Positions 1 through 52,570 of a stretch of 52,570 nt of DNA are shown piece by piece. The notes under the pieces were generated by a model. That model worked only from the letters and a program-made list of their open reading frames with translations, did not search any database and had not been told where the DNA came from. Location of the stretch: NCBI GenBank assembly GCA_947470575.1, contig CANITX010000003.1, positions 1-52,570 on the forward strand, given 5' to 3'. How positions within the stretch are numbered: position 1 is the first letter of the stretch; each line of letters begins with the position of its first letter. The DNA is from Rhodospirillales bacterium (GTDB lineage Bacteria; Pseudomonadota; Alphaproteobacteria; Rhodospirillales; CAMCUA01). Made by a program: the position numbers and the translations under genes.

Positions 1-201
1 GACGACACCGCAACCGAAGTGGCTGTCGTCGTTATAGACCCGTTGCGCCGGGTGGAAGCACGAAGCCGGATAACCGGCCCGTTCCGCCATGACGACCTCA
101 TGGCCCAGCCGCTTGAAGCCCGACAGCCATTGCATGGCCCACGACAGGTTGCCGCCCAACGGATAGCGGACCATGTAGGAAGAAAGGATGACACGGGCCA
201 T
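1..201 (-). CDS. Glycosyltransferase-like protein, N-terminal part only (runs off window start)
   Basis: Reverse-strand translation MARVILSSYMVRYPLGGNLSWAMQWLSGFKRLGHEVVMAERAGYPASCF..., open to the window edge; resembles the N-terminus of the next gene (GG..W....GL.RLGH.V). Confidence 0.6.
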   Translation of the reverse strand, partial: MARVILSSYMVRYPLGGNLSWAMQWLSGFKRLGHEVVMAERAGYPASCFHPAQRVYNDDSHFGCGVV

Positions 202-230
202 CGAAGATACCGTCCCGTCCCTGGATAGTC

Positions 231-1511
231 TCAGGCAGCCCCTTGCTGCTGTGGGTGTTCCTGCGGCCTGACGGTGAGCGCATCGTCGATCAGCCGCGGC
301 AGTACGCGGTCGTGGGCGAAATAGTCGCGCGCCACGTCGCGCGCCGCGGCAACATGGCGGGGGCGGTCCGCCTCGATGGCGGACAACGCGGCAACCGCTT
401 CGTCAGGCGTGTGAAAAGAGAACAAGCCATTCCCGGTCGGGATAACGGCCGAAAATCCGGTATCCTGGACGACCACCGGTTTGCCGGCCGCCAGATAACA
501 GGCCGACCGGCAGCTGAACCAACCGGGCTCGCCGACCACATAGCCGTTCTTGGCAACGCTCCACTCGCCGCGCGAACCCTGGATATAGGACCGGTAGCTG
601 TCGATGTCGCCGCCGACGTCGAGCGCCTCCACCACCCGCCATCCGGCGAAGCGCAGCAAGTCGGCGACTTCCCATTCCGGATGGGCGGCGGCGTCCGCGC
701 GCAAGGATTCCGGCAGCGAGCCGCCTTCTTCTTCCCAGTCGAGATGGCGCGTCGGACCCAAGGCGACTTCCAGCTTCACCTCCGGCAGGCGCCGCGGCAG
801 GTCGAGGAAGCGCTTGAACTCGATATCCTTCTGCCCAAGGCTGAGATGGCCGCAACGCAGCGGCTTGTAGCTGGTCCAGCTCATCACCGTGGTATAGGCG
901 CCGCCGCCCTCGGCATCGCCGCTGGCCCAATCGTCGAGCAGGATCGGCTGGCGGGTCGGCAGCCAGGTCACGCCGGTCGGCGGCATTTTGGCGGAATGAC
1001 GTTCGCCGAAGCTGAAGTGGATGTCGTGGGCTTTGTGCCGGGCGACGAAGGCAGCCTCGCCGTTGGCGATCTTGGCCTGGGTGAAAACCGGATCGGAATC
1101 GATATAGACCAGTCGGCCGCGGCCCCGATACTGCTCCGGGTGTTCGATGGTGCCCGAGACGTTGAGGATCAGATCGGCGTTGGCGATCGCGTCGCGCCGC
1201 TTTGTGTCGGAAAGGCCGTGCCAACTGCCGTCGATGGGAAAGCGATAGGCCCAACGGTCGGCAAGGCCGAAGCGCGCCATGACCTTGGCAAGATGGGCCA
1301 GTGTCGGCTGCGGGTCGCGGGCCACATAGTCGTTACCGCTGGCCCCACCGTCGAAGTTATAGGGCCACTCGCCGGAATCTTCGATGTAGGTGACGTCGTG
1401 GCCCAGGCGCGCTAGGCCGGCCGGATACTGCACGTAGTCCCAGGCCACCCCACCCAAACGCGGGTGCTGGGCGATCAGCCCGGTGACGACGATGCGCAAA
1501 CGCTCGGCCAT
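231..1511 (-). CDS. Glycosyltransferase-like protein (GT-B type)
   Basis: 426-aa ORF, MAERLRIVVTGLIAQHPRLGGVAWDYVQYPAGLARLGHDVTYIED; C-terminal SCRSACYLAAGKPVVVQDTGFSAVIPTGNGLFSF is typical of GT-B nucleotide-sugar binding ends. Start overlaps the upstream ABC gene stop. Confidence 0.7.
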   Translation of the reverse strand: MAERLRIVVTGLIAQHPRLGGVAWDYVQYPAGLARLGHDVTYIEDSGEWPYNFDGGASGNDYVARDPQPTLAHLAKVMARFGLADRWAYRFPIDGSWHGLSDTKRRDAIANADLILNVSGTIEHPEQYRGRGRLVYIDSDPVFTQAKIANGEAAFVARHKAHDIHFSFGERHSAKMPPTGVTWLPTRQPILLDDWASGDAEGGGAYTTVMSWTSYKPLRCGHLSLGQKDIEFKRFLDLPRRLPEVKLEVALGPTRHLDWEEEGGSLPESLRADAAAHPEWEVADLLRFAGWRVVEALDVGGDIDSYRSYIQGSRGEWSVAKNGYVVGEPGWFSCRSACYLAAGKPVVVQDTGFSAVIPTGNGLFSFHTPDEAVAALSAIEADRPRHVAAARDVARDYFAHDRVLPRLIDDALTVRPQEHPQQQGAA

Positions 1512-3307
1512 CAGCGTGCTCCGGCGATCAGGCTTTCCTCATGCGTCTCCGCCCGGACACCGCGCGGCGGCACCGTGCCGGAATTGACCAGGCGGCCGTG
1601 ATCCAGCTCCAACCACATATCGCAATCGCGCAGCGTGCTCAGCCGGTGGGCGATCATGAAGGTGGTGCGGCCTTCCATCAGCCGGTCCATGGCCGAAATG
1701 ATGATGCTTTCGGTTGCCGAGTCGACCGCGCTGGTCGGCTCGTCCAGCACCAGGATGGGGGCGTCCTTGAGGAAGGCGCGCGCGATGGAAATGCGTTGAC
1801 GTTCGCCACCGGATAAGCGCATGCCGCGTTCGCCGACGGTGGTGTCGTAACCCTGAGGCAGCGCCATGATGAAGTCATGCGCGTTCGCTGCCTTGGCGGC
1901 TGCTACGATATCGTCTTCTTTGGCATCGGGCCGGGCATAGGCGATGTTCTGGCGGATGCTGTCGGAAAACAACACCGCCTCCTGCAACACGATGCCGTAT
2001 TGGGCGCGCACGTCGGAGATGCGGTAATCGCGCAGGTCGTGCCCGTCCAGCGTGATGCGCCCGGTGGTCGGGTCGTAAAAGCGGAACAGCAGGCTGATCA
2101 ACGTCGATTTGCCGGCCCCCGTGTGTCCGAGAATGCCGACCTTGGCCGCCGCCGGCACCTTGACCGTGATGCCGTCGAGAATTTTCTGCTGACCGTCATA
2201 AGAGAATCCGACGTTCTCGAAAACGATGTCGCCGCGGGCCCGTTGCAGCGTCAAGGCATCGGACCGTTCCGCGACATCGGCCTTTTCGTCGAGCACGTCG
2301 AAGACGCGGGCCGCGCCGGCGATTGACTGCTGCACTTCAGTGATTTTCTTGCTGATGGTCTCCAGCGGACCGAAGAGTTGGGTGATGTAAGCCATCACCA
2401 GGAGCAGCGAACCGATGGTAATGGTATTGTTCTGCACCAGACCGACGCCGATGACCAGAACGGCGGCCGTGCCGAGAGCGATGGTCATGCCAACCAGCAG
2501 GTCGAAACCCGATTCGATGCTGGCGACGTCGAGATGACCGCGCACCACCTTGGACGATTGGTCGAAGAAGCGCTTGCCCTCGTGCTCCTCGCGGCCGAAA
2601 GCTTTGACCACGCGCAATGCCGACAGAGTTTCCTGCGCCACCTGCATGGCGTCGCTTTCCATCTCCTTGACTTCGAACCACCGCTTGCGCAGCAACCAGC
2701 GGCAGGTGCTGGTCAGCACGAACAGAACAGGTACTACCGCTCCGGCGACCAGGGCCAAATGCCAATCGATCATCGTCGTGACGATGATCACGCCGATCAC
2801 CGTCAGTCCGCTGGATACCAGGGCGATGAAGCCGTTGGCGACCAGGTATTGAATTCCCATGGCATCCCACTGCAGGCGATAGACGGAATCCGACGTGCCG
2901 CGGGTGTCGTGGTAAATTAGGGACAGGTGCTGCAGGTGGCGGAACAACTTCGATCGCACACTCAGCACCAGCCGCTCGCCGGTATAGGCTTGCAGCAGCC
3001 AATCGGCCATGGAACGCAGGTGGTTCAGCAGGCTGACCAGGATCAGCACCGCGATGGCAACGGCGGTTTGCCAGTAATCGGAATGCCACATCCAATCCGG
3101 GATGACCGCAACGATGAAACCCGGCAGGGGCTGGGAACCCAGCACCGTGTCGACAATGATCTTGATCGGCAGCGGGATCAGCAGGCTGATCGGTATCGCC
3201 AAAAGTTGCAGGACGATGATGCCAAGCACCGCGTAACGGAACGGTGCCGCTTCGGCAGCCAGCCGCCGGTAGATATTACGGTCCGACATGGGCGTCTTGG
3301 CCGTCAC
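1511..3307 (-). CDS. ABC exporter, fused permease and ATPase (MsbA-like)
   Basis: Walker A GHTGAGKST, signature LSGGERQR, Walker B ILVLDEPTSAVD, H-loop AHRLST, plus N-terminal TM segments. GTG start at 3307 overlaps the preceding stop; ATG at 3289 is the alternative. Confidence 0.9.
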   Translation of the reverse strand: MTAKTPMSDRNIYRRLAAEAAPFRYAVLGIIVLQLLAIPISLLIPLPIKIIVDTVLGSQPLPGFIVAVIPDWMWHSDYWQTAVAIAVLILVSLLNHLRSMADWLLQAYTGERLVLSVRSKLFRHLQHLSLIYHDTRGTSDSVYRLQWDAMGIQYLVANGFIALVSSGLTVIGVIIVTTMIDWHLALVAGAVVPVLFVLTSTCRWLLRKRWFEVKEMESDAMQVAQETLSALRVVKAFGREEHEGKRFFDQSSKVVRGHLDVASIESGFDLLVGMTIALGTAAVLVIGVGLVQNNTITIGSLLLVMAYITQLFGPLETISKKITEVQQSIAGAARVFDVLDEKADVAERSDALTLQRARGDIVFENVGFSYDGQQKILDGITVKVPAAAKVGILGHTGAGKSTLISLLFRFYDPTTGRITLDGHDLRDYRISDVRAQYGIVLQEAVLFSDSIRQNIAYARPDAKEDDIVAAAKAANAHDFIMALPQGYDTTVGERGMRLSGGERQRISIARAFLKDAPILVLDEPTSAVDSATESIIISAMDRLMEGRTTFMIAHRLSTLRDCDMWLELDHGRLVNSGTVPPRGVRAETHEESLIAGAR

Positions 3308-5883
3308 GACACCTCCCGAGTCCAGCGATCCGTCATCGATATGGCGACACGCTCGACATGATACAACGCTGCTCCGGCCTGGCGAATTGCCAAGATCGCC
3401 GGCACCAGGGCGAGCAGGGCAAGACCGACAGTGGCGACCCAACTGCCGTTCATTGCGGCGCCGGCAGCGCCCAACAATGGCAGACCGATACCGATCAGCA
3501 ACGGCAACGGCCAGCGTGGTACAACGCCTATGCGGATGTATTGGTTGCCGGCGCCGTGATCTTCGACCGACATCAGGGCACGGGCCGACCCAAGCGCGCC
3601 GCCGTGCACTTCGAAGTCCCAGCGGTCATAAGGGCCGCCGAAGGTCAGCGCGCAGCCGCTTCGTGCCAATGCGTCGATGACGGCTGCCAGGCGCGATTCG
3701 GGAGTTGCCCAAAGCGCCGTCCAGACGGCCAGTTGCCGCGGTAGGGGGAAGGGATGTCCGTCGGCACTGGCCGAGCGCCAGGGGGTCAGGCCGTGTTGCA
3801 ACCGGCCCCACAGTCGGGCCAACGGCTGCATGATGTGTAGGCCCGAGGTTATCGCCCATTGGCGAACGCGCTCATTGGTCGGGCGATTGCCGCGCATGAA
3901 CGAACCGCGACAGGCGCTGATACCGGCCTGGGCGAGAACGGGGACCAAGGCGAGCAGGGCGACCGGCAGCGCATAACCGAGCGGTGCCCACGAAAAGCCG
4001 AGCAGAGCCACAAACAACAGCGTTCCCAGCAGCAGGAACCATTCCGGCATTAGCGGATAGTAGGCTGCTGTCGGCGGTGCGCCCTGGTACAGCGATTGGA
4101 ATGGCGCCGCGCCCCATTGTCCATGGTAGACCCGCTGCGGCTGGAACAGCGGCAGCGTGAGGCCGCTGCCGTAGATGCGGCCGTGCCAGTAAAGATGACC
4201 CAGCCGGTTGTAGCGGGCTGGCCATTTTTCGGCGAGCAGCGCCTCGGCCTTGCCGTAGCCCTTCTGCTGGCGCCAATACATCTCCACCGAATTGCGCCGG
4301 TGGTGCCAGACCAGCGCCGACGGGCTGAAACCGATGGTGCCGCCGTTCTCCTGCAGGCGCCAGCAGATGTCGACATCGTCGCCGGCGGCCCGGTAGCGCG
4401 CGTCGAAACCGTCGATGGCGGCAAGCGCGGCGCGGCGGAAGGCCATGTTGCAGCCGGGAATGTGTTCGGCCAACTCGTCGGTGATCAGCACCTGCATCGG
4501 GCCGCCCGGCGCGTTGGCGACGCACTCGGCGATGGGCCCATCGTCGGGCGGCGGCAGGTTGGGTCCGCCGATGCCGACGTGCTTGGTGCGAATGAAGGCG
4601 GCGGCCAGATAGGTCAGCCAGTCCGGGTCCGGATAGGCGTCGTCGTCGATATAGGCGACGATCTCGCCGGTGGCTTCCTGCCAGCCGGTATTGCGCGCCG
4701 CCGACAGGCCGCGGTTCTCGCTGGAAAACAAGCGGACGTCGTATTCCCCGGCAATGTCGGGCGTCGCATCCTTGGAACCGTCGTTGACGACGATCACCTC
4801 GTAATCCGGGTAATGGAGCCGCTCCAGCCCCTCCAGCGTATCGCGGATGGTACGCGCGCCGTTGTAGCTGCAAACGACCACCGAGATGCGCGGCCAGCTA
4901 TCGTCCGGTGCATAAGGCACATCGGCAAAGGCGCGCCCGACGGCGGCCAGTGCCGGCTTCGGGGTGCGGTCGATATGGGTGATGCCGAAGGCCCAGTCGT
5001 CGACCTGCTGCTTGGCCCGCCACCATTCGTCGGTCCACGAGAAGATGACGACCCCGGCGGCGCCGCCGGCAAAAACCGCGCGGATCTGCCAGTCGAGCAC
5101 GTGGGCCTGCTTTTCCTCGCCGTTGCGCATGGCGTCCAGGCCGGCCTCGGTCAGCAGCAGCGGCCGGTCGCCGGCCAGCGTCTGCAGGCGTTGCAGATAG
5201 GCGTCCAGCTTTTCCGGCGACTCCAGATAGACGTTGAAGCACAGCAGGTCGAGGAACGGTAGGTCCAGATATTCGGTCGTCGGGTAGTTGACATAGGTTA
5301 CCAGGCCCAGCGGGTCTTCGGCGCGGATCGCATCGGCAATGCGTTTCAGGTAGCGTTCGATCCGCCGCCGGCCCAGCCAGCGCGCCGTCGGCGCCGGGAT
5401 TTCGTTGCCGATGCCATAGCACAGCAGCGCCGGATGGCCGGCGACGCGGCGCACCTTGGCCCGCACTTCGGCGATGACGTCGGGGCCTTTTTTGCTGTCG
5501 ATCAGATAGCCGACGTATTGCTCCGCCGACAGGCCGACCATGACCCACAGATCGTGGCGTTCGGCGATGTCGAGCAGTGCACGCGGCGGCATGGTGTGCG
5601 GAATGCGCACGGTATTGATACCGGCTGCCGCCATCTGGGCGAAGTCGCGCTCGATCTGCTCCAGGTCGGGGTATTCGTTGCCCTGCTCGTCGGGCTTGAA
5701 GGCGCCGTAGGTAATGCCCTTTACCCACAGCTTGCGCCCACGCGCGAACAGGAATTTGCCGAGCGCCACGGGGCGCGTGCCGAAATCTCCCTCGCCGTGA
5801 CCCGCCAGCAGATGCCGCTTACCGGGTCCGGCGGCCCCGCCTTCGGCTGCTTGGACGAGGCGGGCAGATGTGGACGCGGTCAT
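3304..5883 (-). CDS. Fusion protein: N-terminal GH2-like TIM barrel and C-terminal GT2 glycosyltransferase with TM segments
   Basis: 859 aa; GH2-like LWVKGITYGAF...GINTVRIPHTMPP...GIGNEIP...LLLTEAGLDA, then GT2 ISVVVCSYNGARTIRDTLEGL...VVNDGSKDAT...AYIDDDAYPDPDWL, then hydrophobic segments. Confidence 0.8.
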   Translation of the reverse strand: MTASTSARLVQAAEGGAAGPGKRHLLAGHGEGDFGTRPVALGKFLFARGRKLWVKGITYGAFKPDEQGNEYPDLEQIERDFAQMAAAGINTVRIPHTMPPRALLDIAERHDLWVMVGLSAEQYVGYLIDSKKGPDVIAEVRAKVRRVAGHPALLCYGIGNEIPAPTARWLGRRRIERYLKRIADAIRAEDPLGLVTYVNYPTTEYLDLPFLDLLCFNVYLESPEKLDAYLQRLQTLAGDRPLLLTEAGLDAMRNGEEKQAHVLDWQIRAVFAGGAAGVVIFSWTDEWWRAKQQVDDWAFGITHIDRTPKPALAAVGRAFADVPYAPDDSWPRISVVVCSYNGARTIRDTLEGLERLHYPDYEVIVVNDGSKDATPDIAGEYDVRLFSSENRGLSAARNTGWQEATGEIVAYIDDDAYPDPDWLTYLAAAFIRTKHVGIGGPNLPPPDDGPIAECVANAPGGPMQVLITDELAEHIPGCNMAFRRAALAAIDGFDARYRAAGDDVDICWRLQENGGTIGFSPSALVWHHRRNSVEMYWRQQKGYGKAEALLAEKWPARYNRLGHLYWHGRIYGSGLTLPLFQPQRVYHGQWGAAPFQSLYQGAPPTAAYYPLMPEWFLLLGTLLFVALLGFSWAPLGYALPVALLALVPVLAQAGISACRGSFMRGNRPTNERVRQWAITSGLHIMQPLARLWGRLQHGLTPWRSASADGHPFPLPRQLAVWTALWATPESRLAAVIDALARSGCALTFGGPYDRWDFEVHGGALGSARALMSVEDHGAGNQYIRIGVVPRWPLPLLIGIGLPLLGAAGAAMNGSWVATVGLALLALVPAILAIRQAGAALYHVERVAISMTDRWTREVS

Positions 5884-6923
5884 GACCCGTGGCGTCGCCG
5901 CAACGCCGTTTCAACCGATGCCGTTTGTGGAAATACGATGGGAACGGCAGCGCGTGCCGTGGCCCAACGCCAAGCCGTGGCGACGATGTTATCCAGGCTC
6001 GAATGTGTGGGCTTCCAGCCGAGGATGCGACGAGCCATCGCCGCATCGGCGACCAAAAACGGCGGGTCGCCGGGGCGGCGCGGCTGCAGGATCGCCTTGA
6101 TCGGATGGCCGGCGGCGCGCTCTACGGCCTGGATCACGGCCCGTACCGAATGGCCGGTACCCGTGCCTAGGTTGATCGCCGCGCTCTCGCCGCCGCCGCC
6201 CAGATAGTCGAGCGCCCGGATATGGGCGTCGGCCAAGTCGGCGACATGAATATAGTCGCGCACAGCCGTGCCATCGGGCGTCGGATAGTCGGTGCCGAAA
6301 ATCTGCAGCACCGTCTGTTTGCCCAATGCCGTGCGGATGACGGACGGAATCAGATGCGGCTCCGGGTCGTGGTCCTCGCCAAGTTCGCCTTCCGCGTCGG
6401 CGCCGGCGGCATTGAAGTAACGCAATGCCATCCAGTCCAGTCCATGGCAGGTACGATACCAGCCCAACAACTTTTCCATCATCAGCTTCGATTCGCCATA
6501 GGGGCTCATCGGCCGGGTCGGCGTCGTCTCGTCGATCGGTGTACGCTCGGGGATGCCATAGGTGGCGCAGGTCGAGGATACGACGATCCGCGTGACGCCG
6601 ACCTTGTGCATGGCTTCGAGCAAGCTCTGCGTGCCGCCGACGTTGTTGGCGAAATAGCGGCCCGGCTCCTGCATCGATTCGCCGACGTAGGCGAACGCGG
6701 CGAAATGCACGACCGCCGTTACCCGATGCTTGCGCATCACCGCTTCCAAGCGGGTCTGATCGTTGATGTCGCCGATCTCCAGCGGTCCCCAACGCACGGC
6801 CCATTCATGGCCGCGCGACAGGTTGTCGTAGACGACCGGCAGGAAACCGGCCCCGGCCAGGGCCTTGCAAGCGTGGCTGCCGACATAGCCGGCGCCGCCG
6901 GTAACGAGGATGGGGGTGGGCAT
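5880..6923 (-). CDS. galE: UDP-glucose 4-epimerase (GalE family)
   Basis: VTGGAGYVGSHACKALAGAGFLPVVYDNLSRGH; SSTCATYG; PYGESKLMMEKLL; RYFNAAGAD. Confidence 0.9.
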   Translation of the reverse strand: MPTPILVTGGAGYVGSHACKALAGAGFLPVVYDNLSRGHEWAVRWGPLEIGDINDQTRLEAVMRKHRVTAVVHFAAFAYVGESMQEPGRYFANNVGGTQSLLEAMHKVGVTRIVVSSTCATYGIPERTPIDETTPTRPMSPYGESKLMMEKLLGWYRTCHGLDWMALRYFNAAGADAEGELGEDHDPEPHLIPSVIRTALGKQTVLQIFGTDYPTPDGTAVRDYIHVADLADAHIRALDYLGGGGESAAINLGTGTGHSVRAVIQAVERAAGHPIKAILQPRRPGDPPFLVADAAMARRILGWKPTHSSLDNIVATAWRWATARAAVPIVFPQTASVETALRRRHGS

Positions 6924-6927
6924 GGCT

Positions 6928-7956
6928 TTAAGCGATCCCCGCCCGTTTGACGTCGCGCGGTTCCTTGTCGAGCGGGATGGCGCGCAGATAACCGGTGCGC
7001 GGCCCCGTGCCCAGCAAGGTACGGAAGTACTCGATGGTGCGGATCAGCCCCTCGCGCAGCGGAACATTCGGGCTCCACTGCAGCTTCTCTTCGGCCAAGG
7101 CGATGTTAGGCTTGCGCTGCTGCGGGTCGTCGGGCAGCTGCGGGCGGCGCACGATCTCCGACGACGAACCGGTCAGCACGACCACCATGTTGGCCAGTTC
7201 GGCGATGGTGAATTCGCCGGGATTGCCAAGGTTGATCGGGCCGGTGACGTCTTCCGGCGTGTTCATCAGGCGAATCAGGCCTTCGACCAAGTCGTCGACG
7301 AAGCAGAACGACCGGGTCTGGCGGCCGTCGCCGTACATGGTGATCGGTTCGCCCTTCAGCGCTTGGACGATGAAGTTGGAAATCACTCGGCCATCCTGCG
7401 GATGCATGCGTGGGCCGTAGGTATTGAAGATGCGCGCCACCTTGATCTGAACCTTGTGCTGGCGCCAGTAGTCGAAATAAAGCGTCTCGGCCGCCCGCTT
7501 GCCTTCGTCGTAACAGGCGCGGTAACCGATCGGGTTGACGTGGCCCCAATAGGTCTCCGGTTGCGGGTGAACCTTCGGGTCGCCATAAACTTCGCTGGTC
7601 GAAGCCTGCAGGATGCGGGCGCGTTGGCGTTTGGCCAGGCCCAGCATGTTGATCGCGCCCAGCACGCTGGTCTTCATCGTATGCACCGGATCGGATTGGT
7701 AGTGCACCGGCGAGGCAGGGCAGGCCAGGTTGTAGATCTGGTCGACCTGCACGAACAGCGGTTCGGTAACGTCGTGATGGATCAGTTCGAAACGCGGGTT
7801 GGACATAAGGTGCGCCACGTTGGACTTGGTGCCCGTGTGGAAGTTATCGACGCACAGCACATCATGGCCGCGGGCCAGCAGCTGCTCGCAAAGATGCGAA
7901 CCGACGAAGCCGGCGCCACCGGTGACCAAAACCCGAGAATATCCCAAGCCAAGCAT
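6928..7956 (-). CDS. UDP-glucuronate decarboxylase-like SDR epimerase
   Basis: [42 protein letters not shown]...[45 protein letters not shown] at 7956 ([11 protein letters not shown]). Confidence 0.87.
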
Positions 7957-8184
7957 CTTCGTACTTGCCTTCGTTCTGTGGAGCGTCTGGCGTCTGGCCG
8001 CATGTTTCCTGGGGCCTGCAATCGCGCTGCAGGGCCCTCGGTCATCGCAGACCGCTCGAATTGTCATGTGTTGAAGAGCATCACGCTGTTACCGGCCCCG
8101 GTGTGGAACCGGCCTGCCCATTCGCGTTATGGGCGAATTCTCCTTCGGTGTCCTATCGCGAGGCCTGTCCGGCCTCTTCCCCCT

Positions 8185-8201
8185 GATCGGTTGAACCGAT
8201 C
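8185..8201. repeat. Perfect inverted repeat GATCGGTT-G-AACCGATC, possible operator
   Basis: 8-bp arms and 1-nt centre in the ~480-bp non-coding gap upstream of the minus-strand polysaccharide operon. Confidence 0.4.
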
Positions 8202-8433
8202 ACCCACTTACCTCTTTAGAAACCGTAGATGCCCCCTTGTTCGCGCTTGAGTAGTATGCCGCATACGAAGGGGCGTTCCGCTACCAAACGCAAAATTCGA
8301 TAACAGTCGAATTCCTTAGTTTGATGATCGCATTTTTGTCCCTGGAACCTGAACGCTCCCTGAACGGTTGTTTAGACCTCGTTAACCTGTTTATCCAGGC
8401 GGCTGCCATGGATGAAAAGGCGGAATTCAGCCG

Positions 8434-8775
8434 TTAGGGCCGCTCCAGCCAGACTTCGACGCCGGCCGTGGCGATGACGGCGATGTCGTCGCCCCCGTCG
8501 TCGGGCACGTCGAGTCCGCCCTTGACCGCTTTGACGGTGATGTTGCCGAAAGGCAGCACCGCTTGCACGGCCGCGGTGTCGATGCGCTCGGGCCGCTGTA
8601 CGCCGATAGTGACGTCGATGCGCAGGGTCTTCTTATCGATGCCCAATGTGCGGATCAGGGTCAGCGAACTGTGGTGCAGGGCGTCCTCGACGGCGCGGAT
8701 GGCGGCCTTGGTGTAATTGCCGCCGTGCAGATCGTTGCCGGTGCCCATTTCCAGGATGACGCGCTTGGCTACCAT
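8434..8775 (-). CDS. Lin0512-family protein (copy 2)
   Basis: MVAKRVILEMGTGNDLHGGNYTKAAIRAVEDALHHSSL...; colinear with the adjacent 8789-9130 protein. Confidence 0.75.
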   Translation of the reverse strand: MVAKRVILEMGTGNDLHGGNYTKAAIRAVEDALHHSSLTLIRTLGIDKKTLRIDVTIGVQRPERIDTAAVQAVLPFGNITVKAVKGGLDVPDDGGDDIAVIATAGVEVWLERP

Positions 8776-8788
8776 GACTGTCTTCACC

Positions 8789-9130
8789 TCAGGGCAGGTC
8801 GAGCCGCACGACGGCGGCGGCATTGGCGATCACTGTCGAACCGGTACCCGCCGCATTGCGGATTTCCAGGCCGCCCTCCATGACGCGCACGGTACCGGTG
8901 CCGTGCGGCAGCACCGCCAGCACCGCGTCCTTGTCCACCTGGTCGGGTTTGGGCACGCCGATGAAGACCTCGACCTGCATGTCGTCGACGGACAATCCCA
9001 GGGCCGGTCCGACCGACAGCGAATTGTGCCAAAGGGCATCGCGCAAGGCGCGCACCGCCGCCTTGGTGTAATCGGTGCCCCGGATATCGGTGCCCATGCC
9101 GATTTCGGTCACCACGCGTTTCAAGGTCAT
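8789..9130 (-). CDS. Lin0512-family protein (copy 1)
   Basis: MTLKRVVTEIGMGTDIRGTDYTKAAVRALRDALWHNSLSVGPALGL..., paralogous to the adjacent ORF. Confidence 0.75.
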   Translation of the reverse strand: MTLKRVVTEIGMGTDIRGTDYTKAAVRALRDALWHNSLSVGPALGLSVDDMQVEVFIGVPKPDQVDKDAVLAVLPHGTGTVRVMEGGLEIRNAAGTGSTVIANAAAVVRLDLP

Positions 9131-9439
9131 GGTCGATTCCGTCCCATCTTGGTTTCGAGTCTATTGTTGGCGTGCAGAAAACCATGCTGGAAAAGTCTTA
9201 TCCAGCCCAATTTTCGGAAGGTCTGTTCCGCGGCGCTACTCTTGACTCCGGGCGGACAGCGGCAGCAAATGGTCTCTCCATTTGTTAGTTTTTCTGCCCA
9301 ATAGAATACATTCCATTGGCTAGAATATTCAGAGAGCAGGCGATACAACAAAAGCCCGCCCCTTTCTTCAATGCGTCCGCAACGAGACGCGAGCAGGCTT
9401 CACGCAGTGTGCAGGGAACCGTAGGGAGACAGCAGCGTC

Positions 9440-10990
9440 ATGAAAAAGCTCGGAGTATGCCCCGCCTCTTCGGCCGCGGTTGCGGCGTTGCTGGCCGTGG
9501 CGCTGGGAATATCGGCTCCGGCCCATGCCCAGACGCAGGTTAACGACAAGTGGATAACTGTGGTACTTCCGGCGGAACCGCCCGATCTCGAAGGCTGTCA
9601 TTCCAGCCGCGCTTTCCAGGGCCGCGTCGTCAAGCAGAACATCGTCGAGTCGTTGGTGGCGAAGAACCCCGCCGATGGCGCCCTCAAGCCGTACCTGGCG
9701 ACGGCATGGGAGCAGGTCGATCCCAGCACGTGGCGTTTCCGGCTGCGCGAAGGCGTGGTCTTCCACGATGGCAGTCCGTTCAACGCCGAAGCGGTCAAGA
9801 AGTCGCTCGACAGGACAACCGGTAACAAGGCGCTGGGCTGCCAGGATCGGGCGAAGTTTTTTGGCGACGTCTCGCTAGAGGTTGCCGCGATCGATGCCCT
9901 GACCGTTGAAATCAAGACGTCGCGGCCCGAACCGATTCTGCCGATGCGGCTGACCGGCACCGCTATCGTCGGGCCTAACACAAGTGCGGACAAGCCGTCG
10001 ATCCAACCGGTCGGCACCGGTCCCTACAGCTTCGACAGTTGGCAGGGCGGCCAACAGATCCTGCTCAAGCGCTTCGATAAGTATTGGGGCGCCAAACCGC
10101 AGGCGGAGGGCGCACGCTATATCTGGCGCGACGTGTCGTCGGTGCGCGCCTCGATGGTGGCGATCGGCGAGGCCGATATCGCGCTGACCATCGCCGAGCA
10201 GGAGGCGACCAACCCGAAGACGGACTTTAGCTATCTGAACTCGGAAACCACTTTTTTGCGCCTGGATACCTCCATGGTGCCGTTCAACGATCGGCGGGTC
10301 CGGCTGGCGGCGAACTATGCGCTGGACCGCGCCGCGATGATCGGCACGGTCATGCCAAAGTCTGTCAGCCAGGCGACGCAGATCGTCCTGCCGTCCATAC
10401 CCGGCCACAATCACGCCCTGGATAAGAAAGTTATTCCCTACGATCCGGCCCGAGACCGCCAACTGCTGGCCGAAGCCCGCGCCGACGGCGTGGCGGTCGA
10501 TACCGAGATCACCTTCATCACCTATCCGCCGCATTTCCCCAATGCGGCCGAATTGATGGAGGGATTCATCACCATGTACCGGGCGGTCGGTTTCAATTTG
10601 AAGACCATGAGCGTCGAACCTGGCCAGTACGTAAAATGGAACAGCAAACCCTTCCCGGATCCCCGTCCGGTCACCATCCTGCAAAGCTCGCACGACAATA
10701 ACTCGGGCGATCCCGTCTTCAGCGTCTTTCACAAGTTCGCCTGCGGCGGGATCGGTTCGATGGTCTGCGATGCGGATCTGGACAAGGACATCCTGCGGGC
10801 AACGGGCTTGGGTGGGGAAGAGCGGGTCAAGGCGTGGCAGGAGATCTTTCGCAAGCAGTACGAAGATATCGTCACGTCGGTCTTCCTGTATCACATGGTC
10901 GGTTTTACCCGAGTGAATCCGCGTATCGACTTCGTGCCCGACGTCACCACCAACGCCGAACTTCGTATCCAGGAAATCAAGTTCCGATGA
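9440..10990 (+). CDS. ABC transporter substrate-binding protein, family 5 (SBP_bac_5)
   Basis: Signal peptide MKKLGVCPASSAAVAALLAVALGISAPAHAQ; LATAWEQVDPSTWRFRLREGVVFHDGSPFNAEAV; RRVRLAANYALDRAAM. Confidence 0.9.
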   Translation: MKKLGVCPASSAAVAALLAVALGISAPAHAQTQVNDKWITVVLPAEPPDLEGCHSSRAFQGRVVKQNIVESLVAKNPADGALKPYLATAWEQVDPSTWRFRLREGVVFHDGSPFNAEAVKKSLDRTTGNKALGCQDRAKFFGDVSLEVAAIDALTVEIKTSRPEPILPMRLTGTAIVGPNTSADKPSIQPVGTGPYSFDSWQGGQQILLKRFDKYWGAKPQAEGARYIWRDVSSVRASMVAIGEADIALTIAEQEATNPKTDFSYLNSETTFLRLDTSMVPFNDRRVRLAANYALDRAAMIGTVMPKSVSQATQIVLPSIPGHNHALDKKVIPYDPARDRQLLAEARADGVAVDTEITFITYPPHFPNAAELMEGFITMYRAVGFNLKTMSVEPGQYVKWNSKPFPDPRPVTILQSSHDNNSGDPVFSVFHKFACGGIGSMVCDADLDKDILRATGLGGEERVKAWQEIFRKQYEDIVTSVFLYHMVGFTRVNPRIDFVPDVTTNAELRIQEIKFR

Positions 10991-11100
10991 CATGATGCTC
11001 CACCCGTGGCTGCTCGGCGATGGGCGGAACGCTTCGATATTCGGACGCCTAAAGGCCACATTTTCTGCGCTTGACGTCAACCGCCAGGGAGTTTGGGACA

Positions 11101-12648
11101 ATGCATCGTCGCGGATCTAACGGCCGCAAGGTGTCGGCACTCGTGGCGGCAGGTCTCGCCATGGTCCTGCTGGCGCCTTGCGGTGCCGGGGCTCAGGTGA
11201 ACGACAAGTGGCTGACGGTCGTGCTGCCGTCGGAACCCAACGACCTGGAAGGTTGCGAGTCGAGCCGCGCCGTTCAGGGCCGCGTCGTTAAACAGAACAT
11301 CGTCGAGACGCTGATCGAAAAGAACCCGCAGGATGGATCGCTCAAGCCGCGTCTGGCGACGTCGTGGGAACAGGTTGACGCCAACACGTGGCGTCTGAAA
11401 CTACGCCAGGGCGTGTCCTTCCACGATGGGACAAGCCTTAACGCCGAATCAGCGAAGCGGTCCCTCGATCGAACGCTCGGCAAGGCCATCGTGTGCGGCG
11501 ACCGGACGAAATTCTTCAGCGATGTTGCCGTCGATATTGCCGTCGTCGATGACTATACCTTGCTGATCAAGACCGTCCGACCGGAGCCAATATTGCCGAT
11601 GCGCCTAGCCGGCATGACAATCACGGGCCCGAACACGTTGCCAGACAAGTTTTCACTCAGCCCGGTCGGCACCGGTCCTTACGTTTTTGATAGCTGGCAG
11701 GGTGGCCAGCAGATTTTGCTCAAGCGCAACGACAAATATTGGGGCGCCAGGCCGCAGGTCGAAGGTGTCCGCTACATCTGGCGCGATGTGTCGTCGGTGC
11801 GCGCTTCGATGGTAGCTATCGGCGAGGCGGATATAGCGCTGACCATCGCCGAGCAGGAAGCGACCAATCCGAAGACGGATTTCAGCTATCTGAACTCGGA
11901 AACGACGTTCCTACGGCTCGATGCCACACAGGCGCCGATGAACGACCGTCGGGTGCGTCTGGCCATGAACTATGCTCTCGACCGTGCCGCGATGATCGGC
12001 ACCGTTATGCCGAAAGCCGTCGTCCAGGCAACGCAGATGGTGATGCCGTCCATACCCGGCCACAATCACGAGTTGGACAAGCATCCGATCCCCTTCGATC
12101 CGGCGAAGGCCAAGCAATTGCTGGCCGAGGCGAAGGCCGAGGGCGTCCCGGTCGATAAGGAAATCACCCTGATCACCTATCCGCCCCACTTTCCGAACGC
12201 GCCCGAACTCATGGACGGCGTCTTTACCATGTTTCGCAATGTCGGCCTCAATATGAAGATCCTGACTGTCGATCCCGGGCAGTACCGAAAGTGGAGCAGC
12301 AAGCCGTACCCTGAAAATCCGCCGCCGAGCATCCTGCAAAGCTCGCATGACAATAATTTCGGGGACCCGGTGTTCAGCGTCTTCCACCGGTTTGCTTGCG
12401 AGGGCAATGCTGCGAATTACTGCAACCCGGAACTCGACAAGGAAATTCTCAGGGTATCGGGATTGGGCGGTCAGGAGCGGGTTGCCGGCTGGCAGGGCAT
12501 TTTCCGTAGGATCGATGAAGATTTGGTCCCTGTCGTCTTCCTCTACCACATGGTCGGTTATACTCGGGTCAACCCGCGCATCGATTTTGTCCCGGATCTC
12601 ACCTCCAATGCCGAACTCCGTGTCCAGGAAATCAGCTTCAGGAAATAA
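11101..12648 (+). CDS. ABC transporter substrate-binding protein, family 5, tandem paralogue
   Basis: Signal peptide MHRRGSNGRKVSALVAAGLAMVLLAPCGAGAQ; high similarity to the previous ORF, including the identical block RYIWRDVSSVRASMVAIGEADIALTIAEQEATNPKTDFSYLNSETTFLRLD. Confidence 0.9.
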   Translation: MHRRGSNGRKVSALVAAGLAMVLLAPCGAGAQVNDKWLTVVLPSEPNDLEGCESSRAVQGRVVKQNIVETLIEKNPQDGSLKPRLATSWEQVDANTWRLKLRQGVSFHDGTSLNAESAKRSLDRTLGKAIVCGDRTKFFSDVAVDIAVVDDYTLLIKTVRPEPILPMRLAGMTITGPNTLPDKFSLSPVGTGPYVFDSWQGGQQILLKRNDKYWGARPQVEGVRYIWRDVSSVRASMVAIGEADIALTIAEQEATNPKTDFSYLNSETTFLRLDATQAPMNDRRVRLAMNYALDRAAMIGTVMPKAVVQATQMVMPSIPGHNHELDKHPIPFDPAKAKQLLAEAKAEGVPVDKEITLITYPPHFPNAPELMDGVFTMFRNVGLNMKILTVDPGQYRKWSSKPYPENPPPSILQSSHDNNFGDPVFSVFHRFACEGNAANYCNPELDKEILRVSGLGGQERVAGWQGIFRRIDEDLVPVVFLYHMVGYTRVNPRIDFVPDLTSNAELRVQEISFRK

Positions 12649-12715
12649 GGCCTTCCGGTCTGCCGATCGAACGAATACGACCGCGATGCTCCCTCACTCG
12701 AATGGAGAAGCCATT

Positions 12716-13579
12716 ATGACCGTCACCACGGAAGCGCGGACGATGAAGATTACGAAACTGTCGCCGCACATCGGTGCGGAAGTGACGGGCATCGATCTGC
12801 GTCAGCCTCTCGATGCGGAAACCCGCCGCCGGCTCAACGAGGCGGTGGTCGACAACATCTGTCTGGTCGTCCGCGATCAGCACTTTACGGCCGAACAGTT
12901 TCTGGAAGCGGTGAAGCTATTCGGCGAGCCGATGCCGCAAAACAATCCTCAGTTCTCGGTGCCGGGCCTGCCTGAGGTGAACCGGCTGTCGAACCGCAAT
13001 GCCGACAAGACCGGCAAGCGCATCAAAGTCGGCATGAAGTGGCACACCGATCACACCAACCATATCTATCCGCCCAAGTACACGGTGCTCTACGCGCTGG
13101 AACTGCCGGACTCCGGCGGCAACACCAACGTCGTCAACATGCGCGCCGGCTATGAATCGTTGCCGGCCGATATGAAGAAGCGGCTTGAGGGAATGAAGAC
13201 CGTCAACGTCCGCCTGGGCAGCGCCGTGAAGGATACCTACAACACCAATTCGATATTGGCCCAGGCGGAATTGCAGCCGGTGCCGGTGCTGCAGCCCCTG
13301 GTGCGGACCAATGGCGACAATGGCACCAAGGCGATCTATTGCCACCCCAACAAGACCGAAAACATCGTCGGCATGAGCCCGGAGGATTCCCAGGCGCTGC
13401 TGGCCGATCTGGTGGAACGCACCGTGCGCCCGGAGTTCATCTACAGCCACGCCTGGAAGTTGGGCGATATGTTCCTCTGGGACAACCGCTCGTCCATGCA
13501 CAAGGCAAGCTTCGACTACGACCAAAATCAGCATCGGCTGATGTATCGCGCCTTGGTCAAAGGGGAATTGCCGGCCTGA
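12716..13579 (+). CDS. TauD/TfdA-family Fe(II)/2-oxoglutarate-dependent dioxygenase
   Basis: MTVTTEARTMKITKLSPHIGAEVTGIDLRQPL; MKWHTDHTNH (HxD); WDNRSSMHKASFDYDQNQHRLMYR. ATG at 12716 is in frame in the longer ORF and follows GGAGAAG. Confidence 0.9.
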   Translation: MTVTTEARTMKITKLSPHIGAEVTGIDLRQPLDAETRRRLNEAVVDNICLVVRDQHFTAEQFLEAVKLFGEPMPQNNPQFSVPGLPEVNRLSNRNADKTGKRIKVGMKWHTDHTNHIYPPKYTVLYALELPDSGGNTNVVNMRAGYESLPADMKKRLEGMKTVNVRLGSAVKDTYNTNSILAQAELQPVPVLQPLVRTNGDNGTKAIYCHPNKTENIVGMSPEDSQALLADLVERTVRPEFIYSHAWKLGDMFLWDNRSSMHKASFDYDQNQHRLMYRALVKGELPA

Positions 13580-13663
13580 CGCGGTTGCGGCTCCGCCCGC
13601 CGTTCGCTATGGAAGGCGACCGGCGCCATCCCGCGCCCTTATTTCCCGACCGATAGGCAAGCC

Positions 13664-14629
13664 ATGTCCGATCTACCGAAGAAAGTGATGATCAACGAGG
13701 AAGGCCCGCGCGAGGGCTTTCAGATCGAAAAAACGCCGATTGCCACCGACCGCAAGATCGCGCTGATCGATGCCCTGTCGGAGACTGGGGTGAAGCACAT
13801 CCAGACGGTGTCCTTCGTCAATCCGAAGCGGGTGCCCGGCTGGGCCGACGCCGATGCCGTGGTCCAGGGCCAGCACTACAATCCGAAGGTCGAATACACG
13901 CCGCTGTGGTTGATCCCGAAGGGCTTCGAACGGGCACTGCAATACCGCGATAAACTGGCGCTGAAGGGCCGGGTCACGGTCTATGCCTCCGAGACCTTCA
14001 TGATCCGTAACCAGAACACCGACGATCGGCAGAACCTGGCGATGCAGCGCGAACAAGTGACGCAATACCAGGCCGCCGGCCTGCCGGTCACCAGCGTCAT
14101 CGTCAACGCCGCCTTCGGCTGCAACTTCTCGGGCGATATCCCCGATGCGCGCGTGCTGGAAGTCCTCGGCTGGGCCTTCGGCGTGGCCGCCGAGTTTGGC
14201 GAAAAGCCAAAACGCATCCGGCTGGCCGACTCGATGGCCTGGGCGACCCCGGATCGCATCAAGCGCACGGTCGGCGCGGTGCGCAACCGTTATCCCGACC
14301 TGGCCATCAATATGCACCTGCATGACACCCGCGGCATGGCCATTGCCAATGCCTATGCGGGACTCGAAATGGGCGTGGCCGATTTCGATTCGGCGGTGGC
14401 CGGCCTCGGCGGTTGTCCCTTCGCCGGCCATGCCGGGGCGGCCGGCAACGTCTGCACGGAAGATCTGGTGTTCCTTTGCGAGGAGATGGGCATCGAGACC
14501 GGTATCGATCTCGACAAGCTGATCGAAGTGGCGCGCCTAGCCGAAGATGTCGTCGGCCGGCCTTTGCCCGGATCGGTGATGCACGGCGGTACGCTGGCGC
14601 GGTTCCGCCAAGCAGCGGCCGCCCAGTAG
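13664..14629 (+). CDS. Hydroxymethylglutaryl-CoA lyase-like protein (HMGL/DRE-TIM family)
   Basis: INEEGPREGFQIEK; SFVNPKRVPGWADADAV; HLHDTRGMAIANAYAGLEMGV; GLGGCPFAGHAGAAGNVCTEDLVF. Confidence 0.85.
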   Translation: MSDLPKKVMINEEGPREGFQIEKTPIATDRKIALIDALSETGVKHIQTVSFVNPKRVPGWADADAVVQGQHYNPKVEYTPLWLIPKGFERALQYRDKLALKGRVTVYASETFMIRNQNTDDRQNLAMQREQVTQYQAAGLPVTSVIVNAAFGCNFSGDIPDARVLEVLGWAFGVAAEFGEKPKRIRLADSMAWATPDRIKRTVGAVRNRYPDLAINMHLHDTRGMAIANAYAGLEMGVADFDSAVAGLGGCPFAGHAGAAGNVCTEDLVFLCEEMGIETGIDLDKLIEVARLAEDVVGRPLPGSVMHGGTLARFRQAAAAQ

Positions 14630-14764
14630 GACTTCTGGCGGCGGCTCAATAGGATCGGCGGGGCTGCGCGAAAGCTCTGGTTTTTACCACTGGCGGGTTT
14701 AGGCTGGCGTCAGCCGCGGGGGCGTTGGCCCTTGCGCGGGAATTACAGAAACGAGGAGGCCGTC

Positions 14765-15727
14765 ATGTCCGATTTCCCAAAGAAGATCGTCATCGATGAA
14801 GAAGGTCCGCGCGAAGGCTTTCAGATCGAAAAGACGCCGATTCCCACCAAGCGTAAGATCGAGTTGATCGACGCGCTTTCGGAGTCCGGCGTCAAGCACA
14901 TGCAGATCGTCTCCTTCGTCAATCCGAAGCGGGTGCCCGGTTGGGCCGATGCCGACGACGTGGTCAAAGGCTTCAAATATCATCCGGACATTCACTACAC
15001 GCCCCTGTGGCTGAATCCGAAAGGCTTCGAACGGGCATTGCAATATCGCGACAAGCTGACGTTGTTGGGCGGCATAAAGCTCGGCGGCTCGGAAAAATTC
15101 ATGATCCGCAATCAGAACACCGACGACGCACAGAACATCAAGATGCAGGACGAGCAGGTGAAGCAGTTCATCGCCAGCGGCATCCCGGTGCACAGCGTTG
15201 CCGTCGTCGCCGCCTTCGGCTGCAATTTCCAGGGCGATATCCCGGTCAGCCGGGTGTTGCAGGTGGTGCGCCAGGGCTTCGACATCGCCAAGGCGAACGG
15301 CGTCGATCTGCACCAGATCCGGCTGGCCGACACCATGGCCTGGGCAACCCCGGACCGTATCAAGAAGGTCGTCGGCGCCGTGCGCGACCAATACCCGGAC
15401 AAGGAAATTCACCTGCATCTGCACGATACTCGCGGCATGGCCATTGCCAACGCCTACGCCGGTCTCGAAATGGGGGTGGCCAGCTACGACACCGCCGTGG
15501 CGGGCTTGGGCGGTTGCCCCTTCGCCGGACATGCCGGGGCGGCGGGCAACATCTGCACCGAAGACCTGGTATTCCTGTGCGAGGAAATGGGTATCGAGAC
15601 CGGCATCGATCTAGAAAAGCTGATCGAAGTGGCACGCCTTGCCGAAGACATCATGGGCCGTTCGCTGCCCGGTTCGGTGATGCACGGCGGCACCCTGTCG
15701 CGCTTCCGTCAGGCGGCCGCTCACTGA
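14765..15727 (+). CDS. Hydroxymethylglutaryl-CoA lyase-like protein, tandem paralogue
   Basis: MSDFPKKIVIDEEGPREGFQIEKTPIPTKRKIELIDALSESGVKHMQIVSFVNPKRVPGWADADDV...; same motifs as the previous gene. Confidence 0.85.
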   Translation: MSDFPKKIVIDEEGPREGFQIEKTPIPTKRKIELIDALSESGVKHMQIVSFVNPKRVPGWADADDVVKGFKYHPDIHYTPLWLNPKGFERALQYRDKLTLLGGIKLGGSEKFMIRNQNTDDAQNIKMQDEQVKQFIASGIPVHSVAVVAAFGCNFQGDIPVSRVLQVVRQGFDIAKANGVDLHQIRLADTMAWATPDRIKKVVGAVRDQYPDKEIHLHLHDTRGMAIANAYAGLEMGVASYDTAVAGLGGCPFAGHAGAAGNICTEDLVFLCEEMGIETGIDLEKLIEVARLAEDIMGRSLPGSVMHGGTLSRFRQAAAH

Positions 15728-15735
15728 GTATGGTC

Positions 15736-15774
15736 GTTCTCCGGGGGTCAGCCGGACGGCAAGCCCCCGAGAAC
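15736..15774. terminator. Candidate stem-loop between convergent genes
   Basis: GTTCTCCGGGGG...CCCCCGAGAAC imperfect inverted repeat between the HMGL (+) and CysNC (-) stops; no clear T-tract. Confidence 0.35.
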
Positions 15775-15788
15775 TTCCCATCATCCCC

Positions 15789-17696
15789 TCAAGCGATAAC
15801 CCCTCGCTGACGCAGCGCCTCAAGGATGACGTCCGACGCCTCCTCTGCCGACACCTTGACGGTAGCGATGACGATCTCCGGATTTTCCGGCGTCTCGTAG
15901 GGTGAATCGATGCCGGTGAAGTTCTTCAGCAAGCCGCTGCGCGCCCGCTTGTAGAGGCCCTTCACGTCGCGTTCCTCGGCGACCTCGATGGGCGTGTCGA
16001 CGAAGATTTCCAAGAACTCGTCGGCTTCCATCAGCTCGCGCGCCATGCGCCGTTCCGAACGGAATGGCGAAATGAACGATACCAGCGTGATCAAGCCGGC
16101 ATCGACCATCAGGCGCGAAACTTCGGCGACGCGCCGGATGTTCTCAACCCGGTCGGTGTCGGTGAAGCCAAGGTCGCGGTTCAGACCGTGGCGGACGTTG
16201 TCGCCGTCCAGCAGGTAGGTATGCCGGCCCATGGCCACCAGTTTCTTCTCGACGATGTTGGCGATGGTCGATTTCCCCGAGCCCGACAGGCCGGTGAACC
16301 ACAACACCACCGGCTTTTGGCCCTTGAGATCGGCACGCGCTCCTTTGTTCACGTCCAGCGCTTGCCAGTGAATATTGTGGGCGCGCCGCAGCGAGAAATC
16401 GATCAAGCCCATGCCGACCGTGTTGTTGGTCATCCGGTCGATCAGGATGAAGCCGCCGGTGTCGCGGTTCTCCTCGTAAGGGTCGAAGGCGATGGTGCGG
16501 TCGAGCGAGATATTGCAGACCCCGATTTCGTTCAGGTGCAGCGTCCGTCCGGCCAGGTGCTGATGCGTATTCACGTCGATGATGTATTTCGGCGCGGCGA
16601 CAGTCGCCTGCGCCGTGCTCCCGCCGATCTTCATCAGATAGGCACGCCCTGCCAGCATCTCGTTTTCGTGCATCCATAGGATGCGCGTCTGGAACTGATC
16701 GGCGATCGGCGCCGGATCGCGCGACGCGCAAATCACGTCGCCGCGCGAAATGTCGATTTCGTCCGCCAGCGTCAGCGTCACCGCCTGCGCAGCCACCGCC
16801 TCCGGCAGGTCGCCATCGTAGGTGACGATACGGCTGACCGTGCTTTCCCGGCCGGAGGGCAGAACCTTGATCCTCTCGCCGGGCTTGATCGTGCCGCCGG
16901 CGATGGTGCCGGCGAAGCCGCGGAAGCTATGGTCCGGCCGGTTGACCCATTGCACCGGCATGCGGAACGGCCGCGAAGGCAGATCGTCTTCGACCTCGAC
17001 CGTCTCCAGATGGGCCATCAGCGTCGGGCCCTGGTACCAGGGTGTATGGGCGCTGGCCTCGACGATGTTGTCGCCGCGCAGCGCCGATACCGGGATCGCC
17101 AGGATGCGGCCGATATCGATGCCGCGCTGCTTGGCGAAGTCGCGGTAATCCGCGACGATCTCGTCGAAGCGGTCCTGGGAATAGCCGACCAGGTCCATTT
17201 TGTTGACGGCCAGCACGATGTTCTTCACGCCCAGCATGTGAACGATGAAGCTGTGCCGCCGGGTCTGTGTCAGCACGCCCTTGCGCGCGTCGATCATCAG
17301 CACGGCTAGGCTGGCGGTCGAGGCACCGGTCGCCATGTTGCGGGTGTATTGCTCGTGGCCCGGTGTGTCGGCGACGATGAACTTGCGCTTGTCGGTGGAA
17401 AAAAACACATAGGCGACATCGATCGTGATGCCCTGTTCGCGTTCGGCCGCCAATCCGTCGACCAGCAGTGCGAAGTCGAGCTCGCCGCCTTGGGTGCCGA
17501 TCCGCTTCGAGTCGGCCTCCAGCGTCGTCATATGGTCTTCATAGATCAGTTTGGATTCATAGAGCAGGCGGCCGATCAGGGTCGACTTTCCGTCGTCGAC
17601 CGAACCGCAGGTGATGAAACGCAACAGCGACTTGTGCTGGTGCGACTCCAGGTAGGCATCGATGTCCTTGCCGATCAGGTCGGACGTATGGGCCAT
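15789..17696 (-). CDS. cysNC: Bifunctional sulfate adenylyltransferase subunit 1 / APS kinase (CysN-CysC)
   Basis: GTPase motifs [38 protein letters not shown]-terminal APS kinase [24 protein letters not shown]...[16 protein letters not shown]. Start overlaps the cysD stop. Confidence 0.95.
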
Positions 17697-18598
17697 CAGA
17701 AATACCCTTCCTGCTTCTTCTTCTCCATCGATGCCGTGGCGTCGTGGTCGATCACCCGGCCCTGGCGCTCCGACGATGTGGTCAGCAGCATTTCCTGGAT
17801 GATCTGCGGTAGGGTCGTGGCCTCGGATTCGATGGCGCCGGTCAGCGGGTAACAGCCCAGCGTGCGGAAGCGGACCATCTTCTGCATCGGCGTTTCGCCG
17901 GGGCGCATCGGCATGCGGTCGTCGTCGACCATGATCAGCACGCCGTCGCGTTCCACCACCGGGCGGCGCGCGGCGAAGTAGAGCGGCACGATGGGGATGC
18001 CTTCCAAATAGATGTATTGCCAGATGTCCAGCTCCGTCCAGTTGGACAGCGGGAAGACGCGGATCGATTCGCCCTTGTTGGTCCGCGTGTTGTAGATGCG
18101 CCAAAGTTCCGGGCGCTGGTTCTTCGGGTCCCAGCGATGCTGGGCCGAGCGGAAGGAAAACACCCGCTCCTTGGCGCGCGACTTTTCCTCGTCGCGGCGC
18201 GCCCCGCCGAAGGCGGTGTCGAAGCCGTATTTTTCCAGGGCCTGCTTCAACGCCTGGGTTTTCATGATGTCCGTATGGACGGCCGAGCCGTGGGTGAACG
18301 GCCCGATTCCGTTGGCGACGCCCTCCGGGTTGGTGTGGACGATCAGTTCCAGGCCGTTCTTGCGCACCGTCTCGTCGCGGAACCGGATCATGTCTTGGAA
18401 CTTCCAGGTGGTGTCGACATGCATCAGCGGAAACGGTGGGCGGGCCGGGTAAAAGGCCTTCATCGCCAGGTGCAGCATGACGGCCGAATCCTTGCCGATG
18501 CTGTAGAGCATCACCGGGTGTTGGCATTCGGCGACCACTTCGCGGAAGATGTGAATGCTTTCGGCCTCGAGCCGCTGCAAATGCGTCAAAGGTTCCAT
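17696..18598 (-). CDS. cysD: Sulfate adenylyltransferase subunit 2 (CysD)
   Basis: [52 protein letters not shown]-loop. Confidence 0.95.
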
Positions 18599-18860
18599 CG
18601 AACCGGGAGTCTCCCTGAACCAACAGTGCTGAAGGTGATACGCCGGATGCGCTATGTTGGAAAGTCAAAAACCCATATTTCAGGTGTGAGAAATTTATTA
18701 ATAACATAAAATAAAAGTAATTTTAGCCGAGGCCTAAATCCAATGTTCCCGGTCGCCGGCACCGAGCTTGACGCTGTTGATCGCAGATTCGCCTTTCGTG
18801 CTTCCGACGGCTAATATTGGCGGACCATTACAGGTGAAGCACACGGGGGGAGCATCGGTC

Positions 18861-19694
18861 ATGCAGATCACCAAGATATCGGACCATATCGGCGCGGAAG
18901 TCACCGGCATCGACCTGAGCCGGCCCATCGACGAAGCGACCCGCAAGCGGCTGGAGGCGGCGTTGGTCGAACATGTCGCCCTGGTCATCCGCGATCAGGA
19001 TTTCACGCCGCCTCAGTTCCTTGGCGCCGTGAGCCTGTTCGGCGAACCGATGGAGCAGCACTTCACCGAAGATCAGGTTCCCGGATGTCCACTGGTCAAT
19101 ACCGTATCGAACCGCAAGGCCGGCATGGTCGACTATACAAAGAAGCGCGGCGCCGGCTGGCACACTGACCACACCAACCACCGTCTGCCGCCGAAGTTTA
19201 CCTCGCTTTACATGGTCTCGATGCCCAAGGAAGGCGGTAATACCGCGGTGTGCAATACCCGCGCCGGCTATGCCGCCCTGCCTGAGGATTTCAAAAAGCG
19301 GCTGCAAGGCCTGAAGACCAATAACGTTTTCATGGGTAGTGCGGTCAAGGTCGCCGGCGGCGCGTCCATCGAGGCGCAGAAGAAGCTCAAACCCGAACCC
19401 GTGCTGCAGCCGCTGATCCGCACCAACCCCGACAACGGTACCCAGGCGCTCTACTTCCACCCGTCCAAGACCGAGAACATCGTCGGCATGACGCCGGAAG
19501 CCAGCCAAGAGATGATCGACGATCTGTTGGCCCGTTCCCTCAAGCCCGAATACATCTATAGCCACAAATGGCGAAAGGGCGACATGCTGATTTGGGACAA
19601 CCGGGCCTCCCTGCATCGTGGCGAGGCAGTGGCCGATCCTAATCAATTGCGTCTGCTCTACCGGGTCATCGTTCGCGGCGAACTGCCGTACTGA
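18861..19694 (+). CDS. TauD/TfdA-family dioxygenase
   Basis: MQITKISDHIGAEVTGIDLSRPIDEATRKRLEAALVEHVALVIRDQDF; GWHTDHTNH; IWDNRASLHRGEAVADPNQLRLLYR. Confidence 0.9.
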   Translation: MQITKISDHIGAEVTGIDLSRPIDEATRKRLEAALVEHVALVIRDQDFTPPQFLGAVSLFGEPMEQHFTEDQVPGCPLVNTVSNRKAGMVDYTKKRGAGWHTDHTNHRLPPKFTSLYMVSMPKEGGNTAVCNTRAGYAALPEDFKKRLQGLKTNNVFMGSAVKVAGGASIEAQKKLKPEPVLQPLIRTNPDNGTQALYFHPSKTENIVGMTPEASQEMIDDLLARSLKPEYIYSHKWRKGDMLIWDNRASLHRGEAVADPNQLRLLYRVIVRGELPY

Positions 19695-19730
19695 GGCGGC
19701 CGCCCGCCTATAGCGGAAGCGGCGGCCGCG

Positions 19731-20171
19731 ATGACGGCAATCACAGCCTACGCTGGCCTGTTTGTCAGCGCCTTTCTTGCCGCGACGGTCATTCCCGGTT
19801 CCTCCGAGGCGGTGCTGGCCGCCCTGTTGGTCGGCGGCAATGGCAGTCCCTGGCTGCTATTGGTCGTGGCCACCGCCGGCAACGTGCTGGGCTCGGTCAC
19901 CAACTGGTACTGTGGCCGGTTCCTGGCCGGTTTTCGCGAGCGTAAATGGTTTCCCATATCGCCGCGCCGCTACGATCAGGCGATCCGCTGGTTCCGTCGC
20001 TATGGGCTGTGGTCCCTGCCGTTCGCCTGGTTACCCTTTGTCGGAGATCCGTTGACGGTGGCGGCCGGTGCGTTGCGGGTGCCGCTGGCACCGTTTGTGG
20101 GGCTGGTCGGTATCGGCAAGTTCGCCCGCTATTTGGTTGTCCTCGCCGCCACCTTGCACTGGATGGGATGA
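19731..20171 (+). CDS. YqaA/DedA-like small membrane protein
   Basis: 146 aa, hydrophobic: FVSAFLAATVIPGSSEAVLAALLVGG...GNVLGSVTNWYCGRF...FAWLPFVGDPLTVAAGALRVPL. Confidence 0.75.
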   Translation: MTAITAYAGLFVSAFLAATVIPGSSEAVLAALLVGGNGSPWLLLVVATAGNVLGSVTNWYCGRFLAGFRERKWFPISPRRYDQAIRWFRRYGLWSLPFAWLPFVGDPLTVAAGALRVPLAPFVGLVGIGKFARYLVVLAATLHWMG

Positions 20172-20282
20172 CCGGTGTCATCGCGGGGCTATGCTGCGGG
20201 CCGGCAATCTGGCTATCATCGCCTTCGAGGCAATCTGCAAAAATGATCAGAGGAAGGCGGCATCCATGCCTGATACCCGCTC

Positions 20283-21140
20283 ATGAGCGCCACACCCGAA
20301 GCCATCGTCAACGACCTCGACCGTAAAGCCGAACGTCTGACCACGCCCTGCGGCGACGGTCACATGGTCTGGCGGCGATGGGGCAAGGGCGCTCGCCATG
20401 TCGTCTTGCTGCATGGCGGCCACGGCGCCTGGAGCCATTGGATCCAAAACATTCCCGCGCTCGCCGAACGTTATACCGTGCTGGCCGCCGACGCGCCCGG
20501 CTGCGGCGAGTCGGCCAGCCCGCCGATGCCCTTCGATGGCGACAGTCTGGCCGACATCGTCGTCGCCGGACTGAACAAGATCGTTCCCGCCGACGCACCG
20601 CCCTACCATCTGGTCGGCTTCTCCTTCGGCGGCGTGCTCAGCGGCCCGGTGGCCTTTCGCCTGGGCAAGCGGCTGGCCTCGCAAACCTTGGTCGGCGCCG
20701 GCGGTCTCGGCCTGGTGCCGCGCCTGCCGCGCGAGAATTTCCGAAGCTGGCGGAAGCTGACCGACCCGGCCGAGATCATGGCCGCCCATCGCTTTAACCT
20801 GGGCGTCCTGATGATCAGCGATCCGGCCCGCATCGACGAACTGGCGGTGTACATTCAGAACCGCAACACCCGCAACAGCCGCCTGGACAGCCCCTCGGTG
20901 GGCCGCACCGGCATCCTGCGCCGTCTGTTGCCGCAGACCAAGGTGCCGCTGAACGGCATCTGGGGTGAATTCGACGTTGTAGTAAAGGGCCAGATGGACG
21001 CCTGCCGCGACATTTTGCTCGATGGCCATCCGGAGCTCGACTTCCGCTATATTCCCGGGGCGGGCCACTGGGTGCAATACGAGGCGGCGGATCGCTTCAA
21101 TGCCATGCTGCTCGACATGCTGGCCGCCCGGGAAGCCTGA
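20283..21140 (+). CDS. Alpha/beta hydrolase
   Basis: VVLLHGGHGAWSHWIQNIPALAERYTVLAADAPGCGES; GFSFGG nucleophile elbow; GAGHWVQYE. Confidence 0.85.
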   Translation: MSATPEAIVNDLDRKAERLTTPCGDGHMVWRRWGKGARHVVLLHGGHGAWSHWIQNIPALAERYTVLAADAPGCGESASPPMPFDGDSLADIVVAGLNKIVPADAPPYHLVGFSFGGVLSGPVAFRLGKRLASQTLVGAGGLGLVPRLPRENFRSWRKLTDPAEIMAAHRFNLGVLMISDPARIDELAVYIQNRNTRNSRLDSPSVGRTGILRRLLPQTKVPLNGIWGEFDVVVKGQMDACRDILLDGHPELDFRYIPGAGHWVQYEAADRFNAMLLDMLAAREA

Positions 21141-21279
21141 CGGCCATTTTTTTTCGCATGATCAAAAGTCATGCTCGGTATGATTTAGTTGTCCTTTTGT
21201 CGTGCTCTGCCGGGTGCCATCGTGACGGCAATAGGGACAGGCAGCACGCCGCCGCCACGCGCCAACAGGAGACGCCGAC

Positions 21280-22146
21280 ATGCAGACGAATTCCGCCAAG
21301 AAAGCCGTCGATTTCCATAAGCTGGTCGGCGATTTCCGCCTCAGCGATACGTCAGGTCACCGCGTTTCTCGGATGCTGCTGACCGGCAAGGAAGGCGCGC
21401 CCAACAACTACAAGATGGGCCTGGGCGGCGGTGGCGAGAGCGAGGATTGGACGACGCCGCGCCATCGCCACACCTTCGAGCAGTTCCGCTATCCGCTGTC
21501 CGGCGAATATGTCATCCGCAAGGACGAAGTGCTGCCCGCCGGCTGGGTCGCCTATTTCCCCGAGTCCGTCTACTACGGCCCGCAGATCAAACGCGGCGAT
21601 CTGCTGATGCTGTCGCTGCAGTTCGGCGGGCCGAGCGGCCTTGGTTATTGGAGCGCGGCCGAACGCAAGAAGGCCACCGAGCGCCTGTTGGCCAAGGGCG
21701 GCAAGTTCGACGACGGCGTCTATACCTGGACCGACGATAAAGGCCGGCGCCACAACCAGGATGCCTCCGAGGCAGTCGAGGCGGAAGCCCGTGGCCACGA
21801 TGTGGACTACCCGGAACCGCGCTACAAGGATCTGGTCATGATCAATCCGGCCGCCTTCTCCTGGATCAAGGACAAGGACGCACGGGGTGTGGCGCGCAAG
21901 AACCTGGGTTCGTTCACGGAACGCGACGCCCGCTTCGGCTTTGTCCAAATGGAGAAGGGCGCCACCCTGCAGTTCGGCACGGAACGTGCGCCGGAAGTGC
22001 TGTATCTCAAGGAAGGCGTCCTCGCCCACGATAACAGCACCTATGATGCCCAGTCCGCCTTCGGCACCGAGGCCGACGAAAAGCCGGTTTCGCTGACTGC
22101 CGTCGAGCCTTCCGAACTGGTCTATATGAAGCTGCCGACGTTCTGA
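21280..22146 (+). CDS. Cupin-domain protein (array copy A)
   Basis: LLTGKEGAPNNYKMGLGGGGESEDWTTPRHRHTFEQFRYPLSGEYVIRKDEVLPAGWVAYFPESVYYGPQ; ~288 aa; paralogous to 22196-23053 and 23659-24525. Confidence 0.75.
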   Translation: MQTNSAKKAVDFHKLVGDFRLSDTSGHRVSRMLLTGKEGAPNNYKMGLGGGGESEDWTTPRHRHTFEQFRYPLSGEYVIRKDEVLPAGWVAYFPESVYYGPQIKRGDLLMLSLQFGGPSGLGYWSAAERKKATERLLAKGGKFDDGVYTWTDDKGRRHNQDASEAVEAEARGHDVDYPEPRYKDLVMINPAAFSWIKDKDARGVARKNLGSFTERDARFGFVQMEKGATLQFGTERAPEVLYLKEGVLAHDNSTYDAQSAFGTEADEKPVSLTAVEPSELVYMKLPTF

Positions 22147-22195
22147 TCGGCGGCGCGGCAAAGGCCTAAGAAACACGTTCCAGGGAGAGACCGAC

Positions 22196-23053
22196 ATGCA
22201 GATCAGCAACAAAAGCGAAGCGCAGGATTACTTCAAGGTCGTTGGGGATTTCCGCTCCTCCGGCAAGCGCAACTCCAGCATGTTGCTGACCGGCAAGGAC
22301 GGTGCGCCCGACAATTACAAGCTGGGCTTGAGCGGCGGCGGCAATCCTGAAGACTGGACTTCGCCGCGCCACCGCCACACCTTCGAACAGTTCCGTCACC
22401 CCATCTCCGGTGACTATGCCATCAAGAAGGATGAGGTTTTACCCGCCGGCTGGGTCGCCTATTTTCCGGAATCGGCCTATTACGGCCCGCAGGTGAAAAG
22501 CGGCAATCTACAGATGATGTCGTTGCAGTTCGGCGGGCCCAGCGGCCTTGGCTATTGGAACATGTACAGGTGCAAGGAGGCCTTCGACCGGCTGGTCGCC
22601 AAGGGCGGCAAGTTCGAAAACGGCATCTACACCTGGCTCGACGATAACGGAAAGCGCCACAATCAGGACGCCTCCGAAGCGGTCGAGGAAGAGGCGCGCG
22701 GCCACCCGGTCGAATATCCGGAGGCCCGCTACAGCGACATTGTCATCATGAATCCGGCGGCCTTTAGCTGGATCAAGGACCGCGAACATACCGGCGTGGC
22801 GCGCAAGCATTTGGGCACTTTCACCGAACGCGACGCGCGCATCGGCTTCGTCCGTCTGGAAAAGGGTGCGACGCTGCCGTTCGGCACCGAGCCGTCGGCT
22901 GAAATCGTCTTCCTCAAGGAAGGCCGCATCAGCCATGACAACAGCACCTACGCCGCGCATACCGCCTTCGGCACGGAGGCCGACGAAAAGCCCGTCGGCC
23001 TGACCGCGGTCGAACCCTCCGAATTGGTTTATATGAAGCTGCCGACGTTCTGA
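22196..23053 (+). CDS. Cupin-domain protein (array copy B)
   Basis: LLTGKDGAPDNYKLGLSGGGNPEDWTSPRHRHTFEQFRHPISGDYAIKKDEVLPAGWVAYFPESAYYGPQ; ends VEPSELVYMKLPTF like copy A. Confidence 0.75.
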   Translation: MQISNKSEAQDYFKVVGDFRSSGKRNSSMLLTGKDGAPDNYKLGLSGGGNPEDWTSPRHRHTFEQFRHPISGDYAIKKDEVLPAGWVAYFPESAYYGPQVKSGNLQMMSLQFGGPSGLGYWNMYRCKEAFDRLVAKGGKFENGIYTWLDDNGKRHNQDASEAVEEEARGHPVEYPEARYSDIVIMNPAAFSWIKDREHTGVARKHLGTFTERDARIGFVRLEKGATLPFGTEPSAEIVFLKEGRISHDNSTYAAHTAFGTEADEKPVGLTAVEPSELVYMKLPTF

Positions 23054-23067
23054 AAGGAACCGCCGCC

Positions 23068-23595
23068 ATGGCTACCGTCGTCAATACCGCGCAACGTGCT
23101 CAAGAGCTTGCCGATCCGGCCGCGAAAGAGTCCCTGCACAAAGAAGCCGAGACCCGCGTGCAGCCGTTCTATTTCAAGCCGCCGGAAGAACGGCCGAAGG
23201 ACGCCAAGACTTACTACAACTTGGCTAAGTCCGACCTGGTCGGCGCCCAGATACAGATCGTGCCGCAAGGCGGGGCGAACAACCTGCATTACCACACCGG
23301 CGAGGACGGTTTCTGGATGGTGCTGCAAGGTCGGGCGCGGTTTTACGATTCCAACGGCCCGACCGGCGAATACGGACGATTGGAAGGCGTGCTGATGCCG
23401 CGCAACGCCCGCTATTGGTTCGAGGCGGTGGATTGCGGCGAGGAATTGCACCTTCTGCACATTTCCGGCCGTCAGCCGCGCGACAACCGGCGCGTCGACC
23501 TGGAGGCGAAGACCGCGCAGTTCGGGCGGTCCATGCACGTCGACCTGCTGCCCGATGGCGAGCAGAAGATCACCCGTCGGAATTCGGAGGGCTGA
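23068..23595 (+). CDS. Single-cupin protein within the array
   Basis: VGAQIQIVPQGGANNLHYHTGEDGFWMVLQGRARFYDSNGPTGEYGRLEGVLMPRNARYWFEA. Confidence 0.75.
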   Translation: MATVVNTAQRAQELADPAAKESLHKEAETRVQPFYFKPPEERPKDAKTYYNLAKSDLVGAQIQIVPQGGANNLHYHTGEDGFWMVLQGRARFYDSNGPTGEYGRLEGVLMPRNARYWFEAVDCGEELHLLHISGRQPRDNRRVDLEAKTAQFGRSMHVDLLPDGEQKITRRNSEG

Positions 23596-23658
23596 TCGGT
23601 TAAGGGCCGCTCCACATCCCATGCCGTTGAAAAGTTCTCGCGTGTAGGAGACATCGCC

Positions 23659-24525
23659 ATGCAAGCCGGTTCCGCCAGCGCATTGAAGGACGGCCCTGCC
23701 TACCACGATAAGGTTGGCAATCTACGCACGGGGACGCGCAATACCAGTACGCTATTGTTGGGGAAGGAAGGCGCGCCCAACAATTACAAGGCCAACTTCG
23801 GCGGCGGTGAGGACAGCGGCAGCGGCGATTGGATCGCGCCCCGCCATCGCCACACTTTCGAGCAGGTCCGTCATCCGTTGTCCGGCGACTACACCATCGG
23901 CACCGATCAGGTTCTGCCCGCCGGCTGGGTCGCTTATTTTCCCGAGTCCGTGTACTACGGCCCGCAGGTCAAAAGCGGCAATCTGGTGATGTTCTCCTTG
24001 CAGTTCGGCGGCACCAGCGGCCAGGGCTATTGGAGCATGCGCCAGCGTAAGGAGGCCTATCAGGCTTTGGCCGCCAAAGGCACCTTCCACGACGGGGTCT
24101 ATACCTGGATCGACGACAAGGGCGTTCGCCATAACCAGGATTCTGCCGAAGCTGTGTTCGAGCAGGCGCTCGGGCGCAAGACCGAATATCCACCGGCCCG
24201 CTACAAGGACCTGGTGATGATGAACCCGGCCGCGTTCAGTTGGCGCAAGGACAAGGACCAGCCCGGCGTTGCTCGCAAGCATTTGGGCATCTTCACCGAA
24301 CGCCTGATCAAGGTCGCCATGATTCAGGTCGACAAGGGCGCGATGCTGACCTTCGGCGCCGAGCCGGCGCCCGAGGTGCTATTCCTAAAGGAAGGCGTCA
24401 TGACCCACGACAACACCAGCTACGATAAGCATTCCGCGTTCAGCACCGAGACCGACGACGCCCCGGTATCCTTGCGCGCCGTCGAGCCTTGCGAGCTTCT
24501 GTACATCAAGACGCCGACGTTCTGA
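23659..24525 (+). CDS. Cupin-domain protein (array copy C)
   Basis: LLGKEGAPNNYKANFGGGEDSGSGDWIAPRHRHTFEQVRHPLSGDYTIGTDQVLPAGWVAYFPESVYYGPQ; ends VEPCELLYIKTPTF. Confidence 0.75.
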   Translation: MQAGSASALKDGPAYHDKVGNLRTGTRNTSTLLLGKEGAPNNYKANFGGGEDSGSGDWIAPRHRHTFEQVRHPLSGDYTIGTDQVLPAGWVAYFPESVYYGPQVKSGNLVMFSLQFGGTSGQGYWSMRQRKEAYQALAAKGTFHDGVYTWIDDKGVRHNQDSAEAVFEQALGRKTEYPPARYKDLVMMNPAAFSWRKDKDQPGVARKHLGIFTERLIKVAMIQVDKGAMLTFGAEPAPEVLFLKEGVMTHDNTSYDKHSAFSTETDDAPVSLRAVEPCELLYIKTPTF

Positions 24526-24570
24526 ACGGCGGATTCCCCCGCCGTTATCTGCCGGCGGCATCCGCCGCTG

Positions 24571-26319
24571 TTATCTGACGGTCAGGCCGAAGCGTTTCGC
24601 CATCAGATAGAAGGCGGTGGCGACCAGCGTCATCAGCGCCGTCCACAGCAGCCCCAAGGCTGCCACCATGATGACGCCGCCGCTTTCCCAGACGTCGAAC
24701 AGCACCACCGAAATCACCCGCGAATGCGGGCCGATCAGCAGGATTGGCAGCGACAGCGAGCCCACCGACAGCAAAAAGACGAACAGCCATCCGGTGGTCA
24801 AGGCCGGTGCCACCAGCGGGACGACGATGCGCACGAAGGTGGTGAATTGTCCGGCGCCCGAACTCCAGGATGCCTGCTCCAATTCCGTATGGATCTGGAT
24901 GATGCCGGCATAGGCATAGCGCATGCCATAGGGCATGTAGCGGATCCATGAGGCATAGACGATCGACAGCAGCGTGCCGTAGATGGGAAACGGCATCTGC
25001 AGGAAAAGTTCGAGCATGGCGACGCCGAGCACGATGGCCGGAAAAACCAGCGGTATGGTGATCAACTGGTCGATCAGCCAGGCTCCGCGGTAACGGCGCA
25101 CCACGAACCAGGCGCATAGAACGGTGAACAGCGAGGTCAACGTTGCTGTGCCGATGCCCAGCAGAAAAGTATTCCACAATGCGCCCATGAACGAGACGGT
25201 ACCCAGCACGGTCCGGTAGTTGTTGAGCGTCAGCAGCGACAGGCCGGCGATGCTGACGTGCTGGATGTAGGGCATCAACGACATCCAAATCAGGATGCCC
25301 AGCGGCAGTACAATGATGACGAAGAAGAACAGGAGCAGGAATCCGGCCGTCAGGTAACGCAGCTTGCCGAGATGGATCGGCCGCGGGCGATAGCCTTTGC
25401 CGGTGATCGTCTGATAGCGCTCGGCGCGCCGCGACAGCCGCCCGTAGAAATGCAGCAGGACCATGACGATGGCCAGCAACCCCATGGAAAAGGCCCCGGC
25501 CCGACCGTGGTTGGGCGGGATGGCGGTCTGATAGTCCGTGGCGATCTCGGTGGTCAGCACGAAGACGTTGCCGGGCATGCCGACCAGAGCCGGAATTTCA
25601 TAGGACTCGAAGGCCCGGATGACGATCAGCAGGGCCACCGCCAGAACCGCCGGCAAGGCCAGCTTCAGGGTGATGTCGCGGAAGGTGCGTGGGATGCTGG
25701 CGCCCGACATCATCGAGGCTTCCTCGAACGAGGCATCGGCCGAGCGGAACACCGACGACGTTAGCAGGAAGGCGAGCGGCGCCCAGTTGATCGCCTCGAT
25801 GACGATCATGCCGGAGAGGGAATAGACGCGAAACACCGGCTCCTTGCTGCCGGTCAGGTACATCAGGATCTCGTTGACCGGGCCGGAATTGCCGAAGATC
25901 AGGATCCAGGCGACGGTGTAAAGCACGCCGGGAATGCCCAGCGAGACGATTGAAAACAGAAACACGTACTGCCGCCCCGGCGTGTCGGTCCGCTCGACGA
26001 TCCAGGCTTGGCCGACGCCCAGCACGACGGCGAGCGCCGCCGAGGCAACGGCGTAGATGGCGGTATTGCGCACGGCGCGTCCGAACAACGGACTGTCGAA
26101 CAGCCCGGTCCAGTAATCGAAGGTGAAGTCGCCCCGTTCGCCGAGCAGCGTCGTCGTATAGAAGCTGGTCTGGATCAGATAGAGGATCGGCGGGACGACC
26201 ATTGCCAGCAGCACCGCCGCCAGTAGCAGGACGACTGGCGAGCATTTCAGGCGCGACCGGGCCGGAAGATGGGCAGGGGCGGGGGCCTCGTTTACGGACA
26301 TGGCCGTCACCAACGACAT
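24571..26319 (-). CDS. ABC transporter permease, two fused permease domains (Fe3+/polyamine type)
   Basis: 582 aa, many TM segments; two EAA-like loops: FEEASMMSGASIPRTFRDITLKLALPAV and LEQASWSSGAGQFTTFVRIVVPLVAPAL. Confidence 0.87.
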   Translation of the reverse strand: MSLVTAMSVNEAPAPAHLPARSRLKCSPVVLLLAAVLLAMVVPPILYLIQTSFYTTTLLGERGDFTFDYWTGLFDSPLFGRAVRNTAIYAVASAALAVVLGVGQAWIVERTDTPGRQYVFLFSIVSLGIPGVLYTVAWILIFGNSGPVNEILMYLTGSKEPVFRVYSLSGMIVIEAINWAPLAFLLTSSVFRSADASFEEASMMSGASIPRTFRDITLKLALPAVLAVALLIVIRAFESYEIPALVGMPGNVFVLTTEIATDYQTAIPPNHGRAGAFSMGLLAIVMVLLHFYGRLSRRAERYQTITGKGYRPRPIHLGKLRYLTAGFLLLFFFVIIVLPLGILIWMSLMPYIQHVSIAGLSLLTLNNYRTVLGTVSFMGALWNTFLLGIGTATLTSLFTVLCAWFVVRRYRGAWLIDQLITIPLVFPAIVLGVAMLELFLQMPFPIYGTLLSIVYASWIRYMPYGMRYAYAGIIQIHTELEQASWSSGAGQFTTFVRIVVPLVAPALTTGWLFVFLLSVGSLSLPILLIGPHSRVISVVLFDVWESGGVIMVAALGLLWTALMTLVATAFYLMAKRFGLTVR

Positions 26320-26373
26320 CCTTCTCGCAGCATGTGTCGCCTCGGATGTCGTTTGCCGCCGCCTGCAGCCGCC

Positions 26374-27498
26374 CTATTCGCCCCGGAAGTACGTCTTGAA
26401 CAACTCCACCGACTTGGGCGTCATCTGCGCCTCCTTCACCGCATCCACCACCAGTTCCTTCTGGTTGTTCATGGCCGGTACGGTCCAGCGCAGCTCGGGC
26501 AGCGGTTCGGCCTTGGGGTGCGACGGATTGTAGCCGGCTTCGACCAGAGCTTTCTGGCCGCCGTCCTTGTCCAGCATCCAGTCCATGAACAGCATGGCGG
26601 CATGGGGATGCGGTGCGCCCTTGAGCAGCGCGATGCCGCTGGTCTTGGTCAGTGCCGGTTCATAGTTGGCCCCGTCGATCGGCGCGCCGTCGGCCTTCAG
26701 CCGGCCGATGACGTGCATCGCCGAAGCGAAGGAGAAGGCATATTCGCCCAATACCGTCTGGTCGATGACCTCGTTGGTCGAGCCGAGCGAGGTGCGGATA
26801 TCCAGCTTAGCGAGCTTCTTCAGGAATTCGACGGTCTTGTCCTCGCCCCACATCAGGCGCCAGTGGGTGATCAGGCGCGGTCCGCCGGAAACCGCCGTGT
26901 TCGGCCAGATCAGCTTGCCTTTGAACTTAGGATCGATATTGACTAGGTCTTCCCACGATTTCGGCGCCTCCTCGGGCTTCACCAGATTGGTATTCCAGGC
27001 GATGCCGACCCAACCTGTTCGGAAGCCGACCCACTCGCCGGCCTTGTCGATATAGTCCTGGTTGTATTCCTCGAGTCGGGGCGACCAGAAGGGCTGCAAC
27101 AGGCCCGAACCGCTCAGGCTGTCGACGTTGCCGGCGGCCACCGCGTCGACGCGCACCGAGTTGGCGCGCTTTTCCGCCTGCATGCGCTGCATGCTCTGGG
27201 CTGCTGTCGAAAAAATGAACTCCGCCTTCAGGAAGGGATACTTCTTGGCGAAGGCTTCGGTGACCGGACGCGATCCGGTGTCCACGTTCAAGGTGGAATA
27301 CCAGATCAGCTCGCCTTCCTTCTTGGCGCCTTCCTCCAGCAGCTTCTGGCGGTCGGGCCCCTTGTAATTGAAGATTTCGTCCGGGGTCAGGGAATAAGAC
27401 GGCGCTGCGCCGAAAAGAATAAGGACGGCCGCGGTGAAACCTGTGCCAAGCAACACTCTGGCGGACATCATGTCGTATCTCCCAGCCTGTAAAGACAT
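26374..27498 (-). CDS. ABC transporter substrate-binding protein, Fe3+/FbpA-like
   Basis: Signal-like N-terminus; LLEEGAKKEGELIWYSTLNVDTGSRPVTEAFAKKYPFLKAEF; immediately upstream of the permease. Confidence 0.85.
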   Translation of the reverse strand: MSLQAGRYDMMSARVLLGTGFTAAVLILFGAAPSYSLTPDEIFNYKGPDRQKLLEEGAKKEGELIWYSTLNVDTGSRPVTEAFAKKYPFLKAEFIFSTAAQSMQRMQAEKRANSVRVDAVAAGNVDSLSGSGLLQPFWSPRLEEYNQDYIDKAGEWVGFRTGWVGIAWNTNLVKPEEAPKSWEDLVNIDPKFKGKLIWPNTAVSGGPRLITHWRLMWGEDKTVEFLKKLAKLDIRTSLGSTNEVIDQTVLGEYAFSFASAMHVIGRLKADGAPIDGANYEPALTKTSGIALLKGAPHPHAAMLFMDWMLDKDGGQKALVEAGYNPSHPKAEPLPELRWTVPAMNNQKELVVDAVKEAQMTPKSVELFKTYFRGE

Positions 27499-27705
27499 CC
27501 GCGTTATTTTTTTGTCTTTTTAAGCGGCCGTCGCGGTTTTTGAATATTATTCAGGGACTTGGCCGTCTCAACTTGGCGAGGATGTCATTTTGGGGGCAGC
27601 ACCAAAATAACAATTTCGGCATGGACCGCATGATTTTTTACTATGCATTGGTCGCCGACCGATCGGCCGGTCGTTCCGGCCTGCTGTACCGAGAACGGCT
27701 GTGCC

Positions 27706-28026
27706 TTACGGACGGTTGCCGTCTGGCAGCTCGATGGTCAGCATCAACGTGCTCAGGCTCTTGCCATGCATGTCCTGGGCTAGCGAGCGGGTGACGCCGC
27801 CGCCGAGCGCACGCTCGATGACGAAGTTGAGTGCCTTGAGCTTCGGCAGTTCGTAGCGGGTGACCGGCCCACGGGCGATATGGGCATAGGCCGCCATCAC
27901 CCGTTCTGCCGTCAGCTCGCGGCGCAAGACCTCCCAGGCCGCCGCATCATAGGCGACGACCATGATGCTCGACGTATCGCCCTTGTCGCCGGCCCGTGAA
28001 TGGCCAAGATCGTAAACGCGCACCAT
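27706..28026 (-). CDS. Small AtuA-associated protein (AtuA C-terminal-like domain as a separate gene)
   Basis: MVRVYDLGHSRAGDKGDTSSIMVVAYDAAAWEVLRRELTAERVMAAYAHIARGPVTRYELPKLKALNFVIERALGGGVTRSL; overlaps the AtuA stop. Confidence 0.8.
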   Translation of the reverse strand: MVRVYDLGHSRAGDKGDTSSIMVVAYDAAAWEVLRRELTAERVMAAYAHIARGPVTRYELPKLKALNFVIERALGGGVTRSLAQDMHGKSLSTLMLTIELPDGNRP

Positions 28027-29372
28027 CAGCCGCCTTCCTCGATGAAAACTTCGGGGCGCACCAGCTCGCGCGGCAGCAGCAACGACTGTACGGCGAGGAT
28101 TTCGCGCACCGACGGTTCCGATGCGCCGCCGCCGCCGGCCGGGCCGTTGACGTGCATCGCCCGCGTCTCGAAGCCGACCGCCTCGGCCGCCTTGCGGTTC
28201 TCCGTGCGGCACGCGATGCGCAACCGTACTTCGTAAGGTTCCGGCTGGTTGGGCCGTTCGCCGTGCAGGCTGGAGATGCCGATCAGGTCGACCCGGGTTT
28301 CGGAATAGCTGAAGCCGCGCAGGCGCAGGCGTTCCTGTACCACCTCGGCACAGAGCTTGGCGCGCCCGACGGCATTGATGCCGGCATAGCTCACCTGGCC
28401 TTCGCCGATGTAGCCGTCCGTATAGCCGACCGTGACCTTGTAGAACGGCGTACGCGGCCAGCCCCGCGCGCCGCTGACGCGCACCCGGTTTTTCCCGTCC
28501 GACGTCAACTCGACGTCGGTGATGTCGAGCACGCAGTCGGGCGTGATGTAAGACGCCGGGTCGTGCATCTCGTAGAGCAATTGCTCGGTGCAGGTGGCAG
28601 CGTCCACCCGCCCGCCGCTGTCGGGCAGTTTGGTGATGACGACGCCGCCATCCGCCGCCACCTCGCCGATGGGGAAACCGCATCGAGCCAGATCCTCGAC
28701 ATCCTTTTTTCCCGGATCCGCGAAGCAGCCGCCCGTCACCTGCGCCGCGCATTCCAGCAGATGACCCGCCGCCGTCCCCGCCGCCAGCCGCTGCCAGTCA
28801 TCGTAATCCCAGTTGAAATGGTAAAGCGCCGGGGCCAGGAACAGCGACGGATCGGCAACGCGGCCCGTGACCGTCACCGGCGCGCCCAACGCCAGTGCCT
28901 GGCGCACCACGTCGGCGCCAAGATAGGCGTTGGCCGAGACCATGCGCGGCAATAGGCTCTCCACCGGCTCGCCGTTCTCCAGGATTTTCAGGTCGGGCCG
29001 GCGGCGTACCAGCTCGCTGACGTCGTCGCCTTGGACGACGGCACAGGCGATGTCGCCCAGACCCAGGTCGCGGGCGATACGTCGGGTCATGCGCGCCGCT
29101 GCCGGCGGGTTGGCGGCGCCCATGTTGGTCAGGATCCGCGTGCCGTTTTTCAGGCAGTCCGGCAGCACCGCCTCGAAGCGCATCGGCAGGTAAGGGGTAT
29201 AGCCGAGCTCCGGGTTCTTCTGCCGCGTCTGGTTCTCGCGCGCCACGGTACGCTCAGCCAGACACTCGAAGACCAGCCAGTCGATGGCGCCGCTCGCCGC
29301 CAGTTCGACGGCCGGGGCCAGCCGGTCGTCGGCGAAACCGGCACCGGCGCCGATGCGCAGCGGCTTACGCAC
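28026..29372 (-). CDS. Acyclic terpene utilization AtuA-family protein (DUF1446)
   Basis: MRKPLRIGAGAGFADDRLAPAVELAASGAIDWLVFECLAERTVA...NMGAANPPAAARMTRRIARDLGL. Confidence 0.85.
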   Translation of the reverse strand: MRKPLRIGAGAGFADDRLAPAVELAASGAIDWLVFECLAERTVARENQTRQKNPELGYTPYLPMRFEAVLPDCLKNGTRILTNMGAANPPAAARMTRRIARDLGLGDIACAVVQGDDVSELVRRRPDLKILENGEPVESLLPRMVSANAYLGADVVRQALALGAPVTVTGRVADPSLFLAPALYHFNWDYDDWQRLAAGTAAGHLLECAAQVTGGCFADPGKKDVEDLARCGFPIGEVAADGGVVITKLPDSGGRVDAATCTEQLLYEMHDPASYITPDCVLDITDVELTSDGKNRVRVSGARGWPRTPFYKVTVGYTDGYIGEGQVSYAGINAVGRAKLCAEVVQERLRLRGFSYSETRVDLIGISSLHGERPNQPEPYEVRLRIACRTENRKAAEAVGFETRAMHVNGPAGGGGASEPSVREILAVQSLLLPRELVRPEVFIEEGG

Positions 29373-30600
29373 TGCCGGCCTTCAGGTTGGCGTAGTTCAC
29401 GTCCGCCCAACCGCGCCGTTCCACCGAACGTTCGCTGGCGTCCAGAATGTCGTGGATCTTCAGCGCCTCCTTGAATCCGGGGGCATAGGGCGTGCCGTTG
29501 ACGATGGCCTCGTGGAAAGCGGCCCAGGCCTGCGCCACGTAATAGGCAGCGCGGCCTTCCGGGATGCCGGTCTTGGCTTCGCTGCGCGTCGGAATTTCAT
29601 CGAACAGCCGCTGCAGCCGCTCCGGCGGGATCGGGTCGGCCATGAACTTGTCCATGTCGATGCGGTTGCCGAACAGGCGCAGGCCGCCGCGATTGGGGTC
29701 GCCCTCGCCGGTCTCCTTGCTCCAGCCCTCGGTCGGCGCGAAGGATTGCAGCATCAGCATGCCCTCGGTGCCGTAGACCTCGAAGCGCTCGCCGCTGCCG
29801 AACCAGGCGGCGTTGCTGATGTGCAGCGAACCGCTGATGCCGTTCTCCATTTCCAACAGGAAACCCATGGTGTCGGCTTGGTCGCTTTTGATCGGGGCGC
29901 CGCCGTCCAGCGACGGGCGCTCGGGCACCTTGATCGACATGTCGGCGCAGATGCCGGTGATGTCGCAGCCGAGCACGGCAATGATGCGCTCCAGCCCCAG
30001 GCCACTGCGGTAGCCCGGATGGCCGCTGGAGGCGAGCTGGAAGATCCATTGCCGGTGCGACGGCCGGGGTACGATGTAGTTGCTGCCGTACATGCTGAGA
30101 TTGAACATCAGCGGCTGGCCGATGTAGCCCTCGGCCACTCGGCGCGCCATCTCCATGGCGGCGGGATGGTAGTGCTGCTGGTAGCCGAGCGCCGTCTTGA
30201 CGCCCTTCGCCGTGGCGATGGCGTACATCTCCTCGGCCTGTTTGACACTGATGCCGAGCGGCAGCTCGCAGTAGATGTGCTTGCCGGCCTTCAGCGCCGG
30301 CATCGTCGCCTCGTAGTGGCTGGCCGGACGGACGCAGGTGCAAACCACGTCGATTTCGGGCACCGCCGCGAGCATGCGCTCGACGCTGGCGAAGGCATGC
30401 GGCACGCCGAAGTGCTTAGCCGATTCGTCGGCCGATTCCTGGCGCCGCGTGCAGACGGCGACGACCTCGAAGCGTTCCGGTTGCGCCTTCAGCGCTGGCA
30501 GGTGGCCGCGGATGGCGAAATTCTCTCGCCCGTCGGCGCCATGCGCGAAACCGGCGCCGACGACGGCGACTTTCAATTTCTTCTCGGATGTTTTAGCCAC
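29365..30600 (-). CDS. Gfo/Idh/MocA-family oxidoreductase
   Basis: KLKVAVVGAGFAHGADGRENFAIRGHLPALKAQPERFEVVAVCTRRQESADESAKHFG; GKHIYCELPLGISVKQAEEM. GTG start at 30600 preceded by GGAGGAG. Confidence 0.85.
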   Translation of the reverse strand: MAKTSEKKLKVAVVGAGFAHGADGRENFAIRGHLPALKAQPERFEVVAVCTRRQESADESAKHFGVPHAFASVERMLAAVPEIDVVCTCVRPASHYEATMPALKAGKHIYCELPLGISVKQAEEMYAIATAKGVKTALGYQQHYHPAAMEMARRVAEGYIGQPLMFNLSMYGSNYIVPRPSHRQWIFQLASSGHPGYRSGLGLERIIAVLGCDITGICADMSIKVPERPSLDGGAPIKSDQADTMGFLLEMENGISGSLHISNAAWFGSGERFEVYGTEGMLMLQSFAPTEGWSKETGEGDPNRGGLRLFGNRIDMDKFMADPIPPERLQRLFDEIPTRSEAKTGIPEGRAAYYVAQAWAAFHEAIVNGTPYAPGFKEALKIHDILDASERSVERRGWADVNYANLKAGSA

Positions 30601-30649
30601 GCGGCTCTCCTCCTGCGCTTTTCGGGGCGGTACCGTGAAACCCACGCCG

Positions 30650-31579
30650 TCACCCATCCTGGCTGGCCAGATAGCGCAGGGCGAGTTCGCGGTCCAGGGC
30701 GTCGATGCGCGGCTGCACGACGGGTGCCGCCGCGGCGCGGAAGGCGGCACGCTCCTCCGGGGTCAGATCGACGAAGCGGGTGCCGCCTTTTTCCAGTTCG
30801 GCGCGGCAGGTCACATCGTCCTCGGCGGCGAAGCGCCGCTGCGCCAGGGTCGCCGCGCGCGCCGCATCGTCCACCGCGTGGCGCAAGTCCGCCGGCCAAT
30901 TCTCGTAGGCCGTCCGGTTGCACAGGAACAAGGCGACGCCAAAGATATGCGCCGACACGGTCACATAGGGGTGATAGGCGTTCAGCCCGAAATGCAGCAG
31001 GTTGGTCAGCGGATTTTCCTGGCCGTCGACCTCGCCGCTGGCGACGACGCGCGGCAGATCCTTGGCATCTGTGACCACCGGCGTGAAGCCGACCGCCGCC
31101 AGCACGTCCTGGTAAATCTGGCTGTTCAGGGTGCGCATGCGCAATCCCCGGCAGTCCTCCGGCCGGCGCAGCGGCCGTCGCGCGTTGCTGAAGTGGCGAA
31201 AGCCGTTGTCCCAGAAGCCGAGCAGCCGAAAGGGCGTCCGCGCCGCGACCTCCGCGCTCAGGCGCGCGCCCACCTCGCCGTCGAGCGCCGCGAAAGCCTT
31301 CGCCCGGTCGTGGATGGCGAACGGCAGGTCGAGGATGCCGAGCAGGGGAACGCTGCCGGCCTGGGCGCTGGAGGCGTAATAACAAAAGCCGATCTCGTTC
31401 GCCGCCAGCATAGCGAACAGATCGGTCGAGGCACGGCCCTGCTGGGTGATATCGGGCATCAGCGCGAGGCTGGCCTCGCCGCTACAGAGCGCCGCCAGCC
31501 GCTCGGCGAACACCCGGCCGGCGCGGGTATGGACCGATGCCTCGGATTGATAGCCTGCGAAGGTGAGGTCCATCGGCAT
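30650..31579 (-). CDS. TRAP-type C4-dicarboxylate substrate-binding protein (DctP)-like, no evident signal peptide
   Basis: MDLTFAGYQSEASVHTRAGRVFAERLAALCSG...YYASSAQAGSVPLLGILDLPFAIHDRAKAFAAL...LGFWDNGFRHFSNARRPLRRPEDCRGLRMRT. Confidence 0.75.
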   Translation of the reverse strand: MPMDLTFAGYQSEASVHTRAGRVFAERLAALCSGEASLALMPDITQQGRASTDLFAMLAANEIGFCYYASSAQAGSVPLLGILDLPFAIHDRAKAFAALDGEVGARLSAEVAARTPFRLLGFWDNGFRHFSNARRPLRRPEDCRGLRMRTLNSQIYQDVLAAVGFTPVVTDAKDLPRVVASGEVDGQENPLTNLLHFGLNAYHPYVTVSAHIFGVALFLCNRTAYENWPADLRHAVDDAARAATLAQRRFAAEDDVTCRAELEKGGTRFVDLTPEERAAFRAAAAPVVQPRIDALDRELALRYLASQDG

Positions 31580-31691
31580 GTACCGGGGTTTCAAGGGATC
31601 GGGAAGGTTTGGGGACCGGGAAGGCTTGGGCCGAACGGCACCATCATCTATATGAGATGATCGTTCGACACGAAGCAAGAAGGAGCACGCG

Positions 31692-32174
31692 ATGGGTCTT
31701 CGCTTCATGGAGCATATCCTGATCCTCACCGACGATCCCGACGGCACGCGGGATTGGTGGTGCAAGGTGCTGGGCATGCGTGCCGGGGATCATCCGGAAT
31801 TCGGCTTTCCGGTACACTGGCTTTATATCGGCGATCAGGACGTGGTGCACATCGGCCAAGCCAAATTCTCCGCCCACCAGGACACCTACCTGAAGACGCC
31901 GAAGGACACCGACCTCGACGTCCCCGACGGCAGGCGCGGCAGCGGGCGCATCGATCACGTCTGCTTCAATTGCGATGACATGCCGGGTTTTCTCGCCCGC
32001 CTGACGGCCAACGACGTGGCCTTTAGCGAACGCAAGGCGCACAACTCCGACCTCTATCAGATTTTTTTCCGCGACCCGATCAACGGCATCAAGGTCGAGC
32101 TCAATTTCTCGGCCGAGGAAGCCGTGCGCGCCGGCCGCGTGCCGTCCTGGACGAGTACCGGCGCGACCGCGTGA
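31692..32174 (+). CDS. VOC/glyoxalase-family protein
   Basis: MGLRFMEHILILTDDPDGTRDWWCKVLGM...IDHVCFNCDDMPGFLARL...QIFFRDPINGIKVELNF. Confidence 0.85.
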   Translation: MGLRFMEHILILTDDPDGTRDWWCKVLGMRAGDHPEFGFPVHWLYIGDQDVVHIGQAKFSAHQDTYLKTPKDTDLDVPDGRRGSGRIDHVCFNCDDMPGFLARLTANDVAFSERKAHNSDLYQIFFRDPINGIKVELNFSAEEAVRAGRVPSWTSTGATA

Positions 32175-32196
32175 CGGGCGTTACGTTACGGCGCGG

Positions 32197-32300
32197 GCTC
32201 ATCCTTCGAGACGGGCCTGCGGCCCTCCTCAGGATGAGGATTCGCTTTTTAACCTCACCCTGAGGAGGCCGCGTCAGCGGCCGTCTCGAAGGGTCGGCCG
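32197..32300. repeat. Pair of inverted palindromic elements
   Basis: CTCATCCTTCGAGACGGGCCTGCGGCCCTCCTCAGGATGAG followed by its near-reverse-complement CTCACCCTGAGGAGGCCGCGTCAGCGGCCGTCTCGAAGGGT, separated by GATTCGCTTTTTAAC. Confidence 0.75.
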
Positions 32301-32311
32301 GCGCCGCGACG

Positions 32312-33397
32312 TCAGCCGAGCGGCTGTATGCCCAATTCTCCGGCCAGTTTGTCCAACACCCGGCGCAATTCGGTATGGATCGGAATGCCGCCGGTCCGCC
32401 GTTCTAGGGTGATCCGTGCCAGCCGCTCGCCGGGTAAGCGGATTTCCGTCACTCCCGGCAACAGGTCGGACGACTTCATGGTGTCCCAGATGTCGTCGAC
32501 GCCTTGTTTGAATTCGTCGACATCGCAGAAGGCCGCGATGTCGATGGCGACGACGAAATGGCCGGTGTTGGTCACCGTCTTGCTGTCGGCGTTGAAGTCG
32601 ACCACGTCGCGGCCGAAGGCGGCACCGTTCAGCGTTCCGGCCAGCAGCCCGAACATCAAGGCCAAGCCATAGCCCTTCGGCCCGCCGATCGGCAGCAGGA
32701 AGCCGTCGTTGGAGCGCTTCGGATCGGTCAGCGGCTGGCCCTGGCGGTCGATCATCCAGCCTTCGGGCATGGTCTCGTTGCGCTGTGCCTTGGTTTTTAC
32801 CTTGCCATAGGCCGCCACCGTGGTCGCCATGTCGAGCACCATCGGCGGATGCTTCTTGCCGGGCACCGCGATGGCGATGGGATTGGTGCTGAGCAGCATG
32901 TCGATGCCGCCCCACGGCGGCAGATGATTGGCGCTGCCGACGGCGACGTAAAGCCCGATCATGTCGTGGGCCAGCGGCATGCGGGCATAGAGCGAGGCGG
33001 GGCCCGCGTGATTGCTGTGATGCGCGCCGACCCAGGCGATGCCGGCGGTCTTCGCCTTGGCGATGGCGATCTCGGCGGCGCGGCTCATCACCAGATGGCC
33101 GAGCGCATTGTCGCCGTCGAGCAGCGCCATGGCCGTGCGCTCGCGGTCGATCTTGATCTGCGGATGAGTGTTGATGCCGCCGTCGCGGATGCGCTTCACG
33201 TATTGCGCCAGCCGGAAGACGCCATGGCCCTCCGAGCCGATGGCGTCGGCTTCCGCCATCAACGTGGCCGCCCGTCGCGCCCCGCCGGCCTCGACCCCGA
33301 CGGCAACGAAGGCCGCCGCGATGAAGTCGGTCAGCTTGCCTTCCGTCACCACCAGCGGCGACGATGCCTTGTCCCCATGACCCGCTGTATCCGGCAT
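32312..33397 (-). CDS. Ldh-family (malate/L-lactate/ureidoglycolate dehydrogenase-like) oxidoreductase
   Basis: FRLAQYVKRIRDGGINTHPQIKI...WVGAHHSNHAGPASLYA...STNPIAIAVPG...GGPKGYGLALMFGLLAGTLNGAAFG. Confidence 0.88.
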   Translation of the reverse strand: MPDTAGHGDKASSPLVVTEGKLTDFIAAAFVAVGVEAGGARRAATLMAEADAIGSEGHGVFRLAQYVKRIRDGGINTHPQIKIDRERTAMALLDGDNALGHLVMSRAAEIAIAKAKTAGIAWVGAHHSNHAGPASLYARMPLAHDMIGLYVAVGSANHLPPWGGIDMLLSTNPIAIAVPGKKHPPMVLDMATTVAAYGKVKTKAQRNETMPEGWMIDRQGQPLTDPKRSNDGFLLPIGGPKGYGLALMFGLLAGTLNGAAFGRDVVDFNADSKTVTNTGHFVVAIDIAAFCDVDEFKQGVDDIWDTMKSSDLLPGVTEIRLPGERLARITLERRTGGIPIHTELRRVLDKLAGELGIQPLG

Positions 33398-33704
33398 CGC
33401 ATTTCTCCCTTGTCTCGACCCTGCCGCCAAGCTTGGACAGGCAAATCGATATACGGCAACCGCCGACCCCCGACAATCGCCCCCGGCCAACTCCAGCCGA
33501 ACGATCTTGACTCCGTCTGGCACTGGCAGAAGAGTCGGAAACTCAACAGGAGCGCTGCGTTCCGCAGCCGCCGCTCAAAATCAATCGGCGCGGACGCCAT
33601 AAGGCAAGGTTCAATGTTGCAGACGATGAGTGCCGCGTCGCTGCATGACGCCGGGCGCTTGTGGGCACAGCCGTCATCGCTGCGACCGTCTGGAGGATCG
33701 GGAT

Positions 33705-35180
33705 GTGCCGCTTCGTCGTCGCATCGCGCCGTTCGCCATCGCCATGAGCCTGTTGAGCTATATCGTCCTGCCGGTACCTGACGCGACCGCCCAGTCCAGC
33801 GGCAGCCTGCCGAACGCCAAATGGATTACCGTGGTCCTCGCTTCCGAGCCCGACACTCTGGACGGCTGTCAGGCGCTGCGCTCCAGCGCCGGGCCGGTGA
33901 TCATGCAGAACGTCGTGGAAACCCTGACCGACGTCGATCCGAAGACCGGCGTCATCAAGCCGCGCCTCGCCACCGCCTGGCAGGCTATCGACCACAAGAC
34001 CTGGCGCTTCACCTTGCGCCGGGGCTTGACCTTCCACGACGGCGCGCCGTTCAACGCGGCCAGCACCATCAAGGCGCTGCAACGCACCCTGACCAAGGAA
34101 TTCACCAGCAACCAACCGCTGCCGATCCGGCCCCTGCAGATGTCGACGCTGACCGTGACCTCGCCGAACACGGTGATGGACAAGATGTCGCTCGAACCCG
34201 TCGGCACTGGCCCCTACGTTTTCGCCGGTTGGTCGGCGGGCAGCGAGATCAAGCTGAAGCGCAACGAAAAATATTGGGGCAACAAACCGCCGGTCGAAGG
34301 TGTGCGCTATGTCTGGCGTGCCGAATCGGCGGTGCGTGCCGCCATGGTCAAGATCGGCGAGGCCGACATATCGCCCAACATCGCGGTCCAGGACGCCAAG
34401 GAGCCGGCGATGGACTACAGCTTCCTCAATTCCGAAACCACCTTCATGCGCATCGACACCAGCCGCAAGCCGCTGGACGACGTTCGCGTTCGTCGCGCCC
34501 TGAACTATGCCTTCGACCGTCACACGGTGCGCGGCAGCATCCTGTCGAAGGATATCGTGCACGCCACCCAGGCGGTGGTGCCGACCATGGCCGGCCACAA
34601 CCACGATCTCGACAAGCGGGTGATGCCCTACGACCCGGCCAAGGCGCGCCAGCTTTTGGCAGAGGCCAAGGCCGCCGGTACGCCGGTCGATAACGAAATC
34701 ACCATCCTGGGCGTGCCCGCGCTCTATCCCAACGCCGCCGAAACGGCCGAGGCGATGCAGGCCATGTACAAGGCGGCCGGGTTCAACATCAAGCTGCGCA
34801 ACATCGACCGCAGCGAGTCGCGCAACCTGACGGTCAAGCCGTTTGCCGAAGATCGCGGCCCGGTGCTGTTTCAAAGTTCGCACGACAACGACAAAGGCGA
34901 TCCGGTGTTCTCCGCTTTCACCCGTTTCGCCTGCGACGGCGTCCAGTCGATGTCGTGCATGCCCGAACTCGACAAGCTGATCGCCGATGCCACTGTGATG
35001 GCCGGCGAGAAGCGGATCAAAGCCTGGGAGGACGTCTTCCGCATCGTCTATGACGATCTCGTGCCCTGGGTCTTCATGTATCACATGGTCGGCTATTCCC
35101 GCGTCGGCGCCCGGGTCAATTTCGCCCCGACCTCGTCGACCAATACGCAAGTGGAAATCGCCACGGTGATGTTCAAGTAA
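33705..35180 (+). CDS. ABC transporter substrate-binding protein, family 5 (third paralogue)
   Basis: Signal-like VPLRRRIAPFAIAMSLLSYIVLPVPDATAQ; WITVVLASEPDTLDGCQALRSSAGPVIMQNVVETL; HDGAPFNAASTIKAL; SFLNSETTFMRID. GTG start at 33705 with GGAGG upstream. Confidence 0.88.
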   Translation: MPLRRRIAPFAIAMSLLSYIVLPVPDATAQSSGSLPNAKWITVVLASEPDTLDGCQALRSSAGPVIMQNVVETLTDVDPKTGVIKPRLATAWQAIDHKTWRFTLRRGLTFHDGAPFNAASTIKALQRTLTKEFTSNQPLPIRPLQMSTLTVTSPNTVMDKMSLEPVGTGPYVFAGWSAGSEIKLKRNEKYWGNKPPVEGVRYVWRAESAVRAAMVKIGEADISPNIAVQDAKEPAMDYSFLNSETTFMRIDTSRKPLDDVRVRRALNYAFDRHTVRGSILSKDIVHATQAVVPTMAGHNHDLDKRVMPYDPAKARQLLAEAKAAGTPVDNEITILGVPALYPNAAETAEAMQAMYKAAGFNIKLRNIDRSESRNLTVKPFAEDRGPVLFQSSHDNDKGDPVFSAFTRFACDGVQSMSCMPELDKLIADATVMAGEKRIKAWEDVFRIVYDDLVPWVFMYHMVGYSRVGARVNFAPTSSTNTQVEIATVMFK

Positions 35181-35270
35181 GATGCCCGGTTTTATGGCCG
35201 GCCGCCCGGATTGACTCGCTCGGTCACTCCTGTAAAAAAGTTTTGCGGTGCCCTGCTCAGGAGAAGCCAG

Positions 35271-36284
35271 ATGACCGACATCTACCGCCAGCGCATCGAC
35301 CATCCCGCCGCCTGGACCAGCCGGGCCATTGGCGGCAAGGAAGGGCTGATGCTGCGTCTCGCGCCCAAGCATCTGGCCGGCTTCGATGCGATCCTGGCCA
35401 AGACCCGCCACCTCAAGCCGCAGGAAGTGACCCGGCGGGAATTCGATCATCCCGACGTCAATCCGCTGCTGGCCGAGGTATTGCGCATCGTCCAGGACGG
35501 CCGCGGTGCGGTGATCGTCGCCGGCATCGAACACGCCCGCTATTCCGAAGAAGAGTTCGAACGCATCTACTGGGGCTTCGGCACCCATTGGGGCGAAGCG
35601 GCGACGCAAAGCGCCTTCGGCGACCGGTTGGGCCGCGTCACCCACGTTCCGGTCGGCCCCGACAATCCGACCAATCGCGGTTACAAGGGCAGGGACGAAT
35701 TGTTCCTGCACACCGACAATCACGAAATCGTCGGCCTGATGTGTATCCACAAGGCGGCGAAAGGCGGCTTCAGCGTCCTCGCCAGCTCGCAGGCGATCTA
35801 CAACGAAATACTCGCCACCCGGCCCGATCTGTTGCCGGCTCTCTACGAAGGCTACCCCATGGCGACCCGCGAGGCGTCGACGAGCGCCAAGCCGGTAACC
35901 GAATATAAAGTGCCGGTCTTTTCCCTGGTCGGCGGCAAGGTCAGTTGCTTGTACAACCGCGAATTCTTCGACCGTGCCGCCAACCTGCGTGGCGACCGTC
36001 CGGCCGATTTCAGCGAAGCCATGGCGCTTTACAACGCCATCGCCGACAATCCCGACGTCCATGCCGAATTCATGTTGGAGCCGGGCGAAATGATGTTCTT
36101 CAACAACTACACCATGCTGCACGCCCGCCGCCCGTTCGAAGACGCATCCGACCGGCCGCAGCGCAGCCTGTTGCGCCTATGGGTGACGCCGCCCGAAGGC
36201 CGGCGCCGGCCGGTGATCGAGGTCTACCGCCGCAAGGCAGGCTCCTATGGCCCCGGCCCCAAGGTGCCGACAATGGCGGGATGA
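35271..36284 (+). CDS. TauD/TfdA-family dioxygenase (divergent subfamily)
   Basis: GRDELFLHTDNHEIVGLMCIHKAAKGG (HxD); MMFFNNYTMLHARRPFED...RSLLRLWV. Confidence 0.85.
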   Translation: MTDIYRQRIDHPAAWTSRAIGGKEGLMLRLAPKHLAGFDAILAKTRHLKPQEVTRREFDHPDVNPLLAEVLRIVQDGRGAVIVAGIEHARYSEEEFERIYWGFGTHWGEAATQSAFGDRLGRVTHVPVGPDNPTNRGYKGRDELFLHTDNHEIVGLMCIHKAAKGGFSVLASSQAIYNEILATRPDLLPALYEGYPMATREASTSAKPVTEYKVPVFSLVGGKVSCLYNREFFDRAANLRGDRPADFSEAMALYNAIADNPDVHAEFMLEPGEMMFFNNYTMLHARRPFEDASDRPQRSLLRLWVTPPEGRRRPVIEVYRRKAGSYGPGPKVPTMAG

Positions 36285-36338
36285 GCCTCCCGGTTCTAAC
36301 GCTTCGCATCGCCGGAGTCGTGGCGTAAGCTGACGTCC

Positions 36339-36968
36339 ATGGCATCGAGCGGGCCGATGAACAAACCTTCGAGCGAAAGCTGGGCCGCCTATTATGCGCG
36401 GACGGGTAACCGTCCGCCGCGCCGCACGCTCCTGGTGGCGCTCAATCGCTTCGCCGCCGATCCCGGTTCGGAAGGGGCCAAATTCGCCATTGACCTCGGC
36501 TGCGGCAATGGCCGCGACACCGTCGAGTTGCTGCGCCGCGGCTGGTCGGTGCTGGCCATCGATGCTGAGGCCAAGGCCATCGAAGGCTTGCGCCAACGCC
36601 CCGACCTGCCGCCCGATGCCAAGCTGGAAACCCGCACTGTGCGCTTCGAAGACGCGCTGCTGCCGACCGCCGATCTGGTCAATTCCAGTTTCGCCCTGTC
36701 GTTGCAGCCGCCATCGGCCTTCCCCGCCACCTGGCAGCGCATCGTCCGCGCCGTGCGTCCGGGCGGGCGCATCGCCTGCCAGCTTTACGGCGTGCGCGAC
36801 GAATGGGCCGGCGATCCGACCATCACCTTCTTCACCCGCGACGGCATCGAGGAACTGCTGGCCCCGCTCGCCTGGGAACTGATGGACGAGGAGGAGACGG
36901 ATTCCGTCACCCCGCGCGGCAAGCCCAAGCACTGGCACATCTTCCACATCGTGGCGCGCAAGCCCTGA
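36339..36968 (+). CDS. Class I SAM-dependent methyltransferase
   Basis: FAIDLGCGNGRDTVELLRRGWSVLAIDAEAKAIEGL; VRPGGRIACQLYG. Confidence 0.88.
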   Translation: MASSGPMNKPSSESWAAYYARTGNRPPRRTLLVALNRFAADPGSEGAKFAIDLGCGNGRDTVELLRRGWSVLAIDAEAKAIEGLRQRPDLPPDAKLETRTVRFEDALLPTADLVNSSFALSLQPPSAFPATWQRIVRAVRPGGRIACQLYGVRDEWAGDPTITFFTRDGIEELLAPLAWELMDEEETDSVTPRGKPKHWHIFHIVARKP

Positions 36969-36976
36969 ACGCGAAA

Positions 36977-37009
36977 CGCCCCGACATCGTCGGATGCCGG
37001 GGCGCTTTT
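36977..37009 (+). terminator. Rho-independent terminator
   Basis: CGCCCCGACATC-GTCG-GATGCCGGGGCG followed by CTTTT, between convergent genes. Confidence 0.75.
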
Positions 37010-37028
37010 CGTTAATCGGGAACCGGCT

Positions 37029-37898
37029 TCAGAACGGCTTATCGCCGCGCACCAACGTGCGATAGAGCATCCGGTGCTGATTGGGGTCGTAATCGAAGCC
37101 GGCCTTGTGCAGGGCCGAGCGGTTGTCCCAGATCAGCATGTCGCCCAGCTTCCACTGGTGGACATAGGTGAACTCCGGCTTCACCAGATGGGTGTAGGTA
37201 AGATCGCGCAGGAATTCCTGCGATTCCTCGGGGCTCATGCCGACGATGTTCTCGGTCTTGTTCGGGTGGAACCATACCGCCTTGCTGCCGTTCACCGGAT
37301 GGGTGCGCACCAGCGGATGGATCGGCGAGGGCGCCTTGTAGTTCTTCTGGTCTTCCAGGGTGTCGGGGTTGCGGTTCTTCGTCGCGCTGCCGGCCAGCAG
37401 GTTCACCGTCTTCATGCCGGTGATCTTCCTTTTCAAATCCTCCGGCAGCGCCTCGTAAGCCGCGCGCGTGTTGCAGAGCGAGGTTCCGCCGCCCCGGTCC
37501 GGCAGTTCCACCGGGTAGAGCGAGGTGTAATTCGGCGGCAACACCTGGTTGGTGTGGTCGGTATGCCATGAAGAGCTTTGCGCCGTCTTCGCCTGGCTGC
37601 CCTGGCTGTTCTTGAAGCGGTTCGACAGCACGCTGACCAGCGGCACGCCCTCGGCCAGATAGCGCCGGTTCTGGTCTTCCATGACCTCGCCGAACAGGCT
37701 GACGGCGCCCAGGTATTCGGCCGGGGTGAAGGTCTGGCCGCGGATGCAAAGCGCGATGTTCTCTTCGAGTGCGTCGATCAGCTGCCGGCGGGTCGCTTCG
37801 CTAACCGGCTGGCGAAGGTCGAGGCCGCTTACCTCGACGCCGACATTGGGGGACAGCTTGTCGAACCGCAGTTTCGGTTCCTATGCGATGACATTCAT
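37029..37898 (-). pseudogene. TauD/TfdA-family dioxygenase gene with an in-frame TAG at codon 6
   Basis: Reverse strand: GGAGAGCGGCCC ATG AAT GTC ATC GCA TAG GAA CCG AAA CTG CGG TTC GAC AAG CTG; same frame continues KLSPNVGVEVSGLDLRQPVSEATRRQLIDALEENIALCIRGQTFTPAEYLGAVSLFGEVMEDQNRRYLAEG... to the stop at 37029. Could still be expressed (suppression or alternative start). Confidence 0.7.
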
Positions 37899-38098
37899 GG
37901 GCCGCTCTCCTGGCAGGGATGGGAATGGCACGAGTTTGCCGCAGCAATTCCGCCCCGATGCGACGTCGGGTGCCCGCGTGACACCAGGATTATTTGGCCG
38001 GCAGCCCAGGGCCGGAACGCCGGTTCTACGTATAGATTATCGATAATCGACGGCGGCGGGAAGTCCTCTCTGCGCCGCACGGAAGGAAGCGTCCTGTC

Positions 38099-39637
38099 CT
38101 AGATCGCCAGTTCGATGACGAACGGCCCCTTGCGCTTGTTGGCCGCCGCGAACAGATCGGCGAAGCTTTCCATGGTCGTCGCCTTGGCCGCCTCGATGCC
38201 CATGCCGCCGGCGATCTGCACCCAATCGAGGTCGGGATTGCCGAGGTCCATCATGCCCATCGCCGTCGGCCCCGGATTGGCCCCGACGCTGGCCAGTTCG
38301 CCGATCAAAATGGCGTACTTGCGGTTGGCCAGGATGACGGTGGTGACGTCCAGCTTCTCGCGCGCCTGGGTCCACAACGCCTGCACCGTATACATGGCCG
38401 AGCCGTCGGCCTGTAGCGACACCACCCGGCGGCCGGGGGCGGCCACCGCCGCGCCGACCGCCATCGGCAGGCCGCTGCCGATGGCTCCGCCGGTGATCTG
38501 CAGCCAGTCGTGCGGCGCGGCGTTGCGCGTCATCGGGAAAAAGGCGCGGCCAAAGGAAACGCTTTCGTCGGTGACGATGGCGTTCTCGGGCAGCAGCGCG
38601 GCGATGGTCTGGGCCATGCCTTCCGGCGTCGGCCGGCCGCGCTGGGCCTCGGGCTGTTTGCCGCCGTCGCCGGCCGCCAGCGGCTTGACGCCGAGTTCGT
38701 CGGCCAGCCGCGCCAGGGCATCGGGCAGGTCGTTCTCCGGCCGTGCCAGCACATGCACCAGCGAATTCGGATCGCGCAGGTAGCCGGGCTTGTTGGGATA
38801 GGCGAAGAAGGCCACCGGCTGGGTCGAGCCGACCAGGATGATATGCTTGACGTCTTTCAACCGGCCGACCGCCTGATCGATGGGGTAGGGCATGCGGTCC
38901 ACCGGATGGCGGCCGCGCCCGCCCTCGATGCGCGTATTGTGCGACACCGCCAGCACCCTGGCTCCCGTCTTGGCGGCGATGCCATAGGCCAACTCCAGCG
39001 GCTTGGCGCGCAGCGCCGGCCCGGCCAGCAGCAGCAGGGCTTGTTCGCCCGAACGCAGGGCGCGCGCCGCGCCCTCCACCATGTCGGGCGACACTTGCGG
39101 GGTGGCCGGCACGGCCAGCGGCGTGCCGACGATGCCGCCCTCGTCCCAACAGACATCGGACGGCAGGATCAGGCTGGCGATGCCGCCCGGCGCGGTCCGC
39201 GCCGCCTGAACGGCCACGGCGGCGTCGTTGCCGACGGCGGCCGCTTTGTCCGACGTCCGCGTCCACACCGAGCAGGCGCGCGCCAGGGCTTCCGTGTCGG
39301 CGGTCAGCGCCGCGTCGAGCGGCCGGTGATAGGTCGCTTGGTCGCCGACGATGTTGACCATCGGCACCCGGGCGCGCCGGGCGTTGTGCAGATTGGCGAA
39401 GCCGTTGCCGAGGCCCGGTCCGCAGTGCAGCAGGGTGGCCGCCGGTCTTTCCGCCATGCGGGCATAGCCGTCGGCGGCGCCGGTCACCACGCCCTCGAAC
39501 ATGCCGAGCACGCAGCGCATGCCCGGCACATGGTCGAGTGCCGCGACGAAATGCATCTCGCTGGTGCCGGGGTTGGCGAAACAAGTGTCGACCCCGCAGG
39601 CCAGCAGGGTCCGTACTAAACTCTCGGCTCCGTTCAT
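38099..39637 (-). CDS. Thiamine pyrophosphate-dependent enzyme (acetolactate synthase large subunit-like)
   Basis: MNGAESLVRTLLACGVDTCFANPGTSEMHFVAALD...HCGPGLGNGFANLHNARRARVPMVNIVGDQATYH; C-terminal GGAIGSGLPMAVGAAVAAPGRRVVSLQADGSAMYTVQALWTQAREKLDVTTVILANRKYAIL. Confidence 0.9.
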   Translation of the reverse strand: MNGAESLVRTLLACGVDTCFANPGTSEMHFVAALDHVPGMRCVLGMFEGVVTGAADGYARMAERPAATLLHCGPGLGNGFANLHNARRARVPMVNIVGDQATYHRPLDAALTADTEALARACSVWTRTSDKAAAVGNDAAVAVQAARTAPGGIASLILPSDVCWDEGGIVGTPLAVPATPQVSPDMVEGAARALRSGEQALLLLAGPALRAKPLELAYGIAAKTGARVLAVSHNTRIEGGRGRHPVDRMPYPIDQAVGRLKDVKHIILVGSTQPVAFFAYPNKPGYLRDPNSLVHVLARPENDLPDALARLADELGVKPLAAGDGGKQPEAQRGRPTPEGMAQTIAALLPENAIVTDESVSFGRAFFPMTRNAAPHDWLQITGGAIGSGLPMAVGAAVAAPGRRVVSLQADGSAMYTVQALWTQAREKLDVTTVILANRKYAILIGELASVGANPGPTAMGMMDLGNPDLDWVQIAGGMGIEAAKATTMESFADLFAAANKRKGPFVIELAI

Positions 39638-39796
39638 GGTTCCTCCCTGGCGGGCTCGTTGGCCGTTGGATGGGCGCCCGTGACGTTTCTACCCGGATCG
39701 GTGGCGATGTCAGTCTTTATTTTTTAACGGCCCCGTGATTTGACCCGCCACCCCCTACGGCCCTAGGCTAGGGCATGCGTATCGGGGAGGACGACC

Positions 39797-40639
39797 ATGC
39801 CTGACGAAGCGGCAGTCAAAGCAAGCAGCAATGTGAAAGTCGAAGACGTCGCCTACCAGCAGGTCGACGGCAAATCCATGCTGGCCCGTCTCTACCGTCC
39901 GGCCAAGCCGTTGGCGGCCTTGGTCGAAGTTCACGGCGGCGCTTGGGTTTCCAACGACCGGTTGCGCAACGCCCCCATCGTCGGGCCGTTGGCCGCCGAC
40001 GGCACGATGGTCATGTCCATCGATTTCCGCATGCCGCCCCAGGCCGGCTATCCGGCGTCCATCGCCGATATCAACCTGGCCATCCGTTGGCTGAAAAGCC
40101 GCGCCGCCGAATTCGGCTTTGCCGCCGATAAGGTCGGCCTGCTCGGCACCTCCAGCGGCGGTCATCAGGTGCTGCTCGCCGCCGTGAAGCCCGACGACCC
40201 ACGCTACGGTGCCCTGCCGTTACCCGGAGCCAAGACGGACGCGCGCGTCGCCTTTGCCATCGCCTGCTGGCCGATCGCCGATCCGCTGGATCGATACCGC
40301 ATGGCGCAGCGCGAAGGTAAAACCAACCTGGTCGCCAATCATAACGCCTATTGGGGCAGCGAGGCGGCGATGCAGGACGGCAGCCCGCAGCGCATCGTCG
40401 AAAGTGGCCAGCACTCGGCCCTACCGCCGATCATGATCGTGCACGGCACCGAGGACGGCAACGTCAAGCACACGGCTTCCGAACGCTACGCCGCCACCTA
40501 CCGCAAGGCCGGTAGCACCGCCGACGTGCACATCTATCAGGGCCAGCCGCACGCCTTCATCGGCGAGAATGTCGGGCATCCGGATTCCGTCGACGCCATC
40601 GGCAAGATCGCCGCTTTCATCCGCCGCCACGGTCGCTGA
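39797..40639 (+). CDS. Alpha/beta hydrolase (esterase-like)
   Basis: [53 protein letters not shown]. Confidence 0.87.
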
Positions 40640-40689
40640 TCGCGCCCGGGCCGCACGGCGTTCGGATAACGGCTGAAGGAGCTGAACCT

Positions 40690-41955
40690 ATGCGCCCCGC
40701 GCCGTCGCCTGCCGTCTCGCCGCTCGACGAGGTCTATCGACAGGTGCGCGCCGCCAGCCTCGAACTGGCGTCAGGCCTTAGCGACGCCGACGCCACCGTG
40801 CAGTCGATGGACGATGCCAGCCCGGCGAAATGGCATCTGGCGCATACCACCTGGTTTTTCGAAACTTTCGTTCTTTCGCCGGACGCGCCCGGCTACCGGC
40901 TCTTCGATGAACGCTTCGGATTCCTATTCAACTCCTATTACGAAGCGGTCGGCGAACGTCACCCGCGACCGCGCCGCGGCCTGCTGACACGCCCGACGCT
41001 GGAACAGGTGCGGGCCTACCGCGACCATGTGGATACGGCGATGGCGGCCTACCTGCCGATGGCCGGCGACGCCCAACGCCAATTGATCGAACTCGGCCTG
41101 CATCACGAACAACAGCATCAGGAACTGTTGCTCACCGACATCCTGCACCTGTTCGCGCAAAACCCGTTGCGCCCCGCCTTCCGTCCGCCGGAGCCGCGGG
41201 CGGTCGATGCAGGTGGCGTCACGGTCGGCGGCTGGGCCAGCTTCGCCGGCGGGTTGATCGCCATCGGCCACGACGGCGACGGCTTCGCCTTCGACTGCGA
41301 AGGGCCGCGCCATCGGGTGTTCCAGCAGCCATACCGGTTGGGGGCGTGCCCCGTCACCAACGCCGATTGGCTGGCCTTCATGGACGACGGCGGCTACGCC
41401 ACGCCGACGCTCTGGCTGTCCGACGGTTGGGAGGCGGTACGCCGCAACGGCTGGTCGGGGCCGCTCTATTGGGAACGACGCGGCGATACGTGGTGGAGCA
41501 TGACGCTGCGCGGCCTGCAGCCCGTCGATCCTGCCCAGCCGGTCTGTCATATTTCCTATTTCGAAGCCGATGCCTTCGCCCGTTGGGTCGGCAGTCGGCT
41601 GCCGACCGAAGCCGAATGGGAGCATGCCGCTGCGCCCCGCCCCGTCGCCGGCAACTTCGCCGGCAGCGGCCGATTATGTCCCGCACCGGTTAGGCCCGGT
41701 GACGCCGATGCGCCTGCCGGCCTGTTCGGCGATGTCTGGGAATGGACGCAAAGTCCTTACGTCGGCTATCCCGGCTTCGTCCCGTCTCCCGGCGCCGTTG
41801 GCGAATACAACGGCAAGTTCATGAACGGACAGTACGTGCTGCGCGGCGGCTCGTGCGTGACGCCCGATGGTCATATCAGGGCCAGCTACCGCAATTTCTT
41901 CCAACCCGATAAACGCTGGCAGTTCTCCGGCCTGCGATTGGCAAAGGACGCCTGA
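40690..41955 (+). CDS. egtB: Ergothioneine biosynthesis protein EgtB
   Basis: DinB-like N-terminus with [19 protein letters not shown] and [23 protein letters not shown]-terminal FGE-sulfatase-like [37 protein letters not shown]. Confidence 0.93.
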
Positions 41956-42938
41956 TGCCCGCTGCCTTCGACGTGCCTTACGATTCGGCCGCCATGGCTG
42001 ACAGCGTACCGACCCCCGGCGTCTCGGAATTCGAACGTTCCGTGAAAGCCGGCCTTTCCGCCCGGATCAAGACGCTCGACAGCAAGTATTTCTACGACAG
42101 CGCCGGTTCGGCCCTGTTCGATCGCATCTGCGAGCTTGCGGAATACTACCCGACGCGCACCGAAACCACGATCCTGCGCCGTTGCGCTCCGGCCATCGCC
42201 CTGGCAGCGGGCCGCGGCGCCGAACTGGTCGAACTCGGCAGCGGCTCCAGCGTTAAGACCCGTATCCTGCTCTCCGCTCTCGACCGTCCCGCCGCCTATG
42301 TGCCGGTCGATATCAGCAGCGATCACATGCTGGGCGCTTTGCATTCCTTGCGCGCGCATTTCCCGGGGCTCGACATCCGTCCCGTCTCGGCCGATTTCAC
42401 CGAGCCGTTTGTCTTGCCGGTCCGGCGTGGCGAGGGTGTCCGCTTGCTGTTTTTCCCGGGCTCGACCATCGGCAATCTGCATCCCGCCGATGCGGAAAGC
42501 TTTCTGCGGCGCCTGCGCCGGGATTTTTCGCCCCAGGCCATGGTGATCGGCGTCGATTTGAAGAAGGACGAAGGGCTGCTACACGCCGCCTACGACGATG
42601 CCCTTGGCGTTACCGCCGCCTTTAACCTGAATATTTTGGAGCGTATCGGCCGCGAGCTGGATGCCGAAGTGCGGCCAGCATGCTTCCGCCATGAAGCCCG
42701 CTATGTCAGGGCGCTCGGGCGCATCGAAATGCACCTGGTCTGCACCGAAGACCACATGGCCCGCGTCGGCGACATGCCCATCCGATTCCACCGGGGCGAA
42801 TCCATCCATACCGAGAATTCTTACAAATATACGCTGACCGAATTCACCACGCTCGCCGAACGCGCCGGATGGCATTCCAGCGCGGCTTGGACGGACGAGG
42901 ACGGATTGTTCTCGATCCACCTGCTGGCTGCAGGTTGA
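41955..42938 (+). CDS. egtD: L-histidine N(alpha)-methyltransferase EgtD
   Basis: LDSKYFYDSAGSALFDRICELAEYYPTRTETTILRR; VELGSGSSVKTRILL; LLFFPGSTIGNLHP. Start overlaps the egtB stop (TGATG). Confidence 0.93.
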   Translation: MPAAFDVPYDSAAMADSVPTPGVSEFERSVKAGLSARIKTLDSKYFYDSAGSALFDRICELAEYYPTRTETTILRRCAPAIALAAGRGAELVELGSGSSVKTRILLSALDRPAAYVPVDISSDHMLGALHSLRAHFPGLDIRPVSADFTEPFVLPVRRGEGVRLLFFPGSTIGNLHPADAESFLRRLRRDFSPQAMVIGVDLKKDEGLLHAAYDDALGVTAAFNLNILERIGRELDAEVRPACFRHEARYVRALGRIEMHLVCTEDHMARVGDMPIRFHRGESIHTENSYKYTLTEFTTLAERAGWHSSAAWTDEDGLFSIHLLAAG

Positions 42939-43041
42939 TGGGATAATTCGTCCGCTGCCGGCCATTCAACAGGTGCAACTCGAACAAAAACCTTTGTAGA
43001 GTTGCGGCATCGGCGATTCGCATTGGTTTTAAAAGCACACG

Positions 43042-45432
43042 ATGTTTCCGAATCCAAGCTACCCGCCGCTTCCCGAACATATCGGCCAGCATGCACGAAA
43101 CCGCCCGCTTCAGCCTGCTGTCGTTTGCGGTGAGCGCACGATCGCCTACGGGGAACTCGATGTATTGATGCGTCGCGGGGCGGCTGGCTTGCGGGCGGCA
43201 GGAGCGAAGTCCGGCGACCGGATCATGGTGGCGGCCGCCGATAAGGTCGATCTGTTGCTGGGCGTTCTTTCGGCCATGGCGGCGGGCATGCCGGTCATGC
43301 CGGTATCCGGGCGCGAGGAAGATGTCGGCCGGGTGGCGGCGGCATTTCGGCCCCGGCTGGTTGTCGTCGGATCGTCTACTGCGGGCGGCGCTCCCGACTT
43401 GGGGGATACGCCGCACCGTTTCCTCGCCGACCTATTGGCCGCCGAGCCAGGCGAATTGGCTCATGTGTCCCACGCCGACATCGGTCTGCTGATCCTGACC
43501 TCGGGAACGACCGGCGGCGAACGGCGCGGCACATTGCTGTCGCATCGGGCGCTATCGGGAACGGCCCAGTACATCAACGAACGCATGGGTGTCGACGACA
43601 CCGTGCGCGACCTCGTGACCTCGCCGTTGGAACACGGCTTCGGCATGGGGCGGACACGCTGCGCACTGCATCTCGGCGGCACCATCGTGCTGCAGTCCGG
43701 CCTGTTCACGCCGGCTTCGGCGGCCGAGACCCTGCGCGTCAAGGACTGCAACATGCTGTCGATGTCGGTCCCGGTGTTGAGCCTGCTGCTCGATACCGAG
43801 GCCCAGGCGTTGGGTGCGCTCGCCGGGCGCATCCGGTGGATCGAAATCGGCAGCAGCCATCTCAAGCCGGATCGTCGGCGGAAACTTTTGACCTTGCTGC
43901 CGCGGACCCGCTGCTTCGTCAGCTACGGCCTGACCGAGGCTATTCGTTCGACCTTCATCGAGCTCAATGCCGAACCGGCAAAGATCGATACGGTCGGCCT
44001 GCCGACGCCTTGGGTGCGGGTACGCGTCGTCGACGAAAATGACGTCGATGTGGCACCAGGCACGATCGGGCGTATCCAGGTCGACGGGGTCAACAAGGCA
44101 TCGGGCTATTACGGCTACGACGCAGCCTGGCAACGCAAGCTGCACGGCGACTGGCTGGACACCGGCGACCTCGGCACCATGGATGCCGATGGCTATCTCA
44201 GCTTTATCGGGCGCGTCGACGATACCATCAACGTTGGCGGTCTGAAGGTGGCGCCGGAAGAGGTGGAGGAGGCCTTGGTTCCGCTGTTGGCGGATACGCC
44301 CTTCGCCGTCGCGGCGGTATCCGACCCGGCGGGAATCGAAGGCTTCGTGCCCGCCCTCTTCGTCGAAGCCGATGTGGCCGAAGCGATTGGCCTCGATCGG
44401 GTGCGCGACCACCTGCGCAACCGGTTACCGGCCTTCAAGATTCCCCGTGTTGTCTACGCCGTACCCGTCTTTCCCCGTACCGCCGTCACCGGCAAGGTCC
44501 GCCGTGCCGCGCTCAGCGAGATCGCGGCTGCCAAAGAGGCGGCGCGCATCTTGTGGCCTCGTCGCCTGATGGCTGCGTTGGCCGAAGCCGGAGAACCGGC
44601 CTGGCCTACCTTCGAGGGGCGCTCCGTGCTATCGCGACGCCGGCTGTCGGAGCTGCTGGTGGGCGACGATGGCGTAGCGCTGCCAAGCGATCCCGTTCTT
44701 GTCCGTGCCGTGACCGCGCTATGCGCGGCAGCGCTCTCCGACGATCTCGATGTGGGCCGCGCCGCCGGCGATGCCCGGTCTTGGCTTCCCGCCGGGCGCG
44801 GTTCCGTGTTGGCCATCGGCAGTGTCGATCTCGATGACACGGCGGTCCTCGGGGCCCTGCTGCATGTACTGGTCGCTGGGGGCCGGTGTCTCTTGCTGGC
44901 ATCGCGCGCCGCACCCCTCATCGCCGAGGATCTCGGCTGGATCGCCCGTGGCCGAGCGCGCCATGTTTTGCTCGATGCCGGCCGCTTTGCCCGGCTGGCG
45001 GCGGCGGAGGCGCATCTAAGGGACGCTTTCGCCTATCCGGAATTCGAACAGGTGGTCATCGTCGGGTCTCAGCCCGATCCGGCGGCGATTGCCCGCTTTC
45101 ACGATGCTTTTGGCTTCATGCCCCGCCATCTGACTCGCCGCGATGGGGTCTGGTCGACGCGCGTGCTCGAACCGGCACCGCCGACTGCCGATGCGCAAGC
45201 CATTTGGTTGCGTCTGCGCGAAATCGCCGCGACGGTATTCCGATGCGCCGTCGACGATCTGGGGCCCGACGCATCGGCGGAAAATACCAAGGGGTGGGAT
45301 TCGCTCGGCTTCATCAATCTGATCCTGGAGATCGAAACCGCCTTCCAGCGGCAATTGACGCCCACTGCCATCATGACCATCGGCAGATTGGGCGATGTTG
45401 TGAAGTTGTTGGAGACCGAGACGCCGCGATAG
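43042..45432 (+). CDS. Adenylate-forming acyl/aminoacyl ligase fused to a C-terminal acyl-carrier domain
   Basis: LLILTSGTTGGERRGTLLSHRALSG; CFVSYGLTEA; GDWLDTGDLGTMDADGYLSFIGRVDDTINVGGLKVAPEEVEEAL; TAVTGKVRR; C-terminal carrier DLGPDASAENTKGWDSLGFINLILEIETAF with DSLG phosphopantetheine site. Confidence 0.88.
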   Translation: MFPNPSYPPLPEHIGQHARNRPLQPAVVCGERTIAYGELDVLMRRGAAGLRAAGAKSGDRIMVAAADKVDLLLGVLSAMAAGMPVMPVSGREEDVGRVAAAFRPRLVVVGSSTAGGAPDLGDTPHRFLADLLAAEPGELAHVSHADIGLLILTSGTTGGERRGTLLSHRALSGTAQYINERMGVDDTVRDLVTSPLEHGFGMGRTRCALHLGGTIVLQSGLFTPASAAETLRVKDCNMLSMSVPVLSLLLDTEAQALGALAGRIRWIEIGSSHLKPDRRRKLLTLLPRTRCFVSYGLTEAIRSTFIELNAEPAKIDTVGLPTPWVRVRVVDENDVDVAPGTIGRIQVDGVNKASGYYGYDAAWQRKLHGDWLDTGDLGTMDADGYLSFIGRVDDTINVGGLKVAPEEVEEALVPLLADTPFAVAAVSDPAGIEGFVPALFVEADVAEAIGLDRVRDHLRNRLPAFKIPRVVYAVPVFPRTAVTGKVRRAALSEIAAAKEAARILWPRRLMAALAEAGEPAWPTFEGRSVLSRRRLSELLVGDDGVALPSDPVLVRAVTALCAAALSDDLDVGRAAGDARSWLPAGRGSVLAIGSVDLDDTAVLGALLHVLVAGGRCLLLASRAAPLIAEDLGWIARGRARHVLLDAGRFARLAAAEAHLRDAFAYPEFEQVVIVGSQPDPAAIARFHDAFGFMPRHLTRRDGVWSTRVLEPAPPTADAQAIWLRLREIAATVFRCAVDDLGPDASAENTKGWDSLGFINLILEIETAFQRQLTPTAIMTIGRLGDVVKLLETETPR

Positions 45433-45473
45433 TCCCTGCAGGGGCCATGGCAAAGGGGTAGTGAAGGCCGGAT

Positions 45474-46628
45474 ATGTCCTACGTATCGCTCGCATGGCTC
45501 ACTGTGATGGTAGCAACGTTCAGCCTGTACTGGCTGACGCCGGAGCCTTGGCGGCGGGGGACCCTGGTGGCCGTCACCGCCGTCTTTCTTGCTTACATGG
45601 CGCCTGTTTCGGCCGTCATTCTCGTGGGCTTCACGGCTGTTACCTGTCTGATCGCCCGCCAGCCGCACCCGGCTGGATGGGTGGTGGCGACCGTCACCGT
45701 TGGCTTCATCGCCATTCTGAGTGTCTTCAAATTCGGGGCACGTGGCGCATCCTACGAGACGATCCTCAGAGAAGGCCTGATTCCCATGGGCCTGTCTTAC
45801 TATACCTTCCGTTGCCTGCACTTGATCTACGAACGCCATCGCGGCAACTTCGCCGAAACGCGCTCGGCCGAGATCGTCGCGTATCTGTTTTTCTTGCCGA
45901 CCCTGGTCGTCGGCCCGATCCATCGCTTTGGCGCTTTTCAACGCGACTTTTACCGCGTGCGGCTCGATCTGACGCTGCTCGGCGAGGGGTTGGAACGCAT
46001 CCTCTACGGCTACGTCAAAATCGCCTTCATCGGCAACTACCTGATCGGCGGCCGGCTCGGCGATTGGATGCACGGCATCCAGTCGGAGCATCCTTCGCTC
46101 TACGCCTACCTCTGGATCGTGCAGGGCGGCTGCAATCTCTATTTCCAATTCTCCGGTTTCGCCGACGTTGCCATCGGCTTTGCACGGCTGCTGGGCTTTC
46201 GGGTGATCGAAAACTTCAATTGGCCGTACTTCAGCAAAAACCTGTCGGAATTCTGGCAGCGCTGGCACATCTCGCTGACCAGTTGGTGCCGCGATTACGT
46301 CTACGGTGCCGTCGTCTCGGTGACGCGTAGTCCGGCGCTTGGCGCCATCGCGACCTTGCTGGTCATTGGCCTGTGGCACGAACTGTCGCTGCGCTTCATC
46401 TGCTGGGGCCTGTTCCACGGTTTCGGTCTGATCGTCTGGCAGCGCTTCCAGATCGTGAAGCGCCGCCTGCCTGCTGTCGTCTGGCCGCCGGCGCAGGCGG
46501 CGCTCGCCGTGCTATCGACGCTGTTGACGGTGCATTACACTTGGTTTGCCTTCGCCATCGTGCGCAAGCCCGATCTTGCCGGCGTGTTGAGTGTCTGGGG
46601 TGCCGCCACGATAGGATTCTTCCAGTGA
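45474..46628 (+). CDS. MBOAT-family O-acyltransferase (DltB/AlgI-like)
   Basis: PMGLSYYTFRCLHLIYERHRGN; FLPTLVVGPIHRF; NFNWPYFSKNLSEFWQRWHISLTSWCRDYVY; GLWHELSLRFICWGLFHG. Confidence 0.9.
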   Translation: MSYVSLAWLTVMVATFSLYWLTPEPWRRGTLVAVTAVFLAYMAPVSAVILVGFTAVTCLIARQPHPAGWVVATVTVGFIAILSVFKFGARGASYETILREGLIPMGLSYYTFRCLHLIYERHRGNFAETRSAEIVAYLFFLPTLVVGPIHRFGAFQRDFYRVRLDLTLLGEGLERILYGYVKIAFIGNYLIGGRLGDWMHGIQSEHPSLYAYLWIVQGGCNLYFQFSGFADVAIGFARLLGFRVIENFNWPYFSKNLSEFWQRWHISLTSWCRDYVYGAVVSVTRSPALGAIATLLVIGLWHELSLRFICWGLFHGFGLIVWQRFQIVKRRLPAVVWPPAQAALAVLSTLLTVHYTWFAFAIVRKPDLAGVLSVWGAATIGFFQ

Positions 46629-46636
46629 GGGATGCC

Positions 46637-46774
46637 ATGTACCGCCTGTTGCACCGCCATCTGCCGCAACCGTATGCCGTCGCCGTGTCCGCGTTGTGGT
46701 ACGTGGGTCTATTGGCGCTGGCGGCCTATGGCGCCTTCGAACCGCAGGCGGAATTCCAGTATCTGGTGATGTAG
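46637..46774 (+). CDS. 45-aa single-TM microprotein, candidate DltX-like acyl relay peptide
   Basis: MYRLLHRHLPQPYAVAVSALWYVGLLALAAYGAFEPQAEFQYLVM; starts 8 nt after the MBOAT stop with GTGAGGG upstream; one hydrophobic helix, then a C-terminal F-x-Y. Confidence 0.7.
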   Translation: MYRLLHRHLPQPYAVAVSALWYVGLLALAAYGAFEPQAEFQYLVM

Positions 46775-46781
46775 CGGCGCC

Positions 46782-47996
46782 TCAGCGGGCGGCGTTGCAA
46801 CCCTTGCCGCGTTCGGCGATCAGCCGCGCGACGGCGGTATTGGCCGCCAGGCCGTCGCCGACGATGGCGCCCAAGATCGCGCTGCCGGCAGCGGTCGTGT
46901 GGACCGTATCGGCATAGTAGTTCGGTCTGGCTGGCATCCGTTCGACGGTGGCGATGAACGGTGCGGCGTGCGCCGCCGCGGCTTCGCGCAGCCGGGCGTT
47001 ATAGGAATAGAAAGCCTCGGTGACGTCGCCGGTGTAGGCTTGGGGAACGTAGACGGCCCGGGTCGCCGTGCCGGCCAGATTCGTTGCGCCGGCAAGGGCC
47101 AGTTGCTCGTCGGCCGATTGCTCTCGGCGCAGCCATGGCGCCTTCTCGACCACGACGGGCAGCACCCCCTGCTCCTTGGTTGTTGCCAACAGGTGGCCGG
47201 CTTCGGAACCGACGTCGGCCAGCATGACCGGCAGATCGATCCGTTTGGCAAGGTCGCGGCGGCCGGCGATGCGCAGCAGCTGCTCGGCTTCCATGTTTTT
47301 CTCCACCGTCCGCCACAGGTGGGAATGCTTGGCCAACCAGCTCGGCCGGTATTCGCCGTCGCCCAGGTTCAGGTGCCGGCGCGCCATGGAAAAAATGTCG
47401 TTGAGCATGACGACGGCGATGTCGGGGGCATATGGCTGCGTATCCTCGACGAAGCGGCTTTCCACGGCGCGGGTGATGTCGCCGAGCACGCCGGCATTGA
47501 CGAAGTCGAAGCGGCAGCGGGGATAGGCCGCGCCGAGTCGCGCCATGGCAACGGCCGGCCAGGTTTCGTTGTCGTGTGTCACAAAGAGGTCAAACGTTCC
47601 TGAAGCGCCCAGAAAGGCGATGCGGACGGTACCCTCGGGCTTGGGTATGGCCACGGCCTTGCCGCGAAAGCCTTGGTCGCTGAATTGAATGCGGCCGAGA
47701 ACCGCGTTGGGTCGCGGCCGACGGCGCTCGCCGACGGACTCCCAGACGTTTCGGTTGACGACGGACTCGACCGCCGGTCCCTGGCTGCCGAAGCGATAGT
47801 ATTGTTCGGCGCGCAGCGCGATCTCACCGGCCGCGAAGACCATGCATAGCGCCGCCGGCGCCGCCAATCCGATGAACACGTCCCGCTGCCACGGTGGCAG
47901 AGCCGCCAACCGCCGCCACAGTCTGGCGAAGACCGACGGACGGGCCGCTGCTGCCGACGTTGCGGTTGACGTCGCGGGGTTCTCGAAGGTGAACAT
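46782..47996 (-). CDS. Membrane-anchored SGNH-hydrolase-like protein
   Basis: TM VFIGLAAPAALCMVFAAGEIAL; block I FLGASGTFDLFVTHDNETWP, block II FVNAGVLGD, block III VVMLNDIFS, block V YADTVHTTAAGSAILG. Confidence 0.75.
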   Translation of the reverse strand: MFTFENPATSTATSAAAARPSVFARLWRRLAALPPWQRDVFIGLAAPAALCMVFAAGEIALRAEQYYRFGSQGPAVESVVNRNVWESVGERRRPRPNAVLGRIQFSDQGFRGKAVAIPKPEGTVRIAFLGASGTFDLFVTHDNETWPAVAMARLGAAYPRCRFDFVNAGVLGDITRAVESRFVEDTQPYAPDIAVVMLNDIFSMARRHLNLGDGEYRPSWLAKHSHLWRTVEKNMEAEQLLRIAGRRDLAKRIDLPVMLADVGSEAGHLLATTKEQGVLPVVVEKAPWLRREQSADEQLALAGATNLAGTATRAVYVPQAYTGDVTEAFYSYNARLREAAAAHAAPFIATVERMPARPNYYADTVHTTAAGSAILGAIVGDGLAANTAVARLIAERGKGCNAAR

Positions 47997-48092
47997 GCCG
48001 ATACCCTATAGGGAGCCGGTGTCCACCATCTGTGACGGGCGTCACAACGTCGGCGGCGCTTCGCTGCCGACGCCCCCGCGCCCTAAGGCCGC

Positions 48093-48965
48093 TCAGTGGG
48101 GCCGTTCGCCCTTGATCAGCGTGCGATACAGGCGCCGCTCCTGGGTCGTGTCCAGCGGATCGTAATCGTAGTTGGCCTTGTGCAGGGCGGAGCGGTTGTC
48201 CCAGATCAGCACATCGCCCAGCGACCACTGGTGGTTATAGATGTACTGCGGCTTCAGCGCGTGTTCGACCAGCTCGTCCAGCAGCTTGTGCGATTCGACC
48301 GGCGTCATGCCGACGATGTTCTCGACCCGGCCGGGGTGGAAATAGATCGCCTTCTTGCCGGTATCGGGATTGGTGCGCACCAGCGGATGGATCACCGGCT
48401 CCGGGTTGGCCGCCTTCTGCCAGGCCAGCCGGTCGGAATTGACGTTCTTCGAGGCGCTGCCGGCGATGACGTTGACCGTCTGCATGGCGTCGATGCGCTT
48501 CTTCGTCGCTTCCGGCAACGCGTCGTAGGCGGCGCGCATGTTGGCGATGCCCGTCGATCCGCCGCCGGTCTCGAACAGCTTGACGGCGTAAAGCATCGTG
48601 TACTTGGGCGGGAATTCGTGGTTGGCGTGATCGGTGTGCCAGCGCGGACCGGTATAGTTGACCGTGCCGTCCTTGTTGCGGTGATGGCTGGAGATGATGT
48701 GCACCTGCGGCAGGTCCGGCAACGAATGGGTCGAATAGTCGCGCGCCTGCGGTTCGCCGAACAGGCAGGCGGCGTCGTAGAACTGCCGCGGGCCATCGAA
48801 CGTCTGATCCTTGATGACCAGCGCGATGTTCTGAACCAGGGCTTCGTTCAGCCGGCGCTTGGTTTCCGCGTCCACCGGCTTGGACAGGTCGACGCCTCTC
48901 ACCTCGGCGCCGATGTGCTCCGAAATCTTGCGGACCTTCATGGAATCTTGGGTTCGAATTTGCAT
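48093..48965 (-). CDS. TauD/TfdA-family dioxygenase
   Basis: MQIRTQDSMKVRKISEHIGAEVRGVDLSKPVDAETKRRL; RWHTDHANHEFPPKYTMLYAVKLFETGGGSTG; IWDNRSALHKANYDYDPLDTTQERRLYR. Confidence 0.9.
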   Translation of the reverse strand: MQIRTQDSMKVRKISEHIGAEVRGVDLSKPVDAETKRRLNEALVQNIALVIKDQTFDGPRQFYDAACLFGEPQARDYSTHSLPDLPQVHIISSHHRNKDGTVNYTGPRWHTDHANHEFPPKYTMLYAVKLFETGGGSTGIANMRAAYDALPEATKKRIDAMQTVNVIAGSASKNVNSDRLAWQKAANPEPVIHPLVRTNPDTGKKAIYFHPGRVENIVGMTPVESHKLLDELVEHALKPQYIYNHQWSLGDVLIWDNRSALHKANYDYDPLDTTQERRLYRTLIKGERPH

Positions 48966-49074
48966 GGACGTCTCCCTGGACGGTCGGTGGGCCTTTGCCT
49001 TGGGGGGCATGCTACTCCCGCCCATGCAAAATCGCAAAAGCCCTGTGCCAAACCGCAAAAGCCAAGCGCCGGCC

Positions 49075-50457
49075 TCAGCCCCGCTTGGCCATCCCCGCCG
49101 GCAGATTCTCTCCCGGTGCCGTTTCCATGGCTTGGGCCAGCCATTTGCGCTTCGGCCACACGACGATCGACACGACGATCAGGAACAACGCCGTCGCCCC
49201 GGCCAGGGCGATCCTGAGGCCCCACACTTCGGCCGCCAGCCCGACCGCCCAGGCGCCGACCGAAGGCCCGCCGCGGGTGCCCATCGACCACAGGCTCATC
49301 ACCCGGCCTCGCATGCTGCCGTGAATGGCGCTTTGCACCAGCACCTGGCTGCCGATGCCGTAAAATCCCATGAACATGGCCAGCACGCCGACGCTGACGA
49401 TGCCGACCCAATAATTTCCCGTCGCCGTGATCGCGAATTGGCACAGCGCCGCCAGCAGCGCCGCGCCCAGCAATAGCCGGGTCAACCCCTCGACCCGGCT
49501 GAACTTGGTCAGGAACGCCGAACCGAAGATGGCGCCCAGGCCCGCCGCCGATTGCAGCGCCGCGAAGCCGTGCACCCCGGCGCCGTAAACCCCGTCGGCC
49601 AGCCCGGCCAACAGATCGCGGTGCGAGCGCAGCACGATGTTGACCAGCAGCATGTTGAGCATGAACAGGCCCAGGCCCTCGCGGCACAGGCAATAGCGCA
49701 AGCCTTCCGCCAGGTCGGCGACGAAGCGCGAATCCTTTGCCCGCTTGGTCTCCACCGTGCGCAGCCGGATGATGCACAGCACGATCAGATAGCCGATGAA
49801 GGTCGAGCTGTTGATCAGGAACAGATAGCCGATGCTGTCGCGGTGATCGCCCATGACGGCCAGCACCAGCCCGGCCAGCGCCGGGCCCAGGAATTGCGCC
49901 AGATTGAACAGCACGGCGCCCATGCCGATGGCCGACGGCAGGTCCTCGCGCGGCACCAGATTGGCCGCCATGCTGAGCCGGATCGGCGTCCAAAAGGCCT
50001 GCGCCGTGCCATAGACCGCCATCAGCCCGATCAGGCTCCAGATCGTTACCATGTCGAACACGGTGAGCAGGCCGAAGGCGCCGGCCAGCACGATCAGCGT
50101 CGCTTGCGCCAGGCGCCCCAGCTTCAACCGGTCGCCGCGGTCCACCAGCGCCCCGAACAGCGGCAGGAAGGCCATCAGCGTTGCCGCCTCGGCCAGCGCC
50201 ACGGCGGCCAGCCAGGCATAGGATTCGGTCAGCGACCAGGCCAGCCATTGCACGCCGACCCGCTGGATCCACAATCCCATGTTGGAAACGAAGCCGGCCG
50301 GCGCGTACAGGCGGAAATCCCGGTGGCGCAAGGCGCGCAGGATTCCCCCTTCGGCGAACAGGCCGCGCGCATAGGCGACGATACGGGCGATGCTGGTTAC
50401 TCCGGGACGCGGGTGGATGTCGGTATTCTGGGCCGCGTCGTCGCCCCTGGCAACCAC
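49075..50457 (-). CDS. MFS transporter
   Basis: ALRHRDFRLYAPAGFVSNMGLWIQRVGVQWLAWSLT...LFGALVDRGDRLKLGRLAQATLIVLAG; multiple TM segments. Start uncertain: the ORF extends to 50586, overlapping the upstream gene; a GTG at 50457 is plausible. Confidence 0.82.
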   Translation of the reverse strand: MVARGDDAAQNTDIHPRPGVTSIARIVAYARGLFAEGGILRALRHRDFRLYAPAGFVSNMGLWIQRVGVQWLAWSLTESYAWLAAVALAEAATLMAFLPLFGALVDRGDRLKLGRLAQATLIVLAGAFGLLTVFDMVTIWSLIGLMAVYGTAQAFWTPIRLSMAANLVPREDLPSAIGMGAVLFNLAQFLGPALAGLVLAVMGDHRDSIGYLFLINSSTFIGYLIVLCIIRLRTVETKRAKDSRFVADLAEGLRYCLCREGLGLFMLNMLLVNIVLRSHRDLLAGLADGVYGAGVHGFAALQSAAGLGAIFGSAFLTKFSRVEGLTRLLLGAALLAALCQFAITATGNYWVGIVSVGVLAMFMGFYGIGSQVLVQSAIHGSMRGRVMSLWSMGTRGGPSVGAWAVGLAAEVWGLRIALAGATALFLIVVSIVVWPKRKWLAQAMETAPGENLPAGMAKRG

Positions 50458-50495
50458 GGCGCCTCGCGCCCTTAGACCACGGCGCCGCGCGCCTC

Positions 50496-51194
50496 TCAGA
50501 CGACCGTACCGACCAGCTTGCCGATACCCGCCGTCAGCGCCATGGCCAGCGCCCCCCAGAAGGTCACCCGCAAGGTTGCCTTCCACACCACGGCGCCGCC
50601 GGCCCGCGCCCCGATCGCGCCGAGCAGCGCCAGGAACAACAGCGACGCCACCGCCACCGCCACCGCCAGATAGGCTTGCGGCGCCACCACCACCATGGCC
50701 AGCGGCATCGCCGCCCCCACCGAAAAGGTGGCGGCCGAGGTCAGCGCCGCCTGCACCGGCCGCGCCGTGGTGATTTCGGAAATGCCCAGCTCGTCGTGGG
50801 CATGCGCCCCCAGCGCGTCCTTGGCCATCATCTGATCGGCGATCTGGCGGGCCAGCCCCGTCTCGACGCCGCGCTTCACATAGATCTGCGCCAGTTCCTC
50901 GCGTTCCAACTCCGGCTGGCTGGCCAGCTCGGCCCGCTCCCGGTCCAGGTCGGCGCGTTCGGTGTCGGCCTGCGAACTGACCGACACGTATTCCCCCGCC
51001 GCCATCGACATCGCCCCCGCCACCAGCCCGGCGACGCCGGCGATCAGCACCTCCGACGTCGCCGTCGCCGCCGCCGCCACGCCGACGATCAGGCTGGCCG
51101 TCGAAACGATGCCGTCGTTGGCGCCCAGCACGGCGGCGCGCAGCCAGCCAATGCGCGACACCAGGTGGCGTTCGGAATGCAGGTGGCGCGGCAT
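50496..51194 (-). CDS. VIT1/CCC1-family protein
   Basis: HLVSRIGWLRAAVLGANDGIVSTASLIVGVAAA...AGLVAGAMSMAAGEYVSVSSQADTERADLDRE. Confidence 0.92.
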   Translation of the reverse strand: MPRHLHSERHLVSRIGWLRAAVLGANDGIVSTASLIVGVAAAATATSEVLIAGVAGLVAGAMSMAAGEYVSVSSQADTERADLDRERAELASQPELEREELAQIYVKRGVETGLARQIADQMMAKDALGAHAHDELGISEITTARPVQAALTSAATFSVGAAMPLAMVVVAPQAYLAVAVAVASLLFLALLGAIGARAGGAVVWKATLRVTFWGALAMALTAGIGKLVGTVV

Positions 51195-51369
51195 GGCGGT
51201 TCTCCGGGGTTGCGGCGGGATGGTCCCGCCATTTAACACCGCGCCCCGCCGTTGTACGAGGCGCTATTGCTGGCGATCTTCCAGGCCGCCGAGCATCTGG
51301 TCATCGTCGCGCCGGGCGATTAATCTGCGCTCCCCTCTCGCAACGGACCTCGGAAGGCTTGGATCGAAG

Positions 51370-52386
51370 ATGATGCGGATCGGCGAAGGCGCGCACGCAT
51401 ACGAATGGATCGACAACTGGGCGGTCTATCCCGACACCGGCGATGCCGCCGAAGGTTGGGTGCATCCCGGCATGGCCTTCGGTCGCGACGGCAGCATCTA
51501 CACCAGCCATCCCGGCCGTCCCGAAATCCTCGTCTACGATCGTGCCGGCAAGTTGCAGAACTCGTGGAAGGCCGATGCCGTCGAAATTCACAACCTCGTC
51601 CTGGTCGAGGAAAACGGTCGTGAATATCTTTGGGTCACCGATAACGGCGCCAAGCGGTTCAAGGACATCGGCTACGAATACCGCAAGGATTCCTCCGGCG
51701 CCGCCGGCCAGGTCCTCAAGTTCGATGTCGGCGGCACCCTGGCCCTGCGCCTCGACATGCCGGCCTTGCCCGACTACGCCGGGGCCCGTTGGTCGCCGAC
51801 CGCGGTGGCCGTCAACCAGGAACGTTTCGGCGGCAACGGCGATGTCTGGGTCGCCGACGGCTACGGCAAAAGCTACGTGCATCGCTATGACAAGGCCGGA
51901 ACCTATCTCGGATCGCTGAACGGCGAGGACGGCGCCGGCCGTTTCAGTTGCCCGCACGGTATCCTCATCGATGTTCGCAAGTCCGAACCCGAACTCTACG
52001 TCGCCGACCGGGCGAATTCCCGCGTCCAGGTCTACGATACCGCCGGCCGCTTCCGCCGCGTCTTCGGTCAGGACCATTTGAAGAAGCCGAGCTGCTTCGT
52101 GGTGGCCGGCAACGATCTGATCGTCGGCGATCTCAGCGCCCGCCTCAGCGTCTTCGACAGCGCCGACCGCTTCGTCTGCCATCTCGGCGACAATCTGCCC
52201 GTCTGCGCCCGGCCCGGCTGGCCGAACGCGCTCGACGGGCAGGGGGCCCGTGTTCGCCCCGCCGTCCTGGAAGCCGGCAAATTCAACAGCCCCCACGGGC
52301 TGACCGCCGACCCCGCCGGGAATCTCTATATCGCCGAATGGTTGATCGGCGGCCGGATGATCAAACTGAACCGCCTCGCCGCCTGA
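51370..52386 (+). CDS. NHL-repeat / six-bladed beta-propeller protein
   Basis: VHPGMAFGRDGSIYTSHPGRPEILVYDRAGKLQ...GDVWVADGYGKSYVHRYDKAGTYLGSLNGEDGAGRFSCPHGILID...LYVADRANSRVQVYDTAGRFRRVF...SPHGLTADPAGNLYIAEW. Confidence 0.87.
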   Translation: MMRIGEGAHAYEWIDNWAVYPDTGDAAEGWVHPGMAFGRDGSIYTSHPGRPEILVYDRAGKLQNSWKADAVEIHNLVLVEENGREYLWVTDNGAKRFKDIGYEYRKDSSGAAGQVLKFDVGGTLALRLDMPALPDYAGARWSPTAVAVNQERFGGNGDVWVADGYGKSYVHRYDKAGTYLGSLNGEDGAGRFSCPHGILIDVRKSEPELYVADRANSRVQVYDTAGRFRRVFGQDHLKKPSCFVVAGNDLIVGDLSARLSVFDSADRFVCHLGDNLPVCARPGWPNALDGQGARVRPAVLEAGKFNSPHGLTADPAGNLYIAEWLIGGRMIKLNRLAA

Positions 52387-52462
52387 TACCGCCAGTCCGC
52401 GGGATGCGACCTGACCGCGAGACGCCGCTCCGGCGTCTCGCTTCCGGCCGCCCCGCGTCCGC

Positions 52463-52570
52463 TTAGCGCGTCGGCACCCCGATGCCCTTCAGCCGCGTGT
52501 TGGCGCGGTCGGCCCGCGCTTTGAGGCCTTCCAGATAGGTGCTGGTGTCGTTGCCGGGCAGGTTCAGGAC
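52463..52570 (-). CDS. C-terminal fragment of an unidentified protein (runs off window end)
   Basis: Reverse strand reads VLNLPGNDTSTYLEGLKARADRANTRLKGIGVPTR then TAA; too short to assign. Confidence 0.35.
   Translation of the reverse strand, partial: VLNLPGNDTSTYLEGLKARADRANTRLKGIGVPTR

Follow-up and report, generated by a model that had tools for sequence, protein, structure and literature searches.

The reading frames at 43042-47996 of the window (the whole stretch of 52,570 nucleotides analysed here, from the Rhodospirillales genome G000) are exactly the four genes of the initial annotation, and all four are present as judged from reading frames and Pfam domains (Table 1). The first encodes, as annotated, a ligase fused to a carrier, with Pfam AMP-binding (5.7e-43) and PP-binding (9.8e-07) domains in a single chain, and is followed by an MBOAT gene (Pfam MBOAT, 8e-19) and, starting 8 bases past the MBOAT stop, a microprotein gene. 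The fourth, encoding an SGNH protein (Pfam Lipase_GDSL_2, 8.4e-08), is convergent with the microprotein gene and ends 7 bases beyond it. No glycan genes adjoin the four-gene locus, and a search for plasmids gave no hit.

Table 1. Features of the four-gene locus and its flanking genes in the window
Feature	Position	Strand	Evidence
egtB and egtD (ergothioneine synthesis)	40690-42938	+
Ligase-carrier fusion, 796 aa	43042..45432	+	Pfam AMP-binding and PP-binding
Phe200, A4-motif site (Asp in amino-acid-activating domains)	43639..43641	+	Alignments with LgrA domain 2 and fused ligases
Lys485, A10-motif catalytic lysine	44494..44496	+	Invariant in nine fused ligases (alignment)
Degenerate repeat of second Rossmann-like adenylation subdomain	44737..45171	+	AlphaFold strand-helix order, hhalign
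Ser754 of GWDSL, phosphopantetheine attachment site	45301..45303	+	Invariant in nine fused ligases
MBOAT, DltB type, 384 aa	45474..46628	+	Pfam MBOAT, NCBIfam DltB below cut-off, PDB DltB
DltX-like microprotein, 45 aa	46637..46774	+	GAGGG upstream, counterparts elsewhere, dN/dS
SGNH protein, 404 aa	46782..47996	-	Pfam, alignment, AlphaFold, Foldseek
TauD-family dioxygenase and MFS transporter	48093-50586	-

Domains and active-site residues of the four proteins

The ligase consists of an adenylation domain (aa 1-500), a degenerate second adenylation subdomain (aa ~566-710) and the carrier (aa ~717-793). In an alignment of nine fused ligases, which span large distances, motifs A3, A5 and A7 retain their key residues and GWDSL is invariant. 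In the window clade, motifs A3 and A10 of the ligase each contain a one-residue insertion, so that its activity is not certain. Residues 566-710, found only in G000, G001 and G025 (all within one order of Alphaproteobacteria), show in the AlphaFold model, where this region is of moderate confidence, the same succession of strands and helices as the second subdomain of the adenylation domain (189-307). A first hhalign comparison with the whole ligase was insignificant, a restricted profile comparison of the subdomain repeat gave a score of 34.3 versus at most 19.7 in 100 column shuffles, and the middle domain had no match in the PDB by sequence. The segment resembles what is left of a second ligase, a reading that would fit the separate second AMP-binding gene adjoining the ligase-carrier gene in L032, G341 and G223.

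The description of the MBOAT as DltB-like stood in one respect and fell in another. DltB chains are its only PDB relatives by sequence (best 2.7e-31), and His265 and His302, invariant in seven relatives, align with the WH residues of these chains. On the DltB family TIGR04091, however, it scores about 166-167 bits against a cut-off of 375, and ordinary (fused-motif) MBOATs of the same genome reach 174 bits; we therefore rejected the family score as proof of DltB, and the label "DltB-like" by that score alone is not diagnostic. The protein ends in ATIGFFQ and lacks a C-terminal Tyr shuttle motif of its own. Three further MBOATs are encoded in the window genome, on contigs C7, C35 and C68 (C7 and C35 being loci L113 and L114); those on C7 and C35 end in the fused motifs FIYFRF and FLYWQF, respectively, so that split and fused systems coexist in this genome.

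A GAGGG sequence precedes the ATG of the microprotein, which has a basic N-terminus (RLLHRHLP) and one hydrophobic stretch forming a predicted transmembrane helix. A basic N-terminus before a single helix predicts that the N-terminus is cytoplasmic and the C-terminus extracytoplasmic, as in DltX. The 45-aa single-helix peptide of the initial annotation is retained, with the correction that FQY is not its extreme end and belongs to a terminal FQYLVM that includes Tyr42 and closes with Met instead of the Phe of FxYxxF.

The SGNH protein proved, as annotated, to be a candidate membrane-anchored enzyme, with a predicted N-terminal transmembrane anchor (aa ~38-66) and a predicted catalytic triad of Ser132, Asp363 and His366, invariant in five aligned proteins. 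Its AlphaFold model (pLDDT 81) matched GDSL/SGNH esterases in Foldseek with probability 1.00. DltD was absent from the Pfam and NCBIfam families and from the best 50 Foldseek folds listed for this protein, in which the anchor and the Ser/Asp/His residues are present.

Conservation of the gene set and of the split shuttle motif

The initial annotation had made its reading depend on the neighbourhood recurring in relatives, and the four-gene set does co-occur, in partly different gene order, in G001, G025, G223, L031 (a Nitrosomonas MAG), L032 (a BD1-7 clade gammaproteobacterium), G341, G967, G881 and G761. G001 is a sister genome of the genus and G025 belongs to another genus of the order; the sets of the Nitrosomonas MAG, the gammaproteobacterium and the five other Pseudomonadota genomes are wider variants. 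In G001, from the same genus, the MBOAT (80% identical) is followed by the microprotein and an inverted SGNH gene, and the ligase (67% identical) sits at one end of a different contig, preceded, like that of the window, by egtB and egtD. All four genes are co-directional in G025, from another family of the order (MBOAT 62% identical), and the same gene set was found in G223 and L031, with the SGNH gene again co-directional. The SGNH inversion, annotated as a departure from the canonical operon, is therefore real but local to the genus of the window. The microprotein of G967 lies upstream of its ligase. In L032, G341, G881 and G761 the SGNH-like protein is smaller; it has a GxS motif, and its Asp and His are C-terminal.

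Several neighbouring genes were also recorded. The egtB and egtD products are an FGE-sulfatase/DinB protein and a histidine-specific methyltransferase; in the window the two genes end 103 bases before the ligase, and neither turned up in the 18 kb surrounding the G025 ligase. The dioxygenase and transporter genes share the orientation of the SGNH gene; their identity to G001, 90% for both, exceeds that of the acylation genes, and they were not found near the G025 locus. In two distant loci, L031 and G967, a Sulfotransfer_3 gene sits between the ligase-carrier and MBOAT genes (L031:2987-3910, L137:7133-8053), and the substrate of its product might be either the acceptor or the acyl group on the carrier.

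Profile searches (E <= 1e-60 to 1e-70) retrieved matches, window genome included, in 5 of 317 genomes of the order, 3 of 399 of a phylum sample and 4 of 385 of a class sample, which indicates a sparse distribution. Codon comparison between the window and G001 gave dN/dS values of ~0.22 for the ligase, ~0.13 for the MBOAT, ~0.38 for the SGNH protein and ~0.09 for the microprotein, the last being rough because dS is near saturation. All four genes are under purifying selection. With the low dN/dS of the microprotein and with a Tyr-ended microprotein in 11 other loci, the four-gene observation is not a chance one.

The separate shuttle motif distinguishes these loci from most MBOAT loci. Among 125 other MBOAT loci, some of them duplicates, 120 encode an MBOAT, usually of ~470 aa, with [FYWLMV]xYxxF at its own C-terminus; this C-terminal motif occurs on the MBOAT in 0 of 11 split relatives, all 11 of which have a separate one-helix microprotein with the Tyr kept. 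Nine of the 11 microproteins were found by an automatic scan, and those of G967 (upstream of the ligase) and G761 (divergent motif) by looser reading; the scan's microprotein count for fused loci was left out, as it mostly reflected the MBOAT's own C-terminus. Microprotein ends vary around the Tyr: FHYLAM (G025), FRYGRY (G223), FAYLEI (L031), FIYAGF (G967), FIYWDQ (L032), FIYWDN (G341), ILYFDV then GSSR (G881) and NPYLDL then HRTK (G761). A maximum-likelihood tree with 41 rows placed the 12 split MBOATs, that of the window among them, apart from 26 fused ones (branch support 98/90), and the ten MBOATs accompanied by a ligase-carrier fusion formed a subclade (98/98). DltB entered this tree as a partial sequence from a PDB alignment, on a very long branch of unsure placement, and no canonical DltB over the cut-off was found in the genomes reached through loci of other phyla.

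The split loci of G142, G397 and G006 resemble the window in their short MBOAT, Tyr-motif microprotein (FKYQGF, FRYAGF and IAYQQF, respectively) and SGNH-like protein, and differ in that the carrier is not fused to the ligase: G142 and G397 have a separate ligase, and G142 and G006 show a gene for a free carrier. The G006 locus (same order; L169:3497-7414) comprises the free carrier, a 41-aa microprotein, an AlgX-like SGNH protein and a 417-aa MBOAT without C-terminal motif, with an ACP_syn_III-type gene on the other strand. It is another carrier-fed split system and appears to lie in a surface-polysaccharide cluster.

Relation to known systems and cargo of the ligase

With the Dlt system of Gram-positive bacteria (DltA, DltB, DltC, DltX and DltD) the locus shares an adenylating ligase, a carrier, a short MBOAT, a one-helix microprotein with a C-terminal Tyr hexapeptide and an anchored SGNH-type protein. 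Unlike in Dlt, and as annotated with regard to the canonical operon, the carrier forms the C-terminal part of the ligase chain rather than a free-standing DltC; in addition, the ligase lacks the A4 Asp and has an extra degenerate adenylation subdomain, family models do not identify the SGNH protein as DltD, and the MBOAT falls far under the DltB cut-off. A Dlt-like locus in a Gram-negative is supported but not new as such, since dlt genes are known in Dickeya and Pectobacterium (PMC3544676, PMC5541007). The Gram-negative PatA-PatB and AlgI-AlgX/J systems likewise combine an MBOAT, an SGNH protein and a Tyr shuttle motif (PMC12148441), and acyl-Tyr shuttle chemistry is established for DltX and PatA (PMC12148441). 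In those systems, however, the MBOAT itself carries the motif, on extra helices, whereas that of the window is a separate protein, and their donor is acyl-CoA, whereas the window operon has a conserved carrier domain. Given a Dlt-like anatomy from which several features of D-alanylation are missing, the locus is best filed, on sequence grounds, as a real and new carrier-fused MBOAT-microprotein-SGNH relay variant of the Dlt / MBOAT-SGNH kind, and not as D-alanylation proper.

Amino-acid adenylation domains bind the amino group of their substrate through the Asp of motif A4. Phe200 of the window ligase aligns with this Asp in the reference, gramicidin synthetase LgrA domain 2, which makes D-alanine unlikely as the substrate. 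The best NCBIfam matches of the ligase are fatty-acyl and other CoA ligases, with no DltA model among the best 25 listed. An alpha-amino acid thus appears an unlikely cargo in the window clade, and the cargo of the window ligase is probably not an amino acid; of the "acyl or aminoacyl group" initially proposed, we keep the acyl part and regard the aminoacyl part as improbable in this clade. Aminoacylation proper, in which an ordinary Dlt system transferred to a Gram-negative would charge D-Ala, Gly or similar, draws on the Asp (HxDG) at this site in seven more distant fused ligases, as in amino-acid ligases, on the separate ligase of G397, which has the Asp (SFDFG) and scores on DltA models, and on the Gram-negative dlt genes of Dickeya (PMC3544676). 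Since the A4 site is Phe in the window, G001 and G025, we consider this reading rather unlikely for the locus. The separate ligase of G142 also lacks the Asp, and the difference between the window clade and its distant relatives suggests that the cargo probably differs among members of the fused-ligase family.

The A3 and A10 insertions and degenerate extra subdomain of the window-clade ligase could also mean that it makes only acyl-CoA, or is inactive, with the carrier a leftover and the MBOAT drawing on acyl-CoA like PatA, a fused-motif MBOAT that uses acetyl-CoA (PMC12148441). The invariance of GWDSL over large distances and the ligase dN/dS argue against a vestigial carrier or ligase, and make this quite improbable. 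That the ligase-carrier serves an NRPS or lipid pathway unrelated to the MBOAT-SGNH pair, next to which it would lie by chance, is largely refuted and highly improbable: although the nearest solved relatives of its adenylation domain include NRPS and CoA ligases, the fusion accompanies this MBOAT clade in nine other genomes, and the homologues found adjoin this MBOAT and not NRPS loci, contrary to a possibility that the initial annotation had itself raised.

A proposed acyl relay

We consider it likely that the locus encodes a carrier-fed, microprotein-type MBOAT-SGNH acyl relay, Dlt-like in its working and with a different loading module. Judging from its intact motifs, the ligase would adenylate a carboxylic acid in which no alpha-amino group is recognised, and then load the acyl group onto the phosphopantetheine of its own carrier, at Ser754. 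By homology to DltB, the MBOAT would unload the carrier on the cytoplasmic side and, by way of its funnel and His302, transfer the acyl group to the Tyr42 phenol of the extracytoplasmic FQYLVM. From this acyl-Tyr the group may move to Ser132 of the anchored SGNH protein, which would in turn esterify a hydroxyl of an envelope glycan or lipid. Co-occurrence supports the original proposal of a Dlt counterpart that would acylate an envelope glycan or lipid. The relay also draws on the domains, active-site residues and selection, on the alternation of fused and split motifs, and on the branch that sets the split MBOATs apart. Counting against it are the Met that closes the motif, the failure of the SGNH protein to match DltD in the families and folds listed, the A3 and A10 insertions, and the absence of adjoining glycan genes.

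According to a 2025 study, MBOAT/SGNH pathways other than Dlt have neither a carrier protein nor a DltX-like microprotein (PMC12148441), and none of the papers covered by our literature search describes, apart from dlt, a Gram-negative MBOAT-SGNH system fed by a carrier. By contrast with that statement, the present locus and its relatives have both components, in Gram-negatives and with the carrier fused to the ligase, and such a family shows that a design with carrier plus microprotein is not confined to D-alanylation. It also offers natural variants in which the choice of cargo would differ at a known residue. On a broader scale, the case seems to us evenly balanced that these loci represent a widespread but sparse Pseudomonadota pathway, in which a carrier-bound non-amino acyl group, e.g. 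a hydroxy acid, would be passed to the microprotein Tyr and across the inner membrane to an envelope polymer, amounting to a new surface modification with a self-loading ligase. The locus also points to an envelope modification that mass spectrometry could look for.
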